Shown here piece by piece: positions 1 through 64,000 of a stretch of DNA of 64,000 bases (position 1 is its first letter; every line of letters starts with the position of its first letter). Both the position numbers and the translations under genes were made by a program. Source of the DNA: Bacteroidales bacterium (GTDB lineage Bacteria > Bacteroidota > Bacteroidia > Bacteroidales > Prolixibacteraceae); contig JAAYAG010000040.1 of NCBI GenBank assembly GCA_012719495.1, forward strand, positions 1 through 64,000, in the 5' to 3' direction. Below the pieces are notes generated by a model. That model was not told where the DNA came from, searched no databases, and saw only the letters and a program-made list of their open reading frames with translations.

Positions 1-226
1 CGTCAAAGACGGCAAAAAATTAAGCTAATTTTCAATCAATTAGCTCACGCAAATATAGGTTTTTTTATCCTAAAAATCGTCGATCAATCAAAATGCTTTT
101 TTATGCAGGATTCGACAACACTTGTTAAAACGCTTATTTTCAGTTGTGAAACTTAAAACATGTATTTAATTGTTAATTAAAAACGCACCATTAAACTCAA
201 TTTTTTGCTTCATCGACAACTTTGTG
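1..226. other. A+T-rich stretch beyond cas2, possible CRISPR leader side
   Basis: I see no gene and no direct repeats of CRISPR length here. The stretch lies immediately after the last adaptation gene (cas2, minus strand) and is very A+T-rich. In many type I loci the leader and array follow cas2, so this may be intergenic or leader DNA with the array starting left of the window. That is inference from gene order only. Confidence 0.3.
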
Positions 227-490
227 CTATAGAAAGTTATCGAGATTTTGCCGCTCCTTACCCACAATTTCCTTCTCCAACCACTTCTCTTGCCGGGTTT
301 TAAATACAATCAAACTGTCGGTCTCCTCGTCCATAATGTTTTGCGCCGATAACTTTAATTCTAATAACTTCACCTCGCTTATTTCGCCTTCAAAAACCGA
401 ATTCTGGATCCAGTTCAGGTATTTGCGGCATAATTTCAACATTTTGCCTACCCGTTTTTCGCCTACATCGTATACCAAAATTACATACAT
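227..490 (-). CDS. cas2: CRISPR-associated endonuclease Cas2
   Basis: Small Cas2 protein that forms the spacer-integration complex with Cas1. It opens with MYVILVYDV, the beta1 strand of the ferredoxin-like fold with the conserved Asp, followed by a basic helix. About 87 residues is the usual length. I chose the ATG at 490 rather than the upstream GTG codons: the cas1 stop TGA overlaps this ATG as TGATG, a translationally coupled arrangement, and the protein then begins directly at the first strand. It is the last gene of the minus-strand cas operon in this window. Confidence 0.9.
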   Translation of the reverse strand: MYVILVYDVGEKRVGKMLKLCRKYLNWIQNSVFEGEISEVKLLELKLSAQNIMDEETDSLIVFKTRQEKWLEKEIVGKERQNLDNFL

Positions 491-1494
491 CACCACCACA
501 TTTTAAAGGGTTTGTATTCTTCGATGCCCAACAGGTGCTTCTGCAACTTGTAGCATTCCAGTTTCATCAAATGCTTATAGCTTACACTTCGACCCAGTGC
601 CCGGTGTTGAATGGTTTCTTTTAACCGCTCTTCAAACGCCTGAACAAAGGTTTTTTTGCCTGCTGTTTTAAGCAATACCCGATTCAACGTGGCTTCAAAA
701 TCGGAGGCTTGCACCATTCGTTTGTTCAATACTTTGAAAATCACCCTGTCGACCAGCAACGGTTTAAAAACCTCGGCTAGGTCGAGCGATAAGGAGTAAC
801 GCCGTTCGCCGGGCTCGTGCAAAAAGCTGATGGTGGGGTTAAGTTGCGTTTGGTGTATGGCGCGCAAACATTGACTGTAGCACATCATGTTTCCAAACGA
901 TATCAGCGCGTTCACCTCGTTCAACGGCGGGCGATAACTGCGTTCGCCCATGCTGAAGTCGTTCAGGATTAGCTCGAATGCTTCGTAGTAATTTTTGCGG
1001 ATGTTCCCTTCGAGTCCCATCAGTTCGTCGATAGCACGGGTTTCTGGAATGCGGCTGGCATACCCCTCAATTAGGCCAATAATTGGTTCAAGGTCTTTCC
1101 CCCGACTGTTATAATATTTCAGGTTCTTGACCATGTTATACGATGCGCCCTCGAGAATGCGCTGTGCCACCACCATACGCCTGGCTTTGTTTTGCTGTGC
1201 CGTTACTTGCGCTGTTAGCATTTTGCCCGACAATAACGAATCGCGTGGCATAAACGAGCCGGTATAGTTTTCGTAATAATCGAAAAAATGAACGGCAATT
1301 TGCTGTTGTCCCAAGAAATTATAGAGCGACGAGTTGGCATCGAGAGAACCGAATACATACAGCTCACCCACATTTTCGACCGGCAGATAGCGTGGGGGCA
1401 TTTCGTTGCCGCCATCGTCGTATGGCACAAACTGAAGGGTGTTGTCCTTTCGGTTGATGTGCCCGGGGTTGAAGAGATAGTAGGTTTGTTTCAT
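490..1494 (-). CDS. cas1: CRISPR-associated integrase Cas1 (type I-B)
   Basis: Cas1 catalyses insertion of new spacers at the leader end of the array. At 334 residues it has the family length, with an N-terminal beta domain (about 1-85) and a helical catalytic domain. The three metal ligands are visible: Glu162 in MGLEGNIR, His226 in SFLHEPGE and Glu241 in DLAEVFKP, so it should be active. It overlaps cas2 by one base and starts 42 bp after the ATPase gene. The LHEPGERRYSLSLDLAE pattern fits the Cas1b form found with type I-B systems. Confidence 0.95.
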   Translation of the reverse strand: MKQTYYLFNPGHINRKDNTLQFVPYDDGGNEMPPRYLPVENVGELYVFGSLDANSSLYNFLGQQQIAVHFFDYYENYTGSFMPRDSLLSGKMLTAQVTAQQNKARRMVVAQRILEGASYNMVKNLKYYNSRGKDLEPIIGLIEGYASRIPETRAIDELMGLEGNIRKNYYEAFELILNDFSMGERSYRPPLNEVNALISFGNMMCYSQCLRAIHQTQLNPTISFLHEPGERRYSLSLDLAEVFKPLLVDRVIFKVLNKRMVQASDFEATLNRVLLKTAGKKTFVQAFEERLKETIQHRALGRSVSYKHLMKLECYKLQKHLLGIEEYKPFKMWW

Positions 1495-1536
1495 AATGAC
1501 AGAATAATGGTATTGGTGAATGAGTAAGTTCTGAGG

Positions 1537-2661
1537 TTATCTTGATTCAGACCAACGCTGAAACAGTACGTCGTACATCGAATAATAAATCACACCCTCG
1601 TCAGTAAAAGATGAATAAATCATCTCCCTGTCCAGTAATGCTTTTAACGAACGCAAAACGGTAGAGGGACTTCCCAAACTATGCTTCGCAATAAAATCCT
1701 TTGAGGTAGGTGAATAAACGACCCTTTCAATAGCAATTGCTCTTAACAAGTTCCATTGAGGCCCGGTAAGCATATTCCTGTAATTATAAAATACTACTTC
1801 GAGCTCTTTTAAAAGTTTATAGGCTTCTTCTCTCCATACTTCTCCGGTTATCTCCTGCACCCCGCAGGAATATACCCTGTTACAAATAAGTTGCACATAA
1901 AACGTATGCATATTAGCCCAGGTAAGCATCTCATCAATAATTGAGTCTGATATTTTTTTTCCCCCAAAAATAAACCACTTCAAAATAAACTGAAAATAAT
2001 TACCCTGATCAATCTTACCAATGCTTTGCATTACTGTGCTACGGTAAAAAGGACGCGAAGGAGAATTAAAAAGGTCGTTAATTACATGTTGTTGGCTTCC
2101 GGAAAAAATAAATTTCACGTTGTTCATCTGCTGAATTACCGATCTTAACCATGCATCGGCATTTTTTTCAGGGTATTTGGTAATTTGCTGGAATTCATCA
2201 ATTGCCACTACAACTTTGAAATCCTGCTTTTCAAGAAATTGCAAAATTGAATTAATATGATTTTCTGCTTCTTTAGCTCTCAGTTCAAAGGAAGCCTGAG
2301 GCAAATAAGTAAGGGAATCGAAACTGATAACCGGTCGCATCGATTTAATAAAATTCCAAAGTTTCTGTCCCAAAGTCTCTTTTTCTGGCATCGACTGAAT
2401 AACTGCCGTGGCAAAGGCATCGAGAAATTGCGACATCGTTTCTGTTGAAAGGATGTCGACATAAATTCCTTTCCAATTAGCAGGCAACTGGTAAAAAAGA
2501 TGTTTGATCAACCCGGTTTTACCCATTCGCCTTACAGAAGTAAGCGTTACATTTTGTCCATTTACCAAATAATTAAGTAACTGGCGGGTTTCACTTTCAC
2601 GATCGCAAAAATATTCGGGAGAATAGTATCCTGTTGTAAGAAAAGGGTTTTCGGGTTTCAT
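1537..2661 (-). CDS. AAA/STAND-like ATPase (archaeal ATPase_2 type) lodged in the cas operon
   Basis: A 374-residue P-loop ATPase. The N-terminus (NPFLTTGYYSPEYFCDRE) is the usual entry into archaeal-type ATPase_2/MNS proteins. Walker A is the variant SVRRMGKTGL near residue 45, Walker B is VVVAIDEFQQ near 170, and a sensor-like FIFSGSQQHV follows. The C-terminal third has a winged-helix look (SPSTVLRSLKALLDREMI). It is not a core cas gene, yet it lies between cas4 and cas1 on the same strand. Related proteins often act as standalone regulators or in defence. Here it may be a cargo gene, an ancillary CRISPR factor or an independent defence ATPase; the sequence does not decide. Confidence 0.75.
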   Translation of the reverse strand: MKPENPFLTTGYYSPEYFCDRESETRQLLNYLVNGQNVTLTSVRRMGKTGLIKHLFYQLPANWKGIYVDILSTETMSQFLDAFATAVIQSMPEKETLGQKLWNFIKSMRPVISFDSLTYLPQASFELRAKEAENHINSILQFLEKQDFKVVVAIDEFQQITKYPEKNADAWLRSVIQQMNNVKFIFSGSQQHVINDLFNSPSRPFYRSTVMQSIGKIDQGNYFQFILKWFIFGGKKISDSIIDEMLTWANMHTFYVQLICNRVYSCGVQEITGEVWREEAYKLLKELEVVFYNYRNMLTGPQWNLLRAIAIERVVYSPTSKDFIAKHSLGSPSTVLRSLKALLDREMIYSSFTDEGVIYYSMYDVLFQRWSESR

Positions 2662-2679
2662 TTACTTTCTAATTTAAGT

Positions 2680-2726
2680 TACATTTTGCAATTTACAATT
2701 TGTAATTTACAATTTGTAAATTAGTT
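2680..2726. repeat. Tandem and palindromic AATTTACAATTTG repeats upstream of the ATPase gene
   Basis: Between cas4 and the ATPase gene the sequence AATTTACAATTTGTA occurs twice in tandem and closes with TAAATT, so the stretch also reads as overlapping inverted repeats. It sits 20-60 bp upstream of the ATPase start. It may be an operator or promoter element, or slippage-prone A+T-rich DNA. Confidence 0.5.
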
Positions 2727-2736
2727 CAATAGAATT

Positions 2737-3240
2737 TCATTCTCCGCTCCAGCAAAAGTCGAAGTAGCTACAACTGGAGCATTTGCTTCGTGTTAGGGCA
2801 GGCGGACAACCCTCCGCGGAAATCAACTGTTCAATTTCGGTTTCCATACGGGCAATATCGTTCCGGTCGGCATCGGTTAACTCAACCGTGTGGGTCTTAT
2901 GAAGCCTGGGATATTCCAATAATCCTGTTGTTCCCATAACTCCATGCTTTTCGAGCACGTACAAGTAATATTTTACTTGCCATTCGTGGGCTTGTTCTTT
3001 CTTGTCCGATTTTTTTATTTCGTGTACTACATTGTTTTTCCGGTCGAAGTAGTCGATTTTTATACCTCCGATTTCAACTTCCTCGAATTTTTCGCTTCGC
3101 CTTTCGTACGAGTTCTCGTGAATTAGCTTTCCCTCGTACACCAAATCGGAGTTGTTTTCCATGTTGATACCGTTGGCAAACAACCATAATTTACGGTGGC
3201 AAATGAGGTAGTAGTTAAAGTGGGTTCCGGTAGTCGTCAT
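2737..3240 (-). CDS. cas4: CRISPR-associated exonuclease Cas4
   Basis: Cas4 trims and orients prespacers for Cas1-Cas2. The 167-residue protein has the family's iron-sulfur cysteine set: one near the N-terminus (LICHRKLW, Cys14) and a C-terminal cluster (CPPALTRSKCSSCSYFDFC). The RecB-type PD-(D/E)xK core appears as IKIDYFDR followed by VHEIKKSDKKEQAHEWQVKYY. This short, single-domain form is typical of type I-B loci. It is separated from cas1 by the ATPase gene, an unusual split of the adaptation module. Confidence 0.92.
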   Translation of the reverse strand: MTTTGTHFNYYLICHRKLWLFANGINMENNSDLVYEGKLIHENSYERRSEKFEEVEIGGIKIDYFDRKNNVVHEIKKSDKKEQAHEWQVKYYLYVLEKHGVMGTTGLLEYPRLHKTHTVELTDADRNDIARMETEIEQLISAEGCPPALTRSKCSSCSYFDFCWSGE

Positions 3241-3323
3241 GATGAGTGAGTTTTGAATGGATGAATGATTACGCGATTTGGTGATTGTTAGTCAACGCAT
3301 TATAGCTTAACCCGTTCGCGAGG

Positions 3324-3836
3324 TTAATCATAGAACTCGTAGAAATAATCGCCCAAGGTATCGTGAAATCCCCATCCAATGTCCCGGGTATTGTTAAGTA
3401 TCGATTCGGCGCGTGTGCGATAAAGTTCAAGCATTCGTTCTTTGTGCATAAATTTCAGGGCTTTAAGATACATGCTTTCCATGCTGTTATAAAATGCTTC
3501 GTCAATGTCGCCATAATCGTTGGTAAACCTCACCCCGGTTTCTACATAGAAAAGCATCAGGTCGGCCAGCGATAGGGCATCGAGGCCCAGTTTTTTTGCT
3601 TCGCCAATTGCATTGCGTGCTACCGACAGACGCATTTTGGGTTCTCCGCGCTTGGGGTAGTATTCGTTTTCGATTACCTCTTTATACTTTTTCACCGTGC
3701 TTTTGGAATCGCTCGACAGTAGAAAATGATGGAATTCTTCAACAGTCTTGTATTTTTTATCGAGTTCGATAATGTGTTTCACCAGCTCATCTTTCGACAG
3801 GGTAGTCAGATGTTTTTTTAAATTAGCTGTTGCCAT
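3324..3836 (-). CDS. DUF6155-like protein of unknown function
   Basis: A 170-residue, strongly helical, charged protein with no signal peptide or membrane segment. It resembles the Bacteroidota DUF6155 family as I remember it (N-terminal LKKHLTTLSKDELVKHIIEL, and a central FLLSSDSKSTVKKYKEVIENEYYPKRGEPKMRLSVAR). No catalytic motif is visible. It stands on the minus strand between cas3 and cas4, 83 bp before cas4 and after a 626-bp REP-rich gap. It is therefore inside the cas locus but need not belong to the CRISPR pathway. Function unknown. Confidence 0.65.
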   Translation of the reverse strand: MATANLKKHLTTLSKDELVKHIIELDKKYKTVEEFHHFLLSSDSKSTVKKYKEVIENEYYPKRGEPKMRLSVARNAIGEAKKLGLDALSLADLMLFYVETGVRFTNDYGDIDEAFYNSMESMYLKALKFMHKERMLELYRTRAESILNNTRDIGWGFHDTLGDYFYEFYD

Positions 3837-3898
3837 AAGTTGATGATTTTATATAGTTTGCGTGTAAAATGTATAGCAAATATAATCAAATCTGCTTA

Positions 3899-3935
3899 TT
3901 AAACCCGACAGGTTTTCGAAACCCATCGGGTTTAA
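3899..3935. repeat. REP-like palindrome, diverged copy
   Basis: The inverted repeat TTAAACCCGACAGGTTTTCG with right arm AAACCCATCGGGTTTAA. It has the same core (gacaggttttcgaaac) as the perfect copies at 4251 and 11331, with a few mismatches. Confidence 0.75.
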
Positions 3936-4250
3936 ATGAGCAGTTTGTATTCAGATGAGTACGTATTGTGTTAAAGTGTTTATTTTCAGTATGTCAAAGA
4001 ACGGTTTTTTCCCCAACCTGACAGCGTCGATTGTGTTGTAATGGCGAACAATAATTATTTTTCGTTTATGCGGCCTCAAAGCGTATAAGCAGCAAGTGTT
4101 GATTACTGTCCTTCGTTTATGCGACCTCAACGCCGACAGATCCTTTGGGACGCTGTTGGGTTTGGCCGCCCCCACAACCGTGTAGATACAAAACCTGACA
4201 GCGTCGTTAGACCTCGTCAGCGTTTGTATATTGGTGTGTTGATATTGCTT

Positions 4251-4287
4251 CCAATCCTGACAGGTTTTTGAAACCTGTCAGGATTGG
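4251..4287. repeat. REP-like palindrome, perfect 17-bp arms
   Basis: Arms CCAATCCTGACAGGTTT and AAACCTGTCAGGATTGG flank a 3-nt loop (TTG). This would fold into a strong hairpin. The core matches the palindromes near and inside the REP-associated transposase at 11 kb. Confidence 0.85.
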
Positions 4288-4462
4288 GGGGTTAAAAGAT
4301 CATCGCATCAAAATTCCTTTCTTCAACATCCAACTGCAAGCCCAACTCGCTGTCGTATTTGCGGTCGATGATGAAATAAGGTTGTTCTTTGATTTCCTCT
4401 TTTTTGAGCAGTTGAAATGCCAAAACATCACGGTGGATCCCTTCTTCATAGTTAAGTTAGGT

Positions 4463-7141
4463 TTAAATGAATATACTTGTTTCAACCTTTCTCGAATCGA
4501 ATCCGTATTCAGGTGAATAGCATAAATCCCAATTCAATAAATATTGAAAGCCATATTTGCTTTTATCTGGATGCAGCATGTCTCCAATAGCTTCAAGTTG
4601 CTTTCTATATACTGAAATGCAGAATTGCGACATGATACTCCCCAGTTTTTTAAATTCGATTCTTTTCATTGTAAAGTCGTCAAATTCCATCTTTATTAGC
4701 TTTTCGTAGTATTCAAAAACTTTAACCCCATCTACATATTCCATTTCCCCTGTTAAAGCTTCCATTTTCTCTATATCTGAAATGTTTTCAAAGAAAGAAA
4801 CAGGAATTGGAATCGGAATAAATAGTTGCTGGCTGTCATTATCCTCAATCAATTTGAATTCAGCATGGAGTTTCGAGAAATTGAAGTTTTTAAAATGTTG
4901 ATAGTAACTATTGTCAGCATGAAAAACGTTCCTCATATTCTTTGATTTTTGCTCAAATACCTTTTCGTACAAAGCATGAAATTGCTTCTTTACAAGAATC
5001 TCTTTGTAGTCGTCGAAAATATCTTTATCCGTTTGCTGTACTTTGTAGCGAGAATCTGAACCATAAATGGTACTCGTCTTGTCGCAATCAAACAAATAGA
5101 CAATGCAATTATCTTTTGATGCATTCCGATTGATACGCCCAGCCAATTGTTCATCGCTATCTATTAGCGAACGATCCTTAAATCCTAAATCCATATCAAT
5201 ATCAACACCCGCTTCAACAACCTGTGTTGATACAACTATCACTTTGGGGAATTCTTGTTCCTTTATTGAATTGATGATTTGCTTTCTCCTAAATTCAAGA
5301 ATATCGCCAGAAAGCAAAAGGATTTTGTATTCTTCAAAACGGCAGTCCTGATTAATGATACTGAAAAACAGTGCTGCGGTTTTCTTTGTAATGAATTCAA
5401 TCAAGACTTTTACTTTTTCATCTTTTGAACTTGCATACTGTTCTGCTTTTTCAATCATGAATTCAGACAATTCGATTAGGTAGTTTTCCTTCTCCTCATT
5501 ATCTGGTCTTTTTTTGTCAGCCAAAGTAAAGTCAAATGAAACCCGGCCTGCAAAATTCTGATTCGAGAAGTATTGATCCCGGTTCGAAATCAAAGAAATA
5601 AATGATCCTTTCAAGTTTTCATGCAACGCATCTATTTTAGGAAGAGTTGCCGACATGATTAAAACCCGGATGTTGAATAACTGGGCATAATTGGCAAGAA
5701 AATAGACAATCTTATCCCAATGTTCGGGATTATAGGTTTGAATTTCGTCAATGATTACAACCGAATTGCACAACCGATGCAACAAGTAGTTGCTCTCCTT
5801 TTCATTCCCTTTCAGTATGTCGAAGAACCGAACATGCGATAGAAGCGCAATTGGGTAATTTACAAATAAATTGTCCAGATATAAACGTTTCTCATTTCCA
5901 TACGTGCCATCTCCTTTTTCATGAAATCCTGCTTTTGAATGGAGTTGAATAATGGAATTGTTGTCAATCTCTAAAGTCTCCTTTATCGACTTAAACGTTT
6001 GAGTAATTAAGGTGGTAAAAGGAAAAACATAGAACACTTTATTTAACGAGAAATCGACATTCATTAGCTCGGTAGCAAACGCCAGCGATAAGTTTGTCTT
6101 TCCCGCACCAGTAGGAGCTTCCAGATAAAAGCATCTGTTTGTGGAGTGCTCTCTTAAATTCGAAATCATTTCGGCAGTAAGTTTTTGCCTTAGGATATTC
6201 AAGTTTTGATTGTTCCGTTCAGTCAACTCTTCGAAAGGAATAGAGTGGTAGTGTTCCAATTTCTCATACAAGTCTTTGTTATAAGGCTTCACGGTTTTGA
6301 ACCGTTCGATAAGTTTTTCCTTTTCGGGTTTGCTTAATGTGCCAAATTCATCGATTTCGATTTTCGTCATGAACTCGTTGGTCGCATAAAAATCGGAAGC
6401 GGTTAATAATGAATAGAGTATTTTGGTTGTTGCGAATAAAGAAAAATAAACTTCCCGTTTGTCCTCAACAAGCTTGTTGACCTCCTCTAGAATCTTTACT
6501 GCACTTAAAAAGAAATTTTTGCCAAAGCCGTTGTCGAATTGAATACTGTATGTCTTTAAAAATGAAAAACAATCATCAACTTGTTGCTCATCGAGTTCAA
6601 ATGATAAATCAATAATCGAATTGTGATGCTTGATGATTGCACTGGAAAAAAGAAGAACTATAAAGTACAAAAGCAATTTTTCTTCAATGCTAAACTTTTC
6701 ATTCTCAAATATCCTTTTTAGAAAGACATTCGCATAGAGGTAAGATCCCAAAAACGAATGGTACGATTGAATTGAAAGATTCTTGTCTTGGAGAAACAAT
6801 TCGTTTTCCATTCTTAAAACCTGGAAATTAGGGTTTACCTTACCCAAATCATGATAAATAATAGCTGCCAGAAAAGATTCTTTTAAGAGGCTTTCAAATT
6901 CTTTGTGATTCTTAATTGGCATGTTCTGATTGAGTTTCTCAATTAAGGAATCAATTATTATCTCAATTCCATGAGCATCAATCAGCATCAGACAATAATC
7001 TGAGACCAACTTTGAGTGTTCAAAAAGAGTTTCCTTTTCCTTTCTGTCGTGCGACAAATGGGCATAGTAAGTCTTTTGAAGCTCATCAAAAAGCATTAAA
7101 AGATTCTCCGAATGAACTTTAAAACAGTTGGATGATTTCAT
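4463..7141 (-). CDS. cas3: CRISPR-associated nuclease-helicase Cas3 (HD + DExH, type I)
   Basis: Cas3 is recruited by the Cascade complex to nick and degrade target DNA. The roughly 892-residue protein has an N-terminal HD nuclease (FEHSKLV around residue 42, IYHDLGKVNP around 96) and an SF2 helicase. Helicase motifs are motif I LEAPTGAGKT (about 340), motif II IIDEIQ (about 465), motif III MSATLP (about 498), VVEAGVDID and motif VI QLAGRINRNA. All key residues are present. The ATG at 7141 is preferred over a GTG one codon upstream. It overlaps the end of cas5 by about 20 bases, implying translational coupling. Confidence 0.95.
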   Translation of the reverse strand: MKSSNCFKVHSENLLMLFDELQKTYYAHLSHDRKEKETLFEHSKLVSDYCLMLIDAHGIEIIIDSLIEKLNQNMPIKNHKEFESLLKESFLAAIIYHDLGKVNPNFQVLRMENELFLQDKNLSIQSYHSFLGSYLYANVFLKRIFENEKFSIEEKLLLYFIVLLFSSAIIKHHNSIIDLSFELDEQQVDDCFSFLKTYSIQFDNGFGKNFFLSAVKILEEVNKLVEDKREVYFSLFATTKILYSLLTASDFYATNEFMTKIEIDEFGTLSKPEKEKLIERFKTVKPYNKDLYEKLEHYHSIPFEELTERNNQNLNILRQKLTAEMISNLREHSTNRCFYLEAPTGAGKTNLSLAFATELMNVDFSLNKVFYVFPFTTLITQTFKSIKETLEIDNNSIIQLHSKAGFHEKGDGTYGNEKRLYLDNLFVNYPIALLSHVRFFDILKGNEKESNYLLHRLCNSVVIIDEIQTYNPEHWDKIVYFLANYAQLFNIRVLIMSATLPKIDALHENLKGSFISLISNRDQYFSNQNFAGRVSFDFTLADKKRPDNEEKENYLIELSEFMIEKAEQYASSKDEKVKVLIEFITKKTAALFFSIINQDCRFEEYKILLLSGDILEFRRKQIINSIKEQEFPKVIVVSTQVVEAGVDIDMDLGFKDRSLIDSDEQLAGRINRNASKDNCIVYLFDCDKTSTIYGSDSRYKVQQTDKDIFDDYKEILVKKQFHALYEKVFEQKSKNMRNVFHADNSYYQHFKNFNFSKLHAEFKLIEDNDSQQLFIPIPIPVSFFENISDIEKMEALTGEMEYVDGVKVFEYYEKLIKMEFDDFTMKRIEFKKLGSIMSQFCISVYRKQLEAIGDMLHPDKSKYGFQYLLNWDLCYSPEYGFDSRKVETSIFI

Positions 7142-7913
7142 CACTTGACAATTTATACAATGTGTATTCGCTTGGCAGTTTGTAATTTTGTTTCAATTGC
7201 CAGTTCGTGAATGCAAAATTTTCATACTCGTATTGAAATAATTTAGTCTCTTCATAGCGTACTGGCAAACGTTCGAAATACAAATAATTTGCTCCTTCAG
7301 TAGAAGATATATCAAGCTGAAAAAGGGTCTCATATTTTCCGTCTTTGACTGGTATTTCTTTAATAAAAAGGCTATCAATTCTAAAAATGCCTTCCGGTCT
7401 GAATAATTCATAATCATATTCCTCAAAATTATCCCACCACAACGAAAATTCATTTTTACCCAGGTAGGGCAGATATTCAGCTTTGTTTTCTTTTAAATAG
7501 CAGTAGAGTTTTGCTTCTGTTTCGTTTCCCAGGTTTAACAGAATCCAACATTTATATGCCGGAGCGACCAATGCTTGCTCTGTAACCATTAGGTTGCCAC
7601 CTTCTTCTTCGCTTGCCAATCCAGTTGTATTGTTGTATTTGATAATAGTCTTGGAGAAATTTCCATTCTCGTGATAGACTTTACCATTTTCTTCTAATGG
7701 CGCAATTGATACTTTTACGCCTTTAAGCTTTCTGTAGTATTCGGGCATCTCGCCATGTTTTTGAAACCCTTTTTCGCCTATAATAGCTCCGAGAATTCCT
7801 AAAAGGGATGGTTTATGAAGCATATTGAAGGTCAGATAAATCGGATCGTTGGTGTCGGGTTTCTTCAAAAAACCAAAATCCGATTTAATGTTAATTGAAA
7901 CTAATTTTTCCAT
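7119..7913 (-). CDS. cas5: Cascade subunit Cas5 (type I-B)
   Basis: Cas5 caps the 5' handle of the crRNA in Cascade. The 264-residue protein opens with a RAMP-like strand (SINIKSDFGFLKKPDTN) followed by LTFNMLHKPSLLGILGAIIGEKG, the family's N-terminal helix and glycine-rich turn. It lies between cas7 and cas3 in the usual type I-B order (cas8-cas7-cas5-cas3). A REP-like palindrome occupies the 55-bp gap to cas7. The stop overlaps the cas3 start. Confidence 0.9.
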   Translation of the reverse strand: MEKLVSINIKSDFGFLKKPDTNDPIYLTFNMLHKPSLLGILGAIIGEKGFQKHGEMPEYYRKLKGVKVSIAPLEENGKVYHENGNFSKTIIKYNNTTGLASEEEGGNLMVTEQALVAPAYKCWILLNLGNETEAKLYCYLKENKAEYLPYLGKNEFSLWWDNFEEYDYELFRPEGIFRIDSLFIKEIPVKDGKYETLFQLDISSTEGANYLYFERLPVRYEETKLFQYEYENFAFTNWQLKQNYKLPSEYTLYKLSSDEIIQLF

Positions 7914-7926
7914 ATTTCGGTTGTTG

Positions 7927-7959
7927 ATCCCTGACAGGGTTTCAAACTCTGTCAGGGAT
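7927..7959. repeat. REP-like palindrome between cas7 and cas5
   Basis: 16-bp arms ATCCCTGACAGGGTTT and AAACTCTGTCAGGGAT around a single base, with one mismatch. It lies within the operon between two Cascade genes, where a hairpin could stabilise the mRNA or attenuate downstream genes. Same CTGACAG/CTGTCAG core as the other copies. Confidence 0.8.
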
Positions 7960-7968
7960 AATTAATTT

Positions 7969-8901
7969 CTACAAACTTTTAACTGTTGCGTTTTGTGGCG
8001 CATTCTTTACCACAATCGATGCTTGATTCAAACTGATTTCGATTGATTCAATCTCAGAAGTATTTGCTTCAACAACAGCTTTCAACTCAGCCAAATCAAG
8101 TTGGACTTTGCCGTCCACTTTTTCTTTGTCCATTTTCATCAACTGCGTGAAATTGGGAAGCACGAGTTTGGATTCTGGTTTTAAAGTAACCCAAACCAAT
8201 AATTCATTTTCACAACCTGCTTTGGCGGCCGAATCGTAATAAGTGACTCCCTTTTGCAAAGCTTCTTTCAGCTTGGCAAAGTCGTCGACAGAAAGCACTT
8301 TCGTGTCTTTTCCTGCCAATTCGGTAATATCTTCCAAATTTTTCGGATTCACAGAAAAATGATGCAAATAATGCCCTTCGTGCAAACGGCTTTGACGGCC
8401 AAGAGTAGTGGCTGAATTGTCTTCACTTGCTTCATTCGGATTTCTGAACGGCGACATAATCTGTTCCGAATAGAAATTGTTTTCGTGCCAAATATTTACA
8501 CCATGTGTAATTTGTACTGGACCGTGTACAGAGATTGCGACATTGTTAGTTTTCGATTTTTTGGCAAAAGTTGCCCCAAACAATCGTATATCAATGCAAC
8601 TAAGAAGATCTTTTGCAATAATTTTTTTGTCTTTTTCATCTTTATGCTCAGGGAAAGCAGTTGCAAATGCATCATCCAAACTATACGGAATGAATTCTTC
8701 ATTGAAACGTTTGAAGTAGAAAACCTTTTCGGAAGAATAGTTTTCTTTCAAAAAATTCTTTACTGCATATTTCAATGCTTTATCGGTTGCATAAACCACT
8801 CCATTCGGGAGTGTTCTTGGTTGACCAGAAAAATCAGCGTTATAGTTTGCATTTATTGCTTTTATTATCGCTGCACCGAAAATTCTTTTTGAATAAGTCA
8901 T
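7969..8901 (-). CDS. cas7: Cascade backbone subunit Cas7 (Csh2 type)
   Basis: Cas7 polymerises along the crRNA spacer. At 310 residues it fits the I-B Csh2 group. The N-terminus KRIFGAAIIKAINANYNADF, the central IRLFGATFA and the VAISVHGPVQITHGVNI segment are characteristic of the Cas7 RRM core. It is encoded 18 bp after cas8, consistent with one operon. Confidence 0.93.
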   Translation of the reverse strand: MTYSKRIFGAAIIKAINANYNADFSGQPRTLPNGVVYATDKALKYAVKNFLKENYSSEKVFYFKRFNEEFIPYSLDDAFATAFPEHKDEKDKKIIAKDLLSCIDIRLFGATFAKKSKTNNVAISVHGPVQITHGVNIWHENNFYSEQIMSPFRNPNEASEDNSATTLGRQSRLHEGHYLHHFSVNPKNLEDITELAGKDTKVLSVDDFAKLKEALQKGVTYYDSAAKAGCENELLVWVTLKPESKLVLPNFTQLMKMDKEKVDGKVQLDLAELKAVVEANTSEIESIEISLNQASIVVKNAPQNATVKSL

Positions 8902-8919
8902 ATTGATTTGTTTTAATGA

Positions 8920-10788
8920 TTATTGTTTCTTGAAAATTGATTCGGAAAAATAACCCGCCAAAATCATTGGCAAGTGTTCCTTCATATTTAAAATGTCAGG
9001 ATCATATCCCATCACTTCACTAAGCAGTTTATCGAACTCATACTTAGTAGGATAGAGTGCAAACTTGTATTTGTACATATTGAACGTGCTCGCAATGGCT
9101 TGTTTAAACAGAACAGGTTCTGTTTTTTGCAAGAACGGTTCAAGTAGTGCGTGCGATCGGTTAGCCGATTCACTTTGGATCAATAATTTCCAAATAAGCT
9201 GCCCTGCTGCAAAAGCGAATTCATCATCGGTTGTGATGTGAAATGATTCGGTTTGGGCAATCTCCCGAATCTTCGTCTGTAATTCAACGGTTTTATTTGC
9301 CATACTATTAGTTTTAAAATTGTTATCGAATAAAGGTTGTAAGCCAAACCAGAGGCTTAGCTTCTTTCGCATTTGTGCTGTTTTCTTTAATTCTTCATCA
9401 TGCCTCAAATCATCAATAATGGAATCCTTGAACATTTCATCTATCATGGTCATGGTAATTGTCTGCTGTTTCGATTTGTAAATGAAGTCGTACCATGCTT
9501 TACGATATTTGTAAAGGAGATTATAGATTGCATCGGTTAAACCATAATCGGGCTTTATTTCTAAATCGTCGAAGTATTTAATCCACAAGGCACCCGCTTT
9601 GGTTTCCTGTACCAGTTGCTTGTTGAAAATAGGATTCACAACCATAAATTGAAAATCAAATACGTTGTGATCTTTACTGTTGAAATACATGACTGGCTCT
9701 GTCCCAAACATCTCCTTTAACGTGAAATCATTTTCTTCTTTATCTTTCAACGTGTATTTAAAAACAGGCACAAAATCCAGATCAATGATTTGACCTTTCT
9801 GAACAAACATAAGATAGAAATTCTGAAGGTTCGTTTTTCGAAGATCTAGTAGTGACCGAATGATCTCAGAATACCCAGAAACTCTTTCATTGTTGAAAAG
9901 TTTGACTACATCTGCATTTAAGTTTGCTTCTTCTTTATCAACAAAGATCGGAAGAGGGTTAGGAAGTTGCTTGTTTTTGCTTAGTTGATAGAATTTTAGA
10001 ACCAACTGCGCATCTTCACCATGTACTCGATAGTTAAATCTAAAACTGGCAGATTGATGTTTAAGAAAGCGTTTTTTGTCATTAAATGTATTAAGACTGT
10101 CGCTTACTCCATAGATAATATCCTGATATGAGGTATTAAACTCAGCTTTATTAAAAACATTTTCACCAACATATTTTAAATAAGGCTTTTTGTATTGCAC
10201 TATCGGTACTTCTTTATGAAAGAAAACAATTACATACCCGTCTTTTAAATCATTGAATCCAATTTTATCAACAAGTTCCCAAAAGTATACTGTTAGCCAT
10301 GACTTTAAAGCATTGAACCAAGCACTAGATTGCCCTTCTTCAACATACTCTTCGGCTTTTTTTAGGTATTGCTTAGTAAGCTCATTTAGAATACCGCTTT
10401 TACCAACAGTAGTTCCATCTTTACGTATTTTTTCAATGTTGTTGATTATCCCTTTCTTGGTGAATCCAACAGCATAAGGAGAACAAGTAACGTTGAAAAT
10501 CTTAAGATTAGGATTAAATATTTTATTTTTATCAACAGGATTTGACAATTGCAATACTTTCCTGCATTTTTCGAAAAAAGGAGTTAGTTCCTCTTTCTTC
10601 GTAAAGAGGCCAATATCTTCGTTTAAGATATTTCCGTTTTCATCAACATTCTTGAGTACATATTTACCATCCTCCAGAGCGATGTCCAAAGCAACGTAAA
10701 TACCTTCCTTGAGCTTGGCTCCTTCTTCAAATAGATCGGGAGCTTGCTCTTCTAGTGTTTCCACAAATTGGCAAATTTCTTTAATCAT
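8920..10788 (-). CDS. cas8b: Cascade large subunit Cas8b (Csh1/TM1802 type)
   Basis: Cas8 is the PAM-recognising large subunit of type I Cascade. The 622-residue protein resembles the Csh1/TM1802 group in length and neighbourhood. It is lysine-rich, with an N-terminal region (IKEICQFVETLEEQAPDLFEEG) and a helical C-terminal part (FAAGQLIWKLLIQSESANRSHALLEPFLQ) that matches the small-subunit-like end of Cas8b. Its position before cas7-cas5-cas3 supports the subtype call I-B. A 190-bp gap holding two identical 34-bp repeats separates it from the transposase upstream. Confidence 0.88.
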   Translation of the reverse strand: MIKEICQFVETLEEQAPDLFEEGAKLKEGIYVALDIALEDGKYVLKNVDENGNILNEDIGLFTKKEELTPFFEKCRKVLQLSNPVDKNKIFNPNLKIFNVTCSPYAVGFTKKGIINNIEKIRKDGTTVGKSGILNELTKQYLKKAEEYVEEGQSSAWFNALKSWLTVYFWELVDKIGFNDLKDGYVIVFFHKEVPIVQYKKPYLKYVGENVFNKAEFNTSYQDIIYGVSDSLNTFNDKKRFLKHQSASFRFNYRVHGEDAQLVLKFYQLSKNKQLPNPLPIFVDKEEANLNADVVKLFNNERVSGYSEIIRSLLDLRKTNLQNFYLMFVQKGQIIDLDFVPVFKYTLKDKEENDFTLKEMFGTEPVMYFNSKDHNVFDFQFMVVNPIFNKQLVQETKAGALWIKYFDDLEIKPDYGLTDAIYNLLYKYRKAWYDFIYKSKQQTITMTMIDEMFKDSIIDDLRHDEELKKTAQMRKKLSLWFGLQPLFDNNFKTNSMANKTVELQTKIREIAQTESFHITTDDEFAFAAGQLIWKLLIQSESANRSHALLEPFLQKTEPVLFKQAIASTFNMYKYKFALYPTKYEFDKLLSEVMGYDPDILNMKEHLPMILAGYFSESIFKKQ

Positions 10789-10836
10789 ATTGATACATTA
10801 TAGGTTTTCTTATTTTTCATTCAACCTTCTTCCACC

Positions 10837-10870
10837 AACGCTGTCAGGAGCTTCGCACGCTGACAGGTTT
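10837..10870. repeat. 34-bp REP-like direct repeat, copy 1
   Basis: Starts AACGCTGTCAGGAGCTTCGC and ends with ACGCTGACAGGTTT. Identical to the copy at 10947-10980, 110 bp away. Inside, CTGTCAG and CTGACAG form an inverted repeat. Here longer arms (TCCACCAA and TTGTTGGA) extend the hairpin. Confidence 0.85.
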
Positions 10871-10946
10871 TGTTGGAAGTTGCGCAAACCCGACATCGCC
10901 GTTAGACCAGTCGGCGTTGTATAGTTCACTGTTCGTTCAACATCCA

Positions 10947-10980
10947 AACGCTGTCAGGAGCTTCGCACGCTGACAGGTTT
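10947..10980. repeat. 34-bp REP-like direct repeat, copy 2 overlapping the transposase stop
   Basis: Same 34 bases as copy 1. Its right end contributes to the stop codon of the REP-associated transposase (10979-10981), so the 3' end of the gene abuts a REP unit, as expected for REPtron-like elements. Confidence 0.85.
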
Positions 10981-11581
10981 ATAGTTCCAATAACTTGTCC
11001 ATTTCGTTCATGTCAATTTTCTTGCGGTGTTCTTTTTCGTATTCTTGCTTTCCGCCAAACCAGGCTATTACTTCGTTTCGTTTTAGTTTCGTTGCCTTGT
11101 CGGAGGTGCACGTTAGGTAGCTGCTCCAAGGATACTCCAACGGGTGCTTACAGAACCTGTGATGAACGGGGTTGTTGTGTATGTAAACCACAACCTGTCG
11201 CAGGTATTCGTTGGTGTCGATTAGTTTACGTTTAAACGGGCGTTCGAATAGCGCGCCGCGGGTTTGGTGGTATTTGTTGAGGGCCTTTGTGTATGCGTTG
11301 AACAAATTTGAAAAATGTTGATGTAGCGGTTTTAAACCTGACAGGTTTTCGAAACCTGTCAGGTTTAAACATTCTTCAACGTCCTTTATCCGCACCAACA
11401 CATGAAAGTGGTTAGGCATCAAACACCACGCATACGTATCGGCTACTGGCGTTACATATTTGTCATACAGCTCCAAAAAGTATTCGTAGTTATTGGCATC
11501 GCGAAATAAATTCCTTTCGCCAACCCCGTGGTTGTAGATGTGGTAAAATTGTCCGTGTTCAAGCTTTTCAATTGTTTGCAT
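10979..11581 (-). CDS. REP-associated tyrosine transposase (Y1/HUH family, TnpA-REP-like)
   Basis: A 200-residue single-strand transposase of the Y1_Tnp family. It has the FYHIYNHGVGERNLF entry, the HUH motif as MPNHFHVLVRI, the helix with the candidate nucleophilic Tyr (FNAYTKALNKYHQ), RGALFERPFKRKLID and the C-terminal YIHNNPVHHRF. Such enzymes act on REP palindromes, and matching palindromes surround it. It sits in the cas operon between cas6 (10 bp away) and cas8. A 39-bp perfect palindrome (11331-11369) lies within its own reading frame and encodes 13 residues (LNLTGFENLSGLK) without a frameshift. All conserved motifs remain, so it may be functional. Confidence 0.92.
   Translation of the reverse strand: MQTIEKLEHGQFYHIYNHGVGERNLFRDANNYEYFLELYDKYVTPVADTYAWCLMPNHFHVLVRIKDVEECLNLTGFENLSGLKPLHQHFSNLFNAYTKALNKYHQTRGALFERPFKRKLIDTNEYLRQVVVYIHNNPVHHRFCKHPLEYPWSSYLTCTSDKATKLKRNEVIAWFGGKQEYEKEHRKKIDMNEMDKLLEL
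11331..11369. repeat. Perfect REP palindrome embedded in the transposase coding sequence
   Basis: Arms TTTAAACCTGACAGGTTT and AAACCTGTCAGGTTTAAA (18 bp each) with loop TCG. The total of 39 bp equals 13 codons, so the reading frame of the transposase is kept. It is the longest perfect copy among the palindromes of this locus. Confidence 0.9.
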
Positions 11582-11591
11582 TTCGTCCTGT

Positions 11592-12368
11592 TTATTTTAC
11601 TCCTTCAACCCATCCAAAGCCAGTTGAATTTTTTTCGCCAATGCCGCTTGAAACGATCAAACGGTGTATTTCCAAGGGGGCCTTAAGTTCAAAATCGAAC
11701 ACATAACCCCGCACTTTACTTTGTTGCGCGGTGCCGGGTTTCATGGTTGCCAATTTCGATTTAGAGCTGCCTTTTAATTCAAAATCAAATTCGAAGTTGA
11801 TAGGCAGGACGGGAGTATTGGGTATTGTTTTCAGTTTTTGCACTAGGTTGTTTTTTAGTAACATGGTATAGTCTTCGTCGGTGGGGGCAAGGTAACGGGC
11901 ATATTTTTCTCCTTCGGGCATAATGCTTACCACCACGGGTGAAAGTGCCCGGTATTGTTGTGTTTCGGTAATAGTAGGGTCGGGGAGGCGTTCTACCTGC
12001 GATACAGTCAGGTCGATGCCATTGAAACGGTCGCCCACGAAAACTTCTTGTTGGGTGAAAAGCCCCACAATAAAGCGCTCGGCAGCATCGGGTATGTAAA
12101 ACCCAACTTCAATGGTTAGAGTATTTGCATTTATTTCGAACAGCGATTTTTCTTTCCAAAGTATTGGTTTTCCAAAATTCAGCGGAGAATACCCGAATAG
12201 TTTGAAATTTTTATTGCCGTCGGAATACCCTTGTTCGTGCAAGAATGTTGCAAAACCGGGGTCGGCTTTTCCAATTACCTTGTAAATCCATGCACCAAGG
12301 TAATACTGGTAATCCATTGGCAGCATGCGTTGCTTGCCGGTACGATTAAAACTGATTTTGAATCTCAT
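11592..12368 (-). CDS. cas6: CRISPR RNA endoribonuclease Cas6
   Basis: Cas6 cuts the pre-crRNA within each repeat. The 258-residue protein starts with the RAMP strand RFKISFNRTG, continues with LPMDYQYYLGAWIYKVIG and ends with the glycine-rich loop GIGEKNSTGFGWVEGV that defines the family. It is the first recognised cas gene of the operon. A REP transposase gene follows after 10 bp, so the effector genes further down may depend on read-through or on a promoter of their own. Confidence 0.93.
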   Translation of the reverse strand: MRFKISFNRTGKQRMLPMDYQYYLGAWIYKVIGKADPGFATFLHEQGYSDGNKNFKLFGYSPLNFGKPILWKEKSLFEINANTLTIEVGFYIPDAAERFIVGLFTQQEVFVGDRFNGIDLTVSQVERLPDPTITETQQYRALSPVVVSIMPEGEKYARYLAPTDEDYTMLLKNNLVQKLKTIPNTPVLPINFEFDFELKGSSKSKLATMKPGTAQQSKVRGYVFDFELKAPLEIHRLIVSSGIGEKNSTGFGWVEGVK

Positions 12369-12422
12369 TATACGACTGTTTATTAATTTAAAGAATATCC
12401 TTGTTTCTGCTCGAAATTTTAT

Positions 12423-12504
12423 TTCTCGCTGATATCACTGATTGCGCAGATAAAATCATTCCATTCTGGAATGTATTCTGTGAGATTAGCGTAATCTGCG
12501 AGAA
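12423..12504. repeat. 82-bp imperfect palindrome, MITE-like
   Basis: The ends are inverted (TTCTCGC at 12423 and GCGAGAA at 12498), the flanks are related (gcagat/atctgc), and a central perfect hairpin CATTCCA-ttc-TGGAATG lies near 12457. It fills most of the 151-bp gap between the HIRAN gene and cas6. From memory, dispersed repeats of the TCTGCG-AATCTGCGAGAA kind are common in Bacteroidota genomes. Confidence 0.65.
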
Positions 12505-12519
12505 CCAATTTTGTCTTAG

Positions 12520-12861
12520 TCAAGAAGAAGGGTTTTCATTTTTATTTTTCTCGTTTATCCTTACAATTACACCAATTTGTTTCTCGGGATGCGATTCTGG
12601 CGAAATTCGGTTCACGCGGATCTCAAACAACTCTTTGTGTCCTAGTTCCATAAACTTGAACAGTAATTCGTTGTTTTCGCGCGGTACAAAGCCTAGTTTT
12701 TTGTCGTTGTAATAAATTGCCACGGCACTGGGATCGTACTTGTTGTTGGGCTCGGCTACCATCGTGAGTAGTGTTCCAATTTTTAATTCGCTAAACACTT
12801 CAATGCCATCATAGTAGGTGAAGCCTGCAATGTTGAAATTTGAAAAATGCCTGTCGTTCAT
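12520..12861 (-). CDS. HIRAN-domain protein
   Basis: A small (113-residue) protein that is almost entirely a HIRAN domain: FNIAGFTYYDG, LTMVAEPNNKYDPSAVAIYY and KLGFVPRENNELLFKFM. In larger helicase/nuclease proteins HIRAN binds DNA ends. The stand-alone form is of unknown role. The start at 12861 is preferred over an in-frame ATG five codons upstream because GGAGG (12870-12874) is correctly spaced before it. It precedes cas6 on the same strand and may be cotranscribed with the cas genes. Confidence 0.85.
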   Translation of the reverse strand: MNDRHFSNFNIAGFTYYDGIEVFSELKIGTLLTMVAEPNNKYDPSAVAIYYNDKKLGFVPRENNELLFKFMELGHKELFEIRVNRISPESHPEKQIGVIVRINEKNKNENPSS

Positions 12862-12947
12862 AATTGTATCCTCCATTTGTTAATTGTTGTTTATATTGAA
12901 CAAATGTATGGTAGGGTTTTGACAGCTTGTGTCAAAGTGTAAAATTG

Positions 12948-13853
12948 TTACTGTAAATTGTTTAAATTTTGTTTCAATCTCGTGTATATAAATTCCTTTA
13001 GTTCTTGGGGCGAAACAATAGCAATCTCGTTCATCAGTCCCATAATAAATCGTCCAATCCCTTCGAAACTTGATACCTGAGTGTTAAATCTCCATTTATT
13101 GTCGGCCAGTTTTTCGAGGTGCCTTTCGGCTAAAGGATACTCTTCTACCAATAGGTTTGCTGCCCGTAGGCTAAGTTCAATACTCACGTCAACCTGATTT
13201 TCACTGCTTATGCGGAAAACATCGATGAACCCGGTTTTATGTTCGTTTTCAAATTCCCAATCATTGGGCAGTAAGTTAACTTCTGCAATCCTCGATATTT
13301 TGAATAGCTTGTTTTTTCGTGTTGATGCTTCGTAAGCCCAAATCTGTATGTAGTTGGTTGTGAATTTAAAAGGTTCAACAATTCGGTTGCTTACCTCGTT
13401 GCTGTTTGCCGAACTGTAATTCCTTAGAAGTACTTTCTTTTTTTGCTCAATGGCTTCAACCAGCTTGTTCACGTTAAAAGCATTTTTGCCTTTTACAACA
13501 GTCTCGGCCAATATATTATAATCGTAAACCGTGTAAAGTTTCTTTTTCAGGTTCTGTTTTATCAGGTTGTTCTCGTCAATGCTCTCGATGGCGCTTTTCA
13601 GTATGTAAGCTTCTTCTTCGGTGAAATGCACCAATTGGCTGATATCCTTGAAGTATGGCGAGGATTTATCAATTCGGAACACGTTGCCATTCTTCTTGAT
13701 TACAAATCCGGCTTCCTTAAAGGTGTCGATATATCGGTAGATGCTTCTTTCAGATGTGTTCAACTTATCGGCAAGTTGAGCCAACGTATTTGTGGAGTTT
13801 GACGTTAGAAGCATCATCAAACGCAACAAACGCTCTAGTTTTGGTTGGAACAT
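12948..13853 (-). CDS. HTH-WYL transcriptional regulator
   Basis: A 301-residue regulator with an N-terminal winged helix (RLLRLMMLLTSNSTNTLAQLADKLNTSERSIYRYIDTFKEAGF, residues about 8-50) and a WYL domain (about 130-225: RIVEPFKFTTNYIQIWAYEASTRKNKLFKISRIAEV). A WCX-like C-terminal part follows. WYL proteins often sit beside CRISPR or phage-defence loci and sense nucleic acid or nucleotide ligands. It is the most upstream gene of the minus-strand block and a good candidate for the local regulator. An imperfect inverted repeat lies 33-57 bp before its start. Confidence 0.9.
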   Translation of the reverse strand: MFQPKLERLLRLMMLLTSNSTNTLAQLADKLNTSERSIYRYIDTFKEAGFVIKKNGNVFRIDKSSPYFKDISQLVHFTEEEAYILKSAIESIDENNLIKQNLKKKLYTVYDYNILAETVVKGKNAFNVNKLVEAIEQKKKVLLRNYSSANSNEVSNRIVEPFKFTTNYIQIWAYEASTRKNKLFKISRIAEVNLLPNDWEFENEHKTGFIDVFRISSENQVDVSIELSLRAANLLVEEYPLAERHLEKLADNKWRFNTQVSSFEGIGRFIMGLMNEIAIVSPQELKEFIYTRLKQNLNNLQ

Positions 13854-13885
13854 GGTTGTTTATGTTTTAGATGTCAGATAATTGG

Positions 13886-13910
13886 GTTTATACTTGACTA
13901 TAAAGTAAAC
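13886..13910. promoter_or_regulatory. Imperfect inverted repeat upstream of the WYL regulator
   Basis: GTTTATACTT, spacer GACTA, TAAAGTAAAC: the outer GTTTA/TAAAC match exactly and the inner parts match with a one-base shift. The position just upstream of the wyl start suits an autoregulatory operator. Weak evidence. Confidence 0.35.
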
Positions 13911-14052
13911 TAATTTTGTTCACAATTCAAACAAATAATTAGTTTTCATTTTATTGGCTTACGAAGACTGACCATGAGAGATGAATATTGTGTTTTTGAT
14001 AAGAAGATTTTAAAATCATTTTTATTTTCGGACAGGTTGCTAGAATGCATTA

Positions 14053-14086
14053 AAAAAGGGTTAGCAACTAGTTGCTAACCCTTTGA
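14053..14086 (-). terminator. Intrinsic terminator after tRNA-Pro
   Basis: A 14-bp perfect inverted repeat (14055-14068 with 14071-14084, core GGGTTAGCAAC). On the minus strand it is followed by a run of Ts. It lies right downstream of the tRNA. Confidence 0.85.
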
Positions 14087-14093
14087 TTTTTTG

Positions 14094-14167
14094 TCGGGGT
14101 GACAAGATTTGAACTTGCGACCCCACGCCCCCCAGACGCGTGCGCTACCAGGCTGCGCCACACCCCG
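14094..14167 (-). tRNA. tRNA-Pro (anticodon GGG)
   Basis: A 74-nt cloverleaf on the minus strand. The acceptor stem CGGGGTG pairs with CACCCCG. The D arm is GCGC-AGCCTGGTA-GCGC, the anticodon stem CGCGT/GCGTG carries the loop CTGGGGG (anticodon GGG, reading CCC and CCU), and the T arm is GCAAG-TTCAAAT-CTTGT. The discriminator is A, and CCA is not encoded. It stands alone between the CRISPR locus and the giant adhesin, followed by its own terminator. Confidence 0.95.
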
Positions 14168-14623
14168 AACTTTATTTGAGCTGCAAAAGTAACATACAAA
14201 CCGTTATTCACAAAATAAAAATTCACAAAATCCTTTCATTTCTTTGCAGTCGTTTTCCTTAATCATATTTTTTTTCCTTACTTCTTAGTTTTTATACGCG
14301 CAGTGAATTTGTTACACTTGTTTTTCAGATTATTGCAAATAAATAGTATCACAAGGTATGAGATATTAATTATTGAGTGTTTTTCACAATTCCCTTTTTG
14401 TGCCGAAAAGGGAATTGAAATGGATATAACCCGAAATAACGGGTTTATTATGAATTAAACACGTAAATATTACTCACCTTAACGAACTTTTTATATTTTA
14501 GCACTATAAAAAAGTGTGGTAGGGAAATTCGATCTTGAGAATTATAGTTGAACTCTCTTTTCCATTACAGGTGAGGCTTTGGGGCGGTTGCGGAATGTCC
14601 TGGAGTCATGAAGTTAGAAATGA
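14168..14623. other. 456-bp region upstream of the giant adhesin gene, with two hairpins
   Basis: No gene seen. It contains an 11-bp perfect hairpin (AATTCCCTTTT at 14388 with AAAAGGGAATT at 14406) and a shorter one (AACCCG/CGGGTT, 14428-14445). A promoter-like TATATTTTA lies near 14492, followed by about 120 nt of possible 5' leader. The hairpins may terminate or regulate transcription. Confidence 0.5.
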
Positions 14624-17600
14624 ATGAGACAGTGCGGAAGTGTAAGCTGGTATAAGTTTGGGCAGTGGGTTGTGTTTTTCAGCCTGCTTTTTGCTGTTTT
14701 GGCAACTCATGCGCAAAATCTTCCCCCGGTACCCGATTTAGGAATTCCTAATCAGCATGCCCGGGCGGGAGAGGTTTTTTCATGTGCAATTCCGTCAAAT
14801 GCCTTTCGAGACGAAAATAATGATCCCCTCCAGCTTACCATTACTGGACTTCCGACAGGACTTACGGCATCGGGAAATATAATTAGTGGTGTGGTAGCAG
14901 CGCCCCAAGTGGCCAATGTTACCGTTCTTGCAAGTGATGGTCAGTATTCTTCATCCTTAAATTTTAAAATCATTGTTCATGATACCAGTAGTCCGTATGC
15001 AGCTTTTTCTATGAGTGTACAGCGAGGTTGTGGTACTCAATACGTTAAATTTTCGAATAAGTCAGAAGTAAATGCCGGGGTTACTTATAACTGGGATTTC
15101 GGGAATGGCAATTCCTCTAAATATGCCGATAATACTGCAGCAGTTTATGCCTCTCCTGGAACTTATACCGTTACCCTTTCTTTTGTATATAATTCAACAA
15201 CTTACACATATTCCGATCAAATAACTGTTTACCCTTTACCTGCTGCTGCAATTAGCCGCTCACCCTTAGTTGATGCATGTGAACCTTTTCAAGTTACATT
15301 AACCGCGAGTCCCTCCGGGGCAAAATATTATCAATGGTTTTCCAATCAATTCACTGATCAGCAACAATATGCATCGGTTTCAAATTCTACCGTGATTGAG
15401 GGCTTGAAAGATGGCGTTTATACTATCGACCTTACAGTGACCGACGCGAACGGGTGCAAGGGGCAAGTGAAAGCTGAGAACCTTTTTACGGTGTATGATA
15501 AACCCGAAAATTCATTTACGTTCTTGAAAGGTAACGCTTGCGAACCTTCGCCAACTTCTTTTACCCGCGAAACCGCACTCGTTGGAAGTACTGTTAAGTC
15601 GGCTACATGGACTGTGGATGGGCAACAAATCAATACGCTTGATATACCTTACGTTCACAACTTTACGTCTACGGGTAATCATATAGTCTCTTTGGTAACT
15701 GTTTCAGAACAAGGTTGCCAGTCTGATGCCTTTGTCGATACCGTGTTGTTCAATAGCAACAATAGCGCCTTTTTTAGCGTTACTCCCAGTCAGGCATGTC
15801 TGGGTACAACCTTTTCGTTCGACGATAATGTTTCTTCAACCATTGTTTCGCGAACCTGGGATTTTGACGGTGATGGGACTATCGATGCATCGGGGCAAGA
15901 CCCAACGTGGACTTACACCGAGGCAGGTAATTTCCCGGCTACGTTATATGCCAAATTCACTGATAGCTGCGAACGTGTTATTACCCGTAATATTTTGGTC
16001 GAAAATATTGAGGCTGATTTTGTTGCCCAATATCAAGGTGATTGCGCGGGGACGATGTCTCTTGCGTTGACAGATAAAAGTAAATCGACTTTCAACTTAA
16101 CTTCATGGAAATGGTATTATCGTCGTAATGCTTCGCCGTGGATCATGGTTACAGGTCAACAACCGGCAGAAATTACTGATCTTGCTCCCGGAAATTACAG
16201 CATTAGTTTGGTTGTTGCTAATGGAATTTGTTCCGATTCAATCAATAAATCGATTCTTATTTCAGAGTCAAGTATTAGCGATATTATTCTGAGCGGTGCG
16301 GTTAATGGTTGTTCTCCGGCAGGGGAAACCCGCTTTTCGGCAGTGTTCAGCTCGGCATACGATGAACCTGTTGAATTCTCCTGGGATTTCGACAATAACG
16401 GTACCTATGATGCATTTACTGCAACTTCTGAGGCTGCTCATACATATACCTTACCCGGCGTTTATTCTGTTAAGGTAAGGGTTCGTACGGCTTCCGGGTG
16501 TTTTTACGAACGTGTGCTTTTTAATGCAGTTCGTTTTTCCAATCCTCTGGTTATTAATAATGTTACTCTTAATCAACCCGATCGTTGTTATCCTACAGGG
16601 ATTAGCTTGCAGGTCGAAGTTCCTGCCGGAACCGACTCTCTGCGTTTTATAGTTTATCCCGATACGGTCATTACGGTGAGTGCTCTTACCTTTCCAATAC
16701 ACACGTTTAATTATCGTTTCAAAAATATTGGTGTCTTTTATATCGATGTAGTTGCCATTGACAATGGCTGCGAATCAGCACCATATCGAGTCTCCGACAT
16801 TCATATTGACGGGCCTAAAGCTACATTCTCTACGGTAAGTTCATCGTTCTGTAACATTTTCGATGTGGCTTTTTCAAACCAAACTACCAATAATGTTGGT
16901 GCTACAACTAATTATTCGTGGAATTTTGGAGATGGAACCAGCAGCACTGAGAAAAATCCGTTGCACAAATACAGCGCGCCCGGTACGTATGTGGTTACGT
17001 TGGAGGCAACTGATCCCGATACTTATTGTTCTGATATCTATCAACAAGAAATTATCCTCTATGAATTTAATGATGATGTTGAGATAATTCAGCCCAAGGT
17101 TTTAAGCGGATGTGCGCCCTTGCAGGTTGAATTTACACTCGACGATTCTCAATTTTCATCAAATTTTGCGGTCGATTCGGTGGTTTGGGATTTCAGGGAT
17201 GGCACAATAATTAGGCAATCTTCCTTAGCAGCAGTGATCCATACCTTTCAAACGCCTGGGAATTATGCTGTTGCTGTTCAGATTTATGGGGCAGCAGGTG
17301 CTTGTTCTTTTTCATCCGAAATGGATAATGCTATAGAGGTTAAAGGCCCAATTATTGACGGAATATCGTATTTACCACAACCAGTCTGTGACCGTGATGT
17401 AACCTTCACTGCCCAAGTGAGCAAAACACCTGGAGACGATGGAGTTCCGGTAAGTTTTTATTGGGAGTTTGGCGACGGAACAAACGCAACGATGGCTTCA
17501 AACTCGGTGTCTCACCCATATAGCCGGGATTCTATCTTTTCAGTAATGGTAAGAGTTTCAGATAGCAACGGATGTTCTTCGGAATTGACTGTGAATAACC

Positions 17601-20600
17601 TCATTTCTATTCAATCATTTGATGCCAAATTTGCCTACGATCAGAATTTATGTAATTCAACCGCGGTAAGTTTCCATAATCGTTCGCAAGGTCAGGGGCT
17701 TACGTATTATTGGGATTTTGGAGATGGGAAAGGGGAGCAGGTTAAAGCTGAAACTGAATTCGCATATTCGTTCGATGTTGCGGGAAGTTATACCGTTAAT
17801 TTGCGTGTTGTTGCTCCCGGTGGGTGCGAAAGAACATATTCTGAAACCATAAATGTGATAAACATTTCTGCAGGTTTTTCTGCTACAGAAACAAATATTG
17901 GGTGTGCCCCGGCAATCGCAACTTTCATTCCAGATGCTACTGGGACAAATGCCGTTGCTTATATTTGGAATTATGGCGATGACACCCAGCCAGCATCCGA
18001 GCCTGTTCACAAATATTATACGCCTGGAGATTATACTGTTTCTCTTCAGGTATATTTTGATAACGGATGCGTTGTAACATCAAGTCCTAAAGTAGATTAT
18101 ATTCATGTTGAAGGGGCGTATGCCAAACTGCAATACAACCCGATTCCCAGATGTTCTCCCAACGAAATCGTATTTTCACTCACCGAGATGGATGATGTAG
18201 ACTCGATAACCTGGGACTTTGGAGACGGAAACCCAAATTATGCCTATCCATTCAATGACGCAATTGCTGCACACGATACCAGCTACCGGTACAATAATGC
18301 AGGTTTTGCACGCCCAAGTGTTGTGCTAACCAGCAATGTTTGTGGGAGCTATACCTTTGAGAAGTTTGGTGAAAGCAACGATCAGAAAAAGAAAATTTAC
18401 ACCAGTGTGCCACCTGTTGGTGCAATGGAAATCAGTGATTTAGAGATTTGCCAGGGAGTGCCGGTTACTTTCATCGATCGTAGTGTTCCGGCGCCTAAGG
18501 ACACGGTTGAAATTACCCGCTGGCAGTGGACATTTATGCCGGGAAGCACTTCAGATAAAGATAGTGTGGAATTTGCTTACCCTAATTGGGGACAATATCA
18601 ACCTGAACTTATTGTGTCGAACCGGTTGGGCTGTACCGATACTGTTACTTCTCCGGTTTGGATGACAATATACGATATCGAAAATATCAGTGCCGCCATA
18701 AACGCACCCCTTGTTGGTGAACTCGTTTGCGCGGGTACCGAAACAGATTTTCAAGGGCAAGCAAGCTCCAGCAATGGAGCAATAACTTCTTATGAGTGGG
18801 AATTTGGTGATGGTATAGGCTCGTTAAGTCAGAATACTACACATACATATAGTAAAGATACACGTGGGCAGCAAATGAATGTGTTATTTGTTGCCACCGA
18901 CGACAAACAATGTTCCGATTCGGTATTCCGCATTGTTACTATCAATAATCTACAGGCCGCCTTCGGTTACGAACCGCAACCCGTATACCGAGGCGACGCT
19001 GTTGATTTTACCGATTTGTCGGTTTCAACGGCATCAATAAATGCTTTGCAGTGGTCGTTCATAGGAGGACAACCCTCAACTTCCACCGAGCGGGATCCTC
19101 AAAATGTTGTTTATGAATTGATCGATCCAAACTATTCGGTTACGTTGGAAGTTACCGACGCTACAGGTTGTACCGATCAGATCACTCAGCCTTTACAGGT
19201 ACTTAACAACCCCCCGGTTGTTAGTGATTTTATGGTTCAATTCTTTGAGGGAATAAATTATTCTTTCCGACCCGATTCGTTTTTGCGCCATTACACCGAT
19301 AAAGATTTGCAAGCGATTAGTTCGATCCGGATTACTTCTTTGCCTGACACGGGAGCTCTCTTTTTTAACGGGGCTAAAGTAACCCAGCCTTTCGAATTTC
19401 CGTTCAGTCAGGCAGGAATGCTTGAATACCACCCTCCAATGGGTTGGTTTGGAACTACTTCTTTTGGTTGGAATGCTTCCGATGGTTCAGAATTTGGATT
19501 GCAAGGTGCCGCTATAAATATTGTGGTTCTCGATAAACCTGAACCTCCAATTCCACTCGATTTTATTATAGAAGTGGCCGAGAATGAGGTAGCTGTTATG
19601 CGGTTGGATACATTTATAAAATACATAAAGAATCCAACATTTCCAGGCTTTACACTCGATTCAATTCAGATTGTTTCAATTCCTGCTTCCTCCCGTTCGG
19701 TGTTAAATTTCAATGGGGCACCTGTTCAGCCTAATACAAAATATGCCAGTGCCGAAATAGGAAGTAAACTATTTAGCGTTGAGCTACCTCTGGGGTATAA
19801 CCAAAATTCTGTTTCGTTTTTATGGAATGGTTTCGACGGGATTAACTGGGGTACAGCAGCGGGCAGGATCACTGTTGTATACAAAAATAAACCGCCACAA
19901 ATTAATGACATTATACGTTCAGGGCTGGCTGAAGATTCGGAACAAACTATAGCTAAAAATGAGTTCTTTTCAAATTATTTCGACCTAGACCTTCACGATT
20001 CTTTTACAACGTTTTTGCTAAATGTTCCTTCAGGCACAAAAGGCACATTTAAAATCAATGGAAGTGCTTCGGTTAGAACTATTCCATTTAATCAGATCAC
20101 TTCGGTAACGTATACACCTTCAGTTGCTTATAATGGGGTTGTTGAAGTGTCGTGGGGTGCATCTGACGGGCAGGATACCACTTGGGCTACAATTCGGTTT
20201 GAATATGTTAATGCCCCGCCGGTAGCAAACGATATTTATGTTTCTGGCAAGGAAGATGAAAAACTCTCATTCCTTACAACTACTTTTTCAACAAAACCCA
20301 ATCCTTTTGAGGATGTGGATAAAAATGACAATCTGGGAAGTATTCGCGTTGAAACATTTCCGCAGCATGGTGTGTTACTGTTTGGCCCATCAGGCAATGC
20401 TGATACATTGAGAATTGGCGATTTACCTTTCGAAATTGCTGCTTCCCAAATCAATTACAAGTTAGTTTATATCCCAGAATCTAACTGGTATGGTTCTGAT
20501 TCATTTACCTATAGTTCCAATGATGGCTCAGACTGGTCGGCAAGCAGTGCTACGATATATATAACTATTACTGCTGTCAATGATCCGCCTGTAGCCCTTA

Positions 20601-23600
20601 ACGATACGGTATCATTCATTGAAGACCAACGGTTCTCTGACTATAATGTAATCTCTAACGATTTCGATGTTGACAACCTAAATAGTGAACTTTCGGTAAC
20701 AATTGATCATCCAGGAACAGCGGGCGCTAACGGGCAGATTGTGCTTACCCCTGGTGGAATGTTGTCGTACTTCCCAAATCAAAACTTTTATGGGAACGTG
20801 TATTTTACCTATTCGTTGTGCGATCCTGCCGGTTTGTGTTCATCGGCAACAGTATTTATAGAGATTTTGCCAGTAAACGATCCTCCGTTGGCTGTAAACG
20901 ATACTATCACTATTATGGAGAGCGATCCTGGGTTCGACTCTGATGAAACGACCAACTTGCTTGTCAATGATATCGATCCTGAAAACAACCCCAAAATGGT
21001 GATCTTGGCAGGCGGACAACTTCCGGGGACGATCCTTCAGGGAAGTTATGGTACTATCACTATTCGTAGCGATGGAAGTTTTTCGTATGTGCTTGATCCA
21101 ACCAAGGTGGAGTCGCTCGATGATAACGATCAGGTTTTTGATTCGTTTACTTATCAGGCTTCTGATGATGACCCTGAAAGTATTCCTACACAGGCTTCGT
21201 TGATCATAATCATCGATGGGCTTAACAGCCCACCATCACCTGTAAACGATACTGTTTATGTATCTGAAGATCTACTTATCGACTTTTATACAGAAGAATC
21301 GGTGCTAAGCAATGATACAGACCCTGAAAATAATCCTTTATCGCTAGTCGCGGTAAATAGTAATAGTGTAAGTCCGATAAGTGGTTCATTTGGTGAGTTC
21401 TCGTGGACGAATGAAGGCTTGTATAAATACGATCAAAAAGGGCAGTTCAATCATCTTTCGGAAGGGGCTACTGCACAAGTACAATTCGATTATACTGTTT
21501 CTGACGGAGGCCTTAGCAGTATTGGAATCTTGTTAGTTAACATTAACGGGCTTAATGATGCTCCAATTGCTCGGAACGATTTTTTTGAATTCAATATCGA
21601 TTTTGATTCTATGACTGTTGATGGAGGCTCGAATAATCGCCTGTTATTCAATGATTTTGATTTTGATGATGATGGCGATCAGCTCGAAATTGTTTCCATT
21701 AATGGGGTTTCCGGAACGGGTGTTTCCGTTGGAAGTGCTGGTCTTCTTCGATGGACTGAAAATTATTCAGGAACCTACACTTACATACCTGATGCTGATT
21801 CCATTATTAAGCTAAAGGACGGGGATGAGATTTATGATGTTTTTACCTATGTCATTAAAGATATCCATGGGGCTACTGATACTGCAAGCTTGACAATTAC
21901 TATTAGGGGGAAAAACGACAATCCACTTAGTAACGACGATATTTTCGAGATTTGGGAAGATACTTTACAAAATTCAATGCCTGCTCCCGGCTTGCTCGAG
22001 AACGATAGCGACCCCGAAAATGATCCTGTGGTGGTTGCAATAAACGACGAAACCAGCGGTATTATTCCTGGTCGGTATGGGCGTCTTGAGTGGGATTACT
22101 CAGGGGCATATACGTATTTCTCCGATTCGGCAACCGTTAACCATTTTGCCAAAGATTCGCTTTATACCGATACGTTCAGGTACAGGATGAAAGATAGCAA
22201 CAATGCCGATTCATATTCATTCTTATATGTCCGGATTAAAGGGCAGAACGATGCGCCATATGCTATCAACGATTACGATTATGTGAACGAACTCGATACA
22301 ATCCAGAAAATCAATGTTGATAGCGGTTTGTTGAAAAACGATTTCGATATTGATTATCATGATTCTGTTTCGGTATTGATGTTGAATAATCAGATGGAAG
22401 TTCCGGCTATCGGAATTTACGGGCAGCTATTCTGGGCGTCTGATGGTACATATACTTATGTGCCGAATGAAGAGACGGATACACTTAGTTTTGGCGAAAT
22501 CGTTATTGAAACATTTGACTACACCATTACCGACCTTCATGATTCGTTGACAAGTGCACAACTGATAATAAACATTACTGGCACGAACGATTCTCCGGTG
22601 GCGGTTAACGATACCATACAGGTTTCTGAGGATTCTCTGCAGGTTGCATTTGCCGAACCCGAAGAACGTCTTCTGTTTAACGATTTCGATGTAGACAGGG
22701 ATTCTTTCTGGGTTTATAGTGTCGATGCAAAGAAAAGCCCATCAATTTTATTGCCACATAGCCATATTGAATGGGATTCGACCGGGGCGTTTACGTATTT
22801 CCGTAATCCGGAACTCGATACGCTCGCTATTGCTACCCAAGTAATTGATTCGGTTAGGTATAGAGTTGTAGATGAAAACAATGCCTCGGGGTATGCTTGG
22901 CTCTACATTTACATTCTGGGCGAAAACGATGCCCCGGTTGCCGTACGTGACCACAATCAGTTGCTTGAAACAACCGACAGTATAGTAAGTGATGCTTCTA
23001 CTCTTTTGTTGGCCAATGATTATGATGTTGATAAGGGAGATACTATTGTGGTGAGCAGTGTTGGTAATAGTTCAGAAAGCATCATAGTTGGCCGATATGG
23101 AGAGCTGTTGTGGCAAGCTGATGGTTCTTACGTGTATTTCAATAATAACGAGGCAACCGATTCGCTTAAAGATGGAAATCAAGTTTCTGATTGTTTCCCA
23201 TATACCATTGTTGACAAGGAAGGAGCTACGGCACAAGATACCTTGCAAATAACCATCACTGGTGTTAACGATGAGCCGGTGGCCATAAGTGACACTCTTT
23301 CATTGTTCGAAGACGAGTTGGTTAAGGCGCTGGTTGCCGGAACTGACGGATTACTCGATAATGATATTGACGTAGATAATGAGCCATTGAGGGTCGTAAA
23401 CTTTGATAGCAGAAACCAATATTCATTTTCAACAGTTTATGGGGCAATAACCTGGGATCAGTTTGGCTCAATAACCTTTGAACCCAATCAGTTGGCTGTT
23501 GATTCATTAAAGCATAACGAAGAGGTGTCTGAACGGTTTACGTATGTCGTTAGCGATGCTCAGGTAAGCGATACCGCTCAATTAGTGATAATCATCAAGG

Positions 23601-26600
23601 GGTTGAATGATGCGCCAACGGCTCTAAATGACTCTGTTTTCATCGACGAAGATACCCTTTCTGTAAAGATTTCTACAAATGATATTCAACATCTTCGTGC
23701 AAACGATTCTGATGTTGATGGCGATTCAACTTTTATTCTGTCGATTAATGATTTACCCGAAGGAAATCAGGTAACAGGCTATTTTGGTACGCTGCTATGG
23801 GGAAGCGACGGAAGCTATACATATTATACCAATCAAGAAATTACCGATACGTTGGCCTATGGCGAAACCGTGTTCGAAACCTTTGTATATGTTTTGTCCG
23901 ATGTGTTGGGAAGTGTCGACACAGCCATGTTGGTTATTCAAATTGATGGGGTGAACGATCCACCGGTAGCCGTCAGAAACAATTATCGTACATACGACCG
24001 TATCCCTATTGCCATTTCGGCTCCATCGCCCGATGACATTTTGTATAATGATACCGATGTTGATGGCGATTACAAAGAACTTATTGCGGTGAATGAATCG
24101 GCCGATACGGTTACTACCGGGGTTTATGGCATACTTACATGGAGCAACGACGGTGGTTTTGAATACAAACCCGATTCTGCTTTCGCGGTAAGTTTGCGAC
24201 CTCTCGAAACCGTTGTCGATACTTTTGTGTATAGAATGCATGATGAATGGCAAGCTGCCGATACTTCACTCTTACACTTTACCATCGAGGGGATTAACAA
24301 TCCTCCGCGGGCAAGGAAAGATACCTTGTATTTGTCTGAAGATGATTTTTTTAAGAGTTTGCCCGCTCCGGGATTACTGATCGCAAAAAATGTGGATGAC
24401 CCGGATAAGGATACATTGACAGTGCAATCTATTACAGGCCCGTTAGCTACTTCTGTTCTGGATTCTGTTTCTGGTAACTATGGGTACATGAAGTGGGACA
24501 GTGTTGGAAATGTTACTTATTATCCTAATCAGGATGTCATTCATCAATTGGGTGATAGAGAATTTATTACTGAAACATTTACCTATACAGTTGTCGATCA
24601 GGGCAATCTTGCTGCTACTTCGAAATTGATTGTGCATGTTTTGGGCCAGAATGATCCGGTAACGGCATTTAATGATACGGCCAGTGTCGATGAAGATACT
24701 TGGTTGCGATACAACGTATGTGAAAACGATTCGGATATTGATTTCGACTGGGAAGGAAACTTCGATTATTCTGCATTAACTATTATTACCTCGCCTCAAC
24801 ATGGATTGGCTTCGCGAAACAGTGCAACGGGTGAAATATATTATAATCCCGATAAGGATTTTTATGGCGAAGACAGTCTGCAATATCGTATCTGCGACAC
24901 CGGCGATCCGGTTTATTGTGATGAGGCTTGGTTCTATATTCATGTGCTTCCAGTTAACGATCCCCCTGTCGCCACTCATTTGGTGCTCAAGACACCTGTG
25001 AACACCCCGATTGGGTTCAATTATCCGGCTCAGATTAATGATATTGATGATGGTATTGACTCCACTTCACTCATTCTTCTTTATGATGGGGATGCCGAAA
25101 TTACAAAAGATGAAGTTTATTATCAGATTACATATAATCCGGTAGCAGATTCTTCATATCGTGATGAATTTATTTATTCAATGACCGATAAAACGGCAGT
25201 GCCGGCTTATGTGATTGTGACCGTTCTGGTTGGCGATACCCTTTCAGATTTCTATGCACAGAATGATACTATTACGACAATTGAAGATACCGCTGTTGAT
25301 ATTTATAATCTTGCCAACGACACGATTGGTTCTGAATTCCCCGATCCGAGGAGTGTCGAGATTGAAGTGTTCCCGGTAAATGGGGTGGCTGTTTTCGATC
25401 CGGTGAAGCAGATTATTGTTTATTCACCTGATGAAAATTTTAATGGAAAGGATTCGCTTGCGTATATTTTAGCTTCAGGTCTTGGGCATTGGGATTTTGC
25501 ATGGGTTTATATCACTGTGCATCCGGTCGATGATGCCTTTGGTGCCAACGACGATTATGCGGAAACGTATGTGAATAGGACTGTTCAAATAGCCGCATTG
25601 GCTAATGATGTAGACCCTGATAATCTGGTTGATGCAGTTTCTGTTGCTGCTCAGCCTCAAAATGGGACAGCCATTGTAAATATTGACCAAACTATTGGAT
25701 ACACGCCAACGACTGGTTTTGTGGGTATCGATAGTTTTTATTACCGGATTTGTGATACCGAATCATCGGTATGCGATAGTGCCCGGATCATTGTTATTGT
25801 TTCTCCGGAAGAAAAACTCTTCGAGGCAATGAACGATGATTATTCTACCAATGAAAATGAGGTGTTGGTGATGGATAATCCGTTGCCAACCAATAACGAT
25901 AAAAATACAGATGCTACTGTACTTGTCGATCAGGGAACGTTTGAAGTAATCAGTGGGCCGGAAAACGGGAATTCTGTTTCGTTGGTCAATGTCGTTACCT
26001 ACACTCCTGATAACGATTATTTTGGACCCGATTGGATGCAATATATCGTGGCCGATTCTGTCGGCAACTGGGACATGGCCGAAATCAACATTTGGGTGAA
26101 TGAAATTAATACACCTCCGGTTGCTGTTAACGATACTCTAATCGTTACGAAAAATGAATTTAAGCGGATTTTCGTGCTCGAAAACGACTACGATACTGAT
26201 GGTTCGCTCAACTGGTCAACGCTTGACATTGTGGGCAATCCACAAAATGGCGAAGTAGTGGTTGATACACAAACCGGAACAATCCTTTATAAACCATCGA
26301 TTAACTCGGGTGATGACCATTTCACATACAAGATTTGCGATACTGAAGGTCAGTGCGCCCAAGCAACAGTTTATGTTACCATTGAACTTGAAACAACTAT
26401 ATATATATATCGCACCACCCTTGAAGATACCCCGGTTTCGATTGATGTGGCTGCAGAAATGGCAAAATACAACCTTACATTTGATGTCAATGAGATTATT
26501 GAAGAAGTGGCTCCCGACTTGGGAAACTATGTATGGAGCATCAATAATGAACTGTTAACTTATTCTCCTGTTCTTGACTTGAATGGTAAGGATACAATTC

Positions 26601-28117
26601 AGTTGAATGTTTGGTCGGGTGATCATAGCGAGTTTGCCTATTTGCGAATTTTCATTACCATTCTTCCGGTAAACGATGCACCTGTTGCCATTGGCGATAC
26701 CCTGTATTGGCTGAGTGCTCCCGATACATTAATGGCATCGTTCGAAGCGGTACTTGCCAACGATTATGATGTTGACGACGATACAATCCACCTTTCGCGT
26801 GAGGTTGTTGAAACCGGTTATGATGGTTTGTCTGTTGTTTTCAATGCAGATAGTACAATAGTAATAACTTCTGATTCAATAGAATGGTGTGATGCTTGGT
26901 TTATATATCAGATTTCTGATGGTGTACTTACCGATACTGCCATCGTGCAAATTTGGCCTTCGCTTGAGGGTATTTTAGCACACGACGACGAGGCTTCGGT
27001 TTTTGAAAATTCAACAGGAAACAAGATTGATGTGTTGGCAAACGATAGTTTTGTAGATAATCAACGTTGCACTATCGATACAATAATAATAGTAACGCCT
27101 CCGCAGCATGGTGTAGCTCAAGGTACTTATGATAACTTTGTTGAATATTCGCCAACATGCAACTTCTATGGGCAAGACCGGTTTATGTATCAGATTATTG
27201 ATATTTGGGGGCAGGAAAGCAGTGCTTGGGTTTATGTTGATGTAATTGAGCGAAACAGGCCTCCTGTGGCTGTCGACGATTCGGTGTCGAATCTTGGAGA
27301 AACCGTCAATATTCCTGTTCTTGACAATGACTTCGACCCAGATGCCCTATCTAGTGGCGAATGCGAAGGAGACCCCGAAGCACATATTGTTGCCGAAAAT
27401 ACTGTCTTGGTTGATGCGCCAATGTTTGGTACGGCAATTTTCGACCCTTCGACAAACAGTTTTGTATACACTCCCGAAGAAATGACTTGTACCGACTACT
27501 TTACGTATGCCATTTTCGATGAGAAGGGAGCTTCAGACACGGCAACCGTTACGGTCGATTTTAGTGAAGCACCCATTTTGGCCATTACCGATACGGTGAA
27601 AACTTATCCAGGAATATCTGTCGATGTTGCACCATTGCTCAACGATATTGGCTATTTTGTTGCTGACGAAACTATAATTGAAGAAACTTACCCTCTACAT
27701 GGTTTTTGGAGCCGGTTTGGAAACGAGGTGACTTACACTTCGGATAGAGATTTTATTGGGCACGATAGTTTGCTGTACACAATTATTTCTCCTTGTGGCG
27801 TTGAGCAAAGCGCATGGATTGTTTTCCTTGTTGAGGAACTCCGTGTGCCAGAAATAATATCCCCAAACGGTGACGGTTCGAATGACGTACTAATTATCAA
27901 TGGAATCGAATATTTCCCCGATTCTTGGCTGCAGATTTATAACCGCTACGGCCATATTGTATACGAAAAGAAACGTTACGATAATAGCTGGGGAGGGTAT
28001 TCAAACAAAGGAAGCTTGGGGGGAAACAAACCGTTACCTTCTGGAACCTATTATTACACGTTAACGTATAACGAAGGGAGGAACAAGCAAGCCGGATTTA
28101 TTTACATTTTCTGGTAA
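14624..28117 (+). CDS. Giant secreted PKD/cadherin-like repeat protein with T9SS type-B sorting domain
   Basis: A 4497-residue cell-surface or secreted adhesin candidate. It has a signal peptide (hydrophobic core VVFFSLLFAVLA, cut after THAQ near residue 31), then a putative Ig/cadherin-like module. PKD-type domains follow up to about residue 1540, with repeated WDFGDG-type motifs (NWDFGNG, WDFDGDG, WNFGDG, YWEFGDG). About 27 tandem-95/cadherin-like repeats run to about 4400, each starting near NDxPVAxND. The last 90 residues are a gliding-motility-type C-terminal domain (IISPNGDGSNDVL, IYNRYGHIVYE, LPSGTYYYTL), the T9SS type-B signal. Aspartates are very abundant, which suggests calcium binding. 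The partner PorP/SprF gene follows by 8 bp. Confidence 0.93.
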   Translation: MRQCGSVSWYKFGQWVVFFSLLFAVLATHAQNLPPVPDLGIPNQHARAGEVFSCAIPSNAFRDENNDPLQLTITGLPTGLTASGNIISGVVAAPQVANVTVLASDGQYSSSLNFKIIVHDTSSPYAAFSMSVQRGCGTQYVKFSNKSEVNAGVTYNWDFGNGNSSKYADNTAAVYASPGTYTVTLSFVYNSTTYTYSDQITVYPLPAAAISRSPLVDACEPFQVTLTASPSGAKYYQWFSNQFTDQQQYASVSNSTVIEGLKDGVYTIDLTVTDANGCKGQVKAENLFTVYDKPENSFTFLKGNACEPSPTSFTRETALVGSTVKSATWTVDGQQINTLDIPYVHNFTSTGNHIVSLVTVSEQGCQSDAFVDTVLFNSNNSAFFSVTPSQACLGTTFSFDDNVSSTIVSRTWDFDGDGTIDASGQDPTWTYTEAGNFPATLYAKFTDSCERVITRNILVENIEADFVAQYQGDCAGTMSLALTDKSKSTFNLTSWKWYYRRNASPWIMVTGQQPAEITDLAPGNYSISLVVANGICSDSINKSILISESSISDIILSGAVNGCSPAGETRFSAVFSSAYDEPVEFSWDFDNNGTYDAFTATSEAAHTYTLPGVYSVKVRVRTASGCFYERVLFNAVRFSNPLVINNVTLNQPDRCYPTGISLQVEVPAGTDSLRFIVYPDTVITVSALTFPIHTFNYRFKNIGVFYIDVVAIDNGCESAPYRVSDIHIDGPKATFSTVSSSFCNIFDVAFSNQTTNNVGATTNYSWNFGDGTSSTEKNPLHKYSAPGTYVVTLEATDPDTYCSDIYQQEIILYEFNDDVEIIQPKVLSGCAPLQVEFTLDDSQFSSNFAVDSVVWDFRDGTIIRQSSLAAVIHTFQTPGNYAVAVQIYGAAGACSFSSEMDNAIEVKGPIIDGISYLPQPVCDRDVTFTAQVSKTPGDDGVPVSFYWEFGDGTNATMASNSVSHPYSRDSIFSVMVRVSDSNGCSSELTVNNLISIQSFDAKFAYDQNLCNSTAVSFHNRSQGQGLTYYWDFGDGKGEQVKAETEFAYSFDVAGSYTVNLRVVAPGGCERTYSETINVINISAGFSATETNIGCAPAIATFIPDATGTNAVAYIWNYGDDTQPASEPVHKYYTPGDYTVSLQVYFDNGCVVTSSPKVDYIHVEGAYAKLQYNPIPRCSPNEIVFSLTEMDDVDSITWDFGDGNPNYAYPFNDAIAAHDTSYRYNNAGFARPSVVLTSNVCGSYTFEKFGESNDQKKKIYTSVPPVGAMEISDLEICQGVPVTFIDRSVPAPKDTVEITRWQWTFMPGSTSDKDSVEFAYPNWGQYQPELIVSNRLGCTDTVTSPVWMTIYDIENISAAINAPLVGELVCAGTETDFQGQASSSNGAITSYEWEFGDGIGSLSQNTTHTYSKDTRGQQMNVLFVATDDKQCSDSVFRIVTINNLQAAFGYEPQPVYRGDAVDFTDLSVSTASINALQWSFIGGQPSTSTERDPQNVVYELIDPNYSVTLEVTDATGCTDQITQPLQVLNNPPVVSDFMVQFFEGINYSFRPDSFLRHYTDKDLQAISSIRITSLPDTGALFFNGAKVTQPFEFPFSQAGMLEYHPPMGWFGTTSFGWNASDGSEFGLQGAAINIVVLDKPEPPIPLDFIIEVAENEVAVMRLDTFIKYIKNPTFPGFTLDSIQIVSIPASSRSVLNFNGAPVQPNTKYASAEIGSKLFSVELPLGYNQNSVSFLWNGFDGINWGTAAGRITVVYKNKPPQINDIIRSGLAEDSEQTIAKNEFFSNYFDLDLHDSFTTFLLNVPSGTKGTFKINGSASVRTIPFNQITSVTYTPSVAYNGVVEVSWGASDGQDTTWATIRFEYVNAPPVANDIYVSGKEDEKLSFLTTTFSTKPNPFEDVDKNDNLGSIRVETFPQHGVLLFGPSGNADTLRIGDLPFEIAASQINYKLVYIPESNWYGSDSFTYSSNDGSDWSASSATIYITITAVNDPPVALNDTVSFIEDQRFSDYNVISNDFDVDNLNSELSVTIDHPGTAGANGQIVLTPGGMLSYFPNQNFYGNVYFTYSLCDPAGLCSSATVFIEILPVNDPPLAVNDTITIMESDPGFDSDETTNLLVNDIDPENNPKMVILAGGQLPGTILQGSYGTITIRSDGSFSYVLDPTKVESLDDNDQVFDSFTYQASDDDPESIPTQASLIIIIDGLNSPPSPVNDTVYVSEDLLIDFYTEESVLSNDTDPENNPLSLVAVNSNSVSPISGSFGEFSWTNEGLYKYDQKGQFNHLSEGATAQVQFDYTVSDGGLSSIGILLVNINGLNDAPIARNDFFEFNIDFDSMTVDGGSNNRLLFNDFDFDDDGDQLEIVSINGVSGTGVSVGSAGLLRWTENYSGTYTYIPDADSIIKLKDGDEIYDVFTYVIKDIHGATDTASLTITIRGKNDNPLSNDDIFEIWEDTLQNSMPAPGLLENDSDPENDPVVVAINDETSGIIPGRYGRLEWDYSGAYTYFSDSATVNHFAKDSLYTDTFRYRMKDSNNADSYSFLYVRIKGQNDAPYAINDYDYVNELDTIQKINVDSGLLKNDFDIDYHDSVSVLMLNNQMEVPAIGIYGQLFWASDGTYTYVPNEETDTLSFGEIVIETFDYTITDLHDSLTSAQLIINITGTNDSPVAVNDTIQVSEDSLQVAFAEPEERLLFNDFDVDRDSFWVYSVDAKKSPSILLPHSHIEWDSTGAFTYFRNPELDTLAIATQVIDSVRYRVVDENNASGYAWLYIYILGENDAPVAVRDHNQLLETTDSIVSDASTLLLANDYDVDKGDTIVVSSVGNSSESIIVGRYGELLWQADGSYVYFNNNEATDSLKDGNQVSDCFPYTIVDKEGATAQDTLQITITGVNDEPVAISDTLSLFEDELVKALVAGTDGLLDNDIDVDNEPLRVVNFDSRNQYSFSTVYGAITWDQFGSITFEPNQLAVDSLKHNEEVSERFTYVVSDAQVSDTAQLVIIIKGLNDAPTALNDSVFIDEDTLSVKISTNDIQHLRANDSDVDGDSTFILSINDLPEGNQVTGYFGTLLWGSDGSYTYYTNQEITDTLAYGETVFETFVYVLSDVLGSVDTAMLVIQIDGVNDPPVAVRNNYRTYDRIPIAISAPSPDDILYNDTDVDGDYKELIAVNESADTVTTGVYGILTWSNDGGFEYKPDSAFAVSLRPLETVVDTFVYRMHDEWQAADTSLLHFTIEGINNPPRARKDTLYLSEDDFFKSLPAPGLLIAKNVDDPDKDTLTVQSITGPLATSVLDSVSGNYGYMKWDSVGNVTYYPNQDVIHQLGDREFITETFTYTVVDQGNLAATSKLIVHVLGQNDPVTAFNDTASVDEDTWLRYNVCENDSDIDFDWEGNFDYSALTIITSPQHGLASRNSATGEIYYNPDKDFYGEDSLQYRICDTGDPVYCDEAWFYIHVLPVNDPPVATHLVLKTPVNTPIGFNYPAQINDIDDGIDSTSLILLYDGDAEITKDEVYYQITYNPVADSSYRDEFIYSMTDKTAVPAYVIVTVLVGDTLSDFYAQNDTITTIEDTAVDIYNLANDTIGSEFPDPRSVEIEVFPVNGVAVFDPVKQIIVYSPDENFNGKDSLAYILASGLGHWDFAWVYITVHPVDDAFGANDDYAETYVNRTVQIAALANDVDPDNLVDAVSVAAQPQNGTAIVNIDQTIGYTPTTGFVGIDSFYYRICDTESSVCDSARIIVIVSPEEKLFEAMNDDYSTNENEVLVMDNPLPTNNDKNTDATVLVDQGTFEVISGPENGNSVSLVNVVTYTPDNDYFGPDWMQYIVADSVGNWDMAEINIWVNEINTPPVAVNDTLIVTKNEFKRIFVLENDYDTDGSLNWSTLDIVGNPQNGEVVVDTQTGTILYKPSINSGDDHFTYKICDTEGQCAQATVYVTIELETTIYIYRTTLEDTPVSIDVAAEMAKYNLTFDVNEIIEEVAPDLGNYVWSINNELLTYSPVLDLNGKDTIQLNVWSGDHSEFAYLRIFITILPVNDAPVAIGDTLYWLSAPDTLMASFEAVLANDYDVDDDTIHLSREVVETGYDGLSVVFNADSTIVITSDSIEWCDAWFIYQISDGVLTDTAIVQIWPSLEGILAHDDEASVFENSTGNKIDVLANDSFVDNQRCTIDTIIIVTPPQHGVAQGTYDNFVEYSPTCNFYGQDRFMYQIIDIWGQESSAWVYVDVIERNRPPVAVDDSVSNLGETVNIPVLDNDFDPDALSSGECEGDPEAHIVAENTVLVDAPMFGTAIFDPSTNSFVYTPEEMTCTDYFTYAIFDEKGASDTATVTVDFSEAPILAITDTVKTYPGISVDVAPLLNDIGYFVADETIIEETYPLHGFWSRFGNEVTYTSDRDFIGHDSLLYTIISPCGVEQSAWIVFLVEELRVPEIISPNGDGSNDVLIINGIEYFPDSWLQIYNRYGHIVYEKKRYDNSWGGYSNKGSLGGNKPLPSGTYYYTLTYNEGRNKQAGFIYIFW

Positions 28118-28125
28118 GCAGTATT

Positions 28126-29079
28126 ATGGTGAGAATAAACGACATATTACACAAGAACCTCGGTGTTGCATTGCTGGTTTTGTTCATGTTAGTTGGATCA
28201 GCAGCTTGGTCGCAACAGGATCCGCTGTATACACAATATATGAACAATATTATGTCGGTGAACCCTGCCTACACCGCTGTCAGAGGGGTTGCCAGTATCT
28301 CAACCGTTTATCGAAATCAGTGGATCCGACTCGATGGCGCCCCAAAATCAACGTCAATAAGCTTTAGCATGCCGGTTGATAGCCTGAACAAAATGGGGCT
28401 AGGAGTCGACTTTATGCACGATTATACCGTCCCGTTATCAACTTCAATGTTGTTTCTCAACTATTCTTACCGTGTTAATGTAGCAGGAAACACTACGCTA
28501 AGTCTGGGGTTAAAGGCAGGGGTAAGTTTTCTCGACGCCAATCTTGATGATCTTTATCGTTATCATCAGGAGGACATTTATATAATTGAGGATGGTGAAT
28601 ACCAGTCGTTGTTGTTCAATGCAGGCGTTGGTGCTTTTCTATATAATGATAATTTTTATGCCGGATTTTCTGTTCCTCGGCTATTTGAAAACCTTCACAA
28701 CAAGGATGTTACCGAGGTGAAAGCTGCAAGTCGCGAAAAACAGCATTATTTTCTTCACGGAGCTTATATGATTGACTTGTCAAATGAGGTGTCGTTTAAG
28801 CCTGGCCTTACTACTATTATGACACAAGGCGCTCCCTTGACTGCCGATTTCGATTTTTCTTTTCTTTTCCATGAGCAAATATGGATTGGGGTAATGTACA
28901 GGATTAGCGATGCCTTGGGTGGTTACATGCAATTCCAGTATAAAAATATTAAACTTGGCTTTTCATACGATTACTCGCATACGCGTTTGCGGCAATTCCA
29001 GTCCGGAACTTTTGAAGTTTTATTGCGTTATGATTTTCGCACTCGTGCTAATCAGCGTTTCCCGATACCCGTTTTTTAA
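28126..29079 (+). CDS. PorP/SprF family type IX secretion system membrane protein
   Basis: A 317-residue outer-membrane protein of the PorP/SprF family: signal peptide ending AAWSQ, then QDPLYTQYMNNIMSVNPAYTAVRG, YRNQWIRLDGAPKS and FSMP, followed by beta-barrel-like strands. Members next to a type-B CTD protein are needed to secrete or anchor that protein (SprF for SprB is the model). It starts 8 bp after the giant gene, so the two form an operon and a dedicated export pair. Confidence 0.93.
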   Translation: MVRINDILHKNLGVALLVLFMLVGSAAWSQQDPLYTQYMNNIMSVNPAYTAVRGVASISTVYRNQWIRLDGAPKSTSISFSMPVDSLNKMGLGVDFMHDYTVPLSTSMLFLNYSYRVNVAGNTTLSLGLKAGVSFLDANLDDLYRYHQEDIYIIEDGEYQSLLFNAGVGAFLYNDNFYAGFSVPRLFENLHNKDVTEVKAASREKQHYFLHGAYMIDLSNEVSFKPGLTTIMTQGAPLTADFDFSFLFHEQIWIGVMYRISDALGGYMQFQYKNIKLGFSYDYSHTRLRQFQSGTFEVLLRYDFRTRANQRFPIPVF

Positions 29080-29155
29080 CTTTTCGTAACAATCTGATGA
29101 TTGTTAATTAGTTGGTTGGTTATGTTGAGGAAAAGGAGAGCACTTTTATAGTGTT

Positions 29156-30502
29156 TTATTCTTCCTGATCTTTTAGATATCGGTACAGAGTCGATTTCCC
29201 TACATCGAGGCGGCGGGCTACTTCTCTCACATTTTTATATTTATTGATAAAGTATAGGATAATTTCCTCGTTGTATTCCTGAAGTGTTTTTTCTTGAGAA
29301 AGAATATTTTGTCTGAGACTTAGTGGATTAATGTTGATGTGAGATGCCTCAATCGTATCCCCGTCAGAAAGGACACACGATAGCTCCATCAGTGCTTTAA
29401 GCTCGCGGACATTCCCAGGGAAAGGGTATTGCATAAGTTTATCCTGAGCTTCCGGGGTTATTTTCTTATAGGGAAGATCATTATCGTCGCAAAAATCGTT
29501 AACGAAGTGTTTTGCCAGCAGCACAATGTCATTGCCACGGTCTCTGAGGGGCGGCAGCTCAATGGTTAATCCCAGGAGTCTGAAATACAGGTCCTCGCGA
29601 AAAAGTCCTTTGTTTACTTGTTCCGATAGGTTCCGGTGGGTGGCAATAATAATCCTTATATCAAACTTAATGATTTTGTTGCTGCCCAGTCTTGTCAATT
29701 CACGTTCTTGCAGTACGCGTAATAGTTTTGCCTGGGTGTTCAGGTTCATTTCTGCAATTTCATCGAGGAACAGTGTACCCCCATCGGCTTGTTCAATCCT
29801 GCCGGGTTTATTGCTGTCGGCGCCAGTGAATGCTCCTTTCTCATACCCAAATAGTTCACTTTCAATTAGTGTGTCGGGAATAGAAGAAATATTGACAGGA
29901 ACAAAAGGCATATTGCTCCTTTTTGAGTTGTAGTGTATTCCTTTGGCAACCAATTCCTTACCCGTGCCTGTTTCTCCGTAGATCGAGACATTAATATTTG
30001 TTTGGGCAGCTTTGGCCATTAGAGTGAACATGTTTTCAATAGCTTTGCTACTTCCTTTAATCAAGTTCTTGAAATTGAATTCTTTGGTTATGGCCTGTTT
30101 GAGCCGGACGTTTTCATCGATCAACTCGATTTTTTCAATGATTTTTTCAATGGCAATCAGTATTTTATCGCGGGTATCGACTCCCTTGACAATATAGTCG
30201 TATGCCCCTAGTTTCAGCAATTCGATAGCTGTATTAATGTCATTTTGTCCCGAAACGATAATTACATTGGTTTGCGGGGTTATCTCAGTAACTTTTTCGA
30301 AAATTTCACGACCGTTGTAGTCGGGTAGGGTGTAGTCGAGTGAAATGATATCGGGTTTTTCGTTCAGCCTGTTAATACATTCCCGCCCTGTTGATATGGC
30401 ATGAACGTCGAATTTCTCATTCTGGGAAAGGAACTTGTACATTACTTTCAGGAACATATTGTTGTCGTCGACGATAAATATTTTATACTTTTTTGATGCC
30501 AT
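29156..30502 (-). CDS. Sigma-54-dependent response regulator (REC-AAA-Fis, NtrC family)
   Basis: A 448-residue enhancer-binding protein. The receiver domain (1-120) has the acidic pair Asp12-Asp13, phospho-acceptor Asp56 (SLDYTLPD) and a Lys in YIVKG. The AAA domain has Walker A GETGTGKE (176-183), the sigma-54 contact loop GAFTGA (223-228), Walker B GGTLFLDEIAE (241-251) and an arginine-finger region. The C-terminus is a Fis-type HTH (NVREVARRLDVGKSTLYRYL). Every activity residue is intact. No histidine kinase is adjacent. Divergent from it lie two sigma-54-like promoters, each preceded by paired GTCCC sites. The first pair is only 76-100 bp from its own start, so it may also control itself. 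Confidence 0.95.
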   Translation of the reverse strand: MASKKYKIFIVDDNNMFLKVMYKFLSQNEKFDVHAISTGRECINRLNEKPDIISLDYTLPDYNGREIFEKVTEITPQTNVIIVSGQNDINTAIELLKLGAYDYIVKGVDTRDKILIAIEKIIEKIELIDENVRLKQAITKEFNFKNLIKGSSKAIENMFTLMAKAAQTNINVSIYGETGTGKELVAKGIHYNSKRSNMPFVPVNISSIPDTLIESELFGYEKGAFTGADSNKPGRIEQADGGTLFLDEIAEMNLNTQAKLLRVLQERELTRLGSNKIIKFDIRIIIATHRNLSEQVNKGLFREDLYFRLLGLTIELPPLRDRGNDIVLLAKHFVNDFCDDNDLPYKKITPEAQDKLMQYPFPGNVRELKALMELSCVLSDGDTIEASHININPLSLRQNILSQEKTLQEYNEEIILYFINKYKNVREVARRLDVGKSTLYRYLKDQEE

Positions 30503-30577
30503 ATGTAAAGCTTGTTTGTAGAAGGGTTGAAATTGAGTAGCAATTTACAGAGTTTTTTGAATGAATTATTCATTTTC

Positions 30578-30602
30578 GTCCCGTTTTTGTTAAAAGTGTC
30601 CC
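30578..30602. promoter_or_regulatory. Paired GTCCC sites, module A (candidate enhancer)
   Basis: GTCCC at 30578-30582 and 30598-30602, 20 bp apart (two helical turns). The second site is 69 bp before TGGCAC of sigma-54 promoter A. Module B repeats both distances exactly. These are likely binding sites of the adjacent NtrC-type regulator. Confidence 0.65.
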
Positions 30603-30666
30603 ATTTTGAAACAAACATTGTTTTGGCATTATTGTTAATTGGCATTAAATCAATATTTTGCAATTT

Positions 30667-30681
30667 TGGCACACTGATTGA
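30667..30681 (+). promoter_or_regulatory. Sigma-54 (-24/-12) promoter A
   Basis: TGGCAC-N5-TTG with the GG (30668) and the G of TTG (30680) 12 bp apart, the canonical -24/-12 spacing. The last base is A instead of the usual C. Predicted start near 30693. Confidence 0.7.
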
Positions 30682-30692
30682 TATATAATATA

Positions 30693-30911
30693 TCAAAAGA
30701 TAAAACTTCGATGTTCAAGATTATAGTTTGTTAGTTTTTGAGGATTTTTTATATGGTTTTTTTCATAGGGGAAAGGTTTAAGTTTTTTGAGCGATTTTTA
30801 GTTTACAGATGAGGTAGTAAGGTTAATTAGTTGATGAGAGATTAGTGGAGAGAGAATGATTAATTTTACTAGTGGGGGGTAAAGTGCAGCTGAAGGGCTG
30901 CACTTTTTTTT
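30693..30911 (+). ncRNA. Candidate sigma-54-driven small RNA A (about 219 nt)
   Basis: A stretch with no credible ORF, bounded by a -24/-12 promoter at 30667 and a strong intrinsic terminator at 30881-30911. It lies divergent to the sigma-54 response regulator. The sequence is U/G-rich. The longest ATG frame is about 19 codons (from 30752) and shows no ribosome site. The layout resembles Qrr-type sRNA genes beside luxO, but no sequence relation is claimed. Boundaries are predictions. Confidence 0.6.
30881..30911 (+). terminator. Intrinsic terminator of module A
   Basis: Stem AAAGTGCAGC with GCTGCACTTT, loop TGAAGG, followed by eight Ts. A textbook rho-independent terminator with no ORF before it. 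Confidence 0.9.
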
Positions 30912-30940
30912 GGTTCTACCTAAAATATTATTGTTAATTA

Positions 30941-30965
30941 GTCCCAATCATTTTTAATTTGTCCC
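30941..30965. promoter_or_regulatory. Paired GTCCC sites, module B (candidate enhancer)
   Basis: GTCCC at 30941-30945 and 30961-30965, again 20 bp apart, with the second 69 bp before TGGCAC of promoter B. The second site extends into an inverted repeat (TCCCA-gaa-TGGGA). Confidence 0.65.
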
Positions 30966-31029
30966 AGAATGGGATTTTTTCGGGCATTGACTCTAGTTTA
31001 ATTTGCTGATTATAAACAACTAAGTAGTT

Positions 31030-31044
31030 TGGCACTCATCTTGT
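31030..31044 (+). promoter_or_regulatory. Sigma-54 (-24/-12) promoter B
   Basis: TGGCAC-N5-TTGT, with the same 12-bp GG-to-G spacing as promoter A. Predicted start near 31056. Confidence 0.7.
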
Positions 31045-31055
31045 ATATTTACTAT

Positions 31056-31314
31056 TACCGTTACAGAAGCAATTCTTTAATCAGGCGTTCATAGTTTAGT
31101 TCGGTTAGATAATCCATAACCATAAAACGGGGGTACTCAATTTTATCTTAAGTGCAATTTGGTTCATAATTAGGTTAGTTAGGTTTTGTTGATTGGTTGA
31201 AGTAAGCGTTTTTCATGGTTAAAAGTAGGGGAGAAGGGAGAATGTATTCCCGTGAAATTTAAAGAGTGGTTATGGGTTGAAAAGGTGCAGCGCTGCTGTA
31301 CCTTTTCTTTATTT
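31056..31314 (+). ncRNA. Candidate sigma-54-driven small RNA B (about 259 nt)
   Basis: The second module: sigma-54-like promoter, no convincing ORF, then a terminator hairpin at 31279-31316. Like RNA A it ends with a G-rich segment and a hairpin whose 5' arm contains GTGCAGC. It may be a diverged tandem duplicate of RNA A. Transcription might also continue into the small cysteine-rich gene at 31395. Boundaries are predictions. Confidence 0.58.
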
Positions 31315-31316
31315 TT
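31279..31316 (+). terminator. Intrinsic terminator of module B
   Basis: GAAAAGGT pairs with ACCTTTTC, with a further inner stem (GCAG/CTGT), followed by TTTATTTTT. The 5' arm GGTGCAGC resembles AGTGCAGC of terminator A. Confidence 0.8.
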
Positions 31317-31394
31317 CAAGTAGCTTACTATTAATTGATGGCTAATAAAAGCATATAAGCGATAGTTTTTTGATATTAAAAGCAAATTCAGATG

Positions 31395-31619
31395 ATGAAG
31401 TTTAAGCCTAAATGTTATAATAAATGCAGCGAATGTTTTTTCTACTATATAGATGGTTGCATAGCGTTGCCCGGCGAAGATTGTTTTGTTGCAATAACAG
31501 ACAATCATGCGCAGCTCATCGTTAAAAACCAGAATCGTTTTGATATCTCGGGGAAAGTTATTACAGAATTAAAAGATAAATTTCCTTCGGTTAAGCAGCA
31601 GCAATGTCAAATTCTTTAA
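31395..31619 (+). CDS. Small cysteine-rich hypothetical protein
   Basis: A 74-residue frame starting at the second of two adjacent ATGs (31392 and 31395). The N-terminal half carries five cysteines in CYNKCSEC then DGCIALPGEDC, a spacing that could bind a metal or an Fe-S cluster. The C-terminal half is charged and helical (ISGKVITELKDKF). I do not recognise a family. It follows sRNA module B on the same strand, and its stop overlaps the stop of the convergent T9SS protein gene. It could be a real gene or a chance frame. Confidence 0.5.
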   Translation: MKFKPKCYNKCSECFFYYIDGCIALPGEDCFVAITDNHAQLIVKNQNRFDISGKVITELKDKFPSVKQQQCQIL

Positions 31620-32926
31620 TCTTTATTACGAAATAAATGAACAAATCCGTCTACTTTAATTTTCTTACCATCCCGTCCAACAGCCTTCACAACATAGAAA
31701 TATACCCCGGGAGAAGCCATACGCCTCCCGTTAACACGTCCGTCCCATACCGAGTGCTTGTACGTATAATCACGGCCGCGTATGTTGCTATAGTCCCAAG
31801 AGTGTACAAGCCCGCCCCAGCGGTTGTATATTCTTATGTTCATACTCTGAAGAGACTGTGATTGAACGACAAAAACATCGTTGACCCCATCACCGTTGGG
31901 GGTGAACACATTCGGAACTTTTATCAGTGAAGTGTCTACCACAATCGCACTTGGAATATGTAAGGTATCATAACAGTTGCCTGTTGTTGGGTTCACTTTT
32001 ACAGTGAGTAACTTAACTAAGTATTCGCCCGAACGTTCATACTCATGAATTGGTAAATAATCGAACAAGATGAAGTCGATACTGTCTACTACCCCCTTGT
32101 TTTGTGCAATTTCTTTATCAATCTGTGCTTTACTCTTATAGAAATACCAAATTGTAGAATCAGCATTGATCGATTTGTTTTCGAATTCAACTTTCAACAC
32201 TGCTTCACCCTTTGTTGGGCTGGCAGAAAATTCTGATTTTGGAATTTTTGAATAATACTCAACCGTTTCACTGGTTTCACATTCAAGTTGGTCGGTAATG
32301 GTAAGGCGAAGTTTGAGCGGATCTGATTCTTCGCGAGCCACCGGGTCGAAATAAGGTTCTAGACTGGTTGAAGCTAAATCGCCACCTTCCCACTTAAATA
32401 TAAACGAATTATTATTTCTAAAGTTAACCATTTGGTTTGTTTGCGGGTTGTAATATCGTAACGGAGCAGCTTCGAAATCAGCTAACACCTGAAACCCTTC
32501 GCAAGTAGATGTTGAGTCGGGAATTTCTGCTTTTGTCACTTCTAACCAGTTGTTTATCACGTGAGCTTGATATGATGTGCTTGTTCCTCCTGAACTGATA
32601 TTTACCCTGTAATAGCCATCTTCGAGCCTCGAAATTGTCTGGCTAACTGAATCTTCATCTTCGATAAACGGGGAAAAAGCTAAAAACGAAGATGAAAGGG
32701 TGTCAAATTTTTCCCAGGAAAAAGTGGCACTTACCCCCATAGGAGTCCTGGCTGTGAGTGAACCCAATGGCTTGTCTTTTTTTGTGCAGAAAAAGTATGC
32801 TGAATCGCTTCCTACTTTCAAAAAGTAATCGCTTGATGGCGATGTTATTTGCGCATTGCCCAATTGAGCCGAACCAATAAAGAGAATAGTCAGCAGCAAA
32901 AATACAGGGTTGAAAAAACGGATCAT
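31616..32926 (-). CDS. Secreted protein with PKD-like region and T9SS type-B C-terminal domain
   Basis: About 436 residues. The start at 32926 is preferred over an ATG 12 codons upstream because it begins directly with a signal peptide (MIRFFNPVFLLLTILFIG, cut after GNAQ). The middle part has a PKD-like stretch (FSASPTKGEAVLKVEFENKS, STIWYFYKS). The C-terminus is a gliding-motility-type sorting domain (VPNVFTPNGDGVNDVFVV, IRIYNRWGGLVHSW, SPGVYFYVVKAVG). It should therefore be exported by the type IX system like the giant protein. Function beyond surface localisation is unknown. Confidence 0.88.
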   Translation of the reverse strand: MIRFFNPVFLLLTILFIGSAQLGNAQITSPSSDYFLKVGSDSAYFFCTKKDKPLGSLTARTPMGVSATFSWEKFDTLSSSFLAFSPFIEDEDSVSQTISRLEDGYYRVNISSGGTSTSYQAHVINNWLEVTKAEIPDSTSTCEGFQVLADFEAAPLRYYNPQTNQMVNFRNNNSFIFKWEGGDLASTSLEPYFDPVAREESDPLKLRLTITDQLECETSETVEYYSKIPKSEFSASPTKGEAVLKVEFENKSINADSTIWYFYKSKAQIDKEIAQNKGVVDSIDFILFDYLPIHEYERSGEYLVKLLTVKVNPTTGNCYDTLHIPSAIVVDTSLIKVPNVFTPNGDGVNDVFVVQSQSLQSMNIRIYNRWGGLVHSWDYSNIRGRDYTYKHSVWDGRVNGRRMASPGVYFYVVKAVGRDGKKIKVDGFVHLFRNKD

Positions 32927-33120
32927 TTTTGTGTATTTACATTCGGTTTCAAAATAACTCATTTCAAGCGTAAAAATTGTATGAAATACCGGCTTGTTTT
33001 TTTGCCGAAGTACAAAATTAAAATTTTAACTGAATAAGTAAGCTTATCTTTTCACTTCTGTTATTTTTGGAGATCGGTAATTTTAATAGATAGTTCCTCA
33101 AAAACATAGACGGAATAATA

Positions 33121-35457
33121 ATGGAATATGCTTATTTACAGGGGTTAAACAAAGCTCAGCGCGATGCGGTTGAGAATGTTGCCGGGCCTAGTTTGGTTAT
33201 TGCAGGAGCTGGTTCAGGGAAAACGCGTGTGCTTACCATGCGAATTGCCCACTTGCTCAGGTTAGGAAATGCTCCTTCATCGGTTTTGGCTCTCACGTTC
33301 ACCAATAAAGCGGCCAGGGAAATGAAAGAACGTATCTCGGCTATAGTGGGGAACGATATTGCCCGCTATTTGTGGATGGGAACGTTCCATTCAATCTTCT
33401 CACGAATATTACGCACCGAATCTGATGCAATTGGTTATCCGTCGACGTTTACTATTTATGATACTTCCGACTCTAAGAGTTTAATTCGCAGCATTATAAA
33501 AGAAATGCAGCTCGATCCGAAAACGTACAAACCAGGAACCGTGCTTAACCGGATTTCATCGGCTAAAAATAATCTGGTAACCGCTCAGGCTTATGCGGCC
33601 AACAAAGAAGTGCGCGAATACGACCGTTCGATACAAATGCCACTGATTGCCGATATTTATAAAGAATATGCAAAACGATGCAAAACATCGGGGGCAATGG
33701 ATTTTGATGATTTGTTGCTGAATATGAATCTATTGCTTCATCGAAACCCTGAGGTATTGCAACGATACCAGGAAAGATTCAGATATATTTTAGTTGATGA
33801 ATATCAGGATACAAACTATTCGCAATACCTTATCGTAAAGAAACTTGCAGAAAAACATAAAAATATCTGTGTTGTTGGTGATGATGCACAAAGTATCTAT
33901 TCATTTCGTGGCGCAAGGATTGAGAATATTTTAAATTTCAGGAACGATTATCCTGGTTTTCAAACCTTCAAACTGGAACAGAATTACCGGTCGACACAAA
34001 CCATTGTGAATGCGGCAAACAGTGTTATTAAAAAGAATAAAAGGCAGTTACACAAAGAAGTATTCTCGGAGAATGAACCGGGTGCTCAAATACAAATTAT
34101 TCAGGCTATTACCGACAACGAAGAAGGAATTCTTGTTGCCACAGAACTCAACCAGCATAGGCTTCGTGAGCACGATCAGTTTTCCGATTATGCGATTCTT
34201 TATCGAACAAACTCTCAGTCGCGAATATTCGAGGAGCAATTGCGGAGGCTGAATATTCCTTTCAAAATATATGGTGGGCAATCGTTTTATGAGCGAAAGG
34301 AAATTAAAGATTTACTGGCCTACTTGAGGGTTGTCGTCAATTGTAACGATAGTGAAGCTGTTAAACGGATAATTAATTTTCCGGCCAGGGGCATTGGGCA
34401 AACTACAATTGACAAGATTGAAATGGCGGCTTCCACAAACGATGTTACTTTTTGGGAAATAATCACTAAGACTGATAGTTACACTGTCGGTCTCAATAAA
34501 GGAACGTTGACTAAAGTTGAGAAGTTCATTACGTTGATTCAGTCTTTTAAAGAGCAACTTGTCACATCATCGGCATACGAGATTGCCTTGGTTGTAGCCC
34601 GGCAAAGTGGAATTGTTGATGAATATTATCAGGATAAATCGCCCGAAAGCCTTAGTAAATTTCAAAATGTTCAGGAATTGTTGAATGCTATTCAGGACTT
34701 TTCGATCAACGCATTGGAAGAAGGCCGACCCAACAAACTCGAAAACTATCTCGAAGAGATTGCTCTGGTCACCGACCAAGATGAGGACAAAGAAGAAGAC
34801 AAGAATAGGGTGACATTGATGACTGTTCATTCGGCCAAGGGCTTAGAGTTTAAAAATGTATTTGTTGTTGGGCTCGAGGAAAAGCTTTTCCCGTCGAGTT
34901 ACAGCGGCACATATACCCCAGAAAGTCTTGAAGAAGAGCGTCGTTTATTTTATGTCGCCCTTACAAGGGCCATGAAAAATGCATGGCTTTCGTTTGCCCG
35001 TCAACGCTACAGTTGGGGGCAACTTAATTTTTGTGAGCCAAGCCGGTTTATCGAAGAGATCGACGAACGTTTTATTTCTCAGAATCTTCCAACTCATCAA
35101 TCATCTTCATTTTTTGGTCGGAACGAATTTCTTTTTAATAAACAGGAGGATAGTCGCCCGGTAGTAAACGAAAAGCAAGATATATATCCTCAAAGAAGGC
35201 CTTCAACAGGGCAAGTTCTGCCGCCATTAAGCAAACGCACAGCTTCGTTGAAGAATGCCATGTCGAGGCCTGTTTTCGAAGCCGATGATCCTGAAGTAAT
35301 TGTTGTTGGAAAATTGGTTGAACATCAAAGATTTGGTGTTGGTCGAGTGTTAGAGTTGGAAGGCGAGGGCGCCAACCGAAAGGCAACAGTTATTTTTGAA
35401 AATGCCGGGCGAAAGCAGCTTTTACTGAAATTTGCCCGGTTACGATTGGTTGAATAA
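33121..35457 (+). CDS. pcrA: ATP-dependent DNA helicase, UvrD/PcrA family
   Basis: A 778-residue SF1A 3'-5' helicase for repair and replication-fork clearance. Motifs in order: Q-motif GLNKAQRDAV, Walker A AGAGSGKT (about 31-38), motif Ia TFTNKAAREM, Walker B LVDEYQDTN, motif III GDDAQSIYSFRGA, motif IV EQNYRST, motif V TVHSAKGLEF and motif VI VALTRA. The C-terminus ends with the PcrA-type Tudor-like tail (VEHQRFGVGRVLELEG). Length and tail favour PcrA/UvrD over Rep. Confidence 0.95.
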   Translation: MEYAYLQGLNKAQRDAVENVAGPSLVIAGAGSGKTRVLTMRIAHLLRLGNAPSSVLALTFTNKAAREMKERISAIVGNDIARYLWMGTFHSIFSRILRTESDAIGYPSTFTIYDTSDSKSLIRSIIKEMQLDPKTYKPGTVLNRISSAKNNLVTAQAYAANKEVREYDRSIQMPLIADIYKEYAKRCKTSGAMDFDDLLLNMNLLLHRNPEVLQRYQERFRYILVDEYQDTNYSQYLIVKKLAEKHKNICVVGDDAQSIYSFRGARIENILNFRNDYPGFQTFKLEQNYRSTQTIVNAANSVIKKNKRQLHKEVFSENEPGAQIQIIQAITDNEEGILVATELNQHRLREHDQFSDYAILYRTNSQSRIFEEQLRRLNIPFKIYGGQSFYERKEIKDLLAYLRVVVNCNDSEAVKRIINFPARGIGQTTIDKIEMAASTNDVTFWEIITKTDSYTVGLNKGTLTKVEKFITLIQSFKEQLVTSSAYEIALVVARQSGIVDEYYQDKSPESLSKFQNVQELLNAIQDFSINALEEGRPNKLENYLEEIALVTDQDEDKEEDKNRVTLMTVHSAKGLEFKNVFVVGLEEKLFPSSYSGTYTPESLEEERRLFYVALTRAMKNAWLSFARQRYSWGQLNFCEPSRFIEEIDERFISQNLPTHQSSSFFGRNEFLFNKQEDSRPVVNEKQDIYPQRRPSTGQVLPPLSKRTASLKNAMSRPVFEADDPEVIVVGKLVEHQRFGVGRVLELEGEGANRKATVIFENAGRKQLLLKFARLRLVE

Positions 35458-35605
35458 TGTATCGTGCGTGTTTTAATTACCTGGTGATGAAAACTTGATG
35501 CGAATTATTAATCTACCAAATTGTTTGCTAAATTTGCACAGCATTGTGGCTGATTGAAATACAGCATATTGCTAATAATCCGATATTTACTACACAACTA
35601 TAAAA

Positions 35606-36244
35606 ATGGAATACAATACAAGTTTGAAAAAATTGATACTTCCCGAGTACGGTCGCAATATTCAAAATATGGTCGATTTTATTATGGCTATTGAAGATCG
35701 TCAACAGCGTAATTTGGCAGCACAAAGCATTGTCGACGTTATGGGAAATCTGTATCCTTATTTACGCGATATCCCCGATTTTAAGCATAAACTCTGGGAT
35801 CATCTGGCTATAATGTCTGATTTTCAGCTTGATATTGATTATCCTTACGATCTGCCCACGCGTGAAGCATTGGCAGAAAGACCCAACACGATTCCGTATA
35901 ACAATGGCGAAATCAAGTATAAGCATTATGGGCGCATCGTTGAAATGATGATAAAAAGGGCAGCTGAGTATGAGGAAGGTATGGAAAAAGATTCACTTAT
36001 ACAGATGATTGCCGACCATATGAAAAAATGCTACCTCACTTGGAATAAAGAAACAGTTGATGATGAAAAAGTTATGGCCGATTTTCATGAGTTAGCCAAA
36101 GGGAGAATTGATGTTCCTGAAGATTTTCAGTTGTCTGAGACTAAGGATCTTATGTTTTCAGCAAAAAAGGACAACAGCAAAAAGAAACAATTTAACAACG
36201 GCAAGAAAAACCAGAACTATAAAAAAGATATGCGGAAGAACTAG
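35606..36244 (+). CDS. DUF4290 family protein
   Basis: A 212-residue Bacteroidota-specific protein of unknown function: MEYNTSLKKLILPEYGRNIQNMV, IEDRQQRNLAAQSIVDVM and LWDHLAIMSDFQLDIDYPY are family hallmarks. The C-terminus is a lysine/asparagine-rich disordered tail. It lies 32 bp upstream of murA in the same direction, a linkage that suggests a role tied to the cell envelope or simple co-expression. Confidence 0.9.
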   Translation: MEYNTSLKKLILPEYGRNIQNMVDFIMAIEDRQQRNLAAQSIVDVMGNLYPYLRDIPDFKHKLWDHLAIMSDFQLDIDYPYDLPTREALAERPNTIPYNNGEIKYKHYGRIVEMMIKRAAEYEEGMEKDSLIQMIADHMKKCYLTWNKETVDDEKVMADFHELAKGRIDVPEDFQLSETKDLMFSAKKDNSKKKQFNNGKKNQNYKKDMRKN

Positions 36245-36276
36245 TTTCTTATTATCAACCAGATAAACCTATTCCT

Positions 36277-37584
36277 ATGGCTACATTTATTGTTGAAGGC
36301 GGCCGGTCAATGAAAGGTGAACTTCACCCCCAAGGGGCAAAAAACGAAGCATTACAAGTTATTTGTGCCACATTGCTCACCGAAGAGTGTGTGCAAATCA
36401 GGAATATTCCAGAGATAAGGGATGTTCTAAAATTGATTGACATTCTGAAAGAATTAGGTGTTAAGGTTGATCGTGAAGAAAAAGGAGTGTTTTCATTCTG
36501 TGCACGGAACGTAGACCCCGAGTTCCTTAAAACTGAACGTTACGCCAAACTTGCCTCAAGCCTCCGTGGTTCGATAATGATTTTAGGCCCCATGCTGTCG
36601 CGATTCGGAAAAGGGTTTATTCCTCAGCCCGGGGGCGATAAGATTGGGCGTCGCAGGCTTGATACGCACTTTATTGGTTTTCAGAATTTAGGGGCGAAAT
36701 TTATTTTCGATGCGGCAGGAAAATGTTATCACATCGAAGCTAAAAACCTGAAAGGCTGTTATATGCTTCTCGATGAAGCATCGGTTACCGGTACTGCAAA
36801 TATTATTATGGCTGCAGTAATGGCCAAAGGCACTACCACAATTTATAATGCTGCTTGTGAACCCTATGTTCAACAATTGTGTGAAATGTTGGTGTCGATG
36901 GGGGCAAAAATTACGGGCATTGGCTCTAACTTACTATCAATTGAAGGGGTAAAATCGCTTCATGGATGCGTTCATACCATTTTGCCCGATATGATTGAAG
37001 TGGGCAGTTTCATTGGGTTGGCAGCTATGACTCAATCAGAAATAACCATAAAAAACTGTCGGATCGATAAACTCGGCATAATACCCATGCAATTTCAGCG
37101 CTTGGGTATAAAAATGGAGTTTCGTGGTGATGATATATACATTCCTGCTCAAAAAAGTTATGAAATAGAAACGTTTATCGATGGCTCAATAATGACCATT
37201 GCTGATGCGCCCTGGCCGGGTCTCACCCCCGATTTGCTGAGCGTTTTTCTTGTAGTGGCCACGCAGGCAAAAGGGAGCGTGCTTATCCATCAGAAAATGT
37301 TCGAAAGCCGGCTTTTCTTTGTTGATAAACTTATCGACATGGGAGCGCAGATTATTCTCTGTGATCCTCACCGGGCAACTGTTATTGGTCTCGACCACAA
37401 ATTTAAACTGAGGGGCACAACCATGGTTTCGCCTGACATTAGGGCAGGGGTAGCACTGCTTATCGCAGCCCTTTCGGCAGAAGGAACAAGCAAAATCCAT
37501 AACATAGAGCAAATCGACCGTGGATATGAAAAAATTGGCGAGCGATTAGCGGCTATTGGCGCTAAAATTAGTCGCGTAGAATAG
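36277..37584 (+). CDS. murA: UDP-N-acetylglucosamine 1-carboxyvinyltransferase MurA, Cys-to-Asp form
   Basis: MurA transfers enolpyruvate from PEP to UDP-GlcNAc, the first committed step of peptidoglycan synthesis. The 435-residue EPSP-synthase fold includes Lys22-Asn23 in GAKNEAL. The loop that normally carries the fosfomycin-binding Cys115 reads QPGGDKIGRR, so Asp121 (codon at 36637) replaces that Cys. Cys-to-Asp enzymes are active and fosfomycin-insensitive in other bacteria. It is followed after 23 bp by the exosortase-family gene. Confidence 0.95.
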   Translation: MATFIVEGGRSMKGELHPQGAKNEALQVICATLLTEECVQIRNIPEIRDVLKLIDILKELGVKVDREEKGVFSFCARNVDPEFLKTERYAKLASSLRGSIMILGPMLSRFGKGFIPQPGGDKIGRRRLDTHFIGFQNLGAKFIFDAAGKCYHIEAKNLKGCYMLLDEASVTGTANIIMAAVMAKGTTTIYNAACEPYVQQLCEMLVSMGAKITGIGSNLLSIEGVKSLHGCVHTILPDMIEVGSFIGLAAMTQSEITIKNCRIDKLGIIPMQFQRLGIKMEFRGDDIYIPAQKSYEIETFIDGSIMTIADAPWPGLTPDLLSVFLVVATQAKGSVLIHQKMFESRLFFVDKLIDMGAQIILCDPHRATVIGLDHKFKLRGTTMVSPDIRAGVALLIAALSAEGTSKIHNIEQIDRGYEKIGERLAAIGAKISRVE

Positions 37585-37607
37585 TTTTTATTAACAGACA
37601 AACCCTT

Positions 37608-38213
37608 ATGAACCAAAATATTATGAACAATAAGAAAAACCACAAAAAGACTTCGGCAGAGCAAAATAAAGCATTGCTAAAAGAGCTACTGCCGCTTATG
37701 AAAGCATTCGGCTTATGGATTGTATTGGTCGTTATTGTAGCTTGGGACTATACGAATAATCGTTGGTTCTCAATGTTTTTTGTTGATATGACCACCTACA
37801 TCTCTCACGTGATGGCTAAAGTAATGTTTATCCCATCGAAAATTGTTGGTGACGGGCAAAGTATGGTAACTACTTTAGTTGTTAATTACAAGACAATTGT
37901 TATCAATCACTATCCAATGATTGTTGAGATTGAATGCTCTGCTTATCACGCGTACATCGCTATGATTGCTTTGGTTATTTTTTCAGCGTGGAGTGTAAAG
38001 CAGAAATTAATTGGAGGCGCAGCTTTATTTGGATTACTGGCTCTTATTAATTCATTCCGAATAGTAATGCTTGGACTCATTGGTCGGCTCTATCCTCAGA
38101 TATTCAATGTGATGCATGATTATGTCTGGAATATTTTGTTGGTGATAATCATTTGGGCACTTTGGGAACTTGCCAACCGAAAAATTAATAAAATAAATGC
38201 CGCATTAGTATGA
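37608..38213 (+). CDS. Exosortase/archaeosortase-family transpeptidase-like membrane protein
   Basis: A 201-residue polytopic membrane protein with the exosortase catalytic triad: Cys110 in IECSAYHAY, Arg151 in INSFRIVMLG and His170 in VMHDYVWN. These enzymes cleave C-terminal sorting signals. A basic N-terminal tail (NNKKNHKKTSAEQNK) precedes the first membrane segment. It is shorter than proteobacterial EpsH/XrtA and like the compact Bacteroidota forms. An in-frame ATG at 37623 is an alternative start. Its stop overlaps the next gene as ATGA. Two proteins with a shared VPxxYW tail lie 4-10 kb downstream and are candidate substrates. The exact Xrt class cannot be fixed here. Confidence 0.85.
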   Translation: MNQNIMNNKKNHKKTSAEQNKALLKELLPLMKAFGLWIVLVVIVAWDYTNNRWFSMFFVDMTTYISHVMAKVMFIPSKIVGDGQSMVTTLVVNYKTIVINHYPMIVEIECSAYHAYIAMIALVIFSAWSVKQKLIGGAALFGLLALINSFRIVMLGLIGRLYPQIFNVMHDYVWNILLVIIIWALWELANRKINKINAALV

Positions 38214-38773
38214 AAAAGTATCTGCGTATAGTGGTTTTTATAGTAGCCAGTTTCCTGTTTTATCTTTTGTGGGTTAACGGCGGAGAACAGGCTTATGGTA
38301 AGTTGGTTACTGTAGGAATAGATAAGATAACGTCTAAAGTTTCGGGCATTAAGAAGGCTGAATTCAAGCATTTTGAAGAGGAAGAAAAAACGCTGATATA
38401 TTGCTATTATAGCGACAGGAAAACCAACATTGCCCTCGAGTTCTGTTTGCCCATCGTATTATTATTGGCATGGCATTTGTCATTATTCTTCGACAACCGT
38501 ATAAGGTACAAGGTGGCATTTAAGTTGTTTGCTTTTAACTTTCTGATTGTATATTTTTTGCAGATAATGTTCCCATTACTGCTTTATAATATCAGCCAGT
38601 CGAAAGCAAAAGCTACGGGGCTTTTTATCGGGTTACAGGTTTTTGGGTTTATTGTGTTTTTCCTGATGATAAAAGATTCACTGTTGATAAAACTCAAATA
38701 TTCTTCAGAAATTGAAAACCAGGAACCTATTCAGCGTGTTGTTAATACAATTGAAAAAAACAAAAAGAAATGA
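38210..38773 (+). CDS. Exosortase-linked integral membrane protein
   Basis: A 187-residue protein with an N-terminal membrane anchor (LRIVVFIVASFLFYLLWV), a short extracytoplasmic segment and three further hydrophobic helices, ending in a basic tail (NTIEKNKKK). No enzymatic motif is visible. It overlaps the exosortase gene (ATGA) and the thioredoxin gene (ATGA), which indicates strict co-translation. It probably acts as an exosortase partner; NCBI lists an associated membrane protein beside some Bacteroidota exosortases, but I could not compare the sequences. Confidence 0.7.
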   Translation: MKKYLRIVVFIVASFLFYLLWVNGGEQAYGKLVTVGIDKITSKVSGIKKAEFKHFEEEEKTLIYCYYSDRKTNIALEFCLPIVLLLAWHLSLFFDNRIRYKVAFKLFAFNFLIVYFLQIMFPLLLYNISQSKAKATGLFIGLQVFGFIVFFLMIKDSLLIKLKYSSEIENQEPIQRVVNTIEKNKKK

Positions 38774-39309
38774 GGACAACGATTAAGTTATTGATTTTAT
38801 TTATTGTAGTACTGTCTCCACTTTCGTTGGTGAAAGCCCAAGACAAGTCCGAAGCTCCAGTAATTGGATTGAATGTCGGTAACAAAGCTCCCGAGATTAT
38901 TGAAAAGGGAATAAATGATCAGGTTGTGAAATTGTCTGATCTAAAAGGCAAAATAGTTTTAATTGATTTTTGGGCTTCTTGGTGTGGTCCTTGCCGAAAA
39001 GAGAATCCCAATGTTGTAGCTGCTTATAAAAAGTACAAAGAAACCGAATTCAAAAATGGGAAAGGGTTTACTGTATATAGTGTTTCACTCGATCAGAATA
39101 AAGAAGCTTGGTTAAATGCCATTATTGCCGATAAGTTGGAGTGGTCAACACATGTAAGTGATTTGAAAGGCTGGTATGCCAAGTCGGCTGGAATTTATAA
39201 AGTTAACAGCATTCCAAGCAGTTATCTAATCGATGGTGAAGGCATAATCATTGGAAAAAACCTTCGCGGACCTTTATTGGAGCAAGCCCTCGAACAACTC
39301 AAAAAATAG
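38770..39309 (+). CDS. TlpA/ResA-like periplasmic thioredoxin
   Basis: A 179-residue exported thiol-disulfide protein: signal peptide (LLILFIVVLSPLSLVKAQ), the AhpC/TSA-type stretch VGNKAPEI, the active site FWASWCGPCRKENP and a cis-proline region SIPSSYLID. It overlaps the preceding membrane-protein gene by 4 bases and closes the murA-exosortase operon. It might keep the exosortase Cys or substrate thiols reduced (inference from linkage only). Confidence 0.9.
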   Translation: MRTTIKLLILFIVVLSPLSLVKAQDKSEAPVIGLNVGNKAPEIIEKGINDQVVKLSDLKGKIVLIDFWASWCGPCRKENPNVVAAYKKYKETEFKNGKGFTVYSVSLDQNKEAWLNAIIADKLEWSTHVSDLKGWYAKSAGIYKVNSIPSSYLIDGEGIIIGKNLRGPLLEQALEQLKK

Positions 39310-39635
39310 ATACATCAGGGGTAACCAGTTGATTGTTCATTGGTTTTTTGCTATGTCCGATGTTAATAATTTATACAAATTGAAAGCCGCTCTTAAAGTG
39401 GCTTTCTTTGTCATGTTCTCGCCAAATCGGTGCCAAAATGTCGGACTAATGCCATTTGGCAAAATATTTGTAATTTCACCGCTCGTTTTTTAGAGCTATT
39501 AAGTCAAATTTCTATAGAGAAATCAACTCATTTGAGCAGTGGTGATTAATATTTATTGGATTCTTTAAAATCAAAATCAATTGCCACCAGAGTTAAATTT
39601 GATGAATATAAAAGAAACTGAAAAGAATAAGATAA
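39310..39635. other. Intergenic region upstream of grpE-dnaJ with inverted repeats
   Basis: No gene. It holds a hairpin (GAAAGCC 39382 / GGCTTTC 39400) that may end the tlpA operon, although its T tail is weak. A second inverted repeat (GCCAAAT 39421 / ATTTGGC 39454) encloses TGCCAAAATGTCGGA. The latter precedes a promoter-like TATTTGTAATTTC and could be a heat-shock control site. Confidence 0.45.
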
Positions 39636-40265
39636 ATGAAAGAGAAAAGTGAAATGATTGATAAAGAAAAAATTGTTGACGAGAAAAGCGAAGAGGTAGA
39701 GAATATTGCTGCCAGTGCAACCAATTCTGATGATAATTTGGTAGACGATCATTCTGCGTCAAAGAAGGCAAACCATTCGAAAGAGAGCAAAAAAAATAAG
39801 AAAGATAAATCAGAAGAGATTATTGAAAAGTTAAATGCCGAACTCGAACGTCGCAATGATCAGTATCTTAGGCTTCAGGCAGAATTTGATAACTACCGAA
39901 AACGTACGCTTAAGGAAAAAATGGAACTCACAAAGTCGGCAGGAGAATCGATTTTGGTAAACATTTTGCCTGTAATCGATGATTTTGAACGAGCACTTAA
40001 AGCGATGGATATAGCCACAGAAGTAGCTCCTGTAAAAGAGGGGGTTGATTTAATTTATAAGAGGTTTTCTGATTTTGTGAAAAATAATGGAGTCAAGGAA
40101 ATTGAAGCTATGGAACAAGAACTTGATACCGACCTCCATGAAGCGATAACAAAAATACCTGCACCTGTTGATGAACTAAAAGGCAAGGTCGTTGATGTAA
40201 TCCAAAAGGGGTATACTCTCAACGATAAGGTAATACGTTATGCAAAAGTAGTTATCGGCGAATAA
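39636..40265 (+). CDS. grpE: Nucleotide exchange factor GrpE
   Basis: GrpE releases ADP from DnaK. The 209-residue protein has an acidic/lysine-rich disordered N-terminus (1-60), a long coiled coil ([30 protein letters not shown]) and the C-terminal beta domain ([40 protein letters not shown]). dnaJ follows after 10 bp. Confidence 0.96.
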
Positions 40266-40275
40266 TAAAAATAAA

Positions 40276-41430
40276 ATGAGTAAACGCGACTATTATGAAG
40301 TGTTGGGGGTTTCGAAAGATGCTTCGCCCGAAGAAATAAAGAAAGCTTACCGACAGAAGGCGATTCAATACCACCCGGATAAAAACCCGGGAGATAAAGA
40401 ATCGGAAGAAAAATTTAAAGAAGCAGCCGAAGCTTACGAAGTACTTAGCAACTCTGAGAAAAAGCAACGCTACGACCAGTTTGGACATGCCGGAATGGGC
40501 AACGGAGCCGGTGGTTTTAGCGGGCAAAACATGAATATGGATGACATATTTTCTATGTTTGGTGATATCTTTGGCGGCCATTTTGGAGGATTCGGTGGGT
40601 TTGGCGGCAGTAGTCGCGGTCGCCAGCAACGGGTTAACCGAGGGCAAAACCTTCGGGTGAAAGTTAAGCTCAACCTGCAAGAAATTGCCAAAGGAACTGA
40701 GAAAAAAATTAAAGTAAAAAAATACGTTGCTTGTAATACCTGTAATGGAACAGGTGCTAAAGATGGTTCATACTCAACATGTTCAACCTGTCACGGTAGT
40801 GGTCAGGTAACCCGTATATCGAATACCTTTCTTGGACAGATGCAAACCACATCGGCTTGTCCGACTTGTGGTGGCGAAGGGAAAATAATCACCAATAAAT
40901 GCACAACTTGTTATGGTGAAGGCATCGTTCAGGGCGAAGAGGTCATAAGCCTTAATATTCCTGCTGGAGTTGCCGAGGGGATGCAGCTTTCGGTGAGTGG
41001 CAGAGGAAATGCTGCCCGTCGGGGAGGTATAAATGGCGACCTGATCGTCTTAATTGAAGAAGAGGAACACCCAGAATTGATCAGGGACGAACAAGACCTG
41101 ATATATAACTTGTTCCTTAATTTCCCTGATTTGGCGTTGGGTACAACAGTAGAAATTCCAACTGTGGAAGGAAAAGTTAAAGTAAAGATTGATGCCGGGA
41201 CACAATCTGAAAAAATTCTTCGGCTTCGCGGGAAAGGCCTCCCCGATGTTAACGGCTACCGAAAAGGTGACATCTTGGTAAAAGTACATGCCTGGATTCC
41301 TACACGTTTGACGGCCGATGAAAAGAAGTTGCTTGAAAAATTGGCTCAGTCTCCCAATTTTCAGGGATCACCGCAAACAGGGCCTAACAAAAAGGATTTC
41401 TTCGAGAAGATGAAAGGGATGTTTGAATAG
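40276..41430 (+). CDS. dnaJ: Chaperone DnaJ
   Basis: A type-I J-protein of 384 residues: J domain with the HPD motif (YHPDKNPGD), a Gly/Phe-rich linker ([10 protein letters not shown]), four zinc-binding CxxCxGxG units ([32 protein letters not shown]) and the two C-terminal substrate-binding domains. Operon with grpE; dnaK is not in this window. Confidence 0.97.
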
Positions 41431-41464
41431 ATCGTGGTGATTTAATTTATACCATATATATAAT

Positions 41465-41505
41465 AAAAAATAGGGAGGTACTAAGCAGTGCCTCCCTATT
41501 TTTTT
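41465..41505. terminator. Bidirectional intrinsic terminator between dnaJ and the convergent exported-protein gene
   Basis: The stem AAAAAATAGGGAGG with CCTCCCTATTTTTT (14 bp), with A and T runs at both sides. It can end dnaJ on the plus strand and the gene at 41519 on the minus strand. Confidence 0.9.
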
Positions 41506-41518
41506 ATATATCGTACGA

Positions 41519-42331
41519 TTATCCAAATATTACTTTTCGCTTAGTGAATACAACACTTCCGGCAATTACGACAAATGCCAGAATAATCCACCAATAAGAG
41601 ATGGGTACGGTTACATTGGCCGCTGTTACAATATTGGCGATAATGCTTTCCCTAACCTCTGTGGAGTTATTTGGCGCATCAGATAGGTAACCAATCATCA
41701 TGGTGTGTCCATTATTTCCCCGAACCATGGCTGCATCTCCATTCTCAAAAACGGCAACAACTTCACCACCTCCAATTGCTGATAAACCCATGGAATAAAT
41801 ACCCCATCCAGGATTAGAGAGGGAGAAAGGGTTGGTTAACCCGTTGGCAAGTGCCGCATCTGTAATAGTGACAGTGCTAAGGTTATTATTGCCGGTGAAT
41901 GCAGCTTCCATTATGGTGACAACAGATGCATCAAAAGCGGTCCACGTTGCAAACATAACACTGCCTCCGTTGTCGATAAAGTTTTTAAGCCCGGTAGTGC
42001 TAAGTCCGTCAGAAACTGCTGAGTAATTTTGGGCAAAAGCAACTGCAAGTTGGAATTGGCCATTGGCTATTTTAAGGTTAAAGTCATACCAGTCACTGGC
42101 AACAGTAACTGCATATCCATTGTTCGTAAGCGAGGAAACGACTCCATCATTGGAGTGGGATTCATCAACAAAAACAAGGGCATTGCCTGTTGGCGCAGAT
42201 AATGCAGGAAGAACTTGACCAACTAAACCAGCAGCATCATAATAATTGGTTCCTCCTGTGCTGTTCTTATTTTGTGAGAAAGTAAAAGTAACAAGGAGTG
42301 AGAACACAAAAAGGGTAAAAATTTTCTTCAT
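41519..42331 (-). CDS. Exported protein with VPISYW C-terminal sorting tail (candidate exosortase substrate 1)
   Basis: A 270-residue protein with a signal peptide (FTLFVFSLLVTFTFSQ) and a GATase1/ThuA-like region (NALVFVDESHSNDGVVSSLTNNGY; NFIDNGGSVMFATW). The C-terminus reads VPISYWWI, then a hydrophobic helix (ILAFVVIAGSVVF) and a basic end (TKRKVIFG). This tripartite tail is the layout of exosortase signals and matches the tail of the gene at 46436. Function of the exported domain is unknown. Confidence 0.75.
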   Translation of the reverse strand: MKKIFTLFVFSLLVTFTFSQNKNSTGGTNYYDAAGLVGQVLPALSAPTGNALVFVDESHSNDGVVSSLTNNGYAVTVASDWYDFNLKIANGQFQLAVAFAQNYSAVSDGLSTTGLKNFIDNGGSVMFATWTAFDASVVTIMEAAFTGNNNLSTVTITDAALANGLTNPFSLSNPGWGIYSMGLSAIGGGEVVAVFENGDAAMVRGNNGHTMMIGYLSDAPNNSTEVRESIIANIVTAANVTVPISYWWIILAFVVIAGSVVFTKRKVIFG

Positions 42332-42478
42332 ATTAATAAGTTTTAATTGAGACAGAATTATGGTTTAATTAATTAAAACAAAAGTATTTTTTTTTTGATA
42401 TAACCAATTCGAATGTATTCATATTTTTTAATGATTGATGGGTTGTTAGACATCCCTTTTTTTGTTTGATTAGCAAAA

Positions 42479-43393
42479 TTAAAAATAGAGCCAATATCCT
42501 TTGAATTTTCCTTGCGAATTGACCTCCAGTGTAGGGAAGGGGAGCTTTACAAAATTGAGTCCCGAAAATATCGCTTTTAAGAATCTTGAATGGGTAGGGA
42601 TCTTTTCCCAATCAATATCGAGTGAAAGCAGGTATTCCCTGGTGCGGTCGTAGTGTGGAAGTTTGTGTCCTTGGTAAAACGTTCTGTTTTCGAATTCGCC
42701 CAACATGCCACTTGCACTATATCCTACAGCAATATTTATCCAAGGAGGCAAAATGTCGTGCATAAAAAGACGGTTGGCATTGGCCGAAAGCCAAAAACTG
42801 TGTCCGTTGTAGTCGTAGAAAAATCCATCAAGGGCATTATTGCCCAGGTAACCGTAGGCATTCCTAGCCATTTCGGAGCGCGAAAAGCTGATTTTGTACC
42901 GTACAATCTGTTCGTCGAAAAGCAATTCCTGACCAATGAGGAGGGCACTTCCGGCAGTGTTTGCAATGATATCGCTCCACGAAAAGCCCCAGCCTTCGTA
43001 TAAACCATCGAATATTTCAATAGGCGCTTGCATTACTAAGCCCATAGTTCCCCCGTAAATGAGTGCTTTATTTTTGCTCACCCCGGCTTTCCTTAGCCAT
43101 TGGTATGCCACATAACTTTCGCCATAAGCGGCAAATGCGTGCCCTAATTTGTCGATCTGCAGGTAGCCTTTGTGGTCGTCGTAGAACTCGAACGGGACGC
43201 GTTGGTGGTCTTTGTACCATACAAACTGGAGATAAGCCATTCCGGTTGCATATACTGTGCTTTCGGTAACAATTGCTGCGGTAAGCATTTTTCTGTTCAC
43301 AGGAGGCGGTTTCACCGAGTTGGGTAATGGTTGGCAGGTCGCTGTTATACAAATAATTGTCAAAACAATGGTTAGATAATGCCGAATGCTCAT
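42479..43393 (-). CDS. DUF2279 family exported protein
   Basis: About 304 residues. The start at 43393 places a signal peptide at the N-terminus (RHYLTIVLTIICITATCQ); an ATG 12 codons upstream is less likely. DUF2279 hallmarks are FEFYDDHKGYLQIDKLGHAFAAY, GGTMGLVMQAPIEIFDGLYEGWGFSWSDIIANTAGSAL. The His-containing segments suggest a membrane-associated or periplasmic role, but function is unknown. The mature start is Gln after Cys; no clear lipobox. It is separate from its neighbours. Confidence 0.82.
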   Translation of the reverse strand: MSIRHYLTIVLTIICITATCQPLPNSVKPPPVNRKMLTAAIVTESTVYATGMAYLQFVWYKDHQRVPFEFYDDHKGYLQIDKLGHAFAAYGESYVAYQWLRKAGVSKNKALIYGGTMGLVMQAPIEIFDGLYEGWGFSWSDIIANTAGSALLIGQELLFDEQIVRYKISFSRSEMARNAYGYLGNNALDGFFYDYNGHSFWLSANANRLFMHDILPPWINIAVGYSASGMLGEFENRTFYQGHKLPHYDRTREYLLSLDIDWEKIPTHSRFLKAIFSGLNFVKLPFPTLEVNSQGKFKGYWLYF

Positions 43394-43794
43394 GGTCGTG
43401 ATCTTTATACTAAGTAACCGAAAATTCAAGAATAATTCAATTGCAGGTATAATTAAAAATGTGTTCTTCTGCTTTTTTTAGGTTGAATTGAATAAAGCTT
43501 TAGTATTTTATACTTCTTTAACAAATTAAGTTTACGTTATCAGAAAAAAAGTTGATTAGCCAGAATGTGTTGTGATTTAGAGAATAAGAAAGGGTTTAAG
43601 CACAAAACGATCTGACATTCAGGGGCGAGTATAAAAACAAACTATGTGCTAACTATCGTTTATAAAAGAAGTTAGCTTGAGAATGCCTAATGAATCAGTT
43701 TAGTTACACAATACTTGGTTGTTATCAAATTATTATTATTTTTGAAGTTCTCAATTGAAAAATCAACGTTTACAGAACAAATACACTAAAAGTT
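43394..43794. other. 401-bp region between divergent genes with the fusA2 promoter
   Basis: A+T-rich with no gene. The only clear element is the Bacteroidota-type promoter at 43715-43744 for the EF-G paralogue. The long 5' leader is about 45-50 nt. Confidence 0.6.
43715..43744 (+). promoter_or_regulatory. Bacteroidota housekeeping promoter of the EF-G paralogue
   Basis: TTG at 43715-43717, a 19-bp spacer and TATTTTTG at 43737-43744 match the -33/-7 consensus (TTG, TAnnTTTG). Confidence 0.7.
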
Positions 43795-45951
43795 ATGAAA
43801 AATTATAAATCAGAACAACTAAGGAACATAGCCCTGATTGGTAATGCTGGCGCTGGGAAAACCACCCTCGCTGAAGCAATGCTTTTCGAGGGTGGTGTTC
43901 TAAACCGCAGAGGTGAAGTAACTAGTAAAAACACGGCCTCCGACTATACAACCATTGAACAAGACTACGGCAACTCTCTCTTCTCGACCCTCCTTTATAC
44001 AGAATACGAAGACAAAAAAATTAATATCATCGATACCCCGGGAATGCGCGCATTTGCCGGAGCGGTAACTTCGTCGCTTAGTGTTGTCGATGCTGCAGTT
44101 TGTGTACTCAACTCTGCAGATGGTATTGGAGCAGGAACCGAAGGAGCTATGCGTATAGCTCAGGCGATGAAGATTCCTGTGATCTTCCTTGCAAACGGGA
44201 TGGATCATGAAAACGTTAATTTCGACCAACTGATTGAAAATGCCATAGCTAAGTATGGTCACAGTGTTACTGTGGTTCAGTATCCAGTTAATGCGGGTCC
44301 TGGTTTTAATGCTATCATCGATGTGCTGAAGATGAAAATGTACCAATATGGTCCCGATGGTGGTGCTCCTCAGGTACTTGATATCCCAGCTTCAGAAAAA
44401 GATAAAGCCGATGAATTGCACAATGCTTTGATTGAAAAGGCAGCCGAGAATGACGAAAAACTGATGGAACTTTTCTTTGAGCAAGGATCGCTATCTGAAG
44501 AAGAAATGCGGGTAGGAATGCGCTTAGGTATAAAAGACTGTACGTTGTACCCTGTTTTTTGTGCATCGGCAAAGAAAAACATGGGTGTAAAACGTTTTAT
44601 GGAATTCATTGTTAATATTGTACCCTCTCCCATAATGGCAACGCCACGAACTGAAATGTCGGGTAAAGCCGTGAAGTGTGATGCTGCAGGCTCAGCTTCG
44701 TTATTTGTTTTCAAAACAAGCATTGAACAGCATATTGGAGAGGTTACTTACTTTAAAGTAATGTCAGGTACAATTACCGAAGGCATTGACCTTGTCAATA
44801 CAACCAAACAAGGGAAGGAGCGAATGGCACAATTGTTCGCTGTAGCCGGAAAAACCAGAAATAAAGTAACTGAATTGGTTGCTGGCGATCTTGGAGCCAC
44901 GGTTAAACTGAAAGAAACCAAGGTTAATCATACACTTAGTGTCAAAGAAGCTGACTATAAGTTTGCTCCGATCGAATTCCCAAAATCGTTGATTACTACT
45001 GCCATTAAAGCTGTTAACGAGGCCGACGACGAAAAACTTGCCGAAGTTTTGCACCGTTTGCGCGACGAAGATCCATCATTCAAAGTGTACCACTCAAAAG
45101 AATTGAAGCAGTTGATTGTTGAAGCCCAGAGCGAATATCATCTCAACGTGATCAAATGGTATCTCGACAATGAATACAAGATTGAATTTAACTTTGTCAC
45201 ACCGAAAATTCAATACCGCGAAACAATTACTAAAGCCGCGCAAGCCGATTATCGCCATAAAAAGCAATCGGGTGGTGCTGGGCAGTTTGGTGAAGTTCAC
45301 ATGATAATTGAACCCTTCGAAGAAGGAATGCCCGATCCAAAATCATATAAAATTGATGGGAAAGAATGGTTGGTTACCCTTCGCGGAAAAGAAGAAATTA
45401 CAATGCCATGGGGCGGTAAATTAGTGTATTGTAACTGTATCGTTGGTGGTTCTATCGATGCCCGTTTCATGCCTGCAATTCTGAAAGGAATAATGGAAAA
45501 AATGGAAGAAGGCCCGCTCACAGGTTCGTATGCCCGAGATATTCGCGTATGTATTTACGATGGAAAGATGCACCCAGTTGATTCAAATGAAATTTCGTTT
45601 AAACTTGCAGGACGAAATGCCTTCAGCATGGCGTTCAAGAAAGCAGGTCCAAAAATTCTTGAACCAATTTATAATCTTGAGGTATTTACCCCAAGCGACC
45701 GTATGGGTGATGTAATGAGCGATTTGCAGGGACGCAGAGCCATTATCATGGGTATGGGAAGCGAAAAAGGTTACGAAAAGATTTCAGCTAAAGTACCATT
45801 AAAGGAAATGAACAAATACACCACCTCGCTGAGTTCATTAACCGGCGGACGCGGTTGGTTCAGTCTCGATTACGATGCTTACGAAAAGGTTCCGGCCGAT
45901 GTTCAGGACGAGTTGCTGAAAGCTTACGAGGCAGAACAAAAAGAAGAATAA
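43795..45951 (+). CDS. fusA2: Elongation factor G paralogue (EF-G2-like) with altered GTPase motifs
   Basis: An EF-G-like translational GTPase of 718 residues. The P-loop is intact (GNAGAGKTT). In G3 the catalytic His of DTPGH is replaced by Met84 (DTPGM), and G4 reads NGMD instead of NKMD. Domains II-V follow, with the domain IV motif QSGGAGQFGEV and a C-terminal SSLTGGRGWFSLDYDAYEKVP. Bacteroides thetaiotaomicron has an EF-G2 that supports translation without GTP hydrolysis under starvation; this gene looks like that class. The housekeeping fusA lies at 48971. Confidence 0.9.
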   Translation: MKNYKSEQLRNIALIGNAGAGKTTLAEAMLFEGGVLNRRGEVTSKNTASDYTTIEQDYGNSLFSTLLYTEYEDKKINIIDTPGMRAFAGAVTSSLSVVDAAVCVLNSADGIGAGTEGAMRIAQAMKIPVIFLANGMDHENVNFDQLIENAIAKYGHSVTVVQYPVNAGPGFNAIIDVLKMKMYQYGPDGGAPQVLDIPASEKDKADELHNALIEKAAENDEKLMELFFEQGSLSEEEMRVGMRLGIKDCTLYPVFCASAKKNMGVKRFMEFIVNIVPSPIMATPRTEMSGKAVKCDAAGSASLFVFKTSIEQHIGEVTYFKVMSGTITEGIDLVNTTKQGKERMAQLFAVAGKTRNKVTELVAGDLGATVKLKETKVNHTLSVKEADYKFAPIEFPKSLITTAIKAVNEADDEKLAEVLHRLRDEDPSFKVYHSKELKQLIVEAQSEYHLNVIKWYLDNEYKIEFNFVTPKIQYRETITKAAQADYRHKKQSGGAGQFGEVHMIIEPFEEGMPDPKSYKIDGKEWLVTLRGKEEITMPWGGKLVYCNCIVGGSIDARFMPAILKGIMEKMEEGPLTGSYARDIRVCIYDGKMHPVDSNEISFKLAGRNAFSMAFKKAGPKILEPIYNLEVFTPSDRMGDVMSDLQGRRAIIMGMGSEKGYEKISAKVPLKEMNKYTTSLSSLTGGRGWFSLDYDAYEKVPADVQDELLKAYEAEQKEE

Positions 45952-45987
45952 CCGATCAAATTTTTTATACAACTAAATCAACTAAAG

Positions 45988-46016
45988 AAGCCCGGGGAAT
46001 TATCTTCGGGTTTTTT
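45988..46016 (+). terminator. Intrinsic terminator after fusA2
   Basis: AGCCCGGGGA, loop, TCTTCGGGT (with G-T pairs), then six Ts, about 40 bp after the fusA2 stop. Confidence 0.8.
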
Positions 46017-46368
46017 GTTACAGGTGTGTTTTGACTTTTTTTATGAGGGAGAATTAGCCCACTTTTCGGGCAATTGATCCCAGTCATTTGTTAATTCACT
46101 GTTTCTGGTGTCACGAAAAATAGAATATATCATAGAATTATATTTTCGATTTTTGTGTTAGTTTATAGGGGGATGCCCTTGTTTCAGAACAATACCGATG
46201 TTAGGTTGATGTGGAGATATTCCATGGTTCAACAATCGTATATATTTTCTTGATGGTTGGGGGTTTAACCTTGCCCTTATATTGATCTAATTGGCAAACG
46301 TCTGAGAAGAAGTGATTTATTAAATGTTATTGGAGGTTGTTGTACACACGAAGATTATTGACACCCTT
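46017..46368. other. 352-bp region without a gene
   Basis: Between the fusA2 terminator and the terminator of the minus-strand pseudogene. I see no ORF, RNA or repeat of note. Confidence 0.6.
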
Positions 46369-46415
46369 AAAAAAACAATCCCATAAATCGGATAATTTCT
46401 CATCCAATTTATGGG
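46369..46415 (-). terminator. Intrinsic terminator of the interrupted exported-protein gene
   Basis: The inverted repeat CCCATAAATCGGAT (46380-46393) with ATCCAATTTATGGG (46402-46415), one wobble, followed on the minus strand by a run of seven Ts. It lies 20 bp after the stop at 46436. Confidence 0.82.
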
Positions 46416-46435
46416 ACTGTTTATAAAGATTATTT

Positions 46436-47179
46436 TTAAATGGCTTGTTTTACCATCTTTTTTCTAAAAGTAAAATATGTTCCTATTCCAACAGCTACAA
46501 ACAATAATGCAATTGCCCAATATGGAACGGGCACTGGTGCAGGTGTTCCTTCTACATAAATTGCTATTGTATAGGTGGCATTAGCATCCCAAGTACCAAC
46601 ACCTCCGTTATTTGACCAGATTAGTCCTTCTCCGGAAATGGGTTGAACACTTGACCTTCCGATACCTGCATATCCTGTGGCACCGGCATTATTGTAACCA
46701 TCCAATAATACATAGTATTTTTGTCCTACAGTAACAGGGATGTTTAAGCCTGTTTCATAGTACCAAGTTGGTGTTGTTGTCGGATTTTTCTATGTTCCCG
46801 CATACAATGGGGCTGCATAGTTTGGAACACCCCCGTTATCAGCAGCAATGGCTAATGAAATTTGTCCTTCTGCACTTAACTCTTGAATGACTACCCCAAA
46901 ACTTGTGATGGCAGTAACATTTGCAATAAAAGATTGAGCATAATAATCAGATCCATCTTCACCAATTGATGTGAGTACCGTATTATTCCAACCATTATTG
47001 GTATTTACAATAGTGCCTGAAGGCAGGCTAAGCGGCCCCCCGGGAGTAGAAGCACTAACGTTTCCCTGAGGAATTATTTGCCCTGTCTTAGTATCTCTTG
47101 TTACCGCATTAGTTAATAAACTGAATGAAGAAAATAATAAAAGTAAACTAAGTACTTTTAATGAATAGGATCTTTTCAT
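46436..47179 (-). pseudogene. Exported protein with VPVPYW sorting tail, interrupted by an in-frame TAG (candidate exosortase substrate 2)
   Basis: One 247-codon frame broken only by a TAG at 46790-46792 (codon 130). Before it: signal peptide (SYSLKVLSLLLLFSSFSLLTNA) and a beta-sandwich-like region (AITSFGVVIQELSAEGQISLAIA). After it, in the same frame: NPTTTPTWYYETGLNIPVTV, GQKYYVLLDGYNNAGATGYAGIG and the tail VPVPYWAI-ALLFVAVGIGTYF-TFRKK. The tail parallels the gene at 41519. The reading frame is otherwise intact, so this is a very recent nonsense mutation, a read-through gene or a sequencing error. The start at 47179 is chosen because the ORF upstream of it is A+T-rich and non-conserved in style. 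Confidence 0.8.
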
Positions 47180-47798
47180 GATGTTAAGTATTAGATGAAA
47201 ACTAAAGCAAAAGATTAAAAATTTAGAATAAATTTTTAATCTTTTTGATTTTGTAAAATTGTTTTTAAACATTTATAATTAGTACTATATGAAATGAATA
47301 GTGAACATAAAACTTCATTTTATTCTACCCTGAACCAATCAAAATCGGCATAGCCAGAATCATTGGTGAGGGTGTTTTTCAATGCAAAATGCCCATCTTT
47401 GCCCCGTTCCACCTTCCTGCGCGGGCTTTAAAACTCTTTCAAAAAGGACTGAAAACATTTCCGTCATCAATATATGAAAGAGGCAAATTTCTTCGTTCAA
47501 CCCCAAAATCTTAAGGTAAATTTTCAACTCTTTTGATTTATTGAGAACGAGACAAGTTTTAGCTTTCTCTATTATCGTTGAAAACAATATAAAAGAAATT
47601 TATGTGAATAGTCTAGCATACACAAATAGGAAAAGACCACCGACGGAGATTACAATTAATTAACCTCGGACAAAAAAAAGACAGCGTAGACATTCAATAT
47701 GTAGTGGCAATAAGATGAATTTGCTTACTCCTTGCCACCCTTCAGGTAATTACAGATTTTTTTTTTGATGGAAAAAGCGAAAAAAAAGAAATCATCTA
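47180..47798. other. Intergenic region between the interrupted gene and rpsL
   Basis: No intact gene. The right half is A+T-rich. The left part carries a short coding remnant (47320-47418). A 75-codon frame at 47360-47587 overlaps the remnant in another frame and looks spurious. Confidence 0.6.
47320..47418 (-). pseudogene. Remnant of a glycoside-hydrolase-like C-terminus
   Basis: On the minus strand this stretch reads KDGHFALKNTLTNDSGYADF and then DWFRVE followed by a stop. The ending YADFDWFRVE resembles the C-terminal strand of GH43-type enzymes. A stop codon lies a few codons upstream and no other part of such a gene is seen, so this is a decayed fragment. Confidence 0.45.
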
Positions 47799-47828
47799 TT
47801 TGATTGTTGCTGGAAATTAGTACTTTTG
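47799..47828 (+). promoter_or_regulatory. Promoter of the rpsL-rpsG-fusA-S10 operon
   Basis: TTTG at 47799-47802, an 18-bp spacer and TACTTTTG at 47821-47828 fit the Bacteroidota -33/-7 consensus. A short hairpin CCTCC/GGAGG (47830-47846) starts the about 100-nt leader. Confidence 0.8.
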
Positions 47829-47930
47829 CCCTCCGTTTCGTGGAGGATTATGCGCATTTTGCAACATAAGTGACTGATAATCCTGCAAGAAGCACCATTA
47901 AAAATTTATAATTAATAATTTAAACGTATA

Positions 47931-48311
47931 ATGCCTACAATTCAACAGTTAGTTAGAAAAGGGAGACAAAGTAATATCGAAAAGAGTAAGTCTCCTGCAC
48001 TTGATTCCTGTCCGCAGCGTAGGGGGGTATGTGTACGTGTTTATACTACCACTCCTAAGAAACCAAACTCAGCTATGCGCAAAGTAGCGAGGGTAAGGTT
48101 AACTAATCTGAAAGAGGTGAATGCGTATATACCGGGTGAAGGTCATAACTTACAGGAACACTCAATCGTACTTGTACGTGGAGGCCGTGTAAAAGACTTG
48201 CCAGGTGTGCGTTACCACATCGTTCGCGGAGCATTGGATACAGCTGGTGTTGAAGGACGCACCCAGCGCCGCTCTAAATACGGAGCAAAACGTCCTAAAG
48301 TAAAAAAATAA
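47931..48311 (+). CDS. rpsL: 30S ribosomal protein uS12
   Basis: The 126-residue decoding-centre protein has the conserved [13 protein letters not shown] and [13 protein letters not shown] loops. The lysines linked to streptomycin resistance are in the wild-type form. First gene of the long ribosomal block, directly after the promoter and leader. Confidence 0.98.
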
Positions 48312-48430
48312 ATGTTGAAATGGTTATTTAGAGTTGTGGTTTGGTTGAGTAAGGGACTCTATTCTATTTTTAGGATGAACTGAAGACTGACACTCAGGCA
48401 ACCGATTTGAATAACACAAACTTTAAAAAA

Positions 48431-48907
48431 ATGAGGAAGTCAAAACCAAAGAAGCGGATCATTTTGCCCGATCCCAAGTTTAACGATGTATTAGTTACTC
48501 GTTTCGTGAACGACCTTATGGTCGATGGCAAGAAAACAGTTGCCTACTCAGTATTCTACGATGCAATGGATTTGGTGAGCGAGAAACTCAAGAACGAAGA
48601 ACTCTCACCCCTCGAAATCTGGAAGAAAGCATTAGAAAACATCACTCCTCAAGTCGAGGTTAAAAGCCGCCGCGTAGGTGGAGCAAACTTTCAGGTTCCT
48701 ATGGAAATCCGTCCCGAAAGGAAAATTTCAATTTCTATTAAAAATATGATCCTTTTTGCACGCAAACGTGCAGGTCGATCGATGAGTGAAAAACTTGCTG
48801 CCGAAATTCAGGCTGCATTCAACGAAGAAGGTGGAGCATACAAACGGAAGGAAGAAATTCACCGTATGGCAGATGCTAACCGTGCTTTCGCTCATTTCCG
48901 TTTTTAG
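48431..48907 (+). CDS. rpsG: 30S ribosomal protein uS7
   Basis: Binds the 3' domain of 16S rRNA and nucleates the head. From the ATG at 48431 it has 158 residues beginning MRKSKPKKR; the longer frame from 48407 adds eight non-conserved residues. Key stretch: [19 protein letters not shown]. Second gene of the str part of the operon. Confidence 0.97.
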
Positions 48908-48970
48908 TATTATTTAGTTGGTTTAGTTGGTTTTTTATAGTTGATTTTTTAAATAAGATTGGTTTTTATA

Positions 48971-51085
48971 ATGGCTAAAAGAGATTTACAATATACGCGT
49001 AACATCGGTATCATGGCGCATATCGACGCCGGTAAGACTACAACTTCAGAACGAATTCTGTATTATACCGGTCTAACCCACCGTATTGGCGAGGTTCACG
49101 ATGGCGCTGCAACCATGGACTGGATGGAGCAAGAGCAGGAGCGTGGTATTACCATTACTTCTGCGGCTACAACCACTCAATGGAAATACAATGATGTTGA
49201 GTATAAAATTAACCTGATAGATACCCCGGGACACGTTGACTTCACTGTAGAAGTTGAACGTTCTCTTCGCGTATTAGATGGCGCCGTTGCACTTTTTTGT
49301 GCAGTAGGTGGGGTTGAAGCTCAGTCTGAAACTGTATGGCGTCAGGCTGAAAAATATGGTGTGCCACGTATCGCGTTCGTTAATAAAATGGACCGTTCTG
49401 GTGCCGACTTTTATAACGTTTTAAAAGAGATAAAAGAAAAACTTGGTTCTAACCCAATGCCTCTTCAGCTTCCAATTGGTAGTGAAGAAACATTTAAGGG
49501 AGTTGTTGACTTAGTTCAAATGAATGCCATTGTTTGGCATGAAACAGGCGACAACGGAACAACATTCACCATTGAAGAAATTCCTTCAGATATGGTTGAA
49601 CAGGCAAACGAATGGCGCGAAAAATTAGTTGAAGCTGTTGCCGAACAAGATGAAGTTTTAATGGAACGTTTCTTCGAGGATCCCGATTCTATTACTCCAG
49701 AAGACATGATTCCTGTTATTCGCAAGGCAACCATTGCTGGAACTATTATCCCAATGCTTTGCGGTTCTTCATTTAAAAACAAAGGTGTTCAGCGTCTTCT
49801 CGATGCAATATGTATGTATTTAGCTAGTCCGCTCGATAAAGGCGAACTTAAAGGACACGATATCGACGACTACGATACAATTGTAACCCGTAAAGCCGAT
49901 GCTGATGAACCATTTGTAGGCTTGGCATTTAAAATTGCTACTGATCCATACGTTGGACGTTTAACTTTCGTGCGCGTATATTCAGGAAAAATTGAAGGTG
50001 GTGGCACATATTACAACCCGCGTAACCGGAAAAAAGAACGCATCTCTCGTATTTACCAGATGCATTCAAATAAGCAACAGCCTCGTGATGTTATCGAAGC
50101 TGGCGATATTTGTGCAGTAGTAGGTTTGAAAGATGTACGCACCGGAGATACTCTCTGTGATATTGATAAACCATTGGTTCTTGAATCAATGTCGTTCCCG
50201 GAACCAGTAATTGGTATTGCCGTAGAACCAAAAACACAGAAAGACCTCGATAAACTCGGAATGGGACTTGCTAAGCTTTCTGAAGAAGATCCAACATTTG
50301 TTGTGAATACCGATCAGGAAACAGGTCAGACAGTGATTCGTGGTATGGGTGAACTTCACCTCGAAATCATTATCGATCGTTTACGTCGCGAATTCAAAGT
50401 TGAATGTAACCAAGGTAAACCTCAGGTTGCATACAAAGAAGCTATTAAAGGTGCCGTTGAACTTCGCGAAGTATTTAAGAAGCAAACCGGGGGGCGTGGT
50501 AAATTTGCCGATATCATCGTTAAAGTAGAAGCTGCAGAAAACGGTAAAGAAGGACTTGAATTTGTCGATGCAGTAAAAGGTGGAAACATTCCACGCGAAT
50601 ATGTACCTTCTGTTGAAAAAGGGTTTAAAGCTGCAATGTCGAACGGGCCTTTGGCTGGTTTCCCAATTGAAGCTCTGAAAGTTACCCTGCTCGACGGTTC
50701 TTTCCACCCAGTTGACTCTGACCAGTTGTCGTTCGAGATTTGTGCAAAACAAGCCTTCAAATCAGCAACTTCAAAGGCTCAACCTACGCTACTCGAACCA
50801 ATTATGAAACTCGAAATCACTACTCCAGAAGAGTACATGGGAGACATAATCGGTGACTTAAACCGCCGTCGTGGTCAGGTAGAAGGAATGGAGTCGAAAG
50901 GTGGAGCTCGCGTTATTAAAGCGAAAGTGCCACTGTCAGAACAATTTGGCTATGTAACAGTACTTCGTACCCTTTCATCGGGTCGTGCCACATCATCAAT
51001 GGAATTTTCACATTACGAAGAAGTTCCGCGTAGCATTGCCATCGAAGTGTTGAAAGAAGCCAAAGGACGTGTTGAATTATTATAA
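48971..51085 (+). CDS. fusA: Elongation factor G (housekeeping)
   Basis: Translocation GTPase of 704 residues. The start at 48971 ([19 protein letters not shown]) is preferred over an ATG four codons upstream. G motifs are canonical: [17 protein letters not shown] and NKMD. Domain IV carries [12 protein letters not shown]. The contrast with the paralogue at 43795 (DTPGM, NGMD) is clear. No tuf gene follows; rpsJ comes next. Confidence 0.98.
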
Positions 51086-51105
51086 TTTGATACAATTATA
51101 TTATT

Positions 51106-51411
51106 ATGAGTCAAAAAATCAGAATTAAGCTGAAATCGTACGACCACAATCTGGTTGACAAGTCGGCTGAGAAGATTGTGAAGACTGTAAAAGCTACCGG
51201 TGCAGTTGTTAGTGGTCCAATACCACTTCCTACGCACAAGAGAATTTTTACTGTTTTGAGTTCAACTTTTGTGAACAAAAAATCTCGCGATCAGTATCAG
51301 TTAAGCTCGTACAAGAGATTGATCGATATTTACAGCTCAACAGCAAAAACCATCGACGCACTGATGAAACTGGAATTACCCAGCGGTGTAGAGGTTGAAA
51401 TCAAAGTTTGA
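51106..51411 (+). CDS. rpsJ: 30S ribosomal protein uS10
   Basis: 101 residues: [21 protein letters not shown] and [15 protein letters not shown] are conserved. It opens the S10 section of the cluster, 20 bp after fusA. Its 3' end overlaps a longer frame of rplC, but rplC itself starts downstream. Confidence 0.98.
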
Positions 51412-51430
51412 TAACAAAAATCGTGTAGAA

Positions 51431-52048
51431 ATGCAAGGATTAATTGGAAAGAAAATCGGAATGACATCCGTATTCAGTGTTGAGGGGAAAAATATCCCAT
51501 GCACTGTGATTGAAGTTGGCCCATGCGTGGTAACTCAGGTGAAAACCGAAAGTACCGATGGGTACGACGCTGTACAAATTGCTTTCGACGAGAAAAAAGA
51601 AAAGCACACCACAAAATCGGAGCTTGGACATTTCAAGAAAGCAAGCACAACTCCAAAACGAAAAGTAGTTGAGGTGGATCCTTATGAAGTAGAAGTAACA
51701 CTTGGTCAGGTATTAACTCTCGATCTTTACAAAGATGTAGAATGGGTTGATATTACCGGCACAACCAAAGGAAAAGGCTTCCAGGGTGTAGTAAAACGCC
51801 ACAATTTCCGTGGGGTTAACGATGCTACACATGGGCAGCACAACCGTCTTCGTGCCCCAGGTTCATTGGGCGCTTCATCGTGGCCATCGCGTGTTATGAA
51901 AGGCATGCGCATGGGCGGTCGCGATGGTGGTGAACGAGTTACTGTTGAAAACCTTCAGGTTATGAAAGTAATTCCTGAAAGTAATTTATTAGTGGTGAAA
52001 GGTTCTGTACCTGGAGCTAAAGGTTCATACTTAATTGTTTGGAAGTAA
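51431..52048 (+). CDS. rplC: 50S ribosomal protein uL3
   Basis: 205 residues from the ATG at 51431 ([15 protein letters not shown]). The loop near the peptidyl-transferase centre reads GASSWPSRV where E. coli has the Gln methylated by PrmB, so that methylation site is absent. The stop overlaps the rplD start (TAATG). Confidence 0.97.
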
Positions 52049-52677
52049 TGGAATTAAATGTATTAAACATTCAGGGAAAAGAAACCGGAAAGAAAGTCGT
52101 ATTAAACGACCAGATTTTTGGCATCGAACCGAACGATCACGCAATTTACCTCGACGTAAAACAGTTCTTGGCCAATCAGCGTCAGGGAACTTCTAAGTCA
52201 AAAGAACGTGGTGAAGTTTCGGGTAGTACACGCAAACTGAAAAAACAGAAAGGAACAGGAGGCGCTCGTGCTGGTAGCATCAAAGCACCGGTATTTCGCG
52301 GTGGGGGCCGGGTTTTTGGTCCACGTCCAAGAAATTACGATTTCAAATTGAACAAGAAAGTAAAACAGCTTGCTCGCAAATCGGCCCTTTCTTATAAAGC
52401 AAAAGAAAATGGCATTATCATTCTTGAAGATTTCAATTTCAATGCACCAAAGACCAAAGAATTTGTTGCAATACAGAATAATCTGAAAATTAATGATAAA
52501 AAGTCGTTATTCGTTTTATCAGAAGTAAATAAAAATATATATTTGTCCTCCAGAAATTTACAGGGGGTTAGAGTTGTAACTGCTTCAGATTTAACAACTT
52601 ATGACATTTTGAATGCTTCTTCTGTAGTATTTTTAGAAGGTTCACTCGATAAAATCGAAGGTGTGTTTAACAATTAA
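52048..52677 (+). CDS. rplD: 50S ribosomal protein uL4
   Basis: 209 residues starting at the ATG that overlaps the rplC stop. The tunnel loop is visible ([25 protein letters not shown]). In E. coli L4 also represses the S10 operon; whether this happens here is unknown. Confidence 0.97.
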
Positions 52678-52687
52678 TTGAAGAAAG

Positions 52688-52978
52688 ATGGACGTTTTAG
52701 TAAGACCATTAGTCACAGAAAAGATGACGGCTCAGTCGGAAAAACTGAACCGTTTTGGCTTCATTGTTAACCGCCGTGCAACCCGCGATCAAATTAAATC
52801 GGCAGTTGAAAAACTCTACGGGGTAAACGTTGAAGCAGTGAATACAATGATATATGGCCCAAAAACCAAATATCGTTATACCAAATCTGGAGTTCAGAAA
52901 GGAAAAACAAACGCCTTTAAAAAAGCCATAGTAACTTTGGCAAAAGGCGAATCAATTGATTTCTATAGCAATATTTAA
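52688..52978 (+). CDS. rplW: 50S ribosomal protein uL23
   Basis: 96 residues, beginning MDVLVRPLVTEKMT, with RRATRDQIKSAVEKLYGVNV. Part of the exit-tunnel rim that binds trigger factor and SRP. Confidence 0.97.
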   Translation: MDVLVRPLVTEKMTAQSEKLNRFGFIVNRRATRDQIKSAVEKLYGVNVEAVNTMIYGPKTKYRYTKSGVQKGKTNAFKKAIVTLAKGESIDFYSNI

Positions 52979-52984
52979 TATAAT

Positions 52985-53806
52985 ATGGCAGTACGTAAAT
53001 TAAAACCTGTAACACCTGGTCAAAGGCACAAAATAATTGGCGCTTTTGACACAATTACAGAGTCAACACCTGAAAAATCGTTGTTGGAGCCCATTAAAAA
53101 GAGCGGAGGTAGAAATAGCTCCGGTCGCATGACAATGAGGTATATAGGTGGCGGGCACAAGCGCAAATATCGTATTATCGATTTCAAACGCGATAAAAAC
53201 GATGTAGAAGCCTTAGTAAAATCTATTCAGTATGATCCAAACCGCAGTGCACGCATTGCCTTGTTGGAATATACCGATGGAGAAAAAAGGTACATTATTG
53301 CACCGGTAGGTTTGAAAGTAGGTCAAACCGTTGTATCGGGCGATAGTGTTGCGCCGGAAATAGGCAATGCCCTTCCGCTTGCTAAGATACCACTTGGTAC
53401 CATTGTCCATAATATTGAGCTCCGTCCCGGTCAGGGAGGTGTAATGGCTCGAAGTGCCGGAACCTATGCACAGCTTCTTTCCCGCGAAGGAAAGTATGCT
53501 ATTCTGAAGTTACCTTCAGGAGAATCACGCATGGTACTCATAACCTGCAAAGCAACTGTAGGTACTGTTGGAAATGCTGAACACAACCTTGAACGTTCGG
53601 GTAAAGCCGGTCGCTCACGTTGGTTGGGTCGTCGTCCACGTAACCGTGGTGTTGTAATGAACCCAGTCGATCACCCAATGGGTGGTGGTGAAGGTCGTGC
53701 ATCCGGAGGACACCCACGTTCACGTAAGGGTCTGTTGGCTAAGGGATACAAAACCCGTACACCAAAGAAAGAATCCAACAAGTACATATTAGAAAAACGT
53801 AAGTAA
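52985..53806 (+). CDS. rplB: 50S ribosomal protein uL2
   Basis: 273 residues. The conserved segment near the peptidyl-transferase centre is present ([20 protein letters not shown] with its essential His). Located 6 bp after rplW. Confidence 0.98.
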
Positions 53807-53828
53807 TAATTGTAAAAGGTAAGTAACT

Positions 53829-54095
53829 ATGAGTCGTTCATTGAAAAAAGGGCCTTTTATTGCCTTCAAGCTTGAGAAAAAAATCTTGGCTATGAATGAA
53901 AGCGGTAAAAAGAGCGTTGTTAAAACATGGGCCCGTGCATCAATGATTTCTCCTGATATGGTAGGGCACACAATTGCTGTTCATAATGGCAATAAATTCA
54001 TTCCAGTATATGTAACCGAAAATATGGTAGGACATAAATTGGGTGAATTCGCGCCAACCCGTACATACAGGGGACACGCCGGAAACCGTAAGTAA
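53829..54095 (+). CDS. rpsS: 30S ribosomal protein uS19
   Basis: 88 residues: [45 protein letters not shown]. Head protein that pairs with uS13. Confidence 0.98.
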
Positions 54096-54129
54096 GGCGT
54101 GAATTGTTAAATCATTTAAAAGAAAGACA

Positions 54130-54537
54130 ATGGGTGCAAGAAAAAGAAATATAGCAAACAAACGTAAAGAAGAAAAAAAGGATCAATACTTTGCTGTGCT
54201 TCGCAATAATCCTACTTCGCCCCGCAAAATGCGGCTGGTAGCCGATATGGTGAGAGGTATGGATGTGAACAAAGCTCTCGATGTATTGAAATATTCTTCA
54301 AAAGAAGCTTCAGGGAAAGTCGAAAAACTTTTGCTTTCAGCTATTGCCAACTGGCAAGCTAAAAACGAAAATGCACGACTTGAAGAAAGCAATCTTATTG
54401 TTTCAAGGATTTTTGTTGATTCAGGCCGTATGCTGAAACGAATAATGCCAGCTCCTCAGGGAAGGGCACACCGTATTCGCAAACGCTCGAATCATGTGAC
54501 AATATATTTGGATAAGAAAAATCCTGTAACCGAATAA
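54130..54537 (+). CDS. rplV: 50S ribosomal protein uL22
   Basis: 135 residues. [17 protein letters not shown] opens the globular domain and the tunnel loop follows ([20 protein letters not shown]). The N-terminus ([16 protein letters not shown]) is basic. Confidence 0.97.
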
Positions 54538-54550
54538 ATAATAGTAATAC

Positions 54551-55273
54551 ATGGGACAGAAAACTAATCCGATTGCAAATCGTTTGGGAATCATCAGAGG
54601 ATGGGATTCCAACTGGTTTGGTGGGAACGATTACGGCGATAAGCTCGTTGAAGATTATAAAATTCGTAAATATTTGAACGCCCGTTTGGCAAAAGCCAGC
54701 GTTTCAAAAATTATAATCGAACGCACATTAAAGCTTATCACTATCACTGTTCACACCTCAAGGCCTGGTATTATTATCGGTAAAGGCGGACAGGAAGTTG
54801 ATAAACTGAAAGAAGAATTAAAGAAAATTACTTCTAAAGAAGTTCAGATCAACATCTTCGAAATCAAGCGTCCAGAATTGGATGCCCAGATAGTGGCAAG
54901 CAACATTGCTCGCCAAGTTGAAGGCAAAATCGCGTACAGAAGAGCAACAAAAATGGCTATCGCATCAACCATGCGTATGGGTGCTGAAGGAATCAAGGTG
55001 CTAGTTTCCGGAAGGCTCAATGGTGCTGAAATGGCTCGCTCTGAAATGTACAAAGATGGCCGTACCCCACTGCACACTCTTAGAGCTGACATTGATTATG
55101 CTCTTGCCGAGGCTCTTACCAAGACTGGGCTTATAGGAGTGAAAGTATGGATCTGCAAAGGTGAAGTTTATGGTAAACGCGACCTTTCACCAAATGTAGG
55201 CATGAAAAGCAACAGTGGTGCTAGACCCGGTGCTGCCCCTAAAGGCGGAAACCGTAAGAACAAAAAAAAGTAA
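54551..55273 (+). CDS. rpsC: 30S ribosomal protein uS3
   Basis: 240 residues: [16 protein letters not shown] motif [18 protein letters not shown], and a basic C-terminal tail. Forms part of the mRNA entry tunnel. Confidence 0.98.
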
Positions 55274-55297
55274 TTAACCCTTAAATACTTATTAAGG

Positions 55298-55729
55298 ATG
55301 TTACAACCTAAGAAAACAAAATTTAGAAGAGTTCAGAAAGGAAAAATGAAAGGTGAAGCCCAGCGCGGGAATCAACTTGCATTTGGATCGTTCGGAATTA
55401 AAGCACTCGAATCGGCTTGGATCACAGGCCGTCAAATCGAAGCAGCTCGTGTCGCAGTTACCAGGCACATGCAACGTCAAGGACAAATTTGGATACGTAT
55501 CTTTCCCGACAAACCCATTACTAAGAAACCTGCAGAGGTTCGTATGGGTAAAGGTAAAGGTGCTCCAGAAGCTTTCGTTGCACCCGTGACACCGGGCAGA
55601 ATTCTTATCGAAGCCGAAGGTGTTCCTTTCGAATTGGCTAAAGAAGCACTCCGATTGGCAGCTCAAAAACTGCCGATTACTACAAAATTTGTAGTTCGTC
55701 GTGATTATGCTGAAACAGCCAGCGAATAA
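55298..55729 (+). CDS. rplP: 50S ribosomal protein uL16
   Basis: 143 residues: [39 protein letters not shown]-like core ([18 protein letters not shown]) and [13 protein letters not shown]. Lies between rpsC and rpmC as usual. Confidence 0.98.
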
Positions 55730-55764
55730 TTTAAACATCAGTTCATTAAAAAAATAGTAGTCTG

Positions 55765-55965
55765 ATGAAAATTTCGGAAATTAAAGAGTTAACAACAAAA
55801 GAGATCGCTGAACGCATCGAAACGGAGAAAGAAAAACTTACTCGCATGAAGTTAAACCATGCAGTTTCTCCTCTTGAAAACCCTATGGTTTTGAAGGATA
55901 TAAGGAAAGACATCGCAAGGCTTAATACCGAATTGCGTGCACGTCAGTTAACTGAGAACAAGTAA
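55765..55965 (+). CDS. rpmC: 50S ribosomal protein uL29
   Basis: 66 residues, a two-helix hairpin ([37 protein letters not shown]). Confidence 0.96.
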
Positions 55966-55978
55966 TTATTCAAGTAAA

Positions 55979-56242
55979 ATGGAAGAGAATTCAAGAAACC
56001 TCAGGAAAGAACGTATCGGTGTCGTTGTTAGCAATAAAATGGATAAAACCATTGTCGTTGCAGAAAAACGTAAAGTGATGCACCCTATTTACGGAAAATT
56101 CGTAAACAGGACTTCAAAATTTTACGCACACGATGAAAAAAATGATTGCAACGTAGGCGATACAGTTAAAATTATGGAAACCCGTCCTTTAAGTAAAACA
56201 AAAGGATGGAGACTAGTAGAAATCATTGAAAGAGCTAAGTAA
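55979..56242 (+). CDS. rpsQ: 30S ribosomal protein uS17
   Basis: 87 residues, OB fold: [20 protein letters not shown], then [20 protein letters not shown]. Confidence 0.97.
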
Positions 56243-56244
56243 CC

Positions 56245-56610
56245 ATGATACAGCAAGAAAGTAGATGTACTGTGGCCGACAATAGTGGCGCTAAGACTGC
56301 ATTGGTAATCAGAGTACTTGGAGGTACTGGGAAACGTTATGCATCGTTAGGCGACATGGTTGTTGTGACCGTTAAAAGCGCTATAGCTTCAGGTAACCTA
56401 AAGAAAGGTACCGTTTCAAAGGCAGTGGTTGTGCGCACAAAGAAAGAAGTGCGCAGGGCCGATGGTTCTTACATTCGTTTCGACGACAACGCAATTGTCC
56501 TTTTAAATAATGCAGGAGAAATTCGTGGAACACGCATCTTTGGCCCAGTGGCCCGTGAATTGCGTGATCAATACATGAAGATCGTTTCTCTTGCTCCTGA
56601 AGTATTATAA
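56245..56610 (+). CDS. rplN: 50S ribosomal protein uL14
   Basis: 121 residues: [17 protein letters not shown], then [19 protein letters not shown] and [13 protein letters not shown]. Starts 2 bp after rpsQ. Confidence 0.98.
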
Positions 56611-56626
56611 ATGAAAATCAAGAGCA

Positions 56627-56950
56627 ATGCAGAAAAAATTAAAAATTAAAAAAGGCGATACCGTTGTAGTTGTTACAGGCAACTCAAAAGGGCAAAAAGG
56701 TAAGGTACTCGAAGTAAACCGGGATAACGACCGTGCCATTGTGGAAGGTGTAAATATGGTGAAAAAACACACCAAACCTAATTCCAAAGCACCTCAAGGG
56801 GGGATTTTGGAAAAGGAAGCATCTATCCACATCTCCAACCTTATGGTGGCTGATCCCAAAACCGGAAAACCTACCCGCGTAGGCCGGCGTATGGATGCCG
56901 ACGGAAATTTAGTTCGTTACTCAAAAAAATCAGGAGAGGAGATTAAGTAA
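56627..56950 (+). CDS. rplX: 50S ribosomal protein uL24
   Basis: 107 residues with the KOW motif ([20 protein letters not shown]). The stop overlaps the rplE start (TAATG). Confidence 0.97.
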
Positions 56951-57507
56951 TGGAATTTGTACCTTCACTACAGAAAAAATACACAGAAAAGGTAGTCCCT
57001 GCACTCATGAAAGAGTTCGGATACAAAAGTATCATGCAGGTACCTCGCATAGAAAAGATTGTTCTTAACCAAGGTTTAGGCGCAGCAACTGCCGATAAGA
57101 AAATTATTGAAGCTGCTACTGAAGAAATGACCAACATCGCTGGTCAAAAATGTGTTCAGACAAAATCAAGGAAAGACATCTCTAACTTCAAACTCAGGAA
57201 GAAAATGCCTATTGGCGTTCGTGTGACTTTGCGCAGGCAAAGAATGTACGAGTTCCTTGAACGTTTGATCGTAGTTGCTTTACCTCGTATCCGCGACTTC
57301 AAGGGAATTGAAGGCAAACTCGACGGACGCGGGAATTACACCCTCGGAATTACCGAGCAAATCATTTTTCCCGAGATTGTTCTCGACAAAGTTAACCGTC
57401 TTACCGGTATGAACATCACTTTTGTGACTACAGCAAAAACCGATGAAGAAGGATACGCTTTGTTGCGTGAATTTGGGTTACCGTTTAAAAACGAAAAAAA
57501 GGATTAA
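56950..57507 (+). CDS. rplE: 50S ribosomal protein uL5
   Basis: 185 residues: [18 protein letters not shown] and [19 protein letters not shown]. Part of the 5S rRNA particle. Confidence 0.98.
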
Positions 57508-57510
57508 GAT

Positions 57511-57780
57511 ATGGCTAAGGAATCGATGAAAGCCCGTGAAGTTAAGCGTGCAAAACTTATTCAAAAGTATGCAGCTAAAAGGGAAGAATTAAAAGCTAAT
57601 GGCGATTATATCGGATTACAGAAGTTGCCAAAAAACTCAATGCCAATACGTTTGCACAATCGTTGTAAACTTACTGGCCGTTCAAAAGGGTATATGAGGC
57701 AATTCGGTATCAGCCGTATCAATTTTAGGGAGATGGCTTCGCAAGGTCTTATTCCGGGTGTTAAAAAAGCTAGTTGGTAA
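57511..57780 (+). CDS. rpsN: 30S ribosomal protein uS14, zinc-free form
   Basis: 89 residues, the long form without the CxxC zinc sites ([31 protein letters not shown]). Starts 3 bp after rplE. Confidence 0.97.
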
Positions 57781-57799
57781 TTTTAAAAGAATAAGTAAA

Positions 57800-58198
57800 A
57801 TGACTGACCCAATATCAGATTATTTGACCAGGTTAAGAAATGCTATCAAAGCGGGCCACAAAGTAGTGGACGTTCCTGCTTCAAACCTAAAAAAGGAAAT
57901 CACAAAAATCCTTAAAGAAAAAGGATATATTCTCAATTACAAGTTCGAAGATGGTGTAAACCAGCAGGGTAATATAAAAATCGCCCTCAAGTTCCATCCC
58001 GAAACTGGTGATTCTGCAATTAAAAAGCTCGAACGCATCAGCAAGCCTGGGTTGCGTAAATATTGTAATTCAGAAGATGTACCACGTGTACTCAATGGTT
58101 TGGGCATTGCTATTATATCAACATCGAAAGGCGTAATCACCGATAAAGAAGCGCGTGATTTAAACGTCGGCGGTGAAGTATTGTGTTACGTCTATTAA
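57800..58198 (+). CDS. rpsH: 30S ribosomal protein uS8
   Basis: 132 residues from the ATG at 57800 ([15 protein letters not shown]); the longer frame from 57758 would overlap rpsN. The C-terminus has [19 protein letters not shown]. In E. coli S8 represses the spc operon. Confidence 0.97.
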
Positions 58199-58216
58199 TC
58201 TTAGGAGGAAAATACG

Positions 58217-58774
58217 ATGTCAAGGATAGGAAAATTACCCATCGAGATACCTGGCGGGGTAACTGTTAAAGTCGACGATAATAACGTCGTTACCGTAAAA
58301 GGGCCCCTGGGCGAACTTTCTCAAAAGGTGAATCCTGAAATAGATGTGAAAATTGAAGGAAATCAGCTTACTGTAAATCGTCCTAGCGACGAAAAAAACC
58401 ATAGGGCTATGCACGGTTTGTACCGTTCATTGTTGAATAATATGGTTACCGGTGTATCAAAAGGATTTGAGGTTAAACTCGAATTGGTTGGTGTTGGTTA
58501 CAGAGCTGAAAATCAAGGTCAGGTTTTACAGCTTGTACTTGGGTATTCACACCACATCTTTTTACAGCTTCCTTCTGAAGTGAAAGTTGAAGCAGTTACC
58601 GACAAACGTAGTAACCCTACGATTACCCTGAAAAGCTACGACAAACAACTTATTGGACAAGTTGCAGCTAAAATCAGGTCATTCCGTATGCCCGAACCTT
58701 ATAAAGGCAAAGGTATTAAGTTTGTTGGTGAGGAATTAAGACGTAAAGCTGGTAAATCAGCCAGTTCGAAATAA
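58217..58774 (+). CDS. rplF: 50S ribosomal protein uL6
   Basis: 185 residues: MSRIGKLPIEIPGGV, GVGYRAENQGQVLQLVLGYSH and PEPYKGKGIKFVGEELRRKAG. A genuine Shine-Dalgarno (AGGAGG at 58203) precedes it, unusual in this window. Confidence 0.98.
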   Translation: MSRIGKLPIEIPGGVTVKVDDNNVVTVKGPLGELSQKVNPEIDVKIEGNQLTVNRPSDEKNHRAMHGLYRSLLNNMVTGVSKGFEVKLELVGVGYRAENQGQVLQLVLGYSHHIFLQLPSEVKVEAVTDKRSNPTITLKSYDKQLIGQVAAKIRSFRMPEPYKGKGIKFVGEELRRKAGKSASSK

Positions 58775-58792
58775 CGTTTAATTGGAAAAATC

Positions 58793-59149
58793 ATGGCTTT
58801 ACAGAAGCAAGAAAGACGAGAAAGAATCAAGAAGAGAATACGTAAGGTTGTTTATGGAACAACAGAGTCTCCACGCCTGAACGTATTTAGGAGCAATAAG
58901 CAAATTTATGCCCAGATCATTGATGATCAAACTGGCAAAACATTGGCTCATGCCTCTTCTTTGGAAAAAGATATAGCTACAGCTACAGGTACTAAAATCG
59001 AAAAAGCAGCAATGGTTGGAAAACTTATTGCTGATAAAGCAAAAGCTATAAACATCGAACAAGTAGTATTCGATCGTAATGGATATTTATACCACGGTAG
59101 AGTTAAATCAGTTGCTGATGCAGCCCGTGAGGGAGGCCTTAAATTCTAA
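58793..59149 (+). CDS. rplR: 50S ribosomal protein uL18
   Basis: 118 residues: [22 protein letters not shown] and [22 protein letters not shown]. 5S rRNA-binding. Confidence 0.98.
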
Positions 59150-59154
59150 GAATT

Positions 59155-59670
59155 ATGTCAGGAAATATTAAAAAAGTTAGGACCAGCGATTTGGAATTGA
59201 AAGACCGGTTAGTAGCAATTAACCGGGTTACCAAAGTAACAAAAGGGGGGCGTACCTTCAGTTTTTCAGCAATTGTTGTTGTCGGGAACGAAGACGGCAT
59301 TGTAGGCTGGGGCTTGGGTAAAGCCAGTGAAGTTACCACAGCAATTGCCAAAGGCGTTGATGCAGCAAAGAAAAACCTGGTAAAAATTCCTGTTATTAAC
59401 GGGACAATACCTCACGAGCAGATAGCAAAGTTTGGTGGCGCAAATGTATTCATTAAACCCGCTTCACACGGTACTGGTGTTGTAGCAGGGGGTGCTATGC
59501 GTGCCGTTCTCGAAAGCGTCGGGATTCATGACATTCTCGCAAAATCAAAAGGATCGTCAAATCCCCACAACTTAGTTAAAGCAACATTCAATGCACTCCT
59601 CGAGTTAAGGGATGCATACACTGTTGCCGAACAACGTGGAGTTTCACTCGATAAAGTATTTAAAGGATAA
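59155..59670 (+). CDS. rpsE: 30S ribosomal protein uS5
   Basis: 171 residues: [20 protein letters not shown] and [15 protein letters not shown]. Acts in decoding fidelity. Confidence 0.98.
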
Positions 59671-59672
59671 TT

Positions 59673-59852
59673 ATGGCTAAAGTCAAAATCACCCTGGTAA
59701 GAAGCATGATAGGCTCCACCCAGCGTCAGAAAAGAACACTCGAGGCTTTAGGTCTTCGTAAACTCAACCACACAGTGGAACATGAAGCTACACCTCAAAT
59801 CTTAGGTATGGCCCAGAAACTTAACCACTTAGTGAAAGTTGAAGAAATCTAA
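59673..59852 (+). CDS. rpmD: 50S ribosomal protein uL30
   Basis: A 59-residue gene found by direct translation of the gap between rpsE and rplO. It starts 2 bp after rpsE and reads [20 protein letters not shown], then [12 protein letters not shown], ending HLVKVEEI. Position and sequence leave little doubt. Confidence 0.97.
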
Positions 59853-59871
59853 TCGTTAAAAAATTTAGATT

Positions 59872-60318
59872 ATGAATCTTAGCAATTTGAAACCCGCAGC
59901 AGGGGCTACTCATAACGAAAAAAGAATCGGACGTGGACAAGGTTCAGGTCACGGAGGAACTTCAACTCGTGGACATAAAGGAGCAAAATCTCGTTCTGGT
60001 TATTCCAAGAAAATTGGTTTTGAAGGGGGGCAGATGCCTATTCAACGCGTATTACCCAAATTCGGGTTTAAAAATTTAAACCGTGTTGAGTACAAAGCAA
60101 TCAATTTGTCGACGCTGCAAACCTTAGCCGAAAAGTTGAACATAACCGCTATTGATCTTGAAATCCTTTATGCAAATGGGTTAACAGGAAAAAATGATAA
60201 GGTTAAAATCTTAGGCAAAGGCGAACTGAAAACAAAACTCGATGTTAAGGCAAATGCTTTTTCTAAGAGTGCTAAAGAAGCTATTGAGAATTTACAAGGA
60301 ACAACCGTAATCATTTAA
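59872..60318 (+). CDS. rplO: 50S ribosomal protein uL15
   Basis: 148 residues: LSNLKPAAGATHNEKRIGRG, GHGGTSTRGHKGAKSRSG and FEGGQMPIQRVLPK. Confidence 0.98.
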   Translation: MNLSNLKPAAGATHNEKRIGRGQGSGHGGTSTRGHKGAKSRSGYSKKIGFEGGQMPIQRVLPKFGFKNLNRVEYKAINLSTLQTLAEKLNITAIDLEILYANGLTGKNDKVKILGKGELKTKLDVKANAFSKSAKEAIENLQGTTVII

Positions 60319-60356
60319 TATCTTCGCGGATATTAATTGACTAAAAAAATCAACTT

Positions 60357-61694
60357 ATGAAGAGGTTTATCGAAACCCTGAAAAATATTTATAAGATTGA
60401 AGACCTCCGGTCGAGACTTGGTATTACATTTTTGTTAATACTTATCTACCGTTTAGGATCTTTCGTAGTATTACCAGGGTTGGATCCGGCACAATTAGGG
60501 GCACTTAAGTCTCAAACTAAAGACGGGTTACTTGGGTTGCTCGACATGTTTTCAGGAGGAGCTTTCTCAAATGCATCTGTTTTTGCACTTGGGATTATGC
60601 CCTATATTTCAGCTTCAATCGTAATTCAGCTTTTGACCATTGCAGTACCTTATTTCCAGCGAATGCAAAAAGAAGGTGAATCCGGAAGGAAAAGGATGAA
60701 CCAGATAACCAGGTATTTAACTGTTGTTATCCTCATTTTCCAAGGTCCGGCATTCCTTACAAACTTGCATATGACCCTTGCACAAACTCCAGAGGCATTT
60801 GTCCTTTCTGGTCGTTTCTTCGATATTAGTTCAACTATTATCATGTTGGCTGGTTCGATGTTCGTGCTTTGGCTTGGAGAAAAGATTACTGATAGGGGTA
60901 TCGGAAATGGTGTATCACTTATCATTATGATAGGTATTATTGCCCGCTTCCCTGGTGCAATTATACAGGAATTTATTTCACGCTTAGAAGAACAAAGTGG
61001 TGGTGGTCTAGTACTGCTGTTGCTTGAGTTTGTTATCTTGTTTGTAGTGTTTATGTTGGTAATCTTGTTAGTTCAAGGTACTCGCAGAATCCCTGTTCAA
61101 TATGCAAAACGTATAGTTGGAAATAAACAATATGGTGGTGTTCGTCAGTACATTCCTTTAAAAGTGAATGCAGCTGGGGTTATGCCAATCATTTTTGCTC
61201 AGGCAATTATGTTCATACCTATAACGCTTGCCAGCCTTGGTGGTGAATCTATGTCAGGTTTTGCTACTGCTTTCGCTTACGGCGGTTTTTGGTATAACTT
61301 TATCATGTTTCTAATGGTTATTGCCTTTACATACTTCTATACTGCAATTACCGTTAACCCGGTACAAATGGCTGAAGATATGAAGAAAAACGGTGGTTTT
61401 ATCCCGGGTGTTAAGCCTGGTAAAAAAACCGCAGAATACCTTGATATTATCATGTCGAGGATTACTTTACCAGGTTCTATTTTTCTGGGTATCGTAACAA
61501 TTCTTCCAGCTTTTGCAATGCAAGTTGGAGTAAATGCATCTTTTGCTCAATTTTTTGGTGGTACCTCATTGTTAATTCTTGTAGGCGTTGTTCTCGACAC
61601 TCTTCAGCAGATCGAAAGTCACTTGCTGATGCGCCATTATGACGGTTTAATGAAATCGGGTCGCATAAAAGGTCGTTCGGGCGGAGGCTTATAA
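60357..61694 (+). CDS. secY: Protein translocase subunit SecY
   Basis: A 445-residue channel protein with ten membrane segments. It has the plug-region and cytoplasmic-loop signatures (LDMFSGGAFSNASVFALGIMPYISASI; GKKTAEYLDIIMSRITLPGSIFLG). SecY carries the general secretion route on which both sorting systems here depend. It closes the spc part. Confidence 0.98.
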   Translation: MKRFIETLKNIYKIEDLRSRLGITFLLILIYRLGSFVVLPGLDPAQLGALKSQTKDGLLGLLDMFSGGAFSNASVFALGIMPYISASIVIQLLTIAVPYFQRMQKEGESGRKRMNQITRYLTVVILIFQGPAFLTNLHMTLAQTPEAFVLSGRFFDISSTIIMLAGSMFVLWLGEKITDRGIGNGVSLIIMIGIIARFPGAIIQEFISRLEEQSGGGLVLLLLEFVILFVVFMLVILLVQGTRRIPVQYAKRIVGNKQYGGVRQYIPLKVNAAGVMPIIFAQAIMFIPITLASLGGESMSGFATAFAYGGFWYNFIMFLMVIAFTYFYTAITVNPVQMAEDMKKNGGFIPGVKPGKKTAEYLDIIMSRITLPGSIFLGIVTILPAFAMQVGVNASFAQFFGGTSLLILVGVVLDTLQQIESHLLMRHYDGLMKSGRIKGRSGGGL

Positions 61695-61953
61695 GATTTT
61701 ATTTATGAGGCTGAAAGCTATTTTGCTTTTCAGTTACGTTCATTTTTATTGTGAAAACATGCCAATCCGGATATTGATCCGGTTCTGTAGCACATGCGGC
61801 TGATGGGATTTAATACCATTTTGTGCTACTCTGAAATTTATCGAATTCGGTTATACTCCACGGTGTGTAAGGTATAGCGCGAATCGGTTCAATTTGTTGG
61901 CCTTTACGATATCCCAATGCCCTTGGCTAGGGAAATGTATAAATAAACAGTTT
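61695..61953 (+). promoter_or_regulatory. Structured leader between secY and infA
   Basis: 259 nt without a gene; map, often placed here, is absent. It contains several stem-loops: TGAAAGC/GCTTTTCA (61711-61733), CCGGAT-ATTG-ATCCGG (61767-61782), and GTAGCACA (61787) with TGTGCTAC (61822) enclosing ATGG/CCAT. These may form a regulatory RNA or an attenuator for infA and the alpha section. A 20-codon N-terminal extension of infA would run through part of it and is not believed. Confidence 0.45.
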
Positions 61954-62172
61954 ATGGCAAAACAATCTTCTATTGAGCAAGATGGTACAATTATCGAAGC
62001 ATTGTCAAATGCAATGTTTCGGGTTGAACTTGAAAATGGACATGTAATTACATCTCACATCTCTGGTAAGATGAGGATGCATTACATTAAAATCTTACCT
62101 GGAGATAGGGTTAGGGTTGAAATGTCACCCTACGACCTTACTAAAGGTAGGATAACATTTAGATACAAATAA
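61954..62172 (+). CDS. infA: Translation initiation factor IF-1
   Basis: 72 residues from the ATG at 61954 ([30 protein letters not shown]), an OB-fold protein that binds the A site. A longer upstream frame starting at 61894 lacks conserved residues. Confidence 0.97.
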
Positions 62173-62192
62173 TCAATAGATTTACGGGACTG

Positions 62193-62224
62193 TTGGAATT
62201 GTCACAATAAAAAATGTATTTTTG
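62193..62224 (+). promoter_or_regulatory. Internal promoter before rpmJ
   Basis: TTG (62193-62195), a 21-bp spacer and TATTTTTG (62217-62224) agree with the Bacteroidota -33/-7 pattern. Located between infA and rpmJ, it would serve rpmJ-rpsM-rpsK-rpsD-rpoA. Confidence 0.65.
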
Positions 62225-62282
62225 TGCCAATTTTCAAAAAAAGTGACGTTGGATGGGAAACCATTCTTAAAATTAGAAATGA

Positions 62283-62399
62283 ATGAAAGTACGTGTATCA
62301 ATTAAGAAACGTAGCGCTGACTGTAAGATCGTTCGCAGGAAAGGTCGTTTGTATGTGATTAATAAAAAGAATCCAAAGTTCAAACAACGTCAGGGTTAA
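62283..62399 (+). CDS. rpmJ: 50S ribosomal protein bL36, zinc-ligand-poor form
   Basis: A 38-residue gene found by translating the infA-rpsM gap: [20 protein letters not shown], then [11 protein letters not shown], ending KQRQG. Only one of the four classical zinc ligands (Cys14) remains, so it is a C-minus form. Confidence 0.96.
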
Positions 62400-62428
62400 T
62401 TTGTAAAACAACAAATAATTAGAAATTT

Positions 62429-62806
62429 ATGGCTCGTATAGTCGGTGTTGACATTCCGAACAACAAACGTGGCGAAATAGCGCTAACGTATATCTACGGG
62501 ATTGGTCGCAGCAGTGCAGGAAGAATTCTTGCCGAAGCTGGTGTCGATAAGAACATGAAAGTTCAGGAATGGACAGATGATATGTTCCAAGCGATTCGTA
62601 CCATTATCGGTTCAACCATGAAAGTGGAAGGAGAACTCCGTTCGGAAACACAGCTAAATATTAAACGCTTAATGGATATCGGTTGCTATCGCGGTATTCG
62701 CCATCGTATTGGCTTGCCAGTACGTGGACAGAGTACTAAAAATAATGCCCGTACCCGAAAAGGTAAACGTAAAACAGTTGCAAACAAGAAGAAAGCGACT
62801 AAATAA
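62429..62806 (+). CDS. rpsM: 30S ribosomal protein uS13
   Basis: 125 residues: [20 protein letters not shown] and [20 protein letters not shown]. Confidence 0.98.
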
Positions 62807-62820
62807 TTAGGTGATAGATT

Positions 62821-63213
62821 ATGGCAAAAAAGTCAGGAACTACTTCAAAGAAAAGAGTCGTTAAGGTTGAAGCCACAGGACAAGCTCACGTTCACTCATC
62901 GTTTAATAACATCATTGTATCGATGGCAAACGATAATGGTGAAGTGATATCCTGGTCTTCGGCAGGTAAAAAGGGTTTCAGGGGTTCTAAAAAGAATACC
63001 CCTTATGCTGCTCAAACCGCTGCAGAAGAGTGTGCAAAAACTGCATACGATCTTGGATTACGTAAAGTAAAAGTATTTGTAAAAGGCCCAGGTAATGGAC
63101 GTGAATCGGCTGTTAGGGCTATTGCTAGCGTTGGAATTCAGGTAACTGAGATTGTTGATGTAACTCCGTTACCACACAATGGATGTCGGCCTGCTAAAAG
63201 AAGACGTGTTTAA
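62821..63213 (+). CDS. rpsK: 30S ribosomal protein uS11
   Basis: 130 residues: [34 protein letters not shown] and [15 protein letters not shown]. Confidence 0.98.
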
Positions 63214-63235
63214 TTATTGCAATAAAAAGTAAGAA

Positions 63236-63844
63236 ATGGCAAGATATATTGGACCAAAGTCAAAAGTAGCCAGGAAATTCGGTGAACCTATTTATGGCCC
63301 CGACAAGGTATTGGAACGCAAGAATTACCCTCCAGGGTTCCATGGAATGGCACGCCGTCGCAGAAAAATATCTGAATATGGTGTTCAGTTAAAAGAAAAA
63401 CAAAAAGTAAAATACACTTATGGCGTTCTTGAACGTCAATTCCGTAAACTTTTTGAAAAAGCTCTGCGTTCAAAAGGTATTACCGGTGAAGTTTTACTTA
63501 TACTCCTCGAATCGAGGCTCGATAACGTTGTGTATCGTCTTGGGATTGCTCCGTCGCGTGCTGCTGCCCGTCAGCTAGTTTCGCATAAGCATATCACCGT
63601 TAACGGCCTTGTATGTAATATTCCTTCTTGTTTATTACAACCGGGAGATGTTGTTGGCGTTCGTGAAAAATCAAAGTCTCTCGAAATTATTACCGAGTCA
63701 CTCAACTCACGTCGTTATAGCAAAAGTGCTTGGTTAGAATGGGATAATGCACTCATGACAGGGAAATATTTGAATAACCCTGAACGTGAAGAAATACCCG
63801 AAAACATTAAAGAACAACTGATCGTAGAGTTGTATTCGAAATAA
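63236..63844 (+). CDS. rpsD: 30S ribosomal protein uS4, zinc-free form
   Basis: 202 residues: [19 protein letters not shown], and the S4 domain [26 protein letters not shown]. No N-terminal cysteine cluster. Confidence 0.98.
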
Positions 63845-63863
63845 TCACATTAGAGAAAAAACT

Positions 63864-64000
63864 ATGGCAATATTAGCTTTTCAAAAGCCCGATAAAGTGA
63901 TAATGCTTGAATCGGACGAAAGATTCGGAAAATTTGAATTTCGCCCGTTAGAGCCTGGTTATGGTATTACTATCGGTAATGCCCTTCGTAGGATTTTATT
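63864..64000 (+). CDS. rpoA: RNA polymerase subunit alpha (partial, cut by the window end)
   Basis: The first 45 codons are present: [20 protein letters not shown], then [20 protein letters not shown] and LRRIL. This is the start of the alpha N-terminal domain (dimerisation, [13 protein letters not shown]). It follows rpsD by 19 bp as usual. Confidence 0.96.

Follow-up and report, generated by a model that had tools for sequence, protein, structure and literature searches.

Here, we identify, in the window analysed (a stretch of 64,000 nucleotides from an uncultured member of the Prolixibacteraceae), what are very probably twin sigma-54-dependent small RNA genes that are opened by the regulator encoded at 29156-30502 and whose RNAs most likely act in trans. 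Sequence reading and pattern scans found twin tandem modules, divergent to the gene of this REC-AAA-HTH activator and each consisting of GTCCC, a second GTCCC, TGGCAC-N5-TTG, an ORF-poor stretch, and a terminator (Table 1). We suggest a model in which the regulator, once its receiver domain is activated, would bind as an oligomer, ∼70 bp ahead of either -24/-12 promoter, to a half-site and a palindrome two helical turns apart, and would use ATP to open the sigma-54 polymerase complex. The output would be two terminated non-coding RNAs of ∼220 and ∼260 nt, both with a UUAGGUUGAAGUU-type box and a hairpin whose loop is purine-rich; their action is most likely post-transcriptional and in trans, possible targets being envelope or type IX secretion genes, e.g., neighbouring ones.

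Table 1. Features of the small RNA locus and its nearest neighbours (window positions)
Feature	Position	Strand	Basis
REC-AAA(sigma-54 interaction)-HTH activator, 448 aa, presumed enhancer-binding protein	29156..30502	-	Pfam PF00072, PF00158, PF25601, HTH_7
Module 1 upstream enhancer half-site GTCCC, putative	30578..30582	+	Pattern scan; kept in promoter alignment
Module 1 second enhancer site, putative, palindromic GTCCCATTTTGAAAC	30598..30612	+	Sequence and promoter alignment
Module 1 predicted sigma-54 -24/-12 promoter TGGCACACTGATTG	30667..30680	+	Pattern scan; conserved; expected start ∼30692
Small RNA 1 (type a), predicted, ∼220 nt, without conserved ORF	30692..30911	+	Promoter-to-terminator span; homologues in relatives
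GGTTTAAGT, RNA 1 version of the conserved GGTTGAAGT box	30775..30783	+	RNA comparison
RNA 1 hairpin, 15-bp stem, purine-rich loop (GAGAGATTAGTGGAGAGAGAA)	30815..30871	+	Stem test p=0.003; covarying pairs with relatives
RNA 1 intrinsic terminator	30881..30911	+	Stem identical in G003 and G024
Module 2 upstream enhancer half-site GTCCC, putative	30941..30945	+	Pattern scan
Module 2 second enhancer site, putative, palindromic GTCCCAGAATGGGAT	30961..30975	+	Sequence and promoter alignment
Module 2 predicted sigma-54 promoter TGGCACTCATCTTG	31030..31043	+	Pattern scan; expected start ∼31055
Small RNA 2 (type b), predicted, ∼260 nt, without conserved ORF	31055..31314	+	Homologous b RNAs in G003, G024
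Conserved box GGTTGAAGT in RNA 2	31195..31203	+	RNA comparison
RNA 2 hairpin, purine-rich loop (GTAGGGGAGAAGGGAGAATG)	31211..31257	+	Stem test p=0.037
RNA 2 intrinsic terminator	31280..31316	+	Transcript end ∼31314
Cys-rich 75-aa ORF, conserved neighbour, probably outside the RNA genes	31392..31619	+	After modules in G003, G024, G149, G150, G154

Several lines of evidence support this reading. First, the layout is strictly repeated: in modules 1 and 2 alike, the two GTCCC sites are 20 bp apart and the second lies 69 bp from the promoter (start to start), and across the 64-kb window each sub-pattern has exact matches at the sites of the two modules and nowhere else. The coordinates, both distances and the terminators given for twin modules of equal spacing in the initial annotation are confirmed. 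The second GTCCC is one half of a palindrome; the second site reads TGTCCCAAAATGAAACA, an inverted repeat, as would be expected for a dimeric activator, with the first site as a putative half-site two turns upstream. Both modules have the -24/-12 element at fixed spacing and the paired upstream sites at a fixed distance that mark a sigma-54 promoter, and the promoter of their own, terminator of their own and absence of a conserved ORF that mark an intergenic small RNA gene.

Second, the architecture is conserved together with the regulator. Both G003 and G024 (genus label g4), as well as six g17 genomes, have regulator orthologues at 66-78% identity; elsewhere in the family, more remote relatives are at 48-61%, and others across Bacteroidota match its first 206 residues at ∼41-52%. 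The scan of related genomes set in advance as a test found the GTCCC/TGGCAC pattern kept in close relatives beside regulator orthologues: the full pattern (gap of 55-75) matched in 3 of 61 family or order genomes, every time beside the regulator or its orthologues, against 1 match for the reversed control. The strict matches were the two modules of the window and one each in G003 and G024, where the module lies between a Cys-rich small ORF and the regulator, as in the window. In eight modules located via the regulator and without use of the pattern, too, the sites are 20 bp apart and the second site is 68-70 bp from TGGCA; the regions divergent to the regulator in G003, G024, G149, G153, G033 and G151 have this layout. 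The same architecture occurs beside or near regulator orthologues in two further Prolixibacteraceae groups. A pattern search of 140 family genomes added further modules, among them twins in G150 and G154 that lie upstream of the Cys-rich ORF with the regulator not directly adjacent. In G154, a gene for a 301-aa protein, transposase-like by eye, stands between the two RNA modules (L148, between 86 and 1500). Counting against our explanation are the lack of direct adjacency to the regulator in G150 and G154 and the second RNA of G003 and G024, which has no enhancer or promoter of its own.

Twelve aligned promoters have a mean column identity of 45%, with almost no invariant columns outside TCCC, GTCCCA-NNN-TG and TGGCA-N6-TTG. 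Because motif and spacing both outlast the divergence of the surrounding promoter sequence, the alignment supports selection on the motif, its spacing and its phasing, as had been argued from the two modules alone. We infer that the adjacent regulator controls the modules because regulator and modules are co-conserved. For the more remote regulators in other Bacteroidota, no divergent module was seen at the loci (all but ∼20 of 80) where the regulator start could be placed automatically. The palindromes GTCCCGATTTGGGAC, TTCCAAATTTGGGAA and TTCCCATTATGGGAC stand upstream of more distant regulator homologues (L018, L019, L021) and are possibly autoregulatory sites.

Third, the same operator-promoter code precedes protein genes. 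In group g11, a two-site operator ∼70-72 bp from TGGCA[CT]-N5-TTG precedes genes for ∼190-aa proteins with signal-like N-termini (for two entries listed at 61 bp, the full promoter element stands 10 bp further on). Some genomes have these genes as arrays, and a paralogous regulator (∼50% identical) lies several kb away. One such promoter also lies before a protein gene in a g17 genome (G154:C203). The g11 genes with this code support the enhancer reading of the motifs in the window, and this regulator clade appears to use the code as a genuine type of enhancer-promoter, with RNA output as one of the uses. Because the code also precedes protein genes, the pattern alone cannot predict an RNA. 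Arrays of ∼190-aa predicted exported proteins of unassigned family stand behind this enhancer-promoter type at L182 14053-16705 and L183 93-2825; downstream of the L182 array come a protein with weak similarity to WxL-interacting proteins and a predicted outer-membrane protein of large size.

The regulator has the domains of an NtrC-family sigma-54 activator in Pfam, i.e., REC, Sigma54_activat and a C-terminal HTH. Its initial description as a REC-AAA-Fis protein holds for the first two domains, but the HTH is HTH_7 and not the Fis-type HTH_8. The regulator is not an equivalent of LuxO (317 bits against a model cutoff of 800) or of the NtrC of nitrogen regulation (372 bits against 558.6 for the NCBIfam equivalog TIGR01818). 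A further point against our explanation is that rpoN was not detected in the 151 contigs of the window's own assembly, while it is present in 38 of 41 genomes searched. In G003, rpoN adjoins asnS; in the window's genome, asnS ends ∼620 bp short of a contig end, with a methyltransferase-like frame between (G000:C9:1-1537, L188). Because asnS lies so near a contig end and five full-length sigma-54 activators are still encoded in the assembly, the absence of rpoN is likely an assembly or contig gap, which is the simplest explanation.

The transcripts look like an RNA family that is absent from Rfam and apparently undescribed before. We compared 14 RNAs: the two of the window (W1 and W2), two each from G003, G024, G150 and G154, and one each from G149, G153, G033 and G151. 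The initially reported absence of ORFs from the transcripts is borne out: in RNAs 1 and 2, no ORF exceeds 24 codons and none is common to the homologous RNAs, and across the 14 RNAs the longest ORFs (4-39 codons) are mutually unrelated except for short frames in the close pair G003/G024. The 13-nt box UUAGGUUGAAGUU is invariant across six g17 RNAs and is recognisable in the others: W1 has it as GGUUUAAGU, W2 and the a-RNAs of g4 as GGUUGAAGU, and the b-RNAs of g4 as GGUUGAGUU. Downstream of the box, 10 of 10 RNAs tested have a hairpin with an 8-15 bp stem and a purine-rich loop, often GAGAGAUU, GGGGAAG or GGAGAGAG, and all RNAs end in terminators. The stem sequences vary by group (AGTAAAATTAAT, GATCAGT, GTTTAAAA). 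MAFFT/RNAalifold across all RNAs recovered the terminator alone; it misses the hairpin because the stems differ between groups, and the stem of each RNA was therefore tested against shuffles. Individual p values were 0.003-0.04, and the combined value of ∼1e-9 is overstated because the RNAs are related. Covariance, the structural check proposed initially, gave a mixed result: W1, G024a and G003a can be aligned without ambiguity, and 12 of 12 stem pairs are then kept, two of them changed on both sides, and sliding the partners abolishes pairing, but with three sequences the covariation count is not above the column-shuffle control. In Rfam, no family was matched at the gathering threshold; permissive settings gave chance-level matches, Qrr not among them.

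How the RNAs may act is suggested by these elements. There is about an even chance that they base-pair with mRNAs in trans, as do Qrr, FopS and GibS, the seed being either the UUAGGUUGAAGUU box or the purine loop. A short invariant box in otherwise diverged RNAs and a conserved loop presented by a hairpin are typical of seeds, and base-pairing sRNAs are known in Bacteroidota, i.e., GibS and FopS (PMC11697453) and Rfp18 (PMC9723704). However, near-perfect complements of the box, sought in nine genomes, showed no enrichment relative to a reversed control, and the exact complement matches inspected lie mostly inside coding sequence. Duplex target prediction within the window gave long unspecific duplexes, which were discarded.

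A possible but rather unlikely alternative is that the RNAs titrate an RNA-binding protein, e.g., an RRM protein, via GUUUAG/UUAG and AGGGGA repeats, following a CsrB-like logic. GTTTAG occurs 17 times in the 14 RNAs against 3.7 expected and AGGGGA 9 times against 1.3, and the window's genome encodes two RRM proteins; titration stays in consideration because of these motif repeats and RRM proteins. Bacteroides generally lack Hfq, ProQ and CsrA, and RbpB of B. thetaiotaomicron binds GUAGGAUA (PMC12119571). Against titration, the repeat counts are not independent, the RNAs being homologous, structure prediction does not show UUAG as particularly unpaired, and UUAG content within single RNAs is mostly not significant. 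The more specific proposal that sigma-54-switched tandem decoy RNAs titrate an RRM-type protein via GUUUAG/AGGGGA and, in that way, control surface or type IX-secreted proteins is unlikely; if true, it would place a CsrB-like circuit in a phylum generally without CsrA and Hfq. On precedent (PMC11697453, PMC9723704), we favour base-pairing over protein titration.

It is very doubtful that the modules, instead of encoding free sRNAs, are leader RNAs or attenuators of the Cys-rich ORF that lies downstream. This ORF follows the modules in the window's genome (G000) and in G003, G024, G149, G150 and G154, and has no Pfam or NCBIfam match. However, each RNA has its own terminator, and module 2 stands between module 1 and the ORF. 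Moreover, in G153, G033 and G151, the next gene after the RNA is a converging CHU_C gene with no Cys-rich ORF in between, and a leader role is disfavoured because these three genomes have the RNA without the ORF downstream. That the modules are decayed promoters whose protein genes have been lost, their equal spacing merely inherited from a tandem duplication, would fit the protein genes behind the same enhancer-promoter type in g11 and the rpoN not seen in the window's assembly, but is highly improbable given that spacing, RNA box, hairpin and terminators are kept between groups whose other sequence diverged.

The genomic setting suggests candidate targets. A PorP/SprF-family gene (28126-29079) follows the regulator, a 4497-aa repetitive ORF (14624-28117) lies beyond it, and a CHU_C type IX secretion protein is encoded on the other side of the locus. 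PorP-like proteins have been proposed as anchors of type B CTD proteins (PMC9143113), and surface display is a plausible candidate target of the RNAs. The 4497-aa ORF is a predicted giant surface protein that, together with the PorP/SprF-family gene, resembles a type B CTD-like adhesin/anchor pair beside the regulator. In G150 (L180 2557-8166), the regulator gene is preceded by coiled-coil-like, OmpA-like, Ras-like GTPase and histidine kinase genes (the first three named by eye), a candidate sensing operon; in the window's genome, a search for this kinase gave weak generic matches and no close orthologue. Elsewhere in the window (37608-38773), two predicted membrane proteins lack a Pfam match, and the first is exosortase-type-like by eye. 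Altogether, the locus offers a putative new RNA family for which operator and candidate activator are defined, and its syntenic neighbours (PorP-like, giant surface and CHU_C proteins) tie it to the biology of adhesins and type IX secretion. Because RNA and protein outputs have the operator code in common, it is also a ready means of finding regulons in the poorly studied Prolixibacteraceae.

Gammaproteobacteria supply most of the known examples of enhancer-driven sRNA circuits. In the LuxO-Qrr system of Vibrionaceae, several small RNAs, including one encoded next to the regulator, are transcribed from sigma-54 promoters under an NtrC-type response regulator. The wiring of the window's locus is alike, with a regulator and sigma-54 promoters leading to predicted small RNAs; however, this is an analogy and not family membership. 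The window's locus differs in its GTCCC palindrome operator, its RNAs of 220-260 nt, its different box and the lack of an Rfam match, and in its genome the kinase encoded ahead of the G150 regulator has no close orthologue. The Qrr-like RNA pair of the initial annotation thus stands as probable sigma-54/enhancer-type non-coding RNA genes with conserved pattern, box and hairpin, but not as Qrr by the LuxO cutoff, Rfam, operator or RNA architecture. Decoys of the CsrB/RsmZ type are regulated non-coding RNAs with repeated short motifs and hairpins; the window's RNAs have both features in common with them but lack an array of GGA-loop hairpins. The g11 sigma-54 enhancer-promoters have the same two-site operator, spacing and promoter, and differ in their output of ∼190-aa predicted exported proteins instead of RNA. 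FopS and GibS of Bacteroides thetaiotaomicron are likewise paralogous Bacteroidota sRNA families tied to surface functions, whereas FopS, with canonical sigma-ABfr promoters and a length of ∼65-70 nt, is set apart from the window's RNAs by description (PMC11697453). The literature searched, the coverage of which is incomplete, does not describe sRNAs that depend on sigma-54 in any member of the Bacteroidota. Compared to these systems, the RNA family, the operator and, as far as that literature shows, the phylum for such wiring would all be new.
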